A stretch of 54,175 nt of DNA from Thermoflexia bacterium (GTDB lineage: Bacteria; Chloroflexota; Anaerolineae; B4-G1; SLSP01), in assembly GCA_011192175.1 (NCBI GenBank), contig DUEJ01000155.1, positions 1 to 54,175 of the forward strand, given 5' to 3'. Shown here piece by piece: positions 1-54,175 of this stretch. A program made the translations under genes and the position numbers. How positions within the stretch are numbered: position 1 is the stretch's first letter; each line of letters starts with the position of its first letter. Below the pieces are notes generated by a model that had not been told where the DNA came from, made no database searches, and worked only from the letters and a program-made list of their open reading frames with translations.

Positions 1-101
1 CCTGCCACGGGGGGATTTGCATCTCCGCTAACACCTACCCGGGTGCTAACTCGCCGTGTGGCTTGGATGTTAAAGGAGATGCAAATCCCCCCGTGGCAGG
101 T
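1..101. repeat. Inverted repeat at the window edge (26-nt arms 1-26 and about 75-100)
   Basis: cctgccacggggggatttgcatctcc at 1-26 is the exact reverse complement of ggagatgcaaatccccccgtggcagg at about 75-100, which lies inside the helicase gene. Confidence 0.9.
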
Positions 102-2133
102 GTTAGCGGTCACTTTCACCAACAAGGCAGCTCGAGAGATGCGAGAACGGTTGGATGGCATGGTCGGAGAGCACGCGGCACGGGATATGTCTATCGGGAC
201 GTTCCACGCGACCTGCGCGCGCTGGTTACGGCGGGAAGCCGGAGCGGCCGGGCTGCCGAGTGACTATCTAATCTTCGATTCTGCCGATCAACTGGCGGTG
301 ATGAAGACGGTAGTGCGGGAGTTACAGCTGGATGATAAGCGTTATCGTCCCCAGATGTTGTTAGGTGCGGTTTCACGAGCCAAGAATGAGTTGATTCCAC
401 CACCAGAGTATCCAGTGCATACTTATTACGATGAGATCGTAGCGCGGGTGTATCCGCGTTATCAAGAAACTCTGCGCGAAAATGGGGGCTTGGACTTTGA
501 TGATCTGCTAGTAGAGCCGGTGCGCCTCTTCCGCCAGAACCCCGAAATACTGGAAAGGTACCGGCGTCACTATCGTTACCTGCTAGTGGATGAGTTCCAG
601 GATACCAATATGGCGCAGTACGTGCTACTCCGCTTGTTAGCGCAGGAGCACCACAACATTTTTGTGGTGGCCGATGAGGATCAGTCCATCTACTCCTGGC
701 GCGGGGCCGACTATCGCAATATCCGCCGCTTACGCACCGATTTTCCGGAGTTGAAAGAGATTTTGCTGGAGGAGAACTATCGCTCCACACAGGTAATTTT
801 GGACGCGGCGCAGGCGATGATCTCCCGCAACCTGGATCGCACCCCTAAACAACTCTTCACCCGGCAGGCCGGTGGCGCGCCCATCGTCTTGCGCGAAGCC
901 TACGATGAGCGCGAAGAAGCGTCTTTTGTGGCACGGGAGATGCGGACGTTGCAGCACTCCGGCTATGAGTGGAGTGATCTGGCGGTGATGTACCGCACTA
1001 ACGCGCAATCGCGGGCCCTGGAAGAGGAATTTGTCAACGCTAATATCCCTTACCGGCTGATCGGTGGCACCCGCTTCTACTCGCGCCGGGAGATCAAGGA
1101 CATTCTGGCCTATTTGCGGTTAGCGCAGAATCCCGGCGATAACTTCAGTTTCTTGCGGGTGATAAACGTGCCCTCCCGACGGATTGGCAAACAGACGTTA
1201 GCGAAGATCAGAGCGCAAGCGGACCGCATTGAGGGCAGTCTTTTCGCCGGGGCGTTGGCGCTGCTTGAGCGCCCGGTGCTGCGTGGGCAAACGCAGCGCG
1301 GCCTGACGCGCTTCACCTCGTTGGTGGATAGCTGGTACGCAGGACATGAGGGACTAGCCGTCACTGCATTACTGGATCGGATTATTGCAGAGAGCGGATA
1401 TGAGGATCATTTACGTGACGGTAGCGATGAGGGGGAAGAGCGCTGGGAGAATGTACTGGCGTTGCGGGCGGTAACTACCGAATCGCCGGATATCTCGTTA
1501 GTGGATTTCCTCACGGAAGTGGCGTTGGTAGCCGATGTGGATGAGCTGGCGGCAGAAGTAAAAGCTGTCACGTTGATGACACTGCATAGCGCCAAGGGGT
1601 TGGAATATCCGGCGGTCTTCATCACCGGACTGGAGGACGGGATCCTTCCCCATCGACGTTCTTTAGAAGATTCCCCCTCGGCACTGGCGGAAGAGCGGCG
1701 GCTCTTCTACGTGGGAATGACGCGCGCCATGCAACGGCTCTACTTGAGCTACGCCTTTCGCCGAAGCTGGTACGGCCGGAGTGAACCTTCGCAGAGCTCC
1801 CGCTTTGTGGAGGATTTGCCGGGGGAATTGTTGGCACAAAACCGCAAGCGGCCCACTGTTAAGCAAGCAGGGAGCAGTTGGAGGGCCTCGAGTTGGCAGC
1901 CGCCGGCCCAGAGGCGCAAGGATAGTCAGCCGAAAAGCCGGCCACAGAATTCCGTTGCGCCACAATTTCACGCCGGTGAGCGCGTGCGACATGCCAAATA
2001 TGGGGAGGGGGTGATACAATCCAGTCAAGTCGCGCATGGCGATGAAATTGTGGAAATTGCCTTCGCGGAGAAATTGGTGAAGCAATTTTTGGTCGGAGTA
2101 GCCCCGCTAGAAACATTGGCGGAATCGTCATAG
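37..2133 (+). CDS. pcrA: UvrD/PcrA-type superfamily 1 DNA helicase, 5'-truncated
   Basis: VLAVTFTNKAAREMRERL, LLVDEFQDTN, VADEDQSIYSWRGA, LEENYRST, TLMTLHSAKGLEYPAVFITGLEDGILPH and EERRLFYVGMTRA are UvrD/PcrA motifs. The Walker A (GxGKT) part is missing; in-frame coding resumes at 'T R V L T R R' (about 37). Confidence 0.93.
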   Translation, partial: TRVLTRRVAWMLKEMQIPPWQVLAVTFTNKAAREMRERLDGMVGEHAARDMSIGTFHATCARWLRREAGAAGLPSDYLIFDSADQLAVMKTVVRELQLDDKRYRPQMLLGAVSRAKNELIPPPEYPVHTYYDEIVARVYPRYQETLRENGGLDFDDLLVEPVRLFRQNPEILERYRRHYRYLLVDEFQDTNMAQYVLLRLLAQEHHNIFVVADEDQSIYSWRGADYRNIRRLRTDFPELKEILLEENYRSTQVILDAAQAMISRNLDRTPKQLFTRQAGGAPIVLREAYDEREEASFVAREMRTLQHSGYEWSDLAVMYRTNAQSRALEEEFVNANIPYRLIGGTRFYSRREIKDILAYLRLAQNPGDNFSFLRVINVPSRRIGKQTLAKIRAQADRIEGSLFAGALALLERPVLRGQTQRGLTRFTSLVDSWYAGHEGLAVTALLDRIIAESGYEDHLRDGSDEGEERWENVLALRAVTTESPDISLVDFLTEVALVADVDELAAEVKAVTLMTLHSAKGLEYPAVFITGLEDGILPHRRSLEDSPSALAEERRLFYVGMTRAMQRLYLSYAFRRSWYGRSEPSQSSRFVEDLPGELLAQNRKRPTVKQAGSSWRASSWQPPAQRRKDSQPKSRPQNSVAPQFHAGERVRHAKYGEGVIQSSQVAHGDEIVEIAFAEKLVKQFLVGVAPLETLAESS

Positions 2134-2260
2134 GATTCTTAGGAGTCGCCGTATGGGATTCCATACTCACAGTAATGAAAATGCTTCACTAACGCCAACC
2201 CCTTTGTCTTGAAGCAGACTTTTGACTTGCGACTTGTGACTTATTTTCAGAGGAGGGGAG

Positions 2261-3820
2261 ATGCACGCCAAACAATGGATGGCTGTGATAAGCATAGGAT
2301 TGAGCGTGGTATTAGCGCTGCTCTTTTCGTCGCTGCTAGGTATTCCAGCGGTGAGTTGGGCTGATTCTAAATCAGAGGGAACCGCTACTGCTACGGCGAC
2401 CTTTTTTGGATGGTCAAACGGTAGCGCTAACTTCGTCACCGCGAGTTCTGCGCCGGTTACTTGCACGTTAGCTTACACGACGACGGACAAGGCTCCCACT
2501 GGCAACCACTCTTTCGAGACCGCAGCAGATATTAGCAACTTCACCGAGCAATCCCTGGCCACGGGAAATGTTGGCGATCAAGTGCTCTCGCAGGCGGATT
2601 TCTACCGGTGGGATAATGTGTCAGTGGGTTATGAGTATGGGGTCACGGCGTTGCCGGATAAGACCAGTAATTATGACCTCGCTATTGCCGTTTATGATGG
2701 AGAGCATAATTTGGTGGCGTTGGATGATGATCCAACCGATTACAAGGCCAGCATCACGGTGGTGGCAGAAAATGATGGCCCGTATTTCTTTGAGATCTAC
2801 CAGCGGAGCGCGCAATGTCGTGGGGATACCTATAATTTGGTAGTGAACTCAACCGCTCCCCCCCCCACACCGACGAGTACGCCGACACCGGGGCCGACGA
2901 ATACGCCGGTACCCGGCACCCCCACCCCTGCGCCGACCTGGATGAGCGGTTACGATAAATACGAGCCAAACTTCAATTTTGATACTGCACAGAGCATCGC
3001 GCCGGGGGTAGAGTACGCGCTCAATTTCACGCCGTGGGGCAACGCGGAACGAGATAACGATTACTTCAAACTCTGGGTAAAACCTGGCTTGATGTTCACT
3101 TGCGAGACCTTTGAGTTGGCCCCGGTGGTGGATACCAACATGATTTTGTATGATGCTAACCGCAATCAGATTGGCGGGAATGATGATCGGGCGCTGGGTG
3201 ATTACCGGAGCAAACTTTCCTATTACAGCACTTACGAGGGTTATCTCTATCTATTGGTGGGGACTGGCGACCGCTTATCTGGCGAGGATGCCAGAAATAG
3301 TTCATATAAGCTAAAATGCGAGAAAGCCGTGCCAGGTACGCCGACCCCTATCGGCGAGGATGAGGCGCCCTCCAAGGACCCCACGCCGATTCCTACCGCT
3401 ACGCAGCCGGCCTCTCCGGTGGCGACGCCGGTGGCAACGGTTACCCCGGCTCCCGCGTCTGGCTCGGTGGCGCTCACTTTCCAGCCGCTGACTACGCCGG
3501 CCCCCATCACGGCCACGCCAACCCCCTCGGGCTTTCGTAATTTTAGATTGGTTATTTATTACGATGATAATGCTGATGGGCAATTCGGCGCCGGGGAAGG
3601 CGTGCCCGGGTTCTATGTGCAGGTTTTGGATGCGTATGGCAGCGAAGAGCTGGCGCGTGGCTATACCGACGCACAGGGGAGTCTCTCCTTCTCTGTGCCG
3701 ACGGTGGATGCGGTGCAAGTGCTGGTACCGTCGTTGGGGTTGGCCCGTCAAGTGGCGCCCTCGGCGCCGGAAGTCAAAATACGCATTGTACCGCAACCCT
3801 TGCCCGTAGTAATTCCCTGA
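2261..3820 (+). CDS. Secreted protein with two PPC-like beta-sandwich domains, Pro/Thr-rich linkers and a C-terminal SdrD B-like domain
   Basis: N-terminal hydrophobic signal. Repeated 'ETAADIS...DFYRWD...YDLAIAVYD...YFFEIYQ' and 'DTAQSIAPGVEY...NDYFKLWVKPG' patterns. PTPTSTPTPGPTNTPVPGTPTP linker. 'DDNADGQFGAGEGVPGFYVQVLDAYGSE' resembles SdrD_B. Confidence 0.7.
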   Translation: MHAKQWMAVISIGLSVVLALLFSSLLGIPAVSWADSKSEGTATATATFFGWSNGSANFVTASSAPVTCTLAYTTTDKAPTGNHSFETAADISNFTEQSLATGNVGDQVLSQADFYRWDNVSVGYEYGVTALPDKTSNYDLAIAVYDGEHNLVALDDDPTDYKASITVVAENDGPYFFEIYQRSAQCRGDTYNLVVNSTAPPPTPTSTPTPGPTNTPVPGTPTPAPTWMSGYDKYEPNFNFDTAQSIAPGVEYALNFTPWGNAERDNDYFKLWVKPGLMFTCETFELAPVVDTNMILYDANRNQIGGNDDRALGDYRSKLSYYSTYEGYLYLLVGTGDRLSGEDARNSSYKLKCEKAVPGTPTPIGEDEAPSKDPTPIPTATQPASPVATPVATVTPAPASGSVALTFQPLTTPAPITATPTPSGFRNFRLVIYYDDNADGQFGAGEGVPGFYVQVLDAYGSEELARGYTDAQGSLSFSVPTVDAVQVLVPSLGLARQVAPSAPEVKIRIVPQPLPVVIP

Positions 3821-3838
3821 ACGGAGAGTGGAGGTTTT

Positions 3839-5347
3839 TTGATGAGTGCTGTAGAGGAAAAAACTAACGCGGGAGATAGTTTGGCCCCGTCCCCCCGGCC
3901 AGAGGTCGGAGAGGCGGAGAAAATAACTACCGCGGAAGATAGTTTAGCCCCGTCCCCCCGGCCAGAGGTCGGAGAGGCGGAGAAAGTAACTACCGCGGAA
4001 GATGGTTTAGCCCCGTCCCCCCTACCAGAGATTAGCAAGGAAGAGGCGGTTAAGAAAGCCCGCCCCTTTCCCCCCACTTGGGCGTTTTTGGTATTGCTAT
4101 TGGGGATCATTGTAGTGGTCGCGGTGGGCGTGGGGGCGTTGCGCCAGCTCTGGATTTCATCCTCTGCCGAAAGCGGGGCGCAAGAGACGGCGGTAGGGAA
4201 ATTGGCTACTTTTGATTCGCCGCCAGATATCCCAGAAAACGCAGAGATTTTACAGGAAAACGGAGCGCCTGTGGCCGTAGTCTCTCCTCACAAATTGCAG
4301 CTACCCGGAGCAAGTTATGCGATTGTGGCGACGCCCCTTGAAGGGACGCGCTGGCCGGTACCCACTGCGCAACAGGATGTGGCGGTATGGGTTTACGGCA
4401 CAGTGGTTAATTATGTGGTGGGGTTACCTTACATCACCACGACTACCTCATTGCTGGGCGGGCTGGCATCTACCGACCACATCACATTGACCTTGAGCAA
4501 CGGTAACGAGTTGATCTTTGGCTCCCCGCAGGCCCGTCGTTATCCACTTGAGGATACCACGCCGTTATCCCAGCGGCGGCCCGGTCTCACGCTGGTCGTA
4601 TTGGGCGGAGAGGAGGCGGATCGGCTGGTGGTGCAGGCGCGTTATCTGCCCGAGGCGGCTACAGGTGGGGGGAAAACACAGCAGCTAGGGGAACTGTTGG
4701 TGGCGTTGCTGACCGCCGGTATGCAGAGCACAACGGTGAACGGGCAAAATTTTCTGGTTGAATACCGGTTGACCAACCAGGGAGCAGAGCCGTTGGATAC
4801 AGCTCTCTTTGATCTGGTGTTGGAGGATGGCCAGGGGCAACGTTACGCCGTGAACTCAGAGGTCTCTTATTTAGGCGAGGGTGGACCTCTACCCGCGCTT
4901 ATCTCAGCAGGAGAGACTGTGGCGGTGAGTGCTGGCTACCGGGCGCCTAAGGATCTCCAGCCCCCCTTGACCTGGATCTTGCGCGTCGATCCCACCTCTG
5001 AGCAGGCAGCCCGCTTTCCATTGGCCTATCGGGCGCCATTGCCTGGCCCGCCGCAGCCCCAAGTGGAGTTACTAGAGGTTTTTGCGGATCAGGGACGGGA
5101 TGTGATTGTGATTAATGGAGTAGTGCGCAATAGTGGCGAATCCGCGCTGGCGGTGACGTCCGATAACGTAAAACTCTCTTCTAGCGGCGGCGAAGCAGAA
5201 TTGCGAGCGCAAACCCCCCCGTTTCCCTGGCAAATTCCCGGCGGGGGAAAGCAATCTTTCGAGTTGCAATTTCAACGTCCTGCCGGGGTGGATTCGGTGT
5301 TACTCGATATCTGGGGGTTCACTTTTAGGATTGAGGGGTTGCCGTAG
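3839..5347 (+). CDS. Membrane-anchored hypothetical protein with N-terminal 21-aa tandem repeats and one TM segment
   Basis: ORF with upstream GGAGAGTGGAGG. DSLAPSPRPEVGEAEK(I/V)TTAE repeats precede the TM helix WAFLVLLLGIIVVVAVGVGAL. Confidence 0.7.
   Translation: MMSAVEEKTNAGDSLAPSPRPEVGEAEKITTAEDSLAPSPRPEVGEAEKVTTAEDGLAPSPLPEISKEEAVKKARPFPPTWAFLVLLLGIIVVVAVGVGALRQLWISSSAESGAQETAVGKLATFDSPPDIPENAEILQENGAPVAVVSPHKLQLPGASYAIVATPLEGTRWPVPTAQQDVAVWVYGTVVNYVVGLPYITTTTSLLGGLASTDHITLTLSNGNELIFGSPQARRYPLEDTTPLSQRRPGLTLVVLGGEEADRLVVQARYLPEAATGGGKTQQLGELLVALLTAGMQSTTVNGQNFLVEYRLTNQGAEPLDTALFDLVLEDGQGQRYAVNSEVSYLGEGGPLPALISAGETVAVSAGYRAPKDLQPPLTWILRVDPTSEQAARFPLAYRAPLPGPPQPQVELLEVFADQGRDVIVINGVVRNSGESALAVTSDNVKLSSSGGEAELRAQTPPFPWQIPGGGKQSFELQFQRPAGVDSVLLDIWGFTFRIEGLP
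3875..4030 (+). repeat. 63-bp in-frame tandem repeat, about 2.5 copies
   Basis: Units begin at 3875, 3938 and 4001 (gat(a/g)gtttrgccccgtccccc...). The first two are nearly identical; the third is partial and diverged. Confidence 0.9.
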
Positions 5348-5355
5348 TTTAGCGG

Positions 5356-6138
5356 TTAGCCGTTAGCGATTAGCATTACCAAGACGCCAAAACGTCCCGT
5401 ATTTCCCTTTTCGGCACGGTGCGAGTACCATTCATCCGTGTGGCCAGCGGTGTAGAGACCAGATTGCTCAATCATCCCGACGCCCGCCGCCTGAAGTTGG
5501 GCCGCGACCGCGCCTGGTAAATCCAAGTAATGTTGGCCCGCACGTTGCTCGATAATTTTTACCTCGCCGGGCAGTGTCGCCTGGATAGCAGCGATAACCT
5601 CCCCCCCTACCGCGTAATGCTCCGGGCCGATGGCCGGCCCTACGCCGGCCCAGAGTTCCTCCGGGCGCGAGCCGAACGCTTCCTCTAATGCCCGGATCGT
5701 CTCCGTGACGATGCCCGCCGCTGCGCCACGCCAACCGGCGTGCGCCAGGGCAGCCGCGTGATGCACCGGATCGTAGAAGAGCACGGGTGTACAATCCGCG
5801 AAGCGCAGTAGGAGCGCGATTCCTGGCTCATTGGTGAGCAGCGCATCCGTTGCGGGGATGATGGTGCCGCCTTCTGCGTGGCCTACTGGGGCTACGTGGC
5901 AGCCATGCACCTGGTGCGGGCTGACGATCTGGTCACGCGCGATACCAAAAGTCCGGCAGACGCGGCGGTGATTTTCGGCTACTGCGGCGGGATCATCCCC
6001 CACGGTACTGCCTAGGTTGAGCGAGGTCAGCGCACCTTGACTTACCCCGCCTTGCCGGGTGAGCAAGGCGGTACATAAAGAGTGGCCTGGACTCTCAAAA
6101 GAGTACCAGGCCAGTCCGTTTCGTTCCTGACGGCGCAT
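5356..6138 (-). CDS. pgeF: PgeF/YfiH (Cu-oxidase_4 family) polyphenol oxidase / purine nucleoside phosphorylase
   Basis: TRQGGVSQG, LLLRFADCTPVLFYDP and AALAHAGWRGAAAGI are family signatures. Confidence 0.88.
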   Translation of the reverse strand: MRRQERNGLAWYSFESPGHSLCTALLTRQGGVSQGALTSLNLGSTVGDDPAAVAENHRRVCRTFGIARDQIVSPHQVHGCHVAPVGHAEGGTIIPATDALLTNEPGIALLLRFADCTPVLFYDPVHHAAALAHAGWRGAAAGIVTETIRALEEAFGSRPEELWAGVGPAIGPEHYAVGGEVIAAIQATLPGEVKIIEQRAGQHYLDLPGAVAAQLQAAGVGMIEQSGLYTAGHTDEWYSHRAEKGNTGRFGVLVMLIANG

Positions 6139-6545
6139 TACTGCTTGAAAATGGTCTTCAAGACCAAACCGATCCAGCCGCAGATCCAGGCGACCAGCAG
6201 GATGCCGGCCAGCGCGATCTTCTTCTCATCCATAATGGGGACGATTTTGGCGCCTGCGGAGTCGACCTCAATGTAAGCGATGGGACGCACTTTGGCGCCA
6301 CCGCCGCCGCCACCACCACCCGCTACTTCGTGTTTTTCGGGAGCGGTTTCCGTGATTTCCGCGTCAGGCTCTTGGTCGCCGGAGTGCGGGCCGCTGCCAA
6401 AGCCCGCCCCAAAACCATAGCTGACCTCCGCTACGGGGATCAACGTGCGTCCGGCCACTTCCTGGGGTGCGCCGAAGACCATATCTACATTGGCTTTTTC
6501 GGAGATACCGGTGATTTTCTGCAGAAGTTCTTGGAGCTCTTTCAT
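6138..6545 (-). CDS. gerW: GerW/YtfJ family protein
   Basis: DMVFGAPQEVAGRTLIPVAEVSYGFGAGFGSG, a Gly-rich linker and KVRPIAYIEVDSAGAKIVPIMD, typical of YtfJ/GerW; C-terminal TM helix. Confidence 0.85.
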   Translation of the reverse strand: MKELQELLQKITGISEKANVDMVFGAPQEVAGRTLIPVAEVSYGFGAGFGSGPHSGDQEPDAEITETAPEKHEVAGGGGGGGGAKVRPIAYIEVDSAGAKIVPIMDEKKIALAGILLVAWICGWIGLVLKTIFKQ

Positions 6546-6610
6546 TAGCTGTTCCTCCTAGGGGTGATTAAATTTCCAAAATAAAGCAGGGATTGGTGAT
6601 TTGAGATTAG

Positions 6611-6740
6611 TTGATTAGCTGACAAGATCCTGTATTTGTCTCCAGAGCAAGAGATTGGACGCCGATTAACGCGGATGAACACTGATTTTTTGGTTTTATT
6701 AAGAGAAAATCTACGGCCGAAGAATTTGTCAGTTAATCAA
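6611..6740. repeat. MITE-like interspersed repeat, copy 1, with terminal inverted repeats
   Basis: Left end ttgattagctgacaa (6611-6625); right end ttgtcagttaatcaa (6726-6740), reverse complement ttgattaactgacaa (14/15). Internal homology to 9201-9332. Confidence 0.65.
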
Positions 6741-6797
6741 ATGTACTTGCTTTTCTCAATATCCGCGAGTGACCCGCTGATAGTTCCCTTCGCGTGA

Positions 6798-7094
6798 TTA
6801 TGCGCGCTTGAATTCTATCAACAAGATAATAAGGCTGCTGAGCAGGGCGACGCCTAATCCGATGCCGGCCATCAGGCTCAACTGATCTTGGGTAGTGTTG
6901 GGAATAGTGTGCCAGCGATTGCCCTCCGGGCCTTGTTCGACGATGGAGGAGGGCCGCAAGCGCGCACCGCGTATGGTTTCCCCTGGTCCTCCGCCCTCCA
7001 CGGTGGTGACCAAGATGGAGGGGAGCAGTCGTCTTGCTCCTACTTGGATGGGTGTCCCGGCGACTAACCGGATGCGAGTTTTGATGTTATTCAT
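6798..7094 (-). CDS. Small GerW-like membrane protein, diverged paralogue of the adjacent GerW
   Basis: Start MNNIK follows AAGGAGTAAAT. VAGTPIQVGARRLLPSILVTTVEGGG...RLRPSSIVEQGPEGNRWHTIP...TM parallels VFGAPQEVAGRTLIPVAEVSYGFG...KVRPIAYIEVDSAGAKIVP...TM. Confidence 0.6.
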   Translation of the reverse strand: MNNIKTRIRLVAGTPIQVGARRLLPSILVTTVEGGGPGETIRGARLRPSSIVEQGPEGNRWHTIPNTTQDQLSLMAGIGLGVALLSSLIILLIEFKRA

Positions 7095-7253
7095 ATTTAC
7101 TCCTTGTTTGTAATTCGCCATTCGCTATTTCAATTATAAGCTGCTCTAGAATGACGACAAGTGCTTTTGCTGGGGGCCGGGTAACTCACGCTGGCGCTTG
7201 TAACCTTCTTAGCCTGGGGTATTATTATCAAAGATAGTTCAGTAGTTGTTGAG

Positions 7254-9185
7254 GTGGAGATGCTACATACGCGGGATGTGTACTTGCAGGAGGTCTCACT
7301 GGACGCGGCCTGGACGCGGTTTCGGGAAGCATTGCAGGCGGCCGGCCGGTGGCGACCGGTAGCGAGCGAGGAGATTCCTCTAGAGGCGGCTTGGGGGCGC
7401 GTTACCGCTGGCCCGATCTGGGCGCGGCTCTCTTCGCCTCATTATCACGCTTGCGCGATGGATCGTTACGCGCTGCGCGCAGCCGATACGATAGGATGTA
7501 GCGCTGCGCACCCGGTCCGCTTGCGGATCGGGGAACAGATCGTGCCGGTGGATACCGGCGATCCGCTGCCCCGTTGGGCGGATGCGGTGGTGATGGTGGA
7601 ACAGACGGAAGTGGCGGGGGATGAGGTGTTACTGCGTGCTCCGCTAGCCCGCTGGCAACATGTCCGTGCGGTGGGCGAGGATATTGTGGCGACGGAGTTG
7701 TTGTTACCCGGCAACCACAAGTTGCGTCCGGTGGATTTGGGCGCGATTGCGGGCGCGGGATATACGCGGGTCGCCGTGCGGCGCCGTCCCCGCGTGGCGG
7801 TGATTCCAACTGGGGACGAGGTGATCGCGCGGGGTCGAGACCCGGAATTAGGCGAGATTATTGAGTATAACAGCCTGGTGCTGGGCGCACAGGTCGAGGA
7901 ATGGGGCGGGGAGGCGCTCCGTTTTCCCATCGTGCCCGATGAGCCAGCCGCGTTGGCGGCAACTGTTCAGCAAGCAGCGCGTGAAGCGGATCTGATTCTG
8001 CTCAATGCCGGTTCCTCGGCGGGACGGGATGATTTTGCGGCCCAAATTGTGCAACAAGAGGGTGAGCTTTTGGTCCACGGCATCAACGTACGGCCGGGAC
8101 ATCCCGTGGTCTTGGGTACCAGCGGGCCGGAAGCGATACCCATCATTGGCGTGCCCGGCTATCCAGTCTCGGCGGCGCTGACGGGGGAGCTCTTTGTACA
8201 GCCTCTCATATATCGCTGGCTCGGATTGCCCGCACCAGAGCGGCCACGGATGCCGGCCCAGCTCACGCGCAAACTACTCTCCCCCGTGGCGGATGATGAA
8301 TTTGTGCGCGTGGTGGTGGGTCACGTAGGAGAACGCACGCTGGCTGCGCCGCTCTCCCGTGGGGCGGGGGTGCTTACTTCGTTGGTCCGCGCCGATGGTC
8401 TTGTTCACATTCCTCGCTTCCAGGAAGGTTTCGATGCGGGGAAAGAAGTCTCGGTGGAACTCTATTGCACTCCGGAAGAAATTGAGCGCACTATCTTGGC
8501 TATCGGCAGCCACGATTTGACCTTGGATTTGATCTCGCAATCCTTGTCTGAGTTGACCCCCCCGCGTCGTTTGGCAAGCGCGAACGCCGGCAGTCTTGGC
8601 GGCCTGATCGCGCTGCGGCGCGGGGAAGCCCATCTGGCCGGGACGCATTTATTGTATCCGAAGACGGGCGCTTACAACTTACCATACATCCGCCGGTATC
8701 TGCCGGAAACTCCGGTGGTGGTGGTCACTTTGACCCGCCGGGAGCAGGGTCTGATCGTCGCGCCGGGGAATCCACTGGGAATCCAGGGGATTCCGGATTT
8801 AGCACGCGCGGGAGTTACTTACGTGAACCGGCAGCGGGGCGCAGGGACGCGCGTCCTGTTGGATTACTTGTTGGCGCAGGCAGGAATCGCGTCCGCGCAG
8901 GTACCGGGCTATGACCGCGAGGAAATCACGCATCTGGCCGTGGCGGTGGCGGTGGCGAGCGGGCTGGCGGATTGCGGGATGGGTGTGCGGGCGGCGGCCA
9001 CGGCCCTGAAGCTAGATTTTATCTCATTGACTTGGGAACGTTATGATCTGGTGATTCCCCAGATTTTCTGGGAGAGTGCATTGCTAACCCCGTTGCGAGA
9101 ACTGTTGGCTTCGGCAGAGTTTCGCGCTACGGTGGCCGCGTTGCCCGGCTACGATCCGACGGAGATGGGCAAGGTAGTGGGATAG
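7254..9185 (+). CDS. moeA: Molybdopterin molybdenumtransferase MoeA fused to a C-terminal PBP/LysR-substrate-like domain
   Basis: MoeA motifs VEQTEVAGDEV, PRVAVIPTGDEV, LLNAGSSAGRDDF, VRPGHPVVLG and IIGVPGYPVSAALT. C-terminal HAGTHLLY-like (AGTHLLYPKTGAYN), REQGLIVAPGNPLGIQGIPDL and VNRQRGAGTRVLLD. Confidence 0.92.
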   Translation: MEMLHTRDVYLQEVSLDAAWTRFREALQAAGRWRPVASEEIPLEAAWGRVTAGPIWARLSSPHYHACAMDRYALRAADTIGCSAAHPVRLRIGEQIVPVDTGDPLPRWADAVVMVEQTEVAGDEVLLRAPLARWQHVRAVGEDIVATELLLPGNHKLRPVDLGAIAGAGYTRVAVRRRPRVAVIPTGDEVIARGRDPELGEIIEYNSLVLGAQVEEWGGEALRFPIVPDEPAALAATVQQAAREADLILLNAGSSAGRDDFAAQIVQQEGELLVHGINVRPGHPVVLGTSGPEAIPIIGVPGYPVSAALTGELFVQPLIYRWLGLPAPERPRMPAQLTRKLLSPVADDEFVRVVVGHVGERTLAAPLSRGAGVLTSLVRADGLVHIPRFQEGFDAGKEVSVELYCTPEEIERTILAIGSHDLTLDLISQSLSELTPPRRLASANAGSLGGLIALRRGEAHLAGTHLLYPKTGAYNLPYIRRYLPETPVVVVTLTRREQGLIVAPGNPLGIQGIPDLARAGVTYVNRQRGAGTRVLLDYLLAQAGIASAQVPGYDREEITHLAVAVAVASGLADCGMGVRAAATALKLDFISLTWERYDLVIPQIFWESALLTPLRELLASAEFRATVAALPGYDPTEMGKVVG

Positions 9186-9200
9186 TTGGGTAGGTAGTTG

Positions 9201-9332
9201 CTATTTAGCTGACAAAGCTCCAGATTTGCCTGGGGAGCAAGAAATAGGCCGCAGCTGAGCGCAGATAAATACTGATTTTTTTGGTTTTATTGAGAGCTAA
9301 ACTGTGTCCTAAAAAATTTATCAGCTGATCAG
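9201..9332. repeat. MITE-like interspersed repeat, copy 2 (diverged)
   Basis: Shares tttagctgacaa, gagcaaga, gcrgataaayactgatttttttggttttatt and a terminal ttatcagctgatca with copy 1, same orientation and nearly the same length. Confidence 0.6.
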
Positions 9333-9376
9333 AGTTGGTTGAGCGGATCTTATTTTCGATTTGAACGGAGGGGGCT

Positions 9377-10198
9377 GTGAGCCGTAATCAAAAAATAATC
9401 CTAATGCTATTGGCTGTTGTGGATATAATCGTGATCGGGGCAATGGGTTGGGTAGTAGTCTCTAGCATGAGCGGCAAGACTAGCTTCACGCTGCTGCCGG
9501 CGACTGCCACTGCCACCGCCAGTCCTACGAGTATCCCTACCTGGACATCGACTGTGACGGCAACTCCTTCGCCGACCTTACCTCCGGCCCCCACCCGTAC
9601 TCCGCGCCCGACGCGGACTCCCTATCCCACCTTGACCCCCAGTCCACGGCCCACCCCGGCCCCGGTGACGCTGGTCAACCCAGAGTTTGATCAATTCATG
9701 CCCAATCAGATCCCCGGTTGGCAATGGGATGCCGATGTGAATTACCAGATGGGCGATGATTATAATCCCCAGTATTCCTACGCCCAGCCCACGTTTAGAT
9801 CCGCGGATGACTCACGGCGCCAGATTAACGGGGCCACTTTGCAGATCGAGACTGTGCGCTGGCTTAAATTCCGGGCGTATGTGTACCAACAAATTACTAT
9901 TCCCACCGGCAGCTTGGTTTATTTCAGGGTGAAAGCCAATGCCTATTCTTCTATCGACCGTTTAATTTTGAAAGCGGGAATAGATCCTCAAGGCGGTGCA
10001 GGGTGTGATAATGCCCGCTGGTCAGAAGTGCTGATTGATCAAGAGGATGGCATAGTTACCATCACTTCACCCCGGTTGCTGGTGGGGAGTAAGGGCCGGG
10101 CGACGGTCTGTCTCTTTGCCGAACCGCGTTATCCCGATGTTAGTAATGCGGCCTTTTTTGATCAGGCGGAATTGATTGCCGCGCCGCCGCAACCGTAG
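9377..10198 (+). CDS. Membrane-anchored secreted hypothetical protein with Thr/Pro-rich linker and a beta-rich C-terminal domain
   Basis: N-terminal TM helix IILMLLAVVDIIVIGAMGWVVV, then TATATASPTSIPTWTSTVTATPSPTLPPAPTRTPRPTRTP. Confidence 0.65.
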   Translation: MSRNQKIILMLLAVVDIIVIGAMGWVVVSSMSGKTSFTLLPATATATASPTSIPTWTSTVTATPSPTLPPAPTRTPRPTRTPYPTLTPSPRPTPAPVTLVNPEFDQFMPNQIPGWQWDADVNYQMGDDYNPQYSYAQPTFRSADDSRRQINGATLQIETVRWLKFRAYVYQQITIPTGSLVYFRVKANAYSSIDRLILKAGIDPQGGAGCDNARWSEVLIDQEDGIVTITSPRLLVGSKGRATVCLFAEPRYPDVSNAAFFDQAELIAAPPQP

Positions 10199-10213
10199 CG
10201 AGAGGAGGATGTA

Positions 10214-11278
10214 ATGCAGCCGATGCCCACATTGTGTGATTTGGTTGTCGTGGGAGCCGGGTTAGCCGGCTCATTAGTGGCACGCCGGATGGCGGAGGCC
10301 GGGATGCAGGTCGTGGTCCTGGAAGCCCGGCATGAAGTCGGCGGCCTCAGTGCGCGAGGGGGCGGGTTGGCGATCTTGGGTACGCCAGAGCCATATACAG
10401 CGCTGGTGGAGCGGGTGGGTCGAGAAGAGGCCGCCCAGATCTGGGCGCTCACGCAACGTAATCTAGACCTCCTGCGCTCACAAGCTGAGGTTCTAGGGGT
10501 AGAAGTCCGGCGGGTCGGCGCTCTGCGTCCCGTCTGGGGAGACGCGGCAGCGCTAGCGCTGCAAAAATCAATGGCGCTATTGAGAGAAGACGGTTTTGCG
10601 GCCTCGCTAGAAGACGCCACCAAGTTGGGGATGACGGTGGGATTGCAGACTCAAGACGATCTGCTTTTTGACCCGCTAGTGTTGATTGAGGCGGCGTTGG
10701 AACATCCGCGCATCACGGTGCAGACAGCCGCTGAGGTAAAGACGTTAGAGCGGCGCGGAGAGGCTTGGGACATCTGGACTGGAGATTCGTTTGTGCGCAC
10801 TGAGGCGCTGGTCTTAGCCGGAGGGGGACACGTTGTACATCTGGATGCCGGTCTGGCCGCTTATCTCTCGACTATGCCCTTACAGGTGCTCAAAGGGGTG
10901 ACTGACGCGCCCGGTCTGAGTCATCCGCTGATATTAGATGCAGGACAGGTGTCAGCAGTCACGGTGGGGTCACGTTGGCAGTTGAGCTCCTGGTCGTCAG
11001 CCGCCAAGGTGGCTCCTTGGACCCGCCTGACTCAAACTGCGGAGCAATTCTGCCCTGAAATTCGCGTGGTGGAGCGTTACACCATCTGGGTAGCGCGGAG
11101 CGCCGACGGATTGCCGGTGGTGGGGGCGCTGCCAAGATCGCCACGGTTGTACACCGTGGGAGGGTTGGGTCCATGGGGGATGAGTTGGGCGTTCGTTGCC
11201 GTTGAGCGGCTGGTCGCCATGTTGTTACACGCTGCTGAATTGGGATTGTTAGATATTAGTCGCTTTACCATGGATTGA
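10214..11278 (+). CDS. FAD-dependent oxidoreductase (DAO family)
   Basis: LVVVGAGLAGSLVARRMAEAGMQVVVLEARHEVGGLS is a Rossmann GxGxxG FAD-binding motif. C-terminal GLPVVGALPRSPRLYTVGGLGPWGMSWA. Confidence 0.85.
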   Translation: MQPMPTLCDLVVVGAGLAGSLVARRMAEAGMQVVVLEARHEVGGLSARGGGLAILGTPEPYTALVERVGREEAAQIWALTQRNLDLLRSQAEVLGVEVRRVGALRPVWGDAAALALQKSMALLREDGFAASLEDATKLGMTVGLQTQDDLLFDPLVLIEAALEHPRITVQTAAEVKTLERRGEAWDIWTGDSFVRTEALVLAGGGHVVHLDAGLAAYLSTMPLQVLKGVTDAPGLSHPLILDAGQVSAVTVGSRWQLSSWSSAAKVAPWTRLTQTAEQFCPEIRVVERYTIWVARSADGLPVVGALPRSPRLYTVGGLGPWGMSWAFVAVERLVAMLLHAAELGLLDISRFTMD

Positions 11279-11401
11279 GGAGCGCGTCTTGCGCTGGCTA
11301 CCGGTCGCATAATATATGGTATCAGGGGCTAGCTGTTGGCATCCGGCGATCTGATTGCACCTGGTAGTGGTGGTATATGCAAAGTTACCAGAGAGGTGGA
11401 G

Positions 11402-12133
11402 ATGGAACCACGTAGGGATAGTAATTTAATCAGAGTTGCGATTGTGGACGATCATCCCTTTTTCCGGCAGGGAGTGCGAGAAGTACTGGCTATCCAGCCG
11501 GACATTGAGGTAGTCGCGGAAGCAGAAAATGGGGATGAAGCGTTGCGGCTAATACCAGCGGCGGCTCCCACCGTGACCTTAATGGATGTGAACTTGCCGG
11601 GGATTAACGGGCTGCGAGTTACCAAACAGATCAAAGAGCAACACCCTGAACTAAACTTTATCGTCTTGACCGCGTATGATGACGAAGAGCAGATTTACCA
11701 CGCCATTCGTATTGGAGCCTCGGCATATTTCTCTAAGGACGTTGCTCCTGAACAGTTAATAGCAACTGTACGCGCCGTAGCTCAGGGCTATTATGTGATC
11801 GATGATGAGCGTATGACGCCAGCTCAAGCTGAACAATGGTTGTTGGATTGTTATCGTCGCTTTGGCGTCCAACCGCAAGATGCGACTTTTTCCCCGCTAA
11901 CCCCCCGAGAAATGGATGTCTTGGAACAAATTATCGAAGGCTTGAGTAATAAAGGTATTGCTTACCGGCTGGGTATAAGTAAACAGACGGTCAAAAATCA
12001 CGTTACTGCAATCTTGGCGAAATTAGATCTTTCAGATCGTACTCAGGCGGCGATTTATGCTCTCCGGCGTGGGTGGGTACGCTTTCCAGAAGAGGATAGA
12101 GAGATAGGACGCGATGGTACAACTAGGGAGTAG
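11402..12133 (+). CDS. LuxR/NarL-family response regulator
   Basis: Receiver (VAIVDDHPFFRQGVREVL, LMDVNLPG, SKDV) and HTH (LTPREMDVLEQIIEGLSNKGIAYRLGISKQTVKNHVTAILAKL). Confidence 0.93.
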   Translation: MEPRRDSNLIRVAIVDDHPFFRQGVREVLAIQPDIEVVAEAENGDEALRLIPAAAPTVTLMDVNLPGINGLRVTKQIKEQHPELNFIVLTAYDDEEQIYHAIRIGASAYFSKDVAPEQLIATVRAVAQGYYVIDDERMTPAQAEQWLLDCYRRFGVQPQDATFSPLTPREMDVLEQIIEGLSNKGIAYRLGISKQTVKNHVTAILAKLDLSDRTQAAIYALRRGWVRFPEEDREIGRDGTTRE

Positions 12134-12200
12134 TTATAGAGGAAATTAGTTTCTCGTAATTCTGTCACCGGGAACAAGCTCTTAAGCAATGAGGAGGCGT

Positions 12201-13265
12201 ATGACTGAAAATACCAGTTCGCAATTTTTGGAATCTATTCAACAACAACGCAGTAAATTACAACGGGATCTCAAAGAAGTGGATATGCTTATCCAGCAGA
12301 CCACTTCAGAAGTGGATAGATTAGTGCGGAAAAATTCACAGGCGGCGGCGCTGGTGCGTCAGATTGATGTGCAGATAGATATTGCCCCGCGCGAGGATAT
12401 TCAATCCGCCTACCAGGGGCTAATAGAGAGCCAACGTCGCCTCTTCACGATGCGGGGGCAGTTGGAGAAGTTGCAAAGTGGGCAACAGTACAAAACCAGC
12501 CTCTTGAATAACTACAACGAAATCCTCAAGCGGACTGACTCGCTGGACGCGGCTTCAGGAGAAGAGGAGCAGGAGCAGCCTTCGGAGAAAGCGTTGGTGA
12601 TCAGTGTAATTGAGGCCCAAGAGCGCGAGCGTCAACGGCTCTCCCGGCAGATGCATGATGGTCCCGCACAGTCGTTGACCAATTTGGTATTGCAAGCAGA
12701 AATTTGCGAGCGTTTGTTTGATGTGGACCGTGATCGGGCTAAAGTTGAATTGGCCGAACTGAAAGCAGACGTGATTAGCACTTTTCAGAAAGTTAAAAAA
12801 TTCATTTTCAGTCTGCGGCCTATGATGTTGGATGATCTAGGGCTGACGCCTACCCTGCGCCGCTACGTAGCGGGGTTAAAAGAGAGCGGCCTGATTCCCA
12901 TCACCTTGCAGATCTCTGGCAAGGAACAACGTTTAGCTTCCTATAAAGAGGTCACCATCTTCCGGGTGGTACAGGAGCTACACCATATTGCCAGTAGATA
13001 TGGAAATGCTTCCACTGTGAAAGTGGATTTGGAGATGGACGAGAAGCAGGTACGGGTGACGGTGGAAGGGGATGGCAGCAGTTTTGAGCTAGGCAACACC
13101 GATACGTTAGCCACTGCTGAAGCGAAACGTCTGGGATTGCCGACCTTGCGAGAGAGAATTGAGATGCTGGAAGGTAAAATCTCCTTTGAGACGGAGGGAG
13201 AGCAAGGCTTACGGACCACGTTTACTCTCCCGATTGAAGAGGGCGGAGAGAATTTGAGTAGGTAG
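12201..13265 (+). CDS. Sensor histidine kinase (HisKA_3, DegS/NarX-like) with atypical ATPase domain
   Basis: H-box ERERQRLSRQMHDGPAQSLTNLVLQAEI, then FIFSLRPMMLDDLGLTPTLRRYV and GLPTLRERIEMLEGKISFET. Start chosen at ATG 12201 after GAGGAGGC. Confidence 0.85.
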   Translation: MTENTSSQFLESIQQQRSKLQRDLKEVDMLIQQTTSEVDRLVRKNSQAAALVRQIDVQIDIAPREDIQSAYQGLIESQRRLFTMRGQLEKLQSGQQYKTSLLNNYNEILKRTDSLDAASGEEEQEQPSEKALVISVIEAQERERQRLSRQMHDGPAQSLTNLVLQAEICERLFDVDRDRAKVELAELKADVISTFQKVKKFIFSLRPMMLDDLGLTPTLRRYVAGLKESGLIPITLQISGKEQRLASYKEVTIFRVVQELHHIASRYGNASTVKVDLEMDEKQVRVTVEGDGSSFELGNTDTLATAEAKRLGLPTLRERIEMLEGKISFETEGEQGLRTTFTLPIEEGGENLSR

Positions 13266-13377
13266 TTCCAAAACAATTTCACAGAAATGTTGACATAGTA
13301 ATGAGGCGTGCTAAACTCTAAGGCACGTTGTCAGCTGGTAAAAATATCATGGAAATTGCTCTGAGGGGAGGCTTAGA

Positions 13378-14526
13378 ATGCGCAATAATAAAGCTCTGGT
13401 GATAGTGGCTATTCTTTTATTACTAGTGGCCCTGGGCGGTGGTTATTTATGGTCTCAAGGGATAATAGGTAGCGGCGCGGAGACAGAGGTCGTGGAGACC
13501 ACTCCTACTCCCCAGATTACTATGATAGATATAGTGGTTGCCGCGCAGGATATCCCTGCCGGGCAACAGCTCAAAGAGGCTGATGGCGCAGTTAAGTTGC
13601 AATCTTGGCCTGAGGACTCGTTGCCGATCAAGTATATTGAGTCTTTGGAAGCGGTCGAAGGGCAATTCGCGCGGATGGATATTGCTCGTGGCATGCCCGT
13701 CTTACCTAGCACGTTAGGTCAATCTGGGGGGCGACTTTCAGTCTATGGATCGGCAGCGGCGCTCTTTGATGATAAGAGCCGCCGGGCCTACGTGATTCCT
13801 ATGGATACGCAGGGAGCCGTGGCTTGGGCCATCCAACCAGGTGACCGGGTGGATGTCTTGGCCGCGATAGAATTGATGCCGGTGGATACTGAGTTCCAGA
13901 CCCGCTTGCCCAATAGCTTTATCCCGCTGGAAGGCTCTGGGGGGGGAACTGATGAGCAGGTGCAAGGACTAGTTGCGGGACTGGAATACAGATATGGGCG
14001 GTTTGAAGATCTCCCCAATGGTACGCCCGCCTTTATTATCCCTCCAGCTGGACAATCTACGCCTAGCTATCTGGTGGTACAGATGACGATTCAAGATGCC
14101 ATTGTCTGGCATGTGGGTATCTGGGCGAACGATGAGGAATCCACCACTGCCGGTACGGCAGCTACTGGCGAGACTCCAGAGGGAGAGGGAGAAACTTCTA
14201 TTAGTATAAGCAGTGAAGAGACTACGGCGGCGGCGCCACCCTTACCACCGGAGCAACGAGGCATGGATAGCATTTTACCGGTGACATTGTTGATCTCGCC
14301 GCAGGATGCGTTAGTCTTGAAGTACCTGCAAACGATGGGCGCGGACTTAGATCTAGTTTTGCGTTCAACCGGAGATGAGTCCCCGGTCATCACCGAGGCA
14401 GTCTGGTTCCGCTATGTGATAGATCGCTATCAGATCCCTGCTACGTTACCGGATCTCCCCGTTGCGCCGACTCCATTATCCGCACCGTTAGAGTTTTCTA
14501 CTCCGACCCCGCCCCCCGAAGAATAG
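13378..14526 (+). CDS. cpaB: CpaB/RcpC-like Flp pilus assembly protein
   Basis: N-terminal TM, then a SAF-like region IDIVVAAQDIPAGQQLKEADGAVKLQSWPEDSLP...GQFARMDIARGMPVLPS and AYVIPMDTQGAVAWAIQPGDRVDVLAAIE. Adjacent to cpaE/cpaF. Confidence 0.85.
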   Translation: MRNNKALVIVAILLLLVALGGGYLWSQGIIGSGAETEVVETTPTPQITMIDIVVAAQDIPAGQQLKEADGAVKLQSWPEDSLPIKYIESLEAVEGQFARMDIARGMPVLPSTLGQSGGRLSVYGSAAALFDDKSRRAYVIPMDTQGAVAWAIQPGDRVDVLAAIELMPVDTEFQTRLPNSFIPLEGSGGGTDEQVQGLVAGLEYRYGRFEDLPNGTPAFIIPPAGQSTPSYLVVQMTIQDAIVWHVGIWANDEESTTAGTAATGETPEGEGETSISISSEETTAAAPPLPPEQRGMDSILPVTLLISPQDALVLKYLQTMGADLDLVLRSTGDESPVITEAVWFRYVIDRYQIPATLPDLPVAPTPLSAPLEFSTPTPPPEE

Positions 14527-14543
14527 GTAGTGTTTAAGGAAGG

Positions 14544-15845
14544 ATGATGAGCAAAAATAATAAAGTCAGGGTAATGATCGTTGATGATATCGCCGAAACA
14601 CGCGAACAGTTACGCAAGCTGCTCTCTTTTGATCCCGATATCGAGGTGGTGGCGATGTTGGGAAGCGGCGAGGAGGCGGTAGAAACCGTAACCGACGCGG
14701 CTCCTGATGTTGTCCTGATGGACATCAACCTGATAGGAATTGATGGCATCACAGCGACGAGGCAGCTCTTGGATGTGGCCCCCACGGTGCAAGTAATCAT
14801 GCTCTCTGTCCAGGGCGAAGCTGATTATATGCGTCAAGCTATGATGGCTGGGGCGCGCGACTATCTCACTAAGCCCCCTAGCGCAGATGATTTATTGGAC
14901 GCTATCCACCGGATGGCTAAATTAAAGCCGCGTTCCGTGATAGAGACGCTTCCTCCGGCCTCGGCGGGAGGCCCAAGGAACGATGGCTCAGGGAGAGATG
15001 GAGCGCAGCGAGCCGGCAAGATCATTACCATCTTTAGCCCCAAGGGAGGGACCGGCTGTACGACTCTGGCGGTCAATGTGGCTATTTCGTTGCAGAAAAT
15101 CGTAGATGATACGACCAAAGTCGCGTTGGTAGACGCTAGTCTTCAATTCGGTGATGTGGCGATATTCTTAAAAATCAAGCCCACCCGTACCATTGTTGAT
15201 TTAGCTCCTCGCGCTGACGAACTGGACACGGATTTGTTGAATACGGTGCTGGTGCCGCATCCTTCTGGCATAAAGGTTTTGGCTCCTCCGGCTACTCCTG
15301 AGGAAGCGGAGATTGTGCGAGAAGGAGATGCAGGTGAATCCGGAGATAGCTTACGCTTCCGAACTATCCTGGAGTTTATGCGGGGGGAATTTGATTACCT
15401 GCTGGTGGATACGCATCACGTGGTGGATGGGATAACTATCGCCGCGTTAGACCTTAGTGATTTAGTACTGGTGGTCACGCGCCCCACCATCCCCGAAATC
15501 CGAGGGGCGCGGGTGTTTGTGGAATTACTTCAAAAACTGGGTTACGGGATGGAGAAAATCGGCCTGGTTATCAACTCCGTAGACAACAAGCGGATGGGTA
15601 TTCAGCCAAAAGCCATTGAGCGGGCCATGATGCCAGCTATTGCGCAACTGCCGCTGGATGAGGTGATTGCTCTACGCGCAGCTAACTATGGGGTCCCGTT
15701 TGTCGTGAAGGAACCACACGCGGACATTAGTACGCGGATGACACAGCTGGCACGCACTATCGTTGATATGTTTGTTGAAGAAGATGAAGAATTTGCAGAG
15801 GAGACACAGGAGCGGCGGCGCATGGGATTAGGGCGTTTATTATAA
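14544..15845 (+). CDS. cpaE: CpaE/TadZ-like protein: receiver domain plus MinD-like ATPase
   Basis: Receiver VRVMIVDDIAETREQLRKLL...VVLMDINLIG, followed by IITIFSPKGGTGCTTLAVNVAISL and DYLLVDTHHVVD. Confidence 0.88.
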   Translation: MMSKNNKVRVMIVDDIAETREQLRKLLSFDPDIEVVAMLGSGEEAVETVTDAAPDVVLMDINLIGIDGITATRQLLDVAPTVQVIMLSVQGEADYMRQAMMAGARDYLTKPPSADDLLDAIHRMAKLKPRSVIETLPPASAGGPRNDGSGRDGAQRAGKIITIFSPKGGTGCTTLAVNVAISLQKIVDDTTKVALVDASLQFGDVAIFLKIKPTRTIVDLAPRADELDTDLLNTVLVPHPSGIKVLAPPATPEEAEIVREGDAGESGDSLRFRTILEFMRGEFDYLLVDTHHVVDGITIAALDLSDLVLVVTRPTIPEIRGARVFVELLQKLGYGMEKIGLVINSVDNKRMGIQPKAIERAMMPAIAQLPLDEVIALRAANYGVPFVVKEPHADISTRMTQLARTIVDMFVEEDEEFAEETQERRRMGLGRLL

Positions 15846-15894
15846 TCAATTCTGCTAATCCCGGGGGTCGGGTTCCTCAAGGAGGCTTTATAAC

Positions 15895-17277
15895 ATGTCA
15901 TTACTAAGAAGGATGGAGAAAAAATCTTCTTCCGCTAGATCAAAAGGTGAATCTGGATCCAACCGCAAACAGGCGGTGAGACGGGCTGTCTCGCCGGCGC
16001 GCGATGCCTACATGGATTTGAAGACTCGCGTACAGAATCGCTTGGTAGCTGAATTAGATCCCAGCATGGATGTTTCGCGCACTGACGAGGTGCGGGCGAC
16101 TATTCAAGAGATGTACAGCGCTATTTTGGAAGAGGAACACATCGTGTTAAGCCGGGTGGAGCGCGAACGGCTATTTGAACAGATTGTCGCCGAGATTTTG
16201 GGGTTAGGCCCATTGCAACCCTTGCTGGCCGATGATAAGATAACCGAGATTATGGTAAACGGCCCCAAAAGCGTCTACGTTGAACGGGGTGGGGTTCTCA
16301 GCCGGACTAAGGTCACTTTTGAAAACTCCGAACATCTGATGCGTATCATTGAACGTATCGTGGCCCCCCTAGGGCGACGTATTGATGAGAGTAGTCCCAC
16401 AGTTGATGCCCGCTTGAAGGACGGTTCGCGGGTTAACGCCGTCATTCCTCCAATTTCCTTGGTGGGACCCGTACTAACTATTCGTAAATTCTTCAAGGAT
16501 CCGTTGACGGTCGATGACTTGATCGGGTTCGGTTCTATCACCGCAGAAACGGCTGAGTTTCTACGCGCTTGTGTAATAGCGGCGCTAAATATCGTTATTT
16601 CTGGCGGCACCGGTACCGGGAAAACCACCTTCCTGAATGTGCTATCTGGGTTTATCCCTAGCGAGGCGCGTATCCTAACCATCGAAAATGCTGCGGAGTT
16701 GCAACTACAACAGGAACATGTGGTCACATTGGAATCCCGGCCTCCCAACATCGAGGGCAAGGGAGCCATAACTATCCAAGATTTAGTGATCAATGCGCTG
16801 CGCATGCGCCCAGATCGCATTGTGATCGGGGAGTGCCGTGGCGGCGAGGCCCTGGATATGCTCCAGGCGATGAATACCGGACATGATGGCAGTATGACCA
16901 CGTTGCACGCTAACAATACCCGTGAGTCACTGTCACGTTTGGAAACTCTAGTATTAATGGCGGGCATGGAACTACCGCACCGCGCTATTCGTGAGCAGAT
17001 AGCTTCGGCCGTTAACCTGATCGTGCAGCTGTCGCGGATGCGAGATGGTTCACGTCGCGTGGTCTCCATCACGGAGGTGCAAGGGATGGAAGGTGAGGTG
17101 GTCACGACGGCCGACATCTTCAAATTTGAGCAGGTTGGTTTTGAGAACGGGAAGGTGATTGGGCGGTTACGCCCCACAGGGCTGCGGCCTAAATTCATGA
17201 ATCGTATTAAGAATGCGGGCATTCATCTACCTCCTTCTGTCTTCGGAGTGGCCCAACGTCTGCATCGTAGTTATTAA
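15895..17277 (+). CDS. cpaF: CpaF/TadA secretion ATPase
   Basis: ITEIMVNGPKSVYVERGG, NIVISGGTGTGKTTFLNVLSGFIP, RILTIENAAELQL, RPDRIVIGECRGGEALDMLQAMNTGHDGSMTTLHANN. Confidence 0.96.
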   Translation: MSLLRRMEKKSSSARSKGESGSNRKQAVRRAVSPARDAYMDLKTRVQNRLVAELDPSMDVSRTDEVRATIQEMYSAILEEEHIVLSRVERERLFEQIVAEILGLGPLQPLLADDKITEIMVNGPKSVYVERGGVLSRTKVTFENSEHLMRIIERIVAPLGRRIDESSPTVDARLKDGSRVNAVIPPISLVGPVLTIRKFFKDPLTVDDLIGFGSITAETAEFLRACVIAALNIVISGGTGTGKTTFLNVLSGFIPSEARILTIENAAELQLQQEHVVTLESRPPNIEGKGAITIQDLVINALRMRPDRIVIGECRGGEALDMLQAMNTGHDGSMTTLHANNTRESLSRLETLVLMAGMELPHRAIREQIASAVNLIVQLSRMRDGSRRVVSITEVQGMEGEVVTTADIFKFEQVGFENGKVIGRLRPTGLRPKFMNRIKNAGIHLPPSVFGVAQRLHRSY

Positions 17278-17335
17278 CGTTGGAGCGCTAAGAAGTGGAA
17301 ACATTGGTATCGTTGCTGGGGGAGAGTGATTAGCT

Positions 17336-18277
17336 ATGCTCTATCTTTTTGGTGGCATCTTTGTTGTAGCGGTAGGGATACTTATTTTTGCTTTGAGGGG
17401 CGGTAAACCTGCGGGGCAAGATCTACTTGAAGAACGCATCGGGGAAAGCGTCCCCTCGTCGCGTGCGACGAAAAAAAGCAAGGATAAATCCTCAGTCATT
17501 GGCGCAGCTATTGACCGTGCCGTAAAGGGGCGCGGATTTACCCAGGATCTATCTACCCAGCTGGCCCGCGCTGGTTGGAAAGTGACCGTCGGTGAATTTA
17601 TAGTTCTTTCTGTGACCATCGGCTTAGGCGCCAGTTTGCTCCTCTTTTTGTTAGGGCGAGCTCTTCTTATCCCCGTTGGTATTTTGCTAGGTGTGTTTGG
17701 GCCGCGGATCTATGTGGGGATGAGGAAAAACAAACGCCTGAAGACATTTAACGGGCAGCTAGGTGACGCGCTAAACTTGATGGTCAATTCGTTGCGAGCA
17801 GGGTATAGTGTCCTGCAAGCAATGGAAGTGATTTCTCAAGAGATGCCACAACCTATTGCGGAAGAATTTGGACGGGTTGTTTTGGAGATTCAGCTAGGAG
17901 TCAATTTTGATGTGGCCATGGGCAATCTACTTCGTCGAATGCCCAGTGCGGACCTAGATCTACTGATTACTGCCATGAGCGTCCAGCGTGAGGTTGGAGG
18001 TAACTTGGCTGAGGTATTGGATGCAATCAGTTTCACCATTCGGGAACGAGTGCGTATCAAGGGAGAAATCAAAGCTCTCACGGCACAGGGAAAAGCTACC
18101 GGCACTATTATCACCATCTTGCCTTTTGCTCTGGTGATACTGATTTCTCTCATCAATCCTGGTTTCATCGGACCTCTCTATCAAGAACCTTGTGGTTGGG
18201 CTATGCTGGGAGTCAGTTTCGTTTTAATTGTTATTGGCTATGTGATCATTGGCAAGATCACGGATATCGAGGTCTGA
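17336..18277 (+). CDS. tadB: TadB-like inner-membrane type II/IV secretion protein (T2SSF)
   Basis: Multiple TM helices; LGDALNLMVNSLRAGYSVLQAMEVISQEMPQPIAEEFGRVVLEIQLGVNFDVAMGNLLRRMPSADLDLLITAM. Confidence 0.92.
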   Translation: MLYLFGGIFVVAVGILIFALRGGKPAGQDLLEERIGESVPSSRATKKSKDKSSVIGAAIDRAVKGRGFTQDLSTQLARAGWKVTVGEFIVLSVTIGLGASLLLFLLGRALLIPVGILLGVFGPRIYVGMRKNKRLKTFNGQLGDALNLMVNSLRAGYSVLQAMEVISQEMPQPIAEEFGRVVLEIQLGVNFDVAMGNLLRRMPSADLDLLITAMSVQREVGGNLAEVLDAISFTIRERVRIKGEIKALTAQGKATGTIITILPFALVILISLINPGFIGPLYQEPCGWAMLGVSFVLIVIGYVIIGKITDIEV

Positions 18278-18291
18278 GTACGGGGGCAACT

Positions 18292-19224
18292 ATGACTGGA
18301 TTAATTATCGCAGTTTTGCTTCTAGGAATCGGTGGAGCGCTCTACTTCCTTGTCTTCCGGCGACAGACCACAGAGAGTTTAGAAGATCGCCTGGATGAGA
18401 TGGCGGCATTAGGCAAAACAATCTCGTTGGAGGAGTTGGAACTTTCACAACCCTTCCAGGAGCGGGTGATTGTACCGATGTTGGAGAGCCTCGCTAAATT
18501 TGCGCAGAAATTTACTCCACAGAGCAACTTGGAAGCGGCAAAAAAGCAGATAGCCTTGGCCGGGCTTTCTCACCAGATCAAACCGGCGCAATTCTTCGGA
18601 GCAAGATTGGGAGCGGCGTTATTAATAGGCGGGCTGGGCATTCTGTTGGCCACCTCGGCGGGTGATTCCCCGCTCTATCAGAGATTATTAATGCCGGTGG
18701 GAGGACTCGCCCTGGGATATTTCCTGCCCGTCTTGCTCCTCTCTTCTAAAATTAGCCGGCGCCAGGAGGACGTACTCAAGGCCTTGCCCGATGCGTTGGA
18801 TTTATTGACCATCTGTGTTGAGGCCGGTTTGGGGTTTGATGGGGCGATGTCAAAAGTTGCGGAGAAATGGGATAACGAGTTAAGTTTAGCGTTTACACAG
18901 GCCGTTCAGGAAATGCAACTGGGGAAACTACGCCGGGAAGCTTTACGGGCTATGGCCGAAAGTTTAGATGTCTCTGACGTGACTTCATTTGTAGCCGCGA
19001 TCGTTCAGGCGGATCAGTTAGGGGTGAGTATGGCTAAGGTGATGCGCATTCAATCGGAACAAATGCGGATGAAACGCCGGCAACGGGCCGAGGAGAAAGC
19101 GCGGCAGGCTCCGGTTAAAATTATGATTCCGTTGGTCTTCTTCATCTTTCCCACGATTCTCATTGTGTTGTTGGGGCCGGCCGCGCTTCAAATTAAAAAT
19201 TCTGGCGCTCTCAGTGCCTTCTAG
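18292..19224 (+). CDS. tadC: TadC-like inner-membrane protein (T2SSF)
   Basis: KALPDALDLLTICVEAGLGFDGAMSKVAEKWDNELSLAFTQAVQEMQLGKLRREALRAMAE. Start chosen at ATG 18292 after tadB. Confidence 0.9.
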   Translation: MTGLIIAVLLLGIGGALYFLVFRRQTTESLEDRLDEMAALGKTISLEELELSQPFQERVIVPMLESLAKFAQKFTPQSNLEAAKKQIALAGLSHQIKPAQFFGARLGAALLIGGLGILLATSAGDSPLYQRLLMPVGGLALGYFLPVLLLSSKISRRQEDVLKALPDALDLLTICVEAGLGFDGAMSKVAEKWDNELSLAFTQAVQEMQLGKLRREALRAMAESLDVSDVTSFVAAIVQADQLGVSMAKVMRIQSEQMRMKRRQRAEEKARQAPVKIMIPLVFFIFPTILIVLLGPAALQIKNSGALSAF

Positions 19225-19242
19225 CGCGTAAGGAGTTGGGTA

Positions 19243-19262
19243 TGACTGTTTGATAACAGTCA
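19243..19262. other. Perfect 8-bp-stem hairpin after tadC
   Basis: tgactgtt-tgat-aacagtca; no downstream T tract. Confidence 0.5.
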
Positions 19263-19477
19263 CCCGCGCCAATGAAAGCCTAGCGAATAAATTCGCGGCT
19301 ACGATTACAAAGTCGCCCTACGGCGACTACTCGTCCTAATTGTCAAACATCCAACCAAAAACGGCGAGCCTTAGCCCGCCGCCAGTTATGACTAATATCT
19401 CATTAAATGTCACATTCCGCTAAATTAGATCCAAATTATCCCCCAATTATATAAAAGGCTTTCATAGGAGAAGGGGT

Positions 19478-20182
19478 TTGCTCAAACGCACTGCGTGGCA
19501 GGTTTATCGATGGCTGGCGGATTTACTGATGCCGCCTTGTTGTTTGCATTGCGGGCGTTTGGGCAGTTGGCTCTGCGCTGATTGCGCGCTGGAACTCCCT
19601 TTATTTACTGGACCCCTCTGTGCTCGTTGTGGCCGCGCTTGGAAAGGAAGCGCTCTCTGTCCGGTCTGTCGGGAGACACCATTGCAAACCAATCCTATCC
19701 GTGCGGTCTTTCTCTTTGACGGCCCCCTGCGTGATGTGATACATGCACTCAAATATCGAGGCGGCGCGGAGGTTGTCGAGACGCTGGCACCCCGTATGCG
19801 AGAAGCGTGGGTATTCCATGGAATGACAGGCGAGGTACTGATTCCCGTTCCTTTACATGCCGGGAGAGAGGCAAAACGTGGTTATAATCAAGCCGCTCTG
19901 TTAGCGGCATCTCTGGGACGAGAGATAGGACTGCCGGCGGATGAGGGGGCCCTGCAGCGAGTGCGGGATACTGCTTCACAAACTAAGTTGAATCGTCAAG
20001 AACGGCGAGCAAACGTGAGCCAGGCCTTCATGGTTGGAACAGGAAGGAATTTCCACGGGAAACACGTTGTTTTGGTCGATGATGTAGCTACGACCGGGGC
20101 AACTTTGGAAGCTTGCGCGCTTACTTTACTTCAAGGAGGTGCTAAAAGCGTTAGCGCGTTTACTCTGGCCCGCGCTTCTTAG
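19478..20182 (+). CDS. comF: ComF family phosphoribosyltransferase
   Basis: CLHCGRLGSWLCADCALELP...CARCGRAW...CPVCRE zinc fingers, LIPVPLHAGREAKRGYNQAALLA, VVLVDDVATTGATLEACA. TTG start after AGGAGAAGG. Confidence 0.92.
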   Translation: MLKRTAWQVYRWLADLLMPPCCLHCGRLGSWLCADCALELPLFTGPLCARCGRAWKGSALCPVCRETPLQTNPIRAVFLFDGPLRDVIHALKYRGGAEVVETLAPRMREAWVFHGMTGEVLIPVPLHAGREAKRGYNQAALLAASLGREIGLPADEGALQRVRDTASQTKLNRQERRANVSQAFMVGTGRNFHGKHVVLVDDVATTGATLEACALTLLQGGAKSVSAFTLARAS

Positions 20183-20212
20183 GTGTTCATATTATATTAT
20201 TTAGGAGGGGTT

Positions 20213-20758
20213 ATGGATGTGCAAATCTATCATCGCGACCTGGAGTTGACAGAGCGGTTAAGAGAATATGTGGAAACGAAAATGGAGAAACTTGACCGTT
20301 ACTTGCCGGACATCCGCAAAGTAACGGTGGATTTAAAATCCACGCATGTTCGCGATACCTCAGAGCAGATGGTGGCTCAAATCACTATGGATGTACCTCG
20401 AAAATTGTTGCGAGCTGAGGAGCGGGCCGGGGACATTTTCGCTGCATTTGATGCGGCAATCGATAAGTTGCAGCGGCAGGCCAAGCGTTACAAGGGCCGT
20501 TTGCAAGCACATCGAGGTTCACCTACTCTGGCGAAACTTACCGAAAAAGAATTCTTCGCGGAGGAATCTAGCAGAGAGGGCGGAATTGTGCGGATCAAGG
20601 AATTTGAAGTCAGTTCTACTCTACCTGTAGAGGCGGTGGAGCAGATGGAACTGTTGGGGCACTATTTCTTCGTTTTCTTGGATGCTACTGATGGCCGGTT
20701 GAGCGTGGTTTATAAGCGGCACGATGATGATTACGGGATGCTCAAACCTGTCTACTGA
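20213..20758 (+). CDS. hpf: Ribosome hibernation promoting factor, long form
   Basis: MDVQIYHRDLELTERLREYVETKMEKLDRYLPDIRKVTVDL plus C-terminal VRIKEFEVSSTLPVEAVEQMELLGHYFFVFLDATDGRLSVVYKRHDDDYGMLKP. Confidence 0.95.
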   Translation: MDVQIYHRDLELTERLREYVETKMEKLDRYLPDIRKVTVDLKSTHVRDTSEQMVAQITMDVPRKLLRAEERAGDIFAAFDAAIDKLQRQAKRYKGRLQAHRGSPTLAKLTEKEFFAEESSREGGIVRIKEFEVSSTLPVEAVEQMELLGHYFFVFLDATDGRLSVVYKRHDDDYGMLKPVY

Positions 20759-20782
20759 ATAGCGTAGGTGGTTATTGCCGTC

Positions 20783-20820
20783 AAACGGCGCACTTTTTTA
20801 AGTGCGCCGTTTTTTGTTTT
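20783..20820 (+). terminator. Rho-independent terminator after hpf
   Basis: aaacggcgcactttttt-aagtgcgccgttttttgtttt: GC-rich inverted repeat followed by T tract. Confidence 0.9.
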
Positions 20821-20850
20821 GGGACAGAGGCCAATCGCGAGATATGGGGA

Positions 20851-22230
20851 CTAGGGATGCCATTCTTCGTCGCCATCCCAATCGGCGCGGGGCAAAGACA
20901 AGTGGTTTTCGGCTGCCCAACTGGTCTGTATTTCTGCGACCAGAAAGATGGAACCGGTAGCCAAGATACCCACCCCCGGTTTGAGATGGGGCTGGACTTG
21001 CTCCAAAGCACGCGCCGGGTTGATGGCGATTTCCGCTCCTTTCCCTAGAGCTACGCATTGATCAGCTAGCGAGTAGGGTGAAGCGGCGCGCGGATGATAG
21101 GAACGGGTCACTATGAGGTGCTCGCTGATGGGCAAGAGCGCTGCCAACATCCCCCTGATATCTTTGTCGTTGGAGGCGCCATAGATGAGTACCCAGCGCG
21201 TTTCGGGAAACCACTTTTGGAGCGATTGCACCAACATCCGTGCCGAGTAGGGATTGTGAGCGCAATCGACGATCAGGGGCGGCCGGCGACTCAAAACCTC
21301 CATGCGTCCGGGCCAAGTAACTTGGGCTAATCCCGCTCGCACCGTTTCGCGGGTGATCCAGGCGTGACCTTGTTCGCGGAGCGTGGCTAGCGCGGCGATA
21401 GCTGTGGCGGCGTTTTCCTGTTGGAAATCGCCGAGTAGCGCGAGCTGGTATTCCCCGGCTAGCGCGGAGGGGCCAGCCGCTTGCGTTACGCTGATTGTCT
21501 GGCTCGTTAACGAACGTCTGCCCGCGCTCCAATGCCAATCCCGTCCCACCAAGGTGAAAGAGGCGTGCTGCTTTTGAGCCACCTCCGCCAACACGCGCCA
21601 GCTCTCTCTTCGCTGGGGGGCGGAGATAACCGGTACCCCGGGTTTGATGATACCGGCTTTCTCACCCGCGATTTCGGCTAAGGTGTTGCCTAGCAGATAA
21701 GTGTGATCCAGGCTCAAGGAGGTGATGACGCTGACCAACGGGGTGATAACGTTAGTCGCGTCTAACCGTCCACCGAGTCCCACCTCAATAACGGCTAAAT
21801 CCACTTCTTCCTGGGCGAAATAACAAAAAGCCAACGCAGTGTTGACTTCAAAGATGGTCAGCTGGGGAACGGATTCCACCACCGGTTGGATTTCCGCGAC
21901 TAACGCGGCCATCTGCTCCCGCGCGATAGGAACTCGGTCAATCTGCATCCGCTCACGGTAAGTATGGAGGTGGGGGGAGGTATAGAGCCCTACTCGCTGG
22001 CCGCCGGCTTGGGCAACGGCGGCTAATATGGCCGCCACGGAACCCTTGCCTTTAGTGCCGGCGATGTGTAACTTGGGGTAACGGTGGTGTGGATTGCCCA
22101 GCTTCTCTAGGAGAGTCACCACCCGGTCCAGCCGGAATTCTTCAGGCGTGTAACGCTCGATACGGCGTTTCTCGTAATCTACCAGGCCGTAGAGGTAGCG
22201 TAAAGCATCATGGTATTTCATCTTAATCAT
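20851..22230 (-). CDS. folC: Bifunctional folylpolyglutamate/dihydrofolate synthase
   Basis: HIAGTKGKGSVAAILAAVAQAGGQRVGLYTSPHLHTYRERM, EVGLGGRLDATNVI, DHTYLLGNTLAEIAGEKAGIIKPGVPVIS, VDCAHNPYS. Start trimmed to MIKMKYHDALRYL. Confidence 0.95.
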   Translation of the reverse strand: MIKMKYHDALRYLYGLVDYEKRRIERYTPEEFRLDRVVTLLEKLGNPHHRYPKLHIAGTKGKGSVAAILAAVAQAGGQRVGLYTSPHLHTYRERMQIDRVPIAREQMAALVAEIQPVVESVPQLTIFEVNTALAFCYFAQEEVDLAVIEVGLGGRLDATNVITPLVSVITSLSLDHTYLLGNTLAEIAGEKAGIIKPGVPVISAPQRRESWRVLAEVAQKQHASFTLVGRDWHWSAGRRSLTSQTISVTQAAGPSALAGEYQLALLGDFQQENAATAIAALATLREQGHAWITRETVRAGLAQVTWPGRMEVLSRRPPLIVDCAHNPYSARMLVQSLQKWFPETRWVLIYGASNDKDIRGMLAALLPISEHLIVTRSYHPRAASPYSLADQCVALGKGAEIAINPARALEQVQPHLKPGVGILATGSIFLVAEIQTSWAAENHLSLPRADWDGDEEWHP

Positions 22231-22250
22231 CCTCCGTTGTGGCTGGAAAA

Positions 22251-23270
22251 CTACGCCCAGCTCAGTCCCGGCTCGATATCCAGCTCCCAGTCCGCGCGTA
22301 CGCCGGCTTGATAGCGCCACGTGCCGGCGGCCGCGATCATCGCGCCGTTATCCGTACAGAGCACCGGCGGCAATGCGTATACGGGTACGGAGGTACGCGC
22401 ACGCGCGGCTCTGCGGAGGGCCATGTTGGCAGAGACTCCCCCAGAGAGGAGGATGGCGCTGGTCTCGTACTCCTGCGCTGCCTGGATTGTCTTCTCGGCC
22501 AGAACTTCAACTACGGAGGCTTGGAAGGAAGCGGCCATATCTGCGGTCTGGCGAGGCGAGCGCGGCCCGAGTTGCCGTTTTAGGGTGCGTAGCACGGCGG
22601 TTTTCAGGCCACTGAAACTGAAATCGTAGGTGCCGGGCAGCCAGGCGCGGGGTAAATTGAAAGCGCGCGGATTGCCTTGCTGCGCGCTTTCCTCGATGGC
22701 CGGGCCGCCAGGATAGCCCAGCTCCAACATACGCGCCACCTTATCAAACGCTTCTCCGGCGGCATCATCTAATGTACCACCGAGATATTCGTAATTCCCA
22801 TGCTCGCGCATGAGAATTAACTCGGTATGTCCTCCAGAGACGATCAAGGCCAACAGTGGAAATTCCAGCCGGCCATCGGCGGCTCCGGCGACGCCGGTCT
22901 GGAGCCAGTGAGCGTAGAGGTGCCCTTCCAGATGGTTGACGGGGATCAAAGGGAGGTCGCAACTTAATGCGGCACCTTTGGCGAAATTCAAGCCGGTCAA
23001 GAGTGAACCGGGCAGGCCGGGGCCGTAGGTGACGGCGATGGCTGTCAAATCTTGCCAGCCCAGATGTGCTTGGCACAGGGCTTGCTTCGCCACCGGCACG
23101 ATGGCTTTGATATGGGCACGCGAGGCCATCTCCGGATAAATGCCCCCATACTGCGCGTGAATTTCGAACTGGGAGGCGATTACATTGGAGAGAATATGAA
23201 CGCCGTCTTCTACCACGGAGATAGCCGTCTCGTCACACGAAGTCTCAATGCCCAATATACGTATCGTCAT
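22251..23270 (-). CDS. tsaD: tRNA N6-adenosine threonylcarbamoyltransferase
   Basis: ILGIETSCDETAISVVEDG, GGIYPEMASRAHIKAIVPV, VTYGPGLPGSLLTGLNFAKGAAL, PVNHLEGHLYAHWL, LIVSGGHTEL, LSGGVSANMALR. Confidence 0.97.
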   Translation of the reverse strand: MTIRILGIETSCDETAISVVEDGVHILSNVIASQFEIHAQYGGIYPEMASRAHIKAIVPVAKQALCQAHLGWQDLTAIAVTYGPGLPGSLLTGLNFAKGAALSCDLPLIPVNHLEGHLYAHWLQTGVAGAADGRLEFPLLALIVSGGHTELILMREHGNYEYLGGTLDDAAGEAFDKVARMLELGYPGGPAIEESAQQGNPRAFNLPRAWLPGTYDFSFSGLKTAVLRTLKRQLGPRSPRQTADMAASFQASVVEVLAEKTIQAAQEYETSAILLSGGVSANMALRRAARARTSVPVYALPPVLCTDNGAMIAAAGTWRYQAGVRADWELDIEPGLSWA

Positions 23271-23465
23271 TAGTTAGTTTGTCCTTTCTTAACTCAGGGG
23301 ACTGCTCAAAAAACAAGTATTTCACCACCAGGGCACGAAGGCACAAAGAATTAATGAAACTTAGCGTCTTGGCGTTTTAGCGGCTAACTATCTTTTTTTG
23401 GTAAAACCGACTGAGGACTAACAACAAAGTCATTTTCTCAGGGTTCTCGGCGTCTCCGTGGGGAG

Positions 23466-24701
23466 CTATCTCTGCATGGGGATGACTAGCTCATAAGGAT
23501 AAGCAGTCAGCTTGTGGACTTGGCCGGCAGCATCAATCCAGTAGACATCCTCTATCCGGCAACCCATGCCGCGCTCAGGATAATAAAGCCCCGGCTCAAT
23601 GGTGAAGACATGCCCCGGTTGGAGGCGGGTAGTATTAGTGGCCGCGCCGCTGAAGCTGGGGGCCTCGTGCAAATTCAACCCTACCCCATGACCCAGGCTG
23701 TGGACATAGCCCTCGGTCGTCTGGCTATTTTCGGCGATGGTGGGATGGCCGCGTTCCTGGTAACAAGCGCAGGTCAGAGCTTGATAGTGGCGGGGCTCTT
23801 CTCCTACCGCGAGCTGTGAAACGATTTTCGCCAAGCAATTTTGCGTATCCTGATAGATTTGCGCCAGAGGTTCTGGGGCGTAACCTAGCGCGAAAGTGCG
23901 GGTCATATCGAAGAAGTAGCCGCCGCCGGGTTCACGAGGGAAGATATCAAAGACGATACTCTCTCCGAGGCGGAGCGGTTTATCCACGGTGCCTTTGCTA
24001 TGCGGGATGCCGGCGTCGCGCCCGGTGGAGAAGATAAACCCTTCGGGGTCTTCCAAGCCCTGCTGGGCGATTAGGCGGCGGATCTGGGCGTGCGTATCCC
24101 CGACGGTTAAAACGCTCCCATCCGCTTGTTGGAGAGTTTCATCGGCGGCAACAGCGTGATTTTGCAGGAAGGCGACGGTTTCGCGGACGACAGCCGTGGT
24201 GCGGCGCCCGACCTCACGGATGCGCTGGGCCTCTTCCTCCGACTTGGTGGCTCTGGCGGCTTGGAAGAGATCGTGCTCAAACTCCCCCACCACCTCGATC
24301 TCCGGGAGAGCCTTATCCAGCGCGGAGAGGAAGGCGTAGGCAGCGCCTTGATCTCGCCGGCCATAAAAACCTACGCGCCCGGTGATTTGTTGCTCTGCGA
24401 AGATGCGTTGGAGGTAGGCGATGCTGGCGGCCAAGCGCTCCCCGCCATGCTTTTGCAGTAGGCCCCGATAATCGTAGCGGCTGCTGACTATCACGGGTAG
24501 CCCGCTTCTCTGGGCCTCTTCGCGTTCCATGGGATTGGCGATCAGTACCGCTGTTTCGCCTTGCCGCTTGATGACGTGCGCTGCCATCAGGCCGGCCCCC
24601 TGAGTGAGATAGTAGAGCGGAGGGTTGTTATGGACTGGGCCGCTAACCACGATAGCATCCAGCCGGCGAGCTTGCATTAAACGATCCAAATCTTCTTTCA
24701 T
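23466..24701 (-). CDS. M24 family metallopeptidase (Xaa-Pro aminopeptidase-like)
   Basis: GESIVFDIFPREPGGGYFFDMTRTF, VHSLGHGVGLNLHEAPSF, GHVFTIEPGLYYPERGMGCRIEDVYWI. Confidence 0.9.
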   Translation of the reverse strand: MKEDLDRLMQARRLDAIVVSGPVHNNPPLYYLTQGAGLMAAHVIKRQGETAVLIANPMEREEAQRSGLPVIVSSRYDYRGLLQKHGGERLAASIAYLQRIFAEQQITGRVGFYGRRDQGAAYAFLSALDKALPEIEVVGEFEHDLFQAARATKSEEEAQRIREVGRRTTAVVRETVAFLQNHAVAADETLQQADGSVLTVGDTHAQIRRLIAQQGLEDPEGFIFSTGRDAGIPHSKGTVDKPLRLGESIVFDIFPREPGGGYFFDMTRTFALGYAPEPLAQIYQDTQNCLAKIVSQLAVGEEPRHYQALTCACYQERGHPTIAENSQTTEGYVHSLGHGVGLNLHEAPSFSGAATNTTRLQPGHVFTIEPGLYYPERGMGCRIEDVYWIDAAGQVHKLTAYPYELVIPMQR

Positions 24702-24818
24702 TATGTCACCTCATTCTAAAAGGACGAGTTTGATTTTTATCAGTAAGAGAAATTGTCTCATGGTTAGCTAGAATTGTCAATTTACGAGTAGCTTGCGGCG
24801 AGAGCCTCCTTTGATGAG

Positions 24819-26471
24819 TTATTTACGGATGATGGAGATCATAACCCAGGCCCCGAGCGCCAGGGTTACTACAAAGAGGGGGATGAATATGGCTTGGAAC
24901 CAGACGCCGGTTTCCCCTAGCGTGGAGATGACGAAGGCGAGACCTATTGTCATGCCGGCAATGATAAGGCTGAGGGATAAGCGGGTAACCAGGGTGTCCA
25001 ACACCGAGAGGTTTTGGTTAGTCAGGGCGAGAGGGATCGGTTCATTTTTCTCGAGGCGGCTCAATAAAAGCAGCACGGCTCGGGGAACTTCATCCAGTAT
25101 ATCGCCCCAGATTAGCGTTTGGTGCAGTAGTTTTTCCACTTGGTGGCGGTTGGGGAGCACGGTTTGCCGGATCAATTTCCCAACGTAGGGTTTAGAGAAG
25201 GCGAAGATGTCGAAATCTGGCTCTAATTGTCGTCCGACCCCCTCCATCATGGCTAAACTTTTTCCTAGTAGCCAGAGATTGCTAGGTAGACGTAAGTGGT
25301 GTTCGAAGACCAGGTGCTGAATCGTTTCTAAAGCATCGGCTACGCTAATTTCTTGGAGGGGAAGGCCCTTGTAATTATGAAGCGCTCTGGTGACATCGCG
25401 AACCAGCGCGTGACGTTTTACGTCTGGTGGGGCCGCACCAATATGCACTAGCTCGTCTACTATTCCGTTGGCATCCATGCGTACCGCAGTAGTGTAAATG
25501 CGGATCAGGTCGGTGCGATCTCGCTGGCTTAGGTGTCCCACCATGCCAAAGTCCATGACTCCTAATGAACCATCCGCTAGCACAATGAGATTGCCGGGGT
25601 GTGGGTCGGCGTGGAAGAAACCATCTTCCAAGACCTCTTTAATAATGAAGTAGGCAGAGTGGTTGGCGATCTGAGTACAATCGTGACCAGTGGCCTTGAG
25701 TGCTGAGATGTCGTTGACTTTGATACCACGGAGGCGTTCCATGACCAATACTCGTTGCGTTGTATATTCCCAGTAAATGTGAGGAATATAAATGCCTGCT
25801 TGAGCGCGGAAATTTTCTCGGAAGAGGTCGGCATTGCGGCCTTCCCGCAAGTAATTCAACTCGGCGAGCAGCGTGACTGCGAAGTCTGCGGCGATTTCCT
25901 CTACGGAATACGTTTTACCTAGAGTGGTGTATTGTTGAGTGTAATGCGCCACATCTTGCAAAATATCTAAATCGGTGTCTATAGCGGCGCGGATGTGGGG
26001 ACGTTGAATTTTTATGACGATTTCCTTGCCATTGGTGAGTGTGGCAGCGTGGACTTGACCCAGTGAAGCGGACGCTAGAGGTGTCTGTTCAATGGAGGTG
26101 AAGATTTGCTCCAGAGAGATGGGGAGTTCGGAGCGCAACACCGCGTGGATTGCTTCCCACGGCACGGGAGGGACGGCGTCTTGGAGGCGCGCTAGTTCAG
26201 TGATGTAAGTGGGGGGTAGTATGTCGGGGCGTGTGCTGAGTACTTGGCCTAACTTGACGAAGGTGGGTCCCAATTCTTCCAATGCTTGTCTAAAATGGAC
26301 CGGTAGTGTTTGCGGAGCGGTAGTCGGGAAGGGTCGTAGACGCTGTAACCACTTGCGGTTGATGGGCAACAGGTTCATCATTGAACCAAACCCATGCTGC
26401 ACGAGAACTCGCAGTATCTCTTGGTAGCGTGGAATTTGACTAAAGTGGCGGGTGACTGGTATCTCAAACAT
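24819..26471 (-). CDS. ABC1 kinase-like/UbiB family protein with C-terminal TM helices
   Basis: LGPTFVKLGQVLSTRPDILPPTYITELARLQDAVPP, PLASASLGQVHAATLTNGKEIVIKIQRPHI, GFFHADPHPGNLIVLADGSLGVMDFGMVG. Confidence 0.94.
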   Translation of the reverse strand: MFEIPVTRHFSQIPRYQEILRVLVQHGFGSMMNLLPINRKWLQRLRPFPTTAPQTLPVHFRQALEELGPTFVKLGQVLSTRPDILPPTYITELARLQDAVPPVPWEAIHAVLRSELPISLEQIFTSIEQTPLASASLGQVHAATLTNGKEIVIKIQRPHIRAAIDTDLDILQDVAHYTQQYTTLGKTYSVEEIAADFAVTLLAELNYLREGRNADLFRENFRAQAGIYIPHIYWEYTTQRVLVMERLRGIKVNDISALKATGHDCTQIANHSAYFIIKEVLEDGFFHADPHPGNLIVLADGSLGVMDFGMVGHLSQRDRTDLIRIYTTAVRMDANGIVDELVHIGAAPPDVKRHALVRDVTRALHNYKGLPLQEISVADALETIQHLVFEHHLRLPSNLWLLGKSLAMMEGVGRQLEPDFDIFAFSKPYVGKLIRQTVLPNRHQVEKLLHQTLIWGDILDEVPRAVLLLLSRLEKNEPIPLALTNQNLSVLDTLVTRLSLSLIIAGMTIGLAFVISTLGETGVWFQAIFIPLFVVTLALGAWVMISIIRK

Positions 26472-26579
26472 TGGTAGCGCTCGGCAAGTGAGGTCGCAAA
26501 ACGATAATTAAGTCCCTGCGCTTTGCTCGTTCACGAGGTTTGGTATCTAGTCGCGGAGTGCAGGGACTCTGGAGGTCGT

Positions 26580-26705
26580 TTATCCCGGCCAGTGGATCCC
26601 TATGTAGAGTAATAGGGTGAGCAGGGAGAAGAAAATTGCGCTACGCCAAGCCAGACTGCTCAATGAAAATGATTCACCTAGAGAACTGTTATCTTCAGAA
26701 GACAT
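26580..26705 (-). CDS. 41-aa single-TM small protein (not in supplied ORF track)
   Basis: Reverse-strand reading: MSSEDNSSLGESFSLSSLAWRSAIFFSLLTLLLYIGIHWPG*, in the gap between the 92-aa ORF and ubiB, same strand; RBS-like AAGGAGAAATCCC upstream. Confidence 0.6.
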   Translation of the reverse strand: MSSEDNSSLGESFSLSSLAWRSAIFFSLLTLLLYIGIHWPG

Positions 26706-26725
26706 GGGATTTCTCCTTGTAAGCA

Positions 26726-27004
26726 TTAGGCGAATAGAGATAGAAAATCTATCTTGTCCAGAGGAAATTCTTTTAGCAGAGTGGGGAGTAAAGCTTTTAG
26801 CAATTTTTCCCGTTCCGACGGACTTACTCCGGCCAAAAAATCCTCAAGATGGTTTTGGAGCACTATTTTCAGAAAACCTAGCCGTTCTCTGGGGGTTAAG
26901 CGTTCTAGCAGCAGCGGTAGTAACGAGTTCAGAGTTTGAGAGAGTTCCTCAAGGTCGGCGTTGCGGAGATATTGAGCTGCCAGTTTAAGCTTTGGATTGC
27001 TCAA
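26726..27004 (-). CDS. Small hypothetical protein in the phasin-like/UbiB cluster
   Basis: ORF overlaps the upstream gene by 4 nt (ATGA-type coupling): MSNPKLKLAAQYLRNADLEELSQTLNSLLPLLLERLTPRERLGFLKIVLQNHLEDF. Confidence 0.65.
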   Translation of the reverse strand: MSNPKLKLAAQYLRNADLEELSQTLNSLLPLLLERLTPRERLGFLKIVLQNHLEDFLAGVSPSEREKLLKALLPTLLKEFPLDKIDFLSLFA

Positions 27005-27333
27005 GAGACATCCTCGCTCTTCTGGGACATGGACAGAGCTGCTAGCTGTGCTTGGAGATCGGCGATTTCGGCTTGTAACTTAGTCATATCTCTCTTGGTC
27101 GCTAGACGTATTCCTTGTAGAGCACTCTTCACTTCGTCTTTCACCAATTTGGAGATGGCTTGGCGTTCTTCTGCTCCGCGTGTAACCAGCTCGTCGGCGA
27201 GCTCATTGACTTCTCCCCGCGTTACTTTGCCTTGCTCGGCTAAATCTTCAGCTAGTTGTTTGGCTTTATCGTGCGTGATGGAAAGTAGTCCTGCTCCAAT
27301 CAAAAAGGGACGCTCTAACTTTTCTTTCAACAT
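27001..27333 (-). CDS. Phasin-like / PhaF-like coiled-coil protein
   Basis: ITHDKAKQLAEDLAEQGKVTRGEVNELADELVTRGAEERQAISKLVKDEVKSALQGIRLATKRDMTKLQAEIADLQAQLAAL; good RBS (AGGAGGTCTC). Confidence 0.7.
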   Translation of the reverse strand: MLKEKLERPFLIGAGLLSITHDKAKQLAEDLAEQGKVTRGEVNELADELVTRGAEERQAISKLVKDEVKSALQGIRLATKRDMTKLQAEIADLQAQLAALSMSQKSEDVS

Positions 27334-27420
27334 TTGAGACCTCCTAAATAGGTTGACTATTTGATCACTTAGTGTTCCATTATAGCACTTTTTGGTAAAA
27401 GGAGTTTTTGTTAATTGTCC

Positions 27421-28155
27421 TTAAAAGTCGGTGATCCGGTACTTTAATAAAGTGAGAAGGACCGTGAAGCCATCTTGCCACGAAATCTTCTTCCCCTCTT
27501 CAAACTCACGTCCGGCGTAGGAGATGGGGACTTCGTAGATCCGGTAACCACGCAACAATATCTGCACAGTGATCTCAGGATCAAAGCCCCAGCCGGGAGC
27601 AGTGAGTTGTAGCTGTTCGCTGACCTCCCGAGAGAAAACTTTGTAGCAGGTTTCCATATCCGTGAGAATGGTGTTGTAGAGGATATTGGTTACAAAGGTC
27701 AAGAAACGGTTACCTAGCATGTGCCAGTAGAACATCGCTTTGCTGGGGCCGCCGCGAAAGCGGGAGCCGTAGACGACCTGGGCGGTATTTTCCAAGATGG
27801 GCTTGAGGAGTTTGGGATAGTCACGGGGATCATATTCCAAGTCCGCATCTTGGATGAGCATGATCTCGCCGGAAGCGTGTTGGAGTCCCGTGCGGACGGC
27901 GGCGCCTTTCCCCTGGTTTTTCTCATGGAAGATAATTTTGGTATCAGGGTCGTCACGCAGCGAGTTCAAATAAGCGCGGGTGCCATCAGTGGAACCGTCA
28001 TCCACCACGACGATCTCGCGGTCCATGGAGAGTTGCTCTTCATGGCTCTCCCCGCTCCAGATGGTAATTTTAAGCGGGGCCGCGCGCACTTTGCTGATAA
28101 TTTCAGCGATAGTCTCAATTTCATTGTAGGCAGGAATAATGACCGAAAGTTTCAT
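27421..28155 (-). CDS. Family 2 glycosyltransferase (DPM1-like)
   Basis: MKLSVIIPAYNEIETIAEII, VVVDDGSTDGTRAYL, GKGAAVRTGLQHASGEIMLIQDADLEYDPRDYPKLL, VYGSRFRGG. Confidence 0.93.
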   Translation of the reverse strand: MKLSVIIPAYNEIETIAEIISKVRAAPLKITIWSGESHEEQLSMDREIVVVDDGSTDGTRAYLNSLRDDPDTKIIFHEKNQGKGAAVRTGLQHASGEIMLIQDADLEYDPRDYPKLLKPILENTAQVVYGSRFRGGPSKAMFYWHMLGNRFLTFVTNILYNTILTDMETCYKVFSREVSEQLQLTAPGWGFDPEITVQILLRGYRIYEVPISYAGREFEEGKKISWQDGFTVLLTLLKYRITDF

Positions 28156-28184
28156 GTAACCTCACAAATTTTGGACGTTAGACT

Positions 28185-28781
28185 TTAGACTTTGGACTTT
28201 GGACTTTGGACTTTCGCTGCTAACAACAATATCTGGCGTTCCGTGACTGTCAAGTCGCGCCACTGCCCGGGAGCCAGGTCGTGCGGTAATGAGAGCGGCC
28301 CGATCGCGATGCGCACCAAGCGCACGGTGGGATGTCCGACGGCGGCGGTCATGCGCTTGATCTGCCGGTTCAGCCCCTCGTAGAGCACCAGCCGTAGCCA
28401 AGTGGTTTTCTCCGGCGCCGGGAGGGGTTGGGGGAATAGCGGTAGGGCCGGCGGCACGCGAAGCGCTTCAACAGCGGCAGGGAGCGTCGTCCCCAATTTG
28501 ATTTGCACCCCCGCACGTAACTGTTTTAAGACCGTGCTGGTGGGTTTGCCCAATACCAGCGCCAGGTAAGTTTTGGAATGGTGGTAGCGGGGATGGGTGA
28601 GCCGGTGAATTAACTGCCCGTCATCGGTGGACAGCACTAAGCCCTCGCTATCTAAATCCAAGCGTCCGGCCGAGTTTAGCGTGCGCGGAATTCCCAACGA
28701 GGTTAGCGTGCGGCGGCCATGCCGGTCGCGCGTCGCGCAGAGCACCCCCCAGGGTTTATAAACGATCACGTATCTGAACAT
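28185..28781 (-). CDS. RluE/RsuA-family pseudouridine synthase
   Basis: YVIVYKPWGVLCA, AGRLDLDSEGLVLSTDDGQLIHRLTHPRYHHSKTYLALV, GLNRQIKRMTAAVGHPTVRLVRIAIGPLSL. The C-terminus runs into a heptad repeat (KVQSPKSKV). Confidence 0.92.
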   Translation of the reverse strand: MFRYVIVYKPWGVLCATRDRHGRRTLTSLGIPRTLNSAGRLDLDSEGLVLSTDDGQLIHRLTHPRYHHSKTYLALVLGKPTSTVLKQLRAGVQIKLGTTLPAAVEALRVPPALPLFPQPLPAPEKTTWLRLVLYEGLNRQIKRMTAAVGHPTVRLVRIAIGPLSLPHDLAPGQWRDLTVTERQILLLAAKVQSPKSKV

Positions 28782-28837
28782 ACGTTGAGTATACCACGCG
28801 GGGCGAAAGTTGTAGGCGGTGCGGCAATTAGGCTTTC

Positions 28838-28908
28838 GCCACAGAGGCGCAGAGAGCACAGAGATTTCAATAACATCTTTTCTCAGTGTGCTCTGTGTCT
28901 CCGTGGTG
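28838..28908. repeat. Fold-back repeat ('ccacagaggcgcagag...ctctgtgtctccgtgg')
   Basis: gccacagaggcgcagagagcacagag (28838-28863) faces tgtgctctgtgtctccgtggtg (28887-28908), an imperfect inverted repeat. Confidence 0.75.
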
Positions 28909-28990
28909 AGCTAATTTTTCCAGTAGAGCCATTATGTTTCTCTCCTTGAATGTGCTATAATCCTTCTGTATTTTCCCCGGAGGTTGTGAA

Positions 28991-29710
28991 ATGTCGAAAG
29001 TAGAAGACCCGTTATTGAGAATCCAACAAGAGTTGGACCATGATTTCACCCAAACTGAACTGCTGCGTCTAGCCTTGACCCATCCATCTTATGCCCATGA
29101 ACATCTATCTGAGGGGGGAGAAGAGTATCATAACCAACGCCTAGAGTTTCTGGGCGATGCGGTGTTAGATTTTCTGGTCGCGGCTTGGTTGTATAGACGG
29201 TTCCCCGAGCTGCCAGAAGGGCCGCTGACGCGCTTGCGGGCCACCATGGTCTGTACCAAAACTTTAGCTCAATTATCTCGTGATCTGGCATTAGGGAAAG
29301 GTTTGCGGTTAGGCCGTGGAGAAGAGGAGCACGGCGGAAGCGAGCGTCCCGCCAATCTCTGCGACGCCCTGGAAGCAGTGGTTGGCGCTTTTTACTTAGA
29401 TAGTGACTTGGAGACAGTTTGGAGTCGCTTGGAGCCGTGGTTCACCCGGGAAATTGAGATTGTTTTGGAGCAAAATTCTTACTCTGATGCTAAATCTAGT
29501 TTCCAGGAGTGGGCGCAGGCGAAGACCGGTATCACTCCCGTCTACCGGATTGTGGCCGCGGTGGGCCCCGAGCACGCCAAAACGTTCACCGCGCAAGTGT
29601 TGTTAGAGGAAGCAGTACAGGGAGAAGGCGTGGGTCCCAATAAGCGGACGGCGGAACAGGCTGCGGCCGAGCAAGCGTTGTTGAGGGCAGTCAGGCAGTC
29701 GAGTAGTTAA
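28991..29710 (+). CDS. rnc: Ribonuclease III
   Basis: LALTHPSYAHE, NQRLEFLGDAVLDFLVAAWLY, CDALEAVVGAFYLD, dsRBD SSFQEWAQAKTGITPVYRIVAAVGPEHAKTFTAQV...NKRTAEQAAAEQAL. Confidence 0.96.
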   Translation: MSKVEDPLLRIQQELDHDFTQTELLRLALTHPSYAHEHLSEGGEEYHNQRLEFLGDAVLDFLVAAWLYRRFPELPEGPLTRLRATMVCTKTLAQLSRDLALGKGLRLGRGEEEHGGSERPANLCDALEAVVGAFYLDSDLETVWSRLEPWFTREIEIVLEQNSYSDAKSSFQEWAQAKTGITPVYRIVAAVGPEHAKTFTAQVLLEEAVQGEGVGPNKRTAEQAAAEQALLRAVRQSSS

Positions 29711-29831
29711 GTAATCAAGTGGTCAGATAGAGTCACCGGATGGTCTGTTAATTGACAGTCAGACACAGGATTGCATTTACTCCCTAATCCTACGGTCTAC
29801 TGTCTACTGGTTTTTGATTTGCGGAGGATTT

Positions 29832-32285
29832 ATGATGCGTTTTGATCGGTTTACCGAGAGAGCTCAACAGGCAGCCCAACAAGCATTATCTTTGGCGTCC
29901 CGCTACAATCATAGCCAAGTGGACGTGGAGCATCTCTTTATGGCGCTGCTCGAACAGCCTGAGGGCACGGTCCCCGAACTGCTTTCAGCACTGGACGTGA
30001 ATGTCTCTAAACTGACATCACAAGTTGATAAGCTGCTGCGGGAGAGCTCCCGGCCCGGCATTTATGGCGCGCGGGGCGGGCAACAGGTGTTCATCACCCC
30101 GCGCGTTAAGCGGGTGCTGGATCTAGCCCGTGAAGAGGCGAGTAAATTCAAGGATGAATATATTTCCACGGAACATCTGTTGCTAGCTATGCTGCATGAT
30201 CGCGGCACGGCGCTCGCTAACATCTTCCAGAAGGAGCAGATCACCCATGAACGGGTGCTAGAACAAGTACGTAAGCTCCGGGGCGGGGAACGTGTGACTA
30301 CCGCTCAAGCGGAATCGAGCGGCTACCGGGTATTGGAGAAATATAGCCGCGATCTGACACAGATGGCCCAGGAGGGCAAACTGGACCCTGTCATCGGGCG
30401 CAGCACGGAAATTCAACGAGTGATGCAAATCTTGGTGCGTCGCACGAAGAGCAATCCGGTCTTGATCGGGGAACCGGGGGTAGGCAAAACAGCCATCGTC
30501 GAAGGGCTAGCTCAGAATATCACCGATGATGATGTGCCCGAAATACTCAAGGGGAAGCGGTTGCTCCAACTAGATCTAGGATTGCTGGTGGCCGGCACCC
30601 GTTTTCGAGGCGAGTTTGAAGAGCGGCTGAAAGGGATTTTGAAGGAGATCGAAAAATCTGCGGGTGAGATAATTCTCTTCATTGATGAGTTGCATACCGT
30701 CGTGGGCGCGGGGAATGCCAGCGGAGCGTTGGACGCCTCTAACATGATCAAGCCGGCGCTCGCGCGCGGTGATTTGCAAGCAGTCGGCGCGACTACTTTA
30801 GATGAATATCGGCAATACATCGAGAAAGATGGCGCGTTGGAACGCCGTTTCGCGCCGGTTTACGTGGAAGAACCCTCAGTGGAGGATACCATCGAGATGT
30901 TGCGGGGGCTGCGCGATCGCTACGAGGCCCATCACCGCGTGAATATTACGGATGGGGCGCTGGAGGCCGCCGCGCGCTTGGCGGAGCGTTACGTTACCGA
31001 TCGCCACTTACCAGATAAAGCCATTGACTTGATGGATGAGGCCGCCGCCAAATTGCGGGTGACGCTCTTCACGCTCCCCCCAGATTTAAAACGGCTGGAG
31101 CAACAGCTCAACCGGTTGAGCAGCGAGGAGGAATCCGCCGGCAACACGCGCGATTATGAGCGGGCGGCCGAGATCAAGACCCAACGGCTACGCTTGGAGC
31201 AGGTCTTTGGCAAGCAGCGGGAAGAGTGGCTTAACAGCCATCAACTGGATGAGACGGTGGACGCTGCGGATATCGCTGATGTAGTCTCATCCTGGACGGG
31301 GATCCCGCTCTCTCAGGTGTTGGAGACCGAGGCTCAGAAACTCTTGCGCATGGAAGAGGCACTGCAACAACGGATTATCGGGCAAGATGAGGCTATTCAT
31401 GTCATCGCTGACGCCATTCGCCGTGCCCGGGCTGGATTGAAGGACCCCCACCGGCCCATTGGTTCCTTCTTCTTCCTGGGCGCTTCGGGGGTCGGGAAGA
31501 CGGAGACGGCTAAGGCGCTGGCATATTTTCTCTTTGACGACGAGGATGCGCTCCAGCGCGTAGATATGAGCGAATATCGTGAAAGTCACACGGTCTCACG
31601 GCTCTTCGGTGCGCCGCCTGGCTATGTGGGGTACGATCAAGGCGGGCAGCTTACCGAAGCAGTGCGCCGCCGGCCCTACCAGGTGATACTTTTCGATGAA
31701 ATTGAAAAGGCCCATGCCGACGTTTGGAATGCACTGCTACAAATCATTGATGAAGGACGGCTGACCGATGGTCAAGGGCGGATGGTAGATTTTCGCAACA
31801 CGGTGCTCATTATGACCTCCAACGTAGGGACGCAATATGCGCGCGAGGGGGGTGTATTGGGCTTTGGCCGAGGAAAAGATGCGGAAGAGGTTGAGACGCG
31901 GCAGCGGATGCAGGCCGAACTAAAGAAGACTTTCCGGCCGGAATTTATCAACCGAGTGGATGAGATCATCGTCTTTAATAACCTTACGCTGGAGGGTGTC
32001 GAGCTAATTGTGGATTTACAGCTGACTGAGGTACTGGAACGGTTGGCAGAATATGAATTGCATGTGGAGCTGACGCCAGCGGCCAAACATTGGTTAGCCG
32101 AACAAGGCTATGATGCGCAATTCGGGGCGCGCCCGTTGCGCCGCGCCATCCAACGGTATGTGGAAAGCCCCTTGAGCGTGGACATACTGCGCGGGAAATT
32201 TGAGACCGGCAGAGAAATCCAAGTCGATTTAGGAGCAGCTAACACCCTGGTTTTTATACAGCAGGAGCAAGAGCCAGCTAGCTAG
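29832..32285 (+). CDS. clpC: ClpC/ClpB-type AAA+ unfoldase
   Basis: Clp_N repeat [70 protein letters not shown]-like [42 protein letters not shown]. Confidence 0.95.
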
Positions 32286-32402
32286 CCTGACGCCAACCCT
32301 TGCCAGACGGCTCAAGGGCAGGGCGGTAATGGAATTCACCCTGTGACGCCAAGTTCTAGCGAGTTTTCAGTAACATGCTAACAAATCCACTTGGAGGTTC
32401 TC

Positions 32403-32657
32403 ATGAAGGTCATTGAATATACAACTGAGTTTTCCCCGGATGGACACCTCACACTGCCGCCTACAATGTTACCGGACATTGATTTACGTCAGCCTAAAAA
32501 GGTAAGAGTTCTCATCATATATGAAGAAACGCCGCCCCAAAAAACATTAGCACATTTCGGGGGCCGTTGGTAAATTAACCGCAGCGCCGATGAAATCGTT
32601 GCCGAACTCTACGCAGAACGTGAACAGAACGGACAGATGGATACAGTGACATGGTAA
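32403..32657 (+). pseudogene. Putative VapB-like antitoxin interrupted by an in-frame stop
   Basis: MKVIEYTTEFSPDGHLTLPP...TLAHFGGRW then TAA (32571-32573). The same frame continues INRSADEIVAELYAEREQNGQMDTVTW*, a typical VapB C-terminal pattern overlapping the next start. Confidence 0.6.
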
Positions 32658-32905
32658 ATGCGCCTACACATTTGATAGATACCAATATCATGATCTCTTG
32701 GCTCACCGCTCGGTATCCTCAAGTTCAACAACATATTGCCCAACTCGATAGCCGTTACATCTTTGTCTCGGCTATTACCGTAGCGGAGTTGTACTTTGGT
32801 GCGCATAATTCTGCCAGACCGCTCGAAAACTGGACACGAGAAACGCATTACGGTAAAAGTAATCCCAGCGTTATTTATGACGTTGGGAGACATAATAGCC
32901 GCTGA
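32651..32905 (+). pseudogene. C-terminally truncated PIN-domain (VapC-like) toxin
   Basis: THLIDTNIMISWLTARYPQVQQHIAQLDSRYIFVSAITVAELYFGA is a PIN N-terminus; the later conserved acidic residues are missing. Confidence 0.65.
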
Positions 32906-32963
32906 TGAGTCAGGCTGTGATGGTTCAGGGTTACGAGAGATAGGAGAATAGCCAGTTAGCTTG

Positions 32964-32983
32964 GCGACTAAAGTCGCGGCTAC
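32964..32983. repeat. Short palindrome 'gcgactaaagtcgcggctac'
   Basis: gcgactaaagtcgc palindrome plus ggctac; related to 19283-19302 and 39595-39616. Confidence 0.6.
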
Positions 32984-33083
32984 GCTGGCCAAGTCCACCA
33001 GTGTAGACTAGTGTTTTATCAAACGTGTGCCGTGACCTGCGTGAGGAGGTTTTTGCTACTCGCTTTCTCGCTTTCTCGCTTAG

Positions 33084-33112
33084 TTGTCTTACATCTACTC
33101 TTAAAGTATAAT
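33084..33112 (+). promoter_or_regulatory. Sigma70-like promoter upstream of the BMP transporter operon
   Basis: TTGTCT (33084-33089), 17-nt spacer, TATAAT (33107-33112). Confidence 0.55.
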
Positions 33113-33238
33113 GAGGGGCGGTTAAGAAACCTAGTTACTCAAATAAGTTCTTGGGATATTTAAGGAGGTGTGTATTACGCAGATCTAGTAATTGCTTATT
33201 TAACCATAATCCAAATTAATCTCTAGGAGGAGAATTTT

Positions 33239-35356
33239 ATGCAGAAGAAACTTTGGTCACTTTTTAGTTTGATGTTAGTAGTTAGCATGTTGTTGGCCGC
33301 CTGTGCCACTCCCACCCCGGAACCCACTGCGGCTCCTGCGGAAGAGACGGCAGAGGTCGTAGTCACGGAAGAGCCGGAACCTTCCATCTCGGTGGGCATG
33401 GTCACGGATATGGGCGGCGTGGATGACAAATCCTTCAACGCCACTTCTTGGAAAGGCGTGGAGCGCGCGATTGAGGAGCTGAACGTGGATGGTTCCTACT
33501 TGGAATCCCAGCAACAGACCGATTACGCCACCAACATCACTCAATTCGTGAAGCAGGGCACGGACCTCATCATCACCGTAGGCTTTATGCTAGCGGATGA
33601 TACGGCTAAGTTCGCGGAAGAATATCCCGATACCAACTTCGCTATCGTGGACTATTCCTTTGGCGGCGCGTATGACAACGTGCGCGGCTTGACCTTCGCC
33701 ACCGATCAGGCCGGTTTCTTGGCCGGTTACACGGCAGCCGCGGCCTCCAAGACCGGGAAAATTGCGACCTTCGGCGGCATCAACATTCCGCCCGTAACCA
33801 TTTTTATGGTCGGTTTTGAAACGGGCGCGCAGTATTACAACGAGCAGCACGGCACCCAGGTTGAGGTATTGGGTTGGAACAGCGCCGAAAACAACGGCGT
33901 CTTCGTAGGTAACTTTGAATCCACCGACGATGGCCGGCGCGTGGCGGAAGAGTTCCTCTCCGAGGGCGCAGACGTCATCATGCCTGTGGCCGGGCCAGTG
34001 GGGCTAGGTTCCGCGCAGGCTGTCAAGGAACAGGGCAACGCTTGGATCGTCGGGGTGGATACCGACTGGGTCATCAGCGCGCCGGAATACGCGGAGATCG
34101 TACTCACCAGCGTAATGAAGAACATGGACGTGGCGGTTTTTAATACCGCCAAGAAGGTGGCGGATGAGAGCTTTAAGGGTTTCCACGGTGAGACTTACGT
34201 GGGCTCCCTGGAAAACAACGGGGTCGGGATTGCCTCCGTAGCCGCAGGCACGGTCTCTGCTGAAATGTTGCAAGAGTTGGAAGATGTCAAGCAGGCCATC
34301 ATTCACGGCGACGTGGAGACTGGTTGGAATGCGTATCTAGAGAACCTGGGCGGCGAGTCCGAGGAACCCGAGTACCGCGATATCATCGTCGGTATGGTCA
34401 CGGATATGGGCGGCGTGGATGACAAATCCTTCAACGCTACTTCTTGGAAAGGCGTGGAGCGCGCGATTGAGGAGCTGGGCGTGGAAGGTTCTTACCTGGA
34501 ATCCCAGCAACAGACCGATTACGCCACCAACATCACCCAATACATGAAACAAGGCACGGATCTCATCGTCACCGTAGGCTTTATGCTGGCGGATGATACG
34601 GAGAAGTTCGCCCCAGAGAACCCCGATATCAACTTTGCCATCGTGGACTATTCCTTTGGCGGCGCGTATGACAACGTGCGCGGGTTGACCTTCGCTATTG
34701 ATGAAGCCGGTTTCCTGGCGGGTTACGCGGCGGCGGGGGCTTCCAAGACCGGCAAAATCGCGACCTTCGGCGGCATCAATATCCCACCGGTAACTCAATT
34801 CATGGTCGGCTTTGAAGCGGGCGCCCAATACTACAACGAGCAGGCCGGGGCCCAGGTTGAAGTGTTGGGTTGGAATTCTGCTGAGAACAACGGCGTCTTC
34901 GTGGGCAACTTCGATTCCACCGATGATGGCCGGCGCGTGGCGGAAGAGTTCCTCTCCGAGGGCGCGGACGTCATTATGCCCGTGGCCGGGCCGGTAGGAC
35001 TAGGTTCCGCGCAGGCCATCAAGGAACATGGCGACGCTTGGATCGTCGGGGTGGATACCGACTGGGTCATCAGCGCGCCGGAATACGCGGAGATCGTACT
35101 TACCAGCGTGATGAAGAACATGGATGTGGCGGTTTTCAACACGATCAAGATGGTTGCGGCCCAGAACTTCGAGAGTTTCCATGGCGAGACCTACCTGGGC
35201 TCCCTGGAGAATAACGGGGTAGGACTCTCAGCAGTGGCTGCGGGGGCGATCTCCGATGAGGCCATCACAGGTCTAGAAGAGGCTAAACAAGCCATCATTC
35301 ACGGCGACGTGACAACCGGTTGGGTTGATTACCTGGCCAATTTGAGTGCGGAGTAG
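33239..35356 (+). CDS. BMP-family ABC transporter substrate-binding lipoprotein with two tandem BMP domains
   Basis: Lipobox SMLLAACATP. The sequence (VGMVTDMGGVDDKSFNATSWKGVERAIEEL...GSYLESQQQTDYATNIT...) occurs twice in frame, offset 996 nt. Confidence 0.95.
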   Translation: MQKKLWSLFSLMLVVSMLLAACATPTPEPTAAPAEETAEVVVTEEPEPSISVGMVTDMGGVDDKSFNATSWKGVERAIEELNVDGSYLESQQQTDYATNITQFVKQGTDLIITVGFMLADDTAKFAEEYPDTNFAIVDYSFGGAYDNVRGLTFATDQAGFLAGYTAAAASKTGKIATFGGINIPPVTIFMVGFETGAQYYNEQHGTQVEVLGWNSAENNGVFVGNFESTDDGRRVAEEFLSEGADVIMPVAGPVGLGSAQAVKEQGNAWIVGVDTDWVISAPEYAEIVLTSVMKNMDVAVFNTAKKVADESFKGFHGETYVGSLENNGVGIASVAAGTVSAEMLQELEDVKQAIIHGDVETGWNAYLENLGGESEEPEYRDIIVGMVTDMGGVDDKSFNATSWKGVERAIEELGVEGSYLESQQQTDYATNITQYMKQGTDLIVTVGFMLADDTEKFAPENPDINFAIVDYSFGGAYDNVRGLTFAIDEAGFLAGYAAAGASKTGKIATFGGINIPPVTQFMVGFEAGAQYYNEQAGAQVEVLGWNSAENNGVFVGNFDSTDDGRRVAEEFLSEGADVIMPVAGPVGLGSAQAIKEHGDAWIVGVDTDWVISAPEYAEIVLTSVMKNMDVAVFNTIKMVAAQNFESFHGETYLGSLENNGVGLSAVAAGAISDEAITGLEEAKQAIIHGDVTTGWVDYLANLSAE

Positions 35357-35368
35357 TTTGATTAATGA

Positions 35369-35400
35369 GAGGCGGGGCTTGTGTAAGCCCCGCCTCTTTT
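35369..35400 (+). terminator. Terminator-like hairpin after the BMP gene
   Basis: gaggcggggctt-gtgt-aagccccgcctctttta: inverted repeat followed by a short T run. Confidence 0.8.
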
Positions 35401-35490
35401 ATATCTAGTGGGATGAAATGTTATTCTACCTTTACCTAAACTGGCGAGATGAAATAACATTCCGTCTTACCAAAATTTAAGGAGGGAGCT

Positions 35491-37038
35491 ATGCCCCCAG
35501 TGCTAGAGTTAAAAGGCATTACCAAACGCTTCCCCGGAGTGCTGGCCAATGATCATATTGATCTAAAGCTGCATGAAGGGGAAGTGTTAGCCCTTTTAGG
35601 AGAAAATGGGGCCGGTAAAAGCACATTGATGAACGTGCTCTATGGTCTTTACACCCCCGAAGAAGGGGAAATTTTTGTTCGTGGACAGCTGGCCGCTATT
35701 CAGGAACCTAATGATGCGATTGATTTAGGAATTGGGATGGTGCATCAACACTTCATGTTGGTGCCGGTGTTCACCGTGGCCGAAAATGTCATGTTGGGAA
35801 TGGAATCCATCAAAAATGGCATACTCTTGGATCGGCAAGATGCGGCGGAGCGTGTACGCGATATCTCCCAAAAATATGGTTTGGATGTGGACCCGAATGA
35901 CATGGTGGGCGATCTGCCCGTGGGCTTGCAGCAGCGCGTAGAGATTATCAAACTGCTCTATCGCAATGCAGATATTTTAATTTTAGATGAACCGACGGCC
36001 GTACTCACCCCGCAAGAAGTCAAGGGGTTATTTGAAGTAATTCGTTCTTTGGTGGCGCAGGGGAAATCGGTGATCTTTATTTCTCACAAGCTCAAAGAGA
36101 TCCGCGAAATAGCCGATCACGTGGCGGTGTTGCGCCGAGGCAAGATGGTCGGCGCAGCCGATCCGAAGCAGTGTACCGAGCGTGATTTGGCTTCACTGAT
36201 GGTCGGGCGGGACGTGATCTTGGAGGTTCCCAAGAAACCGGCTAATCCAGAAGCTGTGGTATTAGCGGTAGAGGATTTGCGTGTGATGGGGGACAGAGGG
36301 AAGCTCGCGGTGGAAGGCATCTCTTTTGAGGTGCGCGCCGGCGAGATAGTCGGCGTGGCCGGAGTGCAGGGCAACGGCCAGACAGAACTAGTTGAAGTGC
36401 TTACCGGTTTACGGGAAGCGCTCAGCGGCTCGGTGCGCTTATTAGACCACGAGATCCTCAATGCTGCGCCGCGCGTCATTACTGAGATTGGGACAGCGCA
36501 CGTCCCCGAAGATCGGCATCGTGATGGCTTGGTGCTGGGTTACTCCGTCGCCGATAACTTGGTGCTCAATACTTACTACCTCCCCCCGGTGGCGCGCGGC
36601 CTAGTCATGCAAGAAACGGTGATCAACCAGCGCGCAGACGAGCTGGTAGCCGAGTATGATGTGCGCACGCCCAGTATTATGACCCCGGCCGGGAACCTCT
36701 CTGGCGGCAATCAGCAGAAAGTGATCGTGGCGCGCGAATTGAGTCGGGACGTGGCGCTGGTCATCGCCTCACAACCCACGCGCGGCTTGGATGTCGGTTC
36801 TATCGAGTACATCCACTCGCAGTTGGTGCGGAAACGCGATGAGGGCGCGGCGGTCTTTGTGGTTTCTTCCGAGCTGGACGAGGTATTATCGCTGGCCGAT
36901 CGCATCGTGGTGCTTTTTGATGGCCAGATTATGGATGTAGTGTCAGCTGAAACAGCGGTCAAAGAAGAAATTGGTTTGCTGATGGCCGGGGTACATTCGC
37001 AGGCAGAATTAGAAGCCAAGCGGGAGGCGGCAGCATGA
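35491..37038 (+). CDS. Nucleoside/sugar ABC transporter ATP-binding protein (NupO/RbsA-like, two ABC domains)
   Basis: LLGENGAGKSTLMNVLYGLYTPEEGEI, LPVGLQQRVEIIKLLYRNADILILDEPTAVLTPQE, LSGGNQQKVIVARELSRDVALVIASQPTRGLDVGS. Confidence 0.95.
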   Translation: MPPVLELKGITKRFPGVLANDHIDLKLHEGEVLALLGENGAGKSTLMNVLYGLYTPEEGEIFVRGQLAAIQEPNDAIDLGIGMVHQHFMLVPVFTVAENVMLGMESIKNGILLDRQDAAERVRDISQKYGLDVDPNDMVGDLPVGLQQRVEIIKLLYRNADILILDEPTAVLTPQEVKGLFEVIRSLVAQGKSVIFISHKLKEIREIADHVAVLRRGKMVGAADPKQCTERDLASLMVGRDVILEVPKKPANPEAVVLAVEDLRVMGDRGKLAVEGISFEVRAGEIVGVAGVQGNGQTELVEVLTGLREALSGSVRLLDHEILNAAPRVITEIGTAHVPEDRHRDGLVLGYSVADNLVLNTYYLPPVARGLVMQETVINQRADELVAEYDVRTPSIMTPAGNLSGGNQQKVIVARELSRDVALVIASQPTRGLDVGSIEYIHSQLVRKRDEGAAVFVVSSELDEVLSLADRIVVLFDGQIMDVVSAETAVKEEIGLLMAGVHSQAELEAKREAAA

Positions 37039-38231
37039 ATGAGAAAAAGCAGGCAGCAGCAGAGCAGCACGCTGGAGGAACATTCGAGTTACAGGGTGCC
37101 TTACGGAGCTTGGCAGTTCCATTTTTGGCGATTGTCACGGCCATGATTCTGGGCGCGCTCTTGATTATCTTTACCGATACTACCGTGATTGCGGCTTGGG
37201 GAGAGGGGTTAGGGAGCGGGTTGCGCCGTTCTTGGGAAGTTATCGCGCTGGCTTATGGGGCTTTCTTCACCGGTGCTTTTGGGGATGTCTATCATATTAC
37301 TGAAACCTTGCGCATCGCCACGCCGTATATCTTCGCCGGTCTAGCGGTGGCATTCGGTTTCCAGGGGGGACTCTTCAATATCGGCGCTGAGGGACAATAC
37401 TTTATTGGCGGATTAGCCACTGTCTTTGTGGGATATAGCATCAAGGGCTTGCCGATGATTATCCACTTGCCGCTGGCTTTGCTGGCGGGCGCGTTAGGAG
37501 GAGCATTGTGGGCCGGGATCGTCGGTTTCCTCAAGGCTAAAACCGGCGCGCATGAAGTCATCAACACGATTATGATGAACTACATCGCTTATCGTCTGGC
37601 CGAATTTATGTTGGACGTGGGTGGTTTGATGGCGCGCGAGGGTTATCGTCCGGTCAGCCCAGAGATTCAACCGTCTGCTTATCTGCCCCAATTCTTTCCC
37701 TCCGATACCACCATCCGTTTTAACGCCGGTTTCTTGTTGGCATTGGGGGTGGCGGCTTTTATCTGGTGGTTGCTCTATAAAACCACCCTGGGTTATGAGA
37801 TTCGGACGGTGGGGAAGAGTCCCCATGCGGCCCGTTACGCCGGCATCAATGTGCCGCGCACCATCGTGATCACGATGGCAATTAGTGGCGCACTGGCGGG
37901 GTTAGCCGCCCCCGCAGATATTTTGGGGGTGATTCACTTTATGCCTAACTCCTTTGCCTCTGGCTACGGCTTTGACGCGATTGCGTTAGCCTTGTTGGGC
38001 AAAAGCAATCCGGTGGGAGTGGTGCTAGCCTCATTGCTCTTTGGCGCCTTGCGGGCAGGAGCGACTAATATGCAAGGCATCGCCAACATTCCCATTGATA
38101 TCACGTCGGTTTTGCAAGGTTTGATCATCGTCTTCATTGCTGCTCCGGAAATCATCCGGGCAATCTATCGTTTCCGTGGTTTGGAAGAAGGCGAAGGACT
38201 GGTCCTGACTCAGGGCTGGGGCCAGATGTAG
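37035..38231 (+). CDS. BMP-type ABC transporter permease (NupP-like)
   Basis: Polytopic; LFNIGAEGQYFIGGLATVFVGY and INTIMMNYIAYRLAEFML are BPD_transp_2 signatures; 4-nt overlap with the ATPase gene. Confidence 0.93.
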   Translation: MNEKKQAAAEQHAGGTFELQGALRSLAVPFLAIVTAMILGALLIIFTDTTVIAAWGEGLGSGLRRSWEVIALAYGAFFTGAFGDVYHITETLRIATPYIFAGLAVAFGFQGGLFNIGAEGQYFIGGLATVFVGYSIKGLPMIIHLPLALLAGALGGALWAGIVGFLKAKTGAHEVINTIMMNYIAYRLAEFMLDVGGLMAREGYRPVSPEIQPSAYLPQFFPSDTTIRFNAGFLLALGVAAFIWWLLYKTTLGYEIRTVGKSPHAARYAGINVPRTIVITMAISGALAGLAAPADILGVIHFMPNSFASGYGFDAIALALLGKSNPVGVVLASLLFGALRAGATNMQGIANIPIDITSVLQGLIIVFIAAPEIIRAIYRFRGLEEGEGLVLTQGWGQM

Positions 38232-38241
38232 GAGGAGAGAG

Positions 38242-39489
38242 ATGACAGACAAATTAGAGAAAGAAGGACGCAGAGCGCGCAACATAGGGATTATTTTCCT
38301 GCTCTTTGCCGTGGCGATTTTGGTTTTATTTCTGCCGGGCACGGACGGGGGGGGCTTAACAACTTTCACTTTTAACACGAGTAAGGGCGAGGTGCTGCCG
38401 CTGCCGGATCTGGTCTTTGCGACCCGGTTGGGGCTTTATCTGTTGGCGTTGGTGACGGCTTTTCTGGGAGCTTGGCAATTGGCCCGGGGCTTTGAACAGC
38501 TGAACGCGGTGTTGGGCGGGGTAGCGTTGCTCTTTATCCTGGGGTTTTTGAGTTGGGCGGCCCGTGACAAATCTATGAACTTGACGGGAATGCTCCAATC
38601 AACGCTTTTGCGTTCCATCCCCATCACCCTGGCCGCGTTAAGCGGCGTGATGTGTGAGCGCAGCGGGATCGTCAATATCGGCATTGAGGGCATGATGTTG
38701 ATGGGCGCCTTCTTCGCCGCGCTAGTGGGGAGCGTCGCCGATAGCTACTGGTGGGGTTTAGCGGCAGCGTTGCTAGGAGGGGGGCTGGCTGGGGCATTGC
38801 TAGCCGTGCTCTCTATCCGCTACAAAGTTGATCAAATCATAGCCGGTACGGCAATTACTATCCTTTCGACGGGTCTAACCAGCTACTTCAGCTCGCGGTA
38901 CTTGCAGGCCAACAGTGCATTGAATAGTCCCCCCACTTTCCGGCCGATTGCGTTGCCCATCTTGAGCAAAATCCCGATCATTGGACCGATTTTCTTCAAC
39001 CACACTTTGCTGGTCTATCTGACTTTGCTCTTGGTAGCGCTTATTTACGTGATGCTCTTCTACACCCGGTGGGGTTTGCGCACGCGCGCCGTGGGTGAAC
39101 ATCCCCGCGCGGCAGATACCCTGGGCATTGACGTCTTCAAAATCCGTTACATCAACGTGATCTTGGGCGGGATGATCGCCGGGTTGGGCGGAGCGTACCT
39201 GGTGCTCAGTTCCGTGGCGCGCTTCGACGAGATGATGACCGGCGGCAAAGGTTACATCGGGCTAGCGGCCATGATCTTCGGCAACTGGAACCCCATCGGG
39301 GCGTTGGGTTCGTCGCTCATCTTTGGATTCGCCGATTCCTTGCAGGTAAAATTGGCGATTATGAGCGTGCCGATTCCCTCGCAGTTCTTGCTGATGGCGC
39401 CTTACCTGGTTACGATGATCGTCTTGGCCGGCGTGGTCGGGAAATCACGTGCGCCCGCCGCGGATGGTGTGCCTTACGAGAAAGGGTAA
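38242..39489 (+). CDS. BMP-type ABC transporter permease (NupQ-like)
   Basis: GVMCERSGIVNIGIEGMMLMGAFFAALVG, RAVGEHPRAADTLGIDVFKIRYINVILGGMIAGLGGAYL. Confidence 0.93.
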   Translation: MTDKLEKEGRRARNIGIIFLLFAVAILVLFLPGTDGGGLTTFTFNTSKGEVLPLPDLVFATRLGLYLLALVTAFLGAWQLARGFEQLNAVLGGVALLFILGFLSWAARDKSMNLTGMLQSTLLRSIPITLAALSGVMCERSGIVNIGIEGMMLMGAFFAALVGSVADSYWWGLAAALLGGGLAGALLAVLSIRYKVDQIIAGTAITILSTGLTSYFSSRYLQANSALNSPPTFRPIALPILSKIPIIGPIFFNHTLLVYLTLLLVALIYVMLFYTRWGLRTRAVGEHPRAADTLGIDVFKIRYINVILGGMIAGLGGAYLVLSSVARFDEMMTGGKGYIGLAAMIFGNWNPIGALGSSLIFGFADSLQVKLAIMSVPIPSQFLLMAPYLVTMIVLAGVVGKSRAPAADGVPYEKG

Positions 39490-39524
39490 CGTAATCGAGT
39501 AGTCGTTAGTCAAGTAATCGTTAG

Positions 39525-39571
39525 GAATCTCCCGTGTCTGGCTCCGAATTCAAGCCGAGCAGGGGAGATTC
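39525..39571. other. Inverted repeat downstream of the permease gene (gaatctccc...gggagattc)
   Basis: gaatctccc at 39525-39533 pairs with gggagattc at 39563-39571. Confidence 0.5.
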
Positions 39572-39698
39572 TGCGTTAGTGGGGTAGTGTCGGCGCGAAA
39601 GGGATTTCGCGGCTACCACCTCCACCTAACACGCCGCGACTCGCCTCCCCTGCCCCGCTAATTTTTGCCTCTCCCCATTTCTGAGATAAACTTACACT

Positions 39699-41081
39699 AT
39701 GCAGACTTACAATTATCCTAAAAGTTTTGTCGCCCGCATGACTGATTGGCTGGGGGCTGAGGCCGCGGATTTCTTCGCCGCTTTAACGCAACCAGAGACC
39801 GGCTTACGCCTCAATCCGCGCCGGGGTTCACCGGGGGAGCTGACAGAAGCATTCCCCTGGCCGGTGACACCCGTTCCTTGGTGTCCATTGGGCCGTTACT
39901 GGCGGGACGCGGACGTGCCGGCCGGCAAACATCCCTATCACCAGGCGGGGCTATATTACATCCAGGATCCTACCGCGATGGCGGCCGCCGTGCTCCTGGA
40001 TCCGCAGCCGGGCGAGTGGGTGTTGGATTTGGCGGCTGCGCCGGGCGGCAAGGCTTCTCACATCGCCGCGCGGATGGGGAACGAAGGGGTTTTGGTAGCC
40101 AACGATATTGCCCGCCGCCGTGTCTCCGTCCTGGCGATGAATTTGGAGCGCCTGGGCGTCACCAACGCGCTGATAGTCAACGAGACCCCCTCCCGGCTGG
40201 CGGAACGGTGGCCCGCGCTCTTCGACGCGTTGTTGGTGGACGCGCCCTGCTCCGGCGAGGGGATGTTCTCCCGCGACAAACGCATAGTGCGCGCGTGGAG
40301 TTTGGAGAGCGTGCAGGCGTATGCCGCCCGGCAACGCGAAATCCTGGTGCAGAGCGCGCCGCTGGTCGCTCCAGGTGGACGGTTGCTCTACGGTACGTGT
40401 ACCTTCTCGCCAGAGGAGAATGAGGGCGTGATCGCCGCTTTCTTGGCCCAACATCCAGACTTCGAGATTATGGATTTGCCGCAATTGCCCGGCTTACGTC
40501 ACGGGCGGCCAGAGTGGATCAACGCGCCGGAGATATTGCGCCGGGCGGGTCGCTTCTGGCCGCACACCGGGCCGGGACACGGACACTTCTACGCGCTATT
40601 GCGCCGTCAGGGCGCGCCGGCACGCTCTGCGCCGCACCGGTGGCGGTGGCGGGGGCGGGATCTGCCGGATGACGTGTTGGCGCTCTACCGGCAGAGTTTG
40701 GAGGCCGCGCTCACCATCCCGCCGCCGGAGACGGGGTTGCTGTTGAATCAGCACGGCCATCTCTACGTGACGCCCGTCGCTCCAGAGCTCTGGCGTGAGC
40801 TACACGTGCTGCGCCCCGGCTGGTGGGTCGCCACGGCCCACCACGGACGGATTGACCTCGATCACGCGCTGGCGATGGCGCTCTCGCCCGCTGACGCCCG
40901 CGCCACTTGCGATCTCGCGCCAGATGATTCCCGGATCGTCAAATACCTGCGCGGCGGCTTCTGGCCGGACGCGGGGCCGCCCGGCCTCGTACTGATCACG
41001 GTGGATGGTTATCCCTTGGGTTGGGCCAAACGCGGCGGCGGCCGCTTGCACAGTCGATATCCCAAACATTTGCGGGGCTAG
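39699..41081 (+). CDS. NOL1/NOP2/Sun family RNA m5C methyltransferase (RsmF-like)
   Basis: VLDLAAAPGGKASHIAARMGNEGVLVANDI, FDALLVDAPCSGEGMFSRDKRIVRAWS, GGRLLYGTCTFSPEENEGVI. Confidence 0.93.
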   Translation: MQTYNYPKSFVARMTDWLGAEAADFFAALTQPETGLRLNPRRGSPGELTEAFPWPVTPVPWCPLGRYWRDADVPAGKHPYHQAGLYYIQDPTAMAAAVLLDPQPGEWVLDLAAAPGGKASHIAARMGNEGVLVANDIARRRVSVLAMNLERLGVTNALIVNETPSRLAERWPALFDALLVDAPCSGEGMFSRDKRIVRAWSLESVQAYAARQREILVQSAPLVAPGGRLLYGTCTFSPEENEGVIAAFLAQHPDFEIMDLPQLPGLRHGRPEWINAPEILRRAGRFWPHTGPGHGHFYALLRRQGAPARSAPHRWRWRGRDLPDDVLALYRQSLEAALTIPPPETGLLLNQHGHLYVTPVAPELWRELHVLRPGWWVATAHHGRIDLDHALAMALSPADARATCDLAPDDSRIVKYLRGGFWPDAGPPGLVLITVDGYPLGWAKRGGGRLHSRYPKHLRG

Positions 41082-41349
41082 CTTCTTCAGGACGCAGCTG
41101 AACGCTGCTAAAACACTAATGTCTCTTTAGAATTTCGCAGGGTCGAGCCACCAGCAACCGCGAATGGCGCGAAAAAGAATCAAAAATCAGTGCAATCTGT
41201 GTAATCGGTGGTGAAAAATTTACGTCGCGGTGAACCAACCAGGCAAAGTCCCAGAGACCCACGCTGATTTTATATTTTATCTGCGAAAATCTACGCGCAT
41301 CTGCGTCCGCTCTGGAGTGGCTAAGTAGATACTGTGGAGGTAAAACTTT

Positions 41350-42351
41350 ATGAAGGGCATCTCTCATTTTATCACCGGAGTAGCGCTGGCTACTTTCTTC
41401 CCGGAGGTCGTGCAACTGGGCGCGGAAGGTGTGCTCCTGCCGATGTTGGCCGGGATTGGCGGCATCTTGCCGGACACGTTGGACTTCAAATTTGCGCGCT
41501 ATTTTGAGAAGTATGATTTGGAGATCGATCCTGGTCTGGATCCTGACCCCGAATACATCGCCGATGTGCTGGCGGCGGCCATGCGGCGCGCCTACGAATC
41601 GGGAACTTCGCAGAATGTGATGGCGCACACCGTTCGCTTGGGGCCGGATCTCTGGCGCGAGTACGCCATCCGCTTTGACCCGGAGGCCGGCGAAGTGGCC
41701 GTGCGCGTCGGCCCGCTGGTCAACACCGGGCAGGTCCCCTACGCCGGCACCGAGCCGGCGGGGATGGAGGAGGCACGTCGCAAAGTGGGCGCGCCGTTAG
41801 TCCACACCTACAGCTCGGAGTACAAGATCAACATCTTCAGCGGCCCCTCCTTCCGCTTTGCGCGGGAGGGCGAGGACCTCTACGTGCATTTTCTGGATTG
41901 GCACCGCCGTTGGTCGCACAGCTTAACCCTCTCCGTGGTGCTGGGCGGAATTTTCGGGCTCCTCTTTGGCAAGTGGGCCGGGCTGGTCGCGGGGCTAGGT
42001 TTTGCGGCGCACGTATTGGAGGATCAGGTCGGCTACATGGGGAGCAACCTCTTCTGGCCCTTCACCGCTAAACGGCTGCCCGGCTTGGGACTGATACATT
42101 CAGGCGACGCCATCCCCAACTTTCTCACCGTTTGGACCTCTGTGGCATTGATACTCTTCAATCTGGACCGTTTCTCCCCGGCCCCGCTCCTGCCGCCAGC
42201 GCGCTATCTCTTGGTCGCCATCGGAGCGCCCTGGTTAGTGTTGGGCGGCAAATATGCTTGGGATAAAATCCAGGCGCGGCTGGAACCCACCTCACGGGAG
42301 GCCCGGCGACAGGCGGATATCATCGCGGAAGTGGAGGAAAAAGTCGAGTAG
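41350..42351 (+). CDS. Membrane-bound metal-dependent hydrolase-like protein (YdjM/DUF457-like)
   Basis: MKGISHFITGVALATFFPEV, GIGGILPDTLDF, HRRWSHSLTLSVVLGGIFGLLFG, HVLEDQVGYMGSNLFWPF. Confidence 0.75.
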   Translation: MKGISHFITGVALATFFPEVVQLGAEGVLLPMLAGIGGILPDTLDFKFARYFEKYDLEIDPGLDPDPEYIADVLAAAMRRAYESGTSQNVMAHTVRLGPDLWREYAIRFDPEAGEVAVRVGPLVNTGQVPYAGTEPAGMEEARRKVGAPLVHTYSSEYKINIFSGPSFRFAREGEDLYVHFLDWHRRWSHSLTLSVVLGGIFGLLFGKWAGLVAGLGFAAHVLEDQVGYMGSNLFWPFTAKRLPGLGLIHSGDAIPNFLTVWTSVALILFNLDRFSPAPLLPPARYLLVAIGAPWLVLGGKYAWDKIQARLEPTSREARRQADIIAEVEEKVE

Positions 42352-42637
42352 TCAGGTGTCTGGGCAGTCCCAGAATTTTAGAAAGGCTCTTTGAGAATTC
42401 ACGTGGTTGAATTAAAATTAACCACAGATTAGCACGGAAAAAAATAAAGAAATTCGGTGTCTTCTCAATATTTCGCGGGCTTGTAGCGCGGAATGGTATT
42501 CCGCCCACCAGATTGACAATCCGGGATACAACCGACCCTAATTTTTTGAGATGATACGTTGTAAACATAATATGGACTGAAGGACTGTATTTCTGTTCGG
42601 ATAGTTACCTTAAATTATCATTTTAGAGGAGCTAAAT

Positions 42638-43951
42638 ATGTCACACAAAAACATTCTAACGACCTTTGTTTTGGCAATTATTTTGACCGGAGGAGTTACT
42701 TACAATGCTGTATTTGCCAAATTTTTTGAGCAAGGCCTCGTATCCACCAGCGCAAATAATACGCATATTGGTGCGGAAATTGCTATCTCGGAGTTGGATA
42801 ATTCGCAATATCAACCGGCAGTCGCCTACAACTGGAAACACCAGGAATACTTGGTAGTATGGGAAAATGTATGGGGTGGTGGCGGACACGATATTTACGC
42901 TCAGCGTGTTTCGGATACCGGCGAGTTAAAAAGCTGGTTTTATGTACCGGATGATACGACGTTTACCAAACATGACCGCAAACAACCAGCCGTTGCCTAT
43001 GACCCAGTAAACGACAGATACCTGGTGGTATGGATTTACGATACTGTCGGAGATGGGAGTAATCTGGATATTCACGGGCGTTTTGTGCCCTGGGAAGGCG
43101 TTGATGCAGGGGAAAAAGAGTTTTCCATCAATGGCTGGAGTTCTAATCAATGGGAGCCAAAAATAGCCTACGGACGCACCCCTGAAGAATTTCTGGTGGT
43201 GTGGATGAATACCCCCAGTGGTGTATCAACATACATCAGCGCGCAACGCATAACCGCCGCAACTGGCGCAAAACCAGACAGCGCCATTAGCGTAACTTCG
43301 GGGGCTGAAAACAGAGACAACCCGGATGTGGCCTTCAATTTAGCGCAAAACCAGTATCTCATCACTTGGGATATTAATAACAGCGGTAGTGGTTTTGATG
43401 TTTATGGCCGTCGATTGCACGGTGGCAGCAACAACTTTGCCGGCGGAGAAATCGGCATTGCCGGCTGGCCGGGTAACGAAGAAAACCCTAGGGTAGCAGC
43501 ATGTAGTGCAATGGACAAATACCTGGTTGCCTGGCAATCGGCTGCCAGTGGGCACGATGATGTGTATGTGCGCTTTGTCAACAACGATGGGAGTATGGAA
43601 GCGCCGCTACTTGTAGGAGATACCCCGGCCAACGAACAATATCCTGAAGTTGCCTGCACAGAATCGGGCAGTATTTTTATGGTGGTCTGGAATCAGCAAT
43701 ACAGCAGCACATCAGGTCCGTATGGCGTATCAGGGCGATTCGCCTATTCAGATTTAACCGTCAGTGACGATTTTGCGGTCAGAGGTGTGAGCGTCGGAGG
43801 ACCTAATCGTTGGTATCCACTAATTGCTGGAGGGTATAGTAACTTTTTAGTAACGTGGGAACATCTACGCAGTGGCACGGCATATCAGGATATTCACGGG
43901 GTGCTGGCAACACCTTACACTGTTTTCTTGCCGCTTGTCATCAAAAATTGA
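42638..43951 (+). CDS. Secreted beta-propeller-like repeat protein with C-terminal 'VFLPLVIKN'
   Basis: Signal-like N-terminus; recurrent 'qpaVAYn...qeYLVVWe...ghDIYAqRv' units of about 50-65 aa; C-terminal TVFLPLVIKN. Confidence 0.7.
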   Translation: MSHKNILTTFVLAIILTGGVTYNAVFAKFFEQGLVSTSANNTHIGAEIAISELDNSQYQPAVAYNWKHQEYLVVWENVWGGGGHDIYAQRVSDTGELKSWFYVPDDTTFTKHDRKQPAVAYDPVNDRYLVVWIYDTVGDGSNLDIHGRFVPWEGVDAGEKEFSINGWSSNQWEPKIAYGRTPEEFLVVWMNTPSGVSTYISAQRITAATGAKPDSAISVTSGAENRDNPDVAFNLAQNQYLITWDINNSGSGFDVYGRRLHGGSNNFAGGEIGIAGWPGNEENPRVAACSAMDKYLVAWQSAASGHDDVYVRFVNNDGSMEAPLLVGDTPANEQYPEVACTESGSIFMVVWNQQYSSTSGPYGVSGRFAYSDLTVSDDFAVRGVSVGGPNRWYPLIAGGYSNFLVTWEHLRSGTAYQDIHGVLATPYTVFLPLVIKN

Positions 43952-43994
43952 CCTTGTCAGATTTTCTCAAATATGAAGAGGGAGAGGGCGAAAG

Positions 43995-44889
43995 ATGTCA
44001 CATAACAATGTAGAACAAAAACCTTCAGAAACGGCCTTGTTTGCCGCATTAAGAAGAACTATCGCCAACAAAGAGTATAAAAATAGAAAATTCGGGCCAG
44101 ATGATTTGGCAGAATATTTTTTACCTCCACATTTTAGATTTTTTCTGAAATTTGAAACAATTCGTGCAAACACCAAAGATAAATTGAACAAGTTTTTACC
44201 GGGACTAAATGAATACCAGAACGGCCTATTTCGACAGGCTATTTGTGGAGGCTCTAAACAACAAAATTCCTCAAATTGTACTGCTTGGCGCGGGGTACGA
44301 TTCAAGGGCGTATCGTTTTGCGAAGTTGATTCATGGTACGAAGATATTTGAATTGGATATTGCTCCGACCCAGGATAGAAAAAAGAAATGCTTGAAAAAA
44401 ACAAAGATAGACATTCCGCAACAAGTCACTTTCGTTCCCATAAATTTTAACCAAGAATCACTGAAAAACATTCTCCAAGAAGCAGGATATCAGAGCCATC
44501 AAGAAACACTATTTATCTGGGAGGGAGTTAGTTACTATCTCACTGCAGAATCAGTCGATGCGACATTGGAATTCATTAGTCATTCTTTACCTAAGGAAAG
44601 CCTCATAGCATTTGACTACACAGTCTCAATCACAGAAGATAATATGAATTGTTATGGCGTAAAAGAGTTTGCTCGGACAATGAAAGAACACCACGCAAAC
44701 GAGGAGCTTCTTTTTTCTATTGCTGAAGGGGAAATAGAATCATTTCTAGCGCAAAGAAATCTGAAAGTGGTTGAACACTTGGACAATAAAGAGATAGAGA
44801 GAACGCATTTAATAGCTGCTCAGGGGTCATCGATGGGGCAGATAACTGGACATTTTCGTTTTATATTGGCCTCACCAAAGGCCCCCTGA
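43995..44889 (+). pseudogene. Class I SAM-dependent methyltransferase (leucine carboxyl methyltransferase-like), frameshifted
   Basis: Frame 1: MSHNNVEQKPSETALFAALRRTIANKEYKNRKFGPDDLAEYFLPPHFRFFLKF...LPGLNEY. Frame 2: RTAYFDRLFVEALNNKIPQIVLLGAGYDSRAYRF...FIWEGVSYYLTAESVDATLEFIS. Junction near 44213-44218. Confidence 0.8.
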
Positions 44890-44904
44890 GCGTCAAGCTG
44901 AGAA

Positions 44905-45008
44905 ACTTAACAAGCGCATGAACCCGACACAGCTATCGGCGGTCTGGCGGGCATTCAGGCTGGTTTCTATTGAGAAGCATCACGCCGCACCCGCCAAGCG
45001 CGTTATGC
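44905..45008 (+). other. attC-like site (integron recombination site), tentative
   Basis: ACTTAAC (RYYYAAC match) followed by aaGCGCaTG. About 100 nt later, CAaGCGCGTTATGC, partially complementary to the left end. Immediately downstream of the methyltransferase stop. Confidence 0.35.
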
Positions 45009-45111
45009 AATCCGTTAGAGACTTACCTTGGCAACGAGCATAGAAATTATTTTCGCAGGAAAAAATGGTATGATGACTGTATGAGAATTCACAAAATAAG
45101 GTCACTGAAAA

Positions 45112-45309
45112 ATGGAAAATCAGCGAACTATAGCGAAAGTATATAAAAAAGTAAAATTGAGTGAACAAGGGACGGATTATACTTACTGGCAAACACAAAG
45201 TCCCGAAAAGCGCTTATTAACCTTAGAGCAAATTCGTCAAGAATATAACTGGTGGAAATATGATACTCAACCCGGATTTCAAAAAGTTTTTTCAATTATT
45301 AAACGCTAA
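45112..45309 (+). CDS. Small hypothetical protein, overlapping partner of the downstream nucleotidyltransferase
   Basis: MENQRTIAKVYKKVKLSEQGTDYTYWQTQSPEKRLLTLEQIRQEYNWWKYDTQPGFQKVFSIIKR; overlaps the next ORF by about 50 nt at maximal ORF length. Confidence 0.6.
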   Translation: MENQRTIAKVYKKVKLSEQGTDYTYWQTQSPEKRLLTLEQIRQEYNWWKYDTQPGFQKVFSIIKR

Positions 45310-45700
45310 CGCAGTACGTTACTTGATAGTCGGGGGATATGCAGTAGCGTATCATGGCTATCCGAGATATACCAAAGATGTAGATATTTGGCTATGGATA
45401 AATCCAGAAAATGCCGCGCGAGTAGTAAAAACGTTAAAGGATTTTGGTTTTTCGTCGTTAGGGTTAGAAGCCAATGATTTTCTGGCTCCAGACACAATCA
45501 TACAATTAGGTTATGCTCCAAATCGAATTGATTTAATCATGGGAGTACCGGGGGTAGATTTTGAAGAGTGTTACGCAGTTAGAAATGAAGAGGAAATTGA
45601 TGGGATAAAACTCAAGTTTATTGATTTAGCGGGTTTGAAGAAATCCAAAAAGGCCTCCGGAAGAACCCAAGATATCGCAGATATAGAGAATTTAGCCTAA
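45260..45700 (+). CDS. Nucleotidyltransferase (DUF6036/MNT/AbiEii-like)
   Basis: VRYLIVGGYAVAYHGYPRYTKDVDIWLWINPENAARVVKTLKDFGF: GG...DVD NTase core. Confidence 0.8.
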   Translation: MILNPDFKKFFQLLNANAVRYLIVGGYAVAYHGYPRYTKDVDIWLWINPENAARVVKTLKDFGFSSLGLEANDFLAPDTIIQLGYAPNRIDLIMGVPGVDFEECYAVRNEEEIDGIKLKFIDLAGLKKSKKASGRTQDIADIENLA

Positions 45701-46056
45701 TCAGAAAACACTCTCTGGCGAAAACGTTTCGAACCCCGCGTTAAGTTGACCCGCCTTCGGCTCTGGGATGCGGCGCGATTTTTGGTCAATTTCTTTCGGG
45801 TAAAATTGGATTGCGTTCACTAAATCGGCGGGCAGCTTACGCAAATCGTTAGGCGCGCGAATCAAACAGTGCGTTACTGAACTGGTGAAAATCCAATCTG
45901 TGCCCTTCCGCAAGGTATGGAAACTTCGGCCCCTCTCCCCTAGCCCCCGTAGAAAGAATTCAGATTAGTGTCACGCGACTTTCGCCACTGCCGCGACTAA
46001 AGGCGCCAGCGCGCTGGCACGGAATGACAAGTTACAACGCGCCAGGAATTGCGCAG

Positions 46057-46401
46057 CTACGCAGCGACGCCGACTCTCACCAGGTTCCCCTGGAGAGTGC
46101 CGGCCCCTTCTTTTTGCTGCCAGGAGCGCCAGAGCAGCATCCCCCCCACAAGGGAGAGAATACCTCCGCCCAGGATACCGAGGAAACCAGCCACTTGTCG
46201 AAATTGTTGGTGGACTGCTTGCCGCCGCGCGGCCTCTCGAAGCAGCTCGCCCTCTAACGCCGCCACAAAATCCAGCGACGGGACAACGGGCGGCAGCGCC
46301 TGCCGCACCGCCTCGGCCACCCCCGCTTCCTCGGCAGCGCTCACAGGCGATGCGCAGGTCTCATTCAAAGTAATGTATGTAGCCCCCCATTTAAGCCTCA
46401 T
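46057..46401 (-). CDS. Small single-TM protein coupled to the ECF sigma gene, candidate sigma regulator
   Basis: MRLKWGATYITLNETCASP...LDFVAALEGELLREAARRQAVHQQFRQVAGFLGILGGGILSLVGGMLLWRSWQ. Its ATG overlaps the end of the sigma gene (aATGAGGCTTAA). Confidence 0.6.
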   Translation of the reverse strand: MRLKWGATYITLNETCASPVSAAEEAGVAEAVRQALPPVVPSLDFVAALEGELLREAARRQAVHQQFRQVAGFLGILGGGILSLVGGMLLWRSWQQKEGAGTLQGNLVRVGVAA

Positions 46402-46945
46402 TGGATTCCACCTCCACCATAATTTCTCGTAGATATTGGAGCGTGCGATAATAAAGTGCCTTGATTGCTCCCTCCGTGCGACCCAATACTTCCGCGATCT
46501 CCGCGTTGGAAAACCCCTCCACAAATTTTAGGATGATCAGAGTCCGACGCTCCGCGGGCAAGGCCCCGATAACGCGCAGCAAGTGCGCTTCCTCCTCCCG
46601 CGAGCTCAAACCTTCGTCAGGTTTCCCCCAAGCCGATTCCAGAGACGCGACCGCGTCCATAGTCACCTGGGGATGACGCCCCCGGTCCCGATGATGATTC
46701 GCCATCAGATTGTGCGCGATTTTGAAGAGCCAAGCCTGGAAAGTCCCCCGCTGCCGGTACTTTCTCAAATAGCGCAAGGCCCGCTGGAAAGTTTGCGAGG
46801 TAAGATCTTCCGCATCGGCCCGGTTGCCAGTATGACGATAGTGATAATTATAGATGCGCTGCACATATTGACGATACAATTCTCCAAACGCCTGAGGATC
46901 GTTTTGCGCCTGCTCGATCAGGGCGCGCTCATCTTCTGCACTCAT
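46391..46945 (-). CDS. ECF-type RNA polymerase sigma factor
   Basis: AFGELYRQYVQRIYNYHYRHTGNRADAEDLTSQTFQRAL, FQAWLFKIAHNLMANHHRDR, LPAERRTLIILKFVEGFSNAEIAEVLGRTEGAIKALYYRTLQYL. Confidence 0.94.
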   Translation of the reverse strand: MSAEDERALIEQAQNDPQAFGELYRQYVQRIYNYHYRHTGNRADAEDLTSQTFQRALRYLRKYRQRGTFQAWLFKIAHNLMANHHRDRGRHPQVTMDAVASLESAWGKPDEGLSSREEEAHLLRVIGALPAERRTLIILKFVEGFSNAEIAEVLGRTEGAIKALYYRTLQYLREIMVEVESNEA

Positions 46946-47148
46946 CTACCCTCCCCGCAAAATTTAGCTCCATGCAAGGATATTATACCAGCATGGATAC
47001 CGAGCCGCAGCGGAGATACCTCCAACTGACTACAACCCCATCAACCGCAAAAAGTTACGGCCAGAAATCAACGTAACTTTTAGCAACTAGCGGTGTTATA
47101 ATCAAAACTGGAAGAAGAGAGTAAAATATTTTACGAAGGAGTCCAATA

Positions 47149-48006
47149 ATGAAGCGTATTGCAATTGTCACCGATAGCGCCGCAGATCTACCACCAGAGT
47201 TAGTGGAGCAGTTTGATATCTCCGTCATCCCCTTGCACATACATTGGGGAGATGAGACTTTTTTCGATGGCGTGACGCTGAAAGCCGCCAACTTCTATCA
47301 TCAGTTGGCGGAACGGGCAGAATTCCCCAAAACTTCGCAGCCTTCAGTGGGAGAGTTCTGCGAATTCTTTCAAGCAACCGCTGATCGTCTAAAAACTGCT
47401 ACAATCCTAGGCATCTTCCTCTCCTCGCCGTTGAGCGGCACCTTAGCGTCGGCCATCCAGGCGCAGGCGATGTTGCCCCATCTCCAAATCGAACTGGTCG
47501 ATTCCCGCTTCATCTCAATGGGAGTGGGATTCCAGGTGCTCACGGCGGCCCGCGCCCAGCAGCAGAATATCCCCTTAGCCGCCATCACCACACAAATGGC
47601 GACGGTACGCAGTCAGATGCGCCTTTTCATAGTATTGGATACGCTAGAATACCTACATCGCGGCGGGCGCATTGGCGGCGCCGCCCATCTGTTCGGCTCA
47701 CTGCTCAACCTCCGGCCGCTGTTGGGCATTGAAAATGGCAAAATCGTAGCTCTGGGCAAAGTTCGTGGCCGTCGCAAATCGTTACAACACCTGGTGGAAC
47801 TGCTGGAAAAGGAGTTGGCGGGGCGCCAGCCTGCCGAGCTGGCTATCATGCATGCCGAAATCCCCGCAGATGCCGCGTTCCTGGCCGCGCAGATCCAAGA
47901 GCGCGTTAATCCTCGGCAGCTCTATACAGGCATACTCACCCCGGCTCTAGGCTGCCACGGCGGGCCAGGTGCCATTGGGATAGCCTTTTATCCAGAAAGC
48001 GAGTGA
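47149..48006 (+). CDS. degV: DegV family protein
   Basis: IAIVTDSAADLPPELVEQFDISVIPLHIHWGDETFFDGV, TSQPSVGEFCEFF, LDTLEYLHRGGRIGGAAHLFGSLLNLRPLLGIENGKI. Confidence 0.95.
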   Translation: MKRIAIVTDSAADLPPELVEQFDISVIPLHIHWGDETFFDGVTLKAANFYHQLAERAEFPKTSQPSVGEFCEFFQATADRLKTATILGIFLSSPLSGTLASAIQAQAMLPHLQIELVDSRFISMGVGFQVLTAARAQQQNIPLAAITTQMATVRSQMRLFIVLDTLEYLHRGGRIGGAAHLFGSLLNLRPLLGIENGKIVALGKVRGRRKSLQHLVELLEKELAGRQPAELAIMHAEIPADAAFLAAQIQERVNPRQLYTGILTPALGCHGGPGAIGIAFYPESE

Positions 48007-48055
48007 GCGAGAAGGCGAAAAAGCAAGTGAGCGAGTGAGCGAGAAAGCGAAAAGG
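47998..48055. repeat. Short tandem 'gcgagaaa/gcgagtga' repeat after degV
   Basis: gcgagtgagcgagaaggcgaaaaagcaagtgagcgagtgagcgagaaagcgaaaaggcaagg; reverse complement of the type seen at about 33058-33083. Confidence 0.8.
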
Positions 48056-48076
48056 CAAGGAAATGAGCTCAACAAA

Positions 48077-48115
48077 AAACCGCCGGGAGGCAATGCCTCC
48101 CGGCGGTTTATCTTT
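48077..48115. terminator. Rho-independent (bidirectional) terminator between degV and pgi
   Basis: aaaaaaccgccgggaggca-atgcctcccggcggtttatctttt: perfect 16-bp stem with A tract before and T-rich tract after. Confidence 0.9.
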
Positions 48116-48129
48116 TGCGCGGCCCAACC

Positions 48130-49782
48130 TCAGAGCGCGTGCCGCAGCTTCTCAATTCCCTGGACAACCTCTGTGCCCAGGTGGAAGTGGATCACGCGCC
48201 GATTCTCACCGCGCAACGCCCGGTAATCGCCCTGCGCCTGCGCCGCTTGGAGCACGCCAAAGGTGATTGCGGAATCCCACATCCCGGCCGCATCGGGAAT
48301 AGGCAGATCGCGCTCGGTATCCGCGGTGAGCTGGATAAAGAGGCCGTTCCCGCCATCGCCCTTATGCAGCTGCCCGGTGGAGTGAAGGAAACGCGGCCCA
48401 AAGCCCAACGTGGTCGCCAACTGCGTGCGCTCCAACAAGGCCCCGCGCAAAGCGCGTAACGCGCCGTCAATCTCATCCGTGGGCGGCAGAAAAGCTTGGA
48501 GCGCGATGTAATCCCCCGATCCGGCCTGCGCCAGGAAAGTGCGGAAAGTCTCTGCATCCAACGGAGCGACCTCGCCGGCAGGCAGCGCGCCGGTCTCTTG
48601 ATATGCCGCGACCATCTGGCGCGCCTGCTTTTTGGCCGCTTCCACGTTCGGTTGATCGAAAGGCTGCACGTCCAACCGCGCGCCAGCGACCGCTGTCGCC
48701 ATCCCCCAGAGGAAAAAGAGCGCACCCACATCATAACGGTCGTCCAGTGGAATACGTACCAGCGGTTGCCCGGCAGCCGCCAACGCGGCCAGCGGCGCTT
48801 CATAGGCAGTGTCACCGGGCAACGCCATGGAGACAAAGAGCCGATCCGCGCCGTACTCCTTCGGGGCGCAGAGCGGCTCGGCCACCACCGGTAAAATGCC
48901 GCGCCCTTCTTTCCCGGTACTCTCGGCCACGATCTGCTCGACCCAATTGCAGAAAGGGCTAATGGCTGGCGAGGTGACGAAAGTCAGTTTGTCGCGTCCC
49001 GCTTTGGCGAGTTCCCCCAGCACCACGCCCAACCACGCGCCGGGATTTTCCGCTACCGGCGTCTCTGGCCCGCAAGCGGCGCGCATAGCTAAGGCACGAG
49101 ATAACAGCAACTCCACATCCACGCCCGCCAGCGCGGCTGGTACCAACCCAAAATAGGAGAGGGCGGAATAACGTCCGCCCACCGCTGGATTATTCAGAAA
49201 GACCTCGCGGAACGCGAATCTCTCGACCTACGACTCCAATTTACTGCCGGGATCGGTGATGGCGATGAAATGCTTACCAGCTTCCGTCTCTCCCAGCTCC
49301 TCGACGCCCCGCGTGTAAAAGTATTTGAAGAAAGAGAGCGTCTCGGCGGTGCCGCCAGATTTGGTCGCCACGATATAGAGTGTCTTCTCCAACTCGAAAC
49401 GTTCCGCGTAATCCCTAACCGCCGCCGGAGAGGTGCTATCCAGAACCTCAAGCTGCAATCCTGGCTCCGCGCCGGCAAAGAGCTGCCCGAAGATTTCTGG
49501 GGCCAGGCTAGAGCCGCCCATCCCCAAAACCAACACGTTCCGGTAGCCTTCCGCCAGCAGCGTATCACGTAGCGCCGTAAGGCGGGACGTCTCCGCCGCC
49601 ATCTCCGCCGGAAGGTCTAACCAGCCCAGTCGATTAGTGATCTCGGCGGGGTCAGGTCGCCAGACGGTATAATCTCTCTCCCAAATACGGGGGAGAACGC
49701 GCTCGGCTTCCGTTTCAGTCAGCGCGTCAGTTACCAGGGTTTGATAAATGCCTAATTGCGAATGTGTGAGTAAGTTTTCCAT
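48130..49782 (-). pseudogene. pgi: Glucose-6-phosphate isomerase (Pgi-like) interrupted by one in-frame TAG
   Basis: N-terminal half MENLLTHSQLGIYQTL...VLVLGMGGSSLAPEIFGQLF...YIVATKSGGTAETLSFFKYFYTR...FIAITDPGSKLES, then TAG (49228-49230). The same frame continues VERFAFREVFLNNPAVGGRYSALSYFGLVPAALAG to 48130. Confidence 0.88.
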
Positions 49783-49858
49783 AGTTCTCCTCTGGGAATA
49801 AGTCTAAAGTCGCCAGTCATAAGTCTAAAGTCACCAGTCAAAGGTCTAAAGTCACAGG

Positions 49859-50848
49859 TTATTTATGCGCCAGGGCGTAATGCGCCGCGCCCAAGAGGGC
49901 TGCTCTCTGATTTAGAATCACCCGCACCGGCATAGAGTTGAGCAAGCGCAGAAACCGGCCTTTCTGCAAGAAGGCGCTCATAAACCCGCCGGTTTCCAGC
50001 AGCGGGAGAATGCGCGGGGGGATGCCGCCTCCCAGGTAAACACCGCCCGTAGCCGATATTTTGAGCGCCAAGTTTCCCGCCTCCGCGCCTAAAATCTCGC
50101 TGAAGGTTTCCAACGTGGCGTCGCAGATGGCGCAGGAGCAGGTCTCATCTTGGGCTGCGGTGGAGATCACCGGCGTGGGATCATCTACTGCGGCCAGTCG
50201 GCGGGTGAGCCATTCCGGTTCCTCAAAACGCCCGGTATCTTTGAAGAAGGCGTAGATATTGGGGATGCCTATCCCGGAACAGACTCGTTCGTAACTCACA
50301 TGATCGTAGCTCTCTTGCAGGTAACGCAGTAGCTCCATTTGCACCGCGTTGACCGGCGCGAAGTCGACGTGCCCGCCTTCCGAGGCGTGCGCCGTGTAGC
50401 GACCTTGCTCATCGCAGGTTAAGAAAGCCTCACCCAAACCGGTGCCCGGCGCGATAACGGCGATCGAACCGCCTGCCACCGCATTCCCCGCGTTGATGGT
50501 GTAGATATCAGACTCCTTCAGATAGGGGACGACATAAGCAATCGCCTCTAGATCGTTCATCAAATGGACGGTGGTGAAACCAAGCGTCTCTTTGAGATGC
50601 TGCTCCTGCATCATCCAGGGCAGATTGGTGACGTTGGCCGCCCCGGCGACCACCGGCCCGGCCACGGCAAAGCACGCATATTCAATCGGCTCATCCACCG
50701 AGAGCAAAAACTCCTTGAGCACGGCTTCCAGACTAGCGTAAGCGCCGCTGGGGAAAGTCGCTTCTTTTAATGGTACGTGCGCGCCCTCTAGAGAATCGAA
50801 TAATGCCAAGTTAGTTTTGGTGCCGCCAATATCGCCTGCCAGTAGCAT
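49859..50848 (-). CDS. glk: Glucokinase
   Basis: MLLAGDIGGTKTNLALFDS, NLPWMMQEQHLKETLGFTTVHLMNDLEAIAYVVPYL, VIAPGTGLGEAFLTCDEQGRYTAHASEGGHVDFAP, YLGGGIPPRILPLLETGGFM. Confidence 0.96.
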   Translation of the reverse strand: MLLAGDIGGTKTNLALFDSLEGAHVPLKEATFPSGAYASLEAVLKEFLLSVDEPIEYACFAVAGPVVAGAANVTNLPWMMQEQHLKETLGFTTVHLMNDLEAIAYVVPYLKESDIYTINAGNAVAGGSIAVIAPGTGLGEAFLTCDEQGRYTAHASEGGHVDFAPVNAVQMELLRYLQESYDHVSYERVCSGIGIPNIYAFFKDTGRFEEPEWLTRRLAAVDDPTPVISTAAQDETCSCAICDATLETFSEILGAEAGNLALKISATGGVYLGGGIPPRILPLLETGGFMSAFLQKGRFLRLLNSMPVRVILNQRAALLGAAHYALAHK

Positions 50849-50870
50849 GTTGTCCTCCTGATTGATGTAG

Positions 50871-50889
50871 CTCGGAATGTCATTCCGAG
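50871..50889. repeat. Palindrome ctcggaatg-t-cattccgag
   Basis: 9-bp perfect arms; same core as the element at 50983-51130. Confidence 0.7.
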
Positions 50890-50981
50890 TTTGAGTAGAT
50901 ACAGTTATATGTTAGCCCAGCAAAAACGCAAGTGGTGGTTAGCGGTTAGGAGTTAGCGATTAGCTATTTACCTGGCGACTG

Positions 50982-51130
50982 TTGTCATTCCGAGCCAGTG
51001 CGGCGCGCAGCGCACGGAGCACGCCTGCGAGGAATCTCTCTTTTTCGCTCCCAACCCCTCGGCAGACGTAGTAGATTCCTCGCAGTGCTACCGGCAAAAA
51101 AAACGCCTGTAGCTCGCTCGGAATGACAAG
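50982..51130. repeat. MITE-like fold-back element with 14-bp terminal inverted repeats
   Basis: ttgtcattccgagc at the left and gctcggaatgacaa at the right; sub-terminal tgcgaggaatct / agattcctcgca also inverted. Confidence 0.75.
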
Positions 51131-51157
51131 TCTGGCGACTGCGTCGACTCAAGTTCA

Positions 51158-52912
51158 CTATTCCCCCGGCATCAACCAGATTGCCGCCGTCTGCAAGGGC
51201 AGGTTATCGGGAGTGATGAAGCTTACCGTGGCAGGCAGTAGCCTCTGCTGCACAAGCGTCACGCTGACCGGGACATGAACTAAAAGGGGTTGTGCGGGGG
51301 GCGCGTTGACGTACTGGCGACCGACCACCTGCCCTGCCACCAAAACCTCAAAAGACCCTTGCACTGGCGCATAGAAAGGATTTTTAACTTCCAACATTAC
51401 ATCCCCTGCCCCTGCCGAGGAGATTAGGTTGATGGAATCGACGGGCCGCCAAAGAGCCAACCGGGTCAGTAGTTCCGACTGGCACCAGTGTACATAGCCG
51501 GGCGCGGAGGTGAGCGGAATATCCAAGCCACCGTCCGCAGCAGTGAGGGGCTGCGTCACCCCCAGCAGGTCTACGCTCTCCACCGAAGCACAGAGCGCGG
51601 GCAAGGTGACGCTATGCGGCTCGCCGGTCGTCCAGGCCGCCAGCGCCACCCGTTCATGGTTGCGGAAGAGAAGCAAGTAATCTGCGGGGTCCGCCAACGG
51701 GATGCGCCGTTGGAAATGGTAGCCGGCGAGCGTGGCGACGAGGGTCTGCGCGGCCCGGTAGGAAGTCTTGGGGGTCAAATCCGCCGTCACCAGGCCAAAG
51801 TTATGCTCTGGGTCGTGTGGATCGAGACCGTCGTTGCGCCAATCGTACCAGATGCTCAACTCCACGTCGGCGGTGAGGTGCGAAAGATATTGGCGCACGA
51901 GATAGATAGCCTGCTGCTGCTCAGGACGCCCGCCTTCCACGGTCGCGTAACCCCACTCCCCAGCAATGATGGGGATTTTACGGTCGGGGCTGGCGCGATC
52001 CAGGATGGTGCGCAGTTGCGCGTAATCCGACCACGCACTCTCCGGCTCGTCAAAGCGGTAGGGATGGACAGTGACGGCGTCCAGTTTGGAGTAAAGGCCA
52101 GTCGCTGCCAGCGCTTGGAGGTATTCCCAGGGGAACCCGGCGGTGGCGGGCCCGACGATCAAAGCGGTGGGAGCGACGCGCCGGATAGCCGTGATGGTTT
52201 CGGTAGCCAGCCGTGCGTATGAGAGCGGATCGGGTGGCCCGTGCCAGAACTTCTCCAAGTTCGGTTCGTTCCAGATTTCCCAGATGATGCCCTGTCCTTG
52301 GTAGCGGCGCGCAGCGGTCGCGGCGAAGCGCGCAAAAGCCGCCCGTCCCGCGGCATGGTGATGCGCGTCCCCGCCACCGTAGAGGAGATTCCCGTAATCC
52401 AAGATAAAAATCAGGCGGATACCCCGCGCGCTCAGTTGCGCTACCAGCTGATCGTAGGCCGCGAAATCGTAGCAGCCCTGGCACTCATGCTCCACTTGGT
52501 GCCAGAAGAGGTCCATGCGCACGAAGCCAAAACCGACCGCGTCCAGGAGCTCTATCTCGCCAGGATCAGGTTGGGTAAAGTGGATATTCACGCCAAACGG
52601 CTCCGGGATCACGCGGCCGGGAAGCGTCCAGAGTTCTGGAGTGGGCGTGGGGCGCGGCCACGAGGCCGTCAATGTCACCGTAGCAGTGAGCTGCGGCGCG
52701 GTGAGAAAGCCCAACGAGATGGTCGGGACAGGGGTGGGCGTGGTGGTCGGAGTAGGGGTCAAGGTGGCGGTGGGGAGCGGCGGCGTGACAGTGGGCAGCG
52801 CGAGCGGCGGCGTACAAGATGGCGCGATCGCTGCTAAATCGCCGGTACAACCAGTTAGGAGCAAGCCGGCCGCCGTAATGAGCATTAACCAGAGATGGTT
52901 TGAAGATCGCAT
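51158..52912 (-). CDS. Secreted lipoprotein with clan GH-A-like glycoside hydrolase domain (GH39/GH5-like)
   Basis: Lipobox LLLTGCTGD; PTPTTTPTPVPT linker; FGVNIHFTQP, GFGFVRMDLFWHQVE, IIWEIWNEPNLEKFW, IIAGEWGYAT. Confidence 0.8.
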   Translation of the reverse strand: MRSSNHLWLMLITAAGLLLTGCTGDLAAIAPSCTPPLALPTVTPPLPTATLTPTPTTTPTPVPTISLGFLTAPQLTATVTLTASWPRPTPTPELWTLPGRVIPEPFGVNIHFTQPDPGEIELLDAVGFGFVRMDLFWHQVEHECQGCYDFAAYDQLVAQLSARGIRLIFILDYGNLLYGGGDAHHHAAGRAAFARFAATAARRYQGQGIIWEIWNEPNLEKFWHGPPDPLSYARLATETITAIRRVAPTALIVGPATAGFPWEYLQALAATGLYSKLDAVTVHPYRFDEPESAWSDYAQLRTILDRASPDRKIPIIAGEWGYATVEGGRPEQQQAIYLVRQYLSHLTADVELSIWYDWRNDGLDPHDPEHNFGLVTADLTPKTSYRAAQTLVATLAGYHFQRRIPLADPADYLLLFRNHERVALAAWTTGEPHSVTLPALCASVESVDLLGVTQPLTAADGGLDIPLTSAPGYVHWCQSELLTRLALWRPVDSINLISSAGAGDVMLEVKNPFYAPVQGSFEVLVAGQVVGRQYVNAPPAQPLLVHVPVSVTLVQQRLLPATVSFITPDNLPLQTAAIWLMPGE

Positions 52913-53100
52913 GCCCCCATTATACCTGAGAGAAAACGTTAAGATGCAGGGCAAAAATCGAAGGTAAAAAGTTGAGCATTGGCAGTGCGCAGCTGTTTCC
53001 ACGGAAGAAACGAGAAAGCCAGGTTGCTCTTTGAAGGAAACATTGTACTATATCTTGCGATGGAAATTTCCACAGAAAAAGGAAGGGCAGGTCATCGAAA

Positions 53101-54119
53101 TGATACCCAGAAGAGCGCAAGAATACTACGTGCTGGGTATTGACGGGGGCGGTACCAAGACCCTCTCTCTACTTGCCGATAACACGGGAAAGGTAATCGG
53201 GCGCGGGGTTGGCGGCCCCTCCAACCTACATCAAGTAAATGCGGCGGAGTTAAGAGCCGCGTTGCGTGACTCGCTGCGGAGCGCGCTCAGTACGGGCGCC
53301 TGCTTTCCCGGCCGCCTTGCGGCGGTACATGCCGGTCTGGCCGGGACAGAAGCCGCCGGAGGAGAAAAGCGCCGCCAAGTCCAGGAAATTATCCAAGAGA
53401 CATTGACCGCCATCTTAGAGCCAGCGGGGAGCTCTAAATCCGCTATTCCGGTAGTGCTAACCAGCGACATAGTTATCGCACTCGTGGCGGGAAGCCATGC
53501 ACGATATGGCTTGGTGGTCATCTCTGGCACGGGAGCGGTGGTTTACGGCGAGGGCCGGGCCGGCCAACAGGCCCAAGTTAGCGGTTGGGGCCGGTTCATT
53601 GATAGTGACGGGAGCGGTTATGGAATCGGAAAAGCCGCCCTAAGAGCGGCTTTCAGAAGTTACGATGGTCGGGGGCCACACACGCTGCTTGAGGAACTCA
53701 TTGTCGAAGAATGGCGGCTCAACTCCCTCCGCGAGTTACTACAACACGTCCTACAAAAAGAACCAGCTGTGGAGGAGATAGCCAGTCTCGCCAAAGTAGT
53801 TGGCCGGGCAGCCGAGGCGGGGGATCAAACTTCAGTGGACATTCTGACCACTACGAGCAAGCAGCTACTGGAGGGCGTGCTAACAGTTGCCCGTAAACTC
53901 AACTTACGGGAGCAGCAATTCCCCGTGGTGTTGAGCGGCGGCATCTTGAGCAAGGTCGATTTGGTTGCCACGCAGTTAATCCGTGGCGTGCGAGAGCAAC
54001 TTCCTCTAGCAAATCCGCTCAGATTGCAGGCTGAACCGGCCACGGGAGCCGTGACGTTAGCATTGGAGATGGCTAGAAATGGTATCTGCTTCGAAAATAC
54101 CCCACTTGGTGGTATGTAA
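53101..54119 (+). CDS. BadF/BadG/BcrA/BcrD-type ATPase, N-acetylglucosamine kinase-like
   Basis: YYVLGIDGGGTKTLSLLADNTGKVIGRGVGGPSNLH, LVVISGTGAVVYGEGR, GRFIDSDGSGYGIGKAALRAAF, VVLSGGIL. Confidence 0.9.
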
Positions 54120-54175
54120 GCACTCATGACAACTTTTCAAAAAGTCGGGGCCAGGTAGCCATCCCTAAATGAAGA

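Follow-up and report, generated by a model that had tools for sequence, protein, structure and literature searches.

Tandem BMP/PnrA-type receptor domains, variable in number, in the lipoprotein of a nucleoside-type importer locus of Anaerolineae

Receptors of the PnrA/BMP type include TmpC/PnrA of T. pallidum, BmpA and BmpD of Borrelia, PnrA of S. pneumoniae and Lbp of C. thermocellum (7x0r). The protein described here shares with them the fold, the pocket residues, lipoprotein character and the type of importer genes, but they have one domain each and it has two per anchor. The four Borrelia proteins BmpA-D are encoded by separate, diverged, adjacent genes, unlike the single-gene tandem reported here. 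Known tandem receptor domains are chiefly fused to a permease and differ in specificity. The two of GlnPQ from Lactococcus lactis (SBD1-SBD2) bind independently, and their tethering aids delivery (PMC8025302). Importers of the OpuA type, whose receptor domains are permease-fused, likewise hold two or more receptor domains in each importer complex; there the second domain comes from permease dimerisation rather than in-chain duplication (PMC11065425).

We describe a gene from a Thermoflexia bacterium (genome G000; 2.4 Mb, 169 contigs) within a window, meaning the whole stretch of DNA analysed, of 54,175 nucleotides (Table 1). Like GlnPQ it supplies two tandem receptor domains, joined by a short flexible linker, to one importer. 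Unlike GlnPQ, in which the domains are permease-fused, fall in a different receptor cluster and have unlike specificities, its domains are of BMP type with matching pockets and form a separate lipoprotein, the ORF ending after domain 2 and the permeases being separate genes. Taken singly, the domains are PnrA-type receptors of the ordinary sort, and GlnPQ already provides a precedent for receptor domains in tandem. In the literature searched we found no paper on tandem BMP domains, nor any free tandem-BMP lipoprotein with locus-variable domain number and homogenised cores.

Table 1. Features of the focal receptor gene and its importer locus (window positions)
Feature	Coordinates	Strand	Basis
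Promoter-like site TTGTCT-17-TATAAT, 5' of receptor gene	33084..33112	+	Consensus match only; best of 6 sites vs 5.5 expected by chance
Focal gene, two-domain BMP/PnrA-type lipoprotein	33239..35356	+	705 aa; ORF, two PF02608 stretches, AF2 model with two complete domains
Signal peptide with lipobox LAAC (Cys22) and Thr/Pro/Glu-rich spacer	33239..33382	+	Direct sequence reading
BMP domain 1 (residues 49-371)	33383..34351	+	Pfam
Interdomain linker GESEEPEYR	34352..34378	+	EPEY motif common to G012 and G023 linkers
BMP domain 2 (residues 381-705)	34379..35353	+	Pfam
14-bp GC-rich hairpin, gap between receptor and transporter genes	35367..35398	+	Fold -30.2 kcal/mol, z -5.4
ABC ATPase, two ABC_tran domains, sugar/nucleoside type	35491..37038	+	ORF and domain search
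Permease A (BPD_transp_2)	37035..38231	+	ORF and domain search
Permease B (BPD_transp_2)	38242..39489	+	ORF and domain search

The focal ORF runs from its ATG to its stop without an internal stop codon. An earlier note made from the sequence had read it as one lipoprotein with two BMP domains offset by 996 nt in frame, and both the ORF and Pfam analyses agree: the repeat offset is exactly that length, and PF02608 matches two stretches with scores of 192.6 and 190.2 bits, well over its cut-off (24.1), and a whole-protein E of 1.7e-111. It departs in this from the usual, though not strictly defining, single-domain form, which was also recorded in that note and is the form of most BMPs seen, including all of the top plasmid matches. 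The lipobox cysteine is invariant across the tandem homologues. Both domains are confident in the AF2 model; its pTM is low (0.50), which fits a flexible linker, and pLDDT falls below 50 at residues 21-44 and 371-376.

To call the domains near-identical, as the note did, is right in that their likeness is far beyond chance, and slightly generous: amino-acid identity is 85.7-86.7%, nucleotide identity is 83-85% (83.4% over 969 nt), and the final, C-terminal ~130 nt of the repeat unit are only 53-72% identical. The differences it quoted (QFVK/QYMK and FAEEYPDTN/FAPENPDIN) are present. Differing codons comprise 80 silent and 48 replacement changes, with dN 0.09 and dS 0.64 between copies (dN/dS about 0.16) and a dN/dS of 0.08-0.16 for each copy against relatives; both domains, as judged from sequence, are complete and under purifying selection.

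By its sequence and setting, the focal gene is the predicted receptor gene of a nucleoside-type ABC importer. The order RNase III-ClpB-receptor-ATPase-permease-permease-RsmF-like is kept in relatives with one, two or at least three receptor domains, and because it is conserved we regard these receptors as versions of one gene at one locus. The nearest family names, those of the NCBIfam 'putative B6 ABC transporter' (NF047927-NF047930), were rejected, since all importer genes score under the cut-offs (receptor 101.5 vs 400 bits, ATPase 494 vs 670, permeases 137 vs 400 and 205 vs 465). No Rfam family, the purine riboswitch included, matched upstream of the focal gene up to E=0.1. The hairpin behind the receptor gene is probably an attenuating terminator or mRNA stabiliser; hairpins of this kind often allow a receptor to be made in excess over its transporter. 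Between clpB and the receptor gene lie a 56-aa small ORF (32403-32573) and an 84-aa ORF (32651-32908), the latter matching only the first half of a PIN domain (PF01850, E=1.2e-5); together they look like the remnant of a broken VapBC-type toxin-antitoxin pair.

All Pfam and fold matches of the focal protein are of BMP/PnrA or LacI/periplasmic sugar-binding type. Among solved structures the closest is Lbp of Clostridium thermocellum with guanosine (7x0r), followed by S. pneumoniae PnrA, Borrelia BmpA and BmpD, and T. pallidum PnrA. The nine nucleoside contacts surveyed (Asp19, Asp24, Phe27, Asn28, Asp98, Phe151, Phe176, Asp225 and Lys242 in BmpA numbering) are kept in both domains. Two pocket Phe positions, occupied by F66 and F226 in domain 1 and by F398 and F558 in domain 2, are essential in BmpA. 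The corresponding motif, DDFNDFFDK, occurs in every complete domain copy of the tandem proteins examined, except that one protein has Tyr for one Phe; it is absent from four other BMP proteins of the focal genome. Both focal domains are probably working nucleoside receptors of like specificity, and the ligand, being read from the pocket, could be another nucleoside-like compound.

A junction profile, composed of the end of domain 1 and the start of domain 2, was searched in 396 genomes of the class Anaerolineae, counting full-length junction matches in a frame of at least 600 aa. Tandem BMP proteins occur in at least 31 of these sampled genomes, from 15 families, and domain search confirmed them all; two further candidates (G338 and G120) are cut by contig ends. 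A count of genomes with a two-domain form had been called for in the earlier note. In the family of the focal genome the domain number at this one locus ranges from one to at least three. Single-domain forms are common in that family, which also includes a 696-aa tandem protein (G011), one with at least two domains at a contig end (G012) and one with three or more in-frame BMP units next to a contig end (G023, L103:1-2418). The true unit number of the last may be higher, because its two complete copies have a 524-nt exact run in common. G053 and G059 gave the impression of two adjacent genes in a BLAST table, and each is one in-frame ORF. A scan of the phylum at E<=1e-85 found the focal genome alone, at a threshold too strict to exclude distant tandem BMPs.

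Our preferred explanation, to which we assign a probability of about 0.72, is an in-frame, tandem-duplicated receptor in which two domains of the same specificity share one lipid anchor and serve one nucleoside-type importer. The BMP domain of the receptor would have been duplicated in tandem and in frame, so that two receptors acting independently, with ligand ranges that are identical or almost so, would share the anchor and be joined by a short flexible linker. Each could dock to the same permease pair, which would double the number of binding sites that one anchor holds close to the importer. The domain number (one, two or at least three) would shift through unequal recombination among near-identical units, and gene conversion between units would keep the cores alike. 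Raised ligand capture from two sites per anchor, suggested in the earlier note, is plausible, and the doubling may raise uptake.

The domain phylogeny that had been proposed as a check bears on how such proteins arose. In the domain tree, both domains of a protein mostly pair with each other as sisters (G000, G011, G053, G059, G064, G110, G146, G280, G307, G342), which implies repeated duplication or homogenisation. In one genus (G101, G170, G188) the first and the second domains form separate clades, so the duplication predates these species; in another, seven species have one common tandem architecture. In both genera the two-domain form outlived speciation, with inter-domain identity of 76-81%. 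In the home family the cores group by protein, whereas the C-tails of internal domains from G012 and G023 form a group of their own (support 0.85) that is separate from the terminal tails; grouping of cores by protein and tails by position is the mark of gene conversion acting on an older duplication. Silent-site identity between the focal domains is clustered (runs test p=0.0006, against 0.18-0.84 for four orthologue pairs); a longest-run test for gene conversion did not reach significance (p=0.10). Taken together, the trees of domains and of tails and the patchiness of silent-site identity point to repeated duplication with gene conversion. The EPEY linker motif hints at a common origin of the duplication in G000, G012 and G023; it is the sole argument for a shared origin, and the focal duplication could be independent of that in G011, G012 and G023.

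The main rival is neutral drift in copy number, in which recombination creates and removes repeats and nothing is gained from the second domain. In several tandem proteins (G011, G146, G280, G064, G059) the copies are identical or almost so, and some of the duplications may therefore be young and neutral; a range of one to at least three domains at one locus, with single forms common in the same family, is what such drift would also give. We nevertheless consider it unlikely: purifying selection on both focal domains, the intact pocket of every sampled copy and the persistence of two-domain forms across species of two genera all speak against it, and independent fusions of BMP to other receptor domains suggest that multi-domain receptors are favoured in the class. 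A bolder extension of tandem duplication, offered tentatively, is that the locus is a recombining receptor array, in which BMP units are gained, lost and homogenised, and valency (1, 2 or at least 3) is evolvable, perhaps variable within populations, and sets uptake. If so, much of this variation would escape short-read assemblies, in which the repeats break or collapse.

Improbable to our minds is dual specificity, raised in the earlier note, by which the two domains would bring different ligands to one importer as those of GlnPQ do. Besides that precedent, the domains differ at 48 residues, one of which (Ile188/Gln520) adjoins a pocket Phe, and the tandem proteins of G200 and G282 join two BMP subfamilies merely 39% alike. 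The residues that line the pocket argue the other way. Eleven pocket positions with roles described for BmpA (PMC13325309, PMC7093131) could be mapped; 10 match, and the two focal domains agree at all 11, which makes different ligands unlikely. The cores, moreover, are probably kept alike by gene conversion.

An assembly artefact, in which one domain was duplicated or two strain variants or genes were fused, was rejected, since even with a fragmented, 86% complete source assembly and several relatives whose contigs break within the repeat, assemblers do not invent copies that diverge by 16.6% in nucleotide sequence (about one base in six) with a longest exact run of 67 nt, the focal gene lies interior to a 54-kb contig with conserved flanks, and the form recurs in independent assemblies, among them that of G307, which has 7 contigs and carries its tandem BMP on one of 1.2 Mb. 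The earlier note had also dismissed a simple assembly duplication, on the scattered differences between the copies. The contig ends of G012 and G023 have 77 nt in common with another unit of their own gene, at a distance of exactly 990 or 1980 nt (one or two unit lengths), as expected if the assembler breaks at a repeat. An exact contig-end overlap of this kind was sought in G007 and none was found, so G007 and G018 are not classed as repeat breaks. Annotation probably undercounts tandem BMPs, because repeats break short-read assemblies.

A free lipoprotein with two or more alike domains, present in many lineages of one class and variable in number at its locus, forms a natural comparison set for the question of whether receptor doubling per anchor raises uptake.

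A tendency to combine receptor domains within a single lipoprotein seems to run through the Anaerolineae. BMP is joined to SBP_bac_5, phosphonate-binding, SBP_bac_8 or Peripla_BP_6 domains in L115:6195-8810 (G025), L114:7460-9436 (G048), L075:4786-6942, L170:885-3236 (G149) and L120:2-4054 (G014). Three receptor domains in one frame occur as BMP-BMP-phosphonate type in L126:736-3918 (G064) and L130:679-3927 (G307), as BMP-BMP-SBP_bac_8 in L136:19-3105 (G110) and as SBP_bac_8-BMP-BMP in L151:812-4000 (G098), where the frame exceeds the fetched stretch. A 741-aa fusion of BMP to a BPD_transp_2 permease (L113:2722-4944, G040), GlnP-like in layout, adjoins a separate single-domain BMP gene. The operon is of the same kind as at the focal locus and BMP again serves as a tethered receptor, with one domain on the permease against two on the lipoprotein. 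Frames of similar length to this fusion lie at 8470-10785 of L073 and 5972-8263 of L074.
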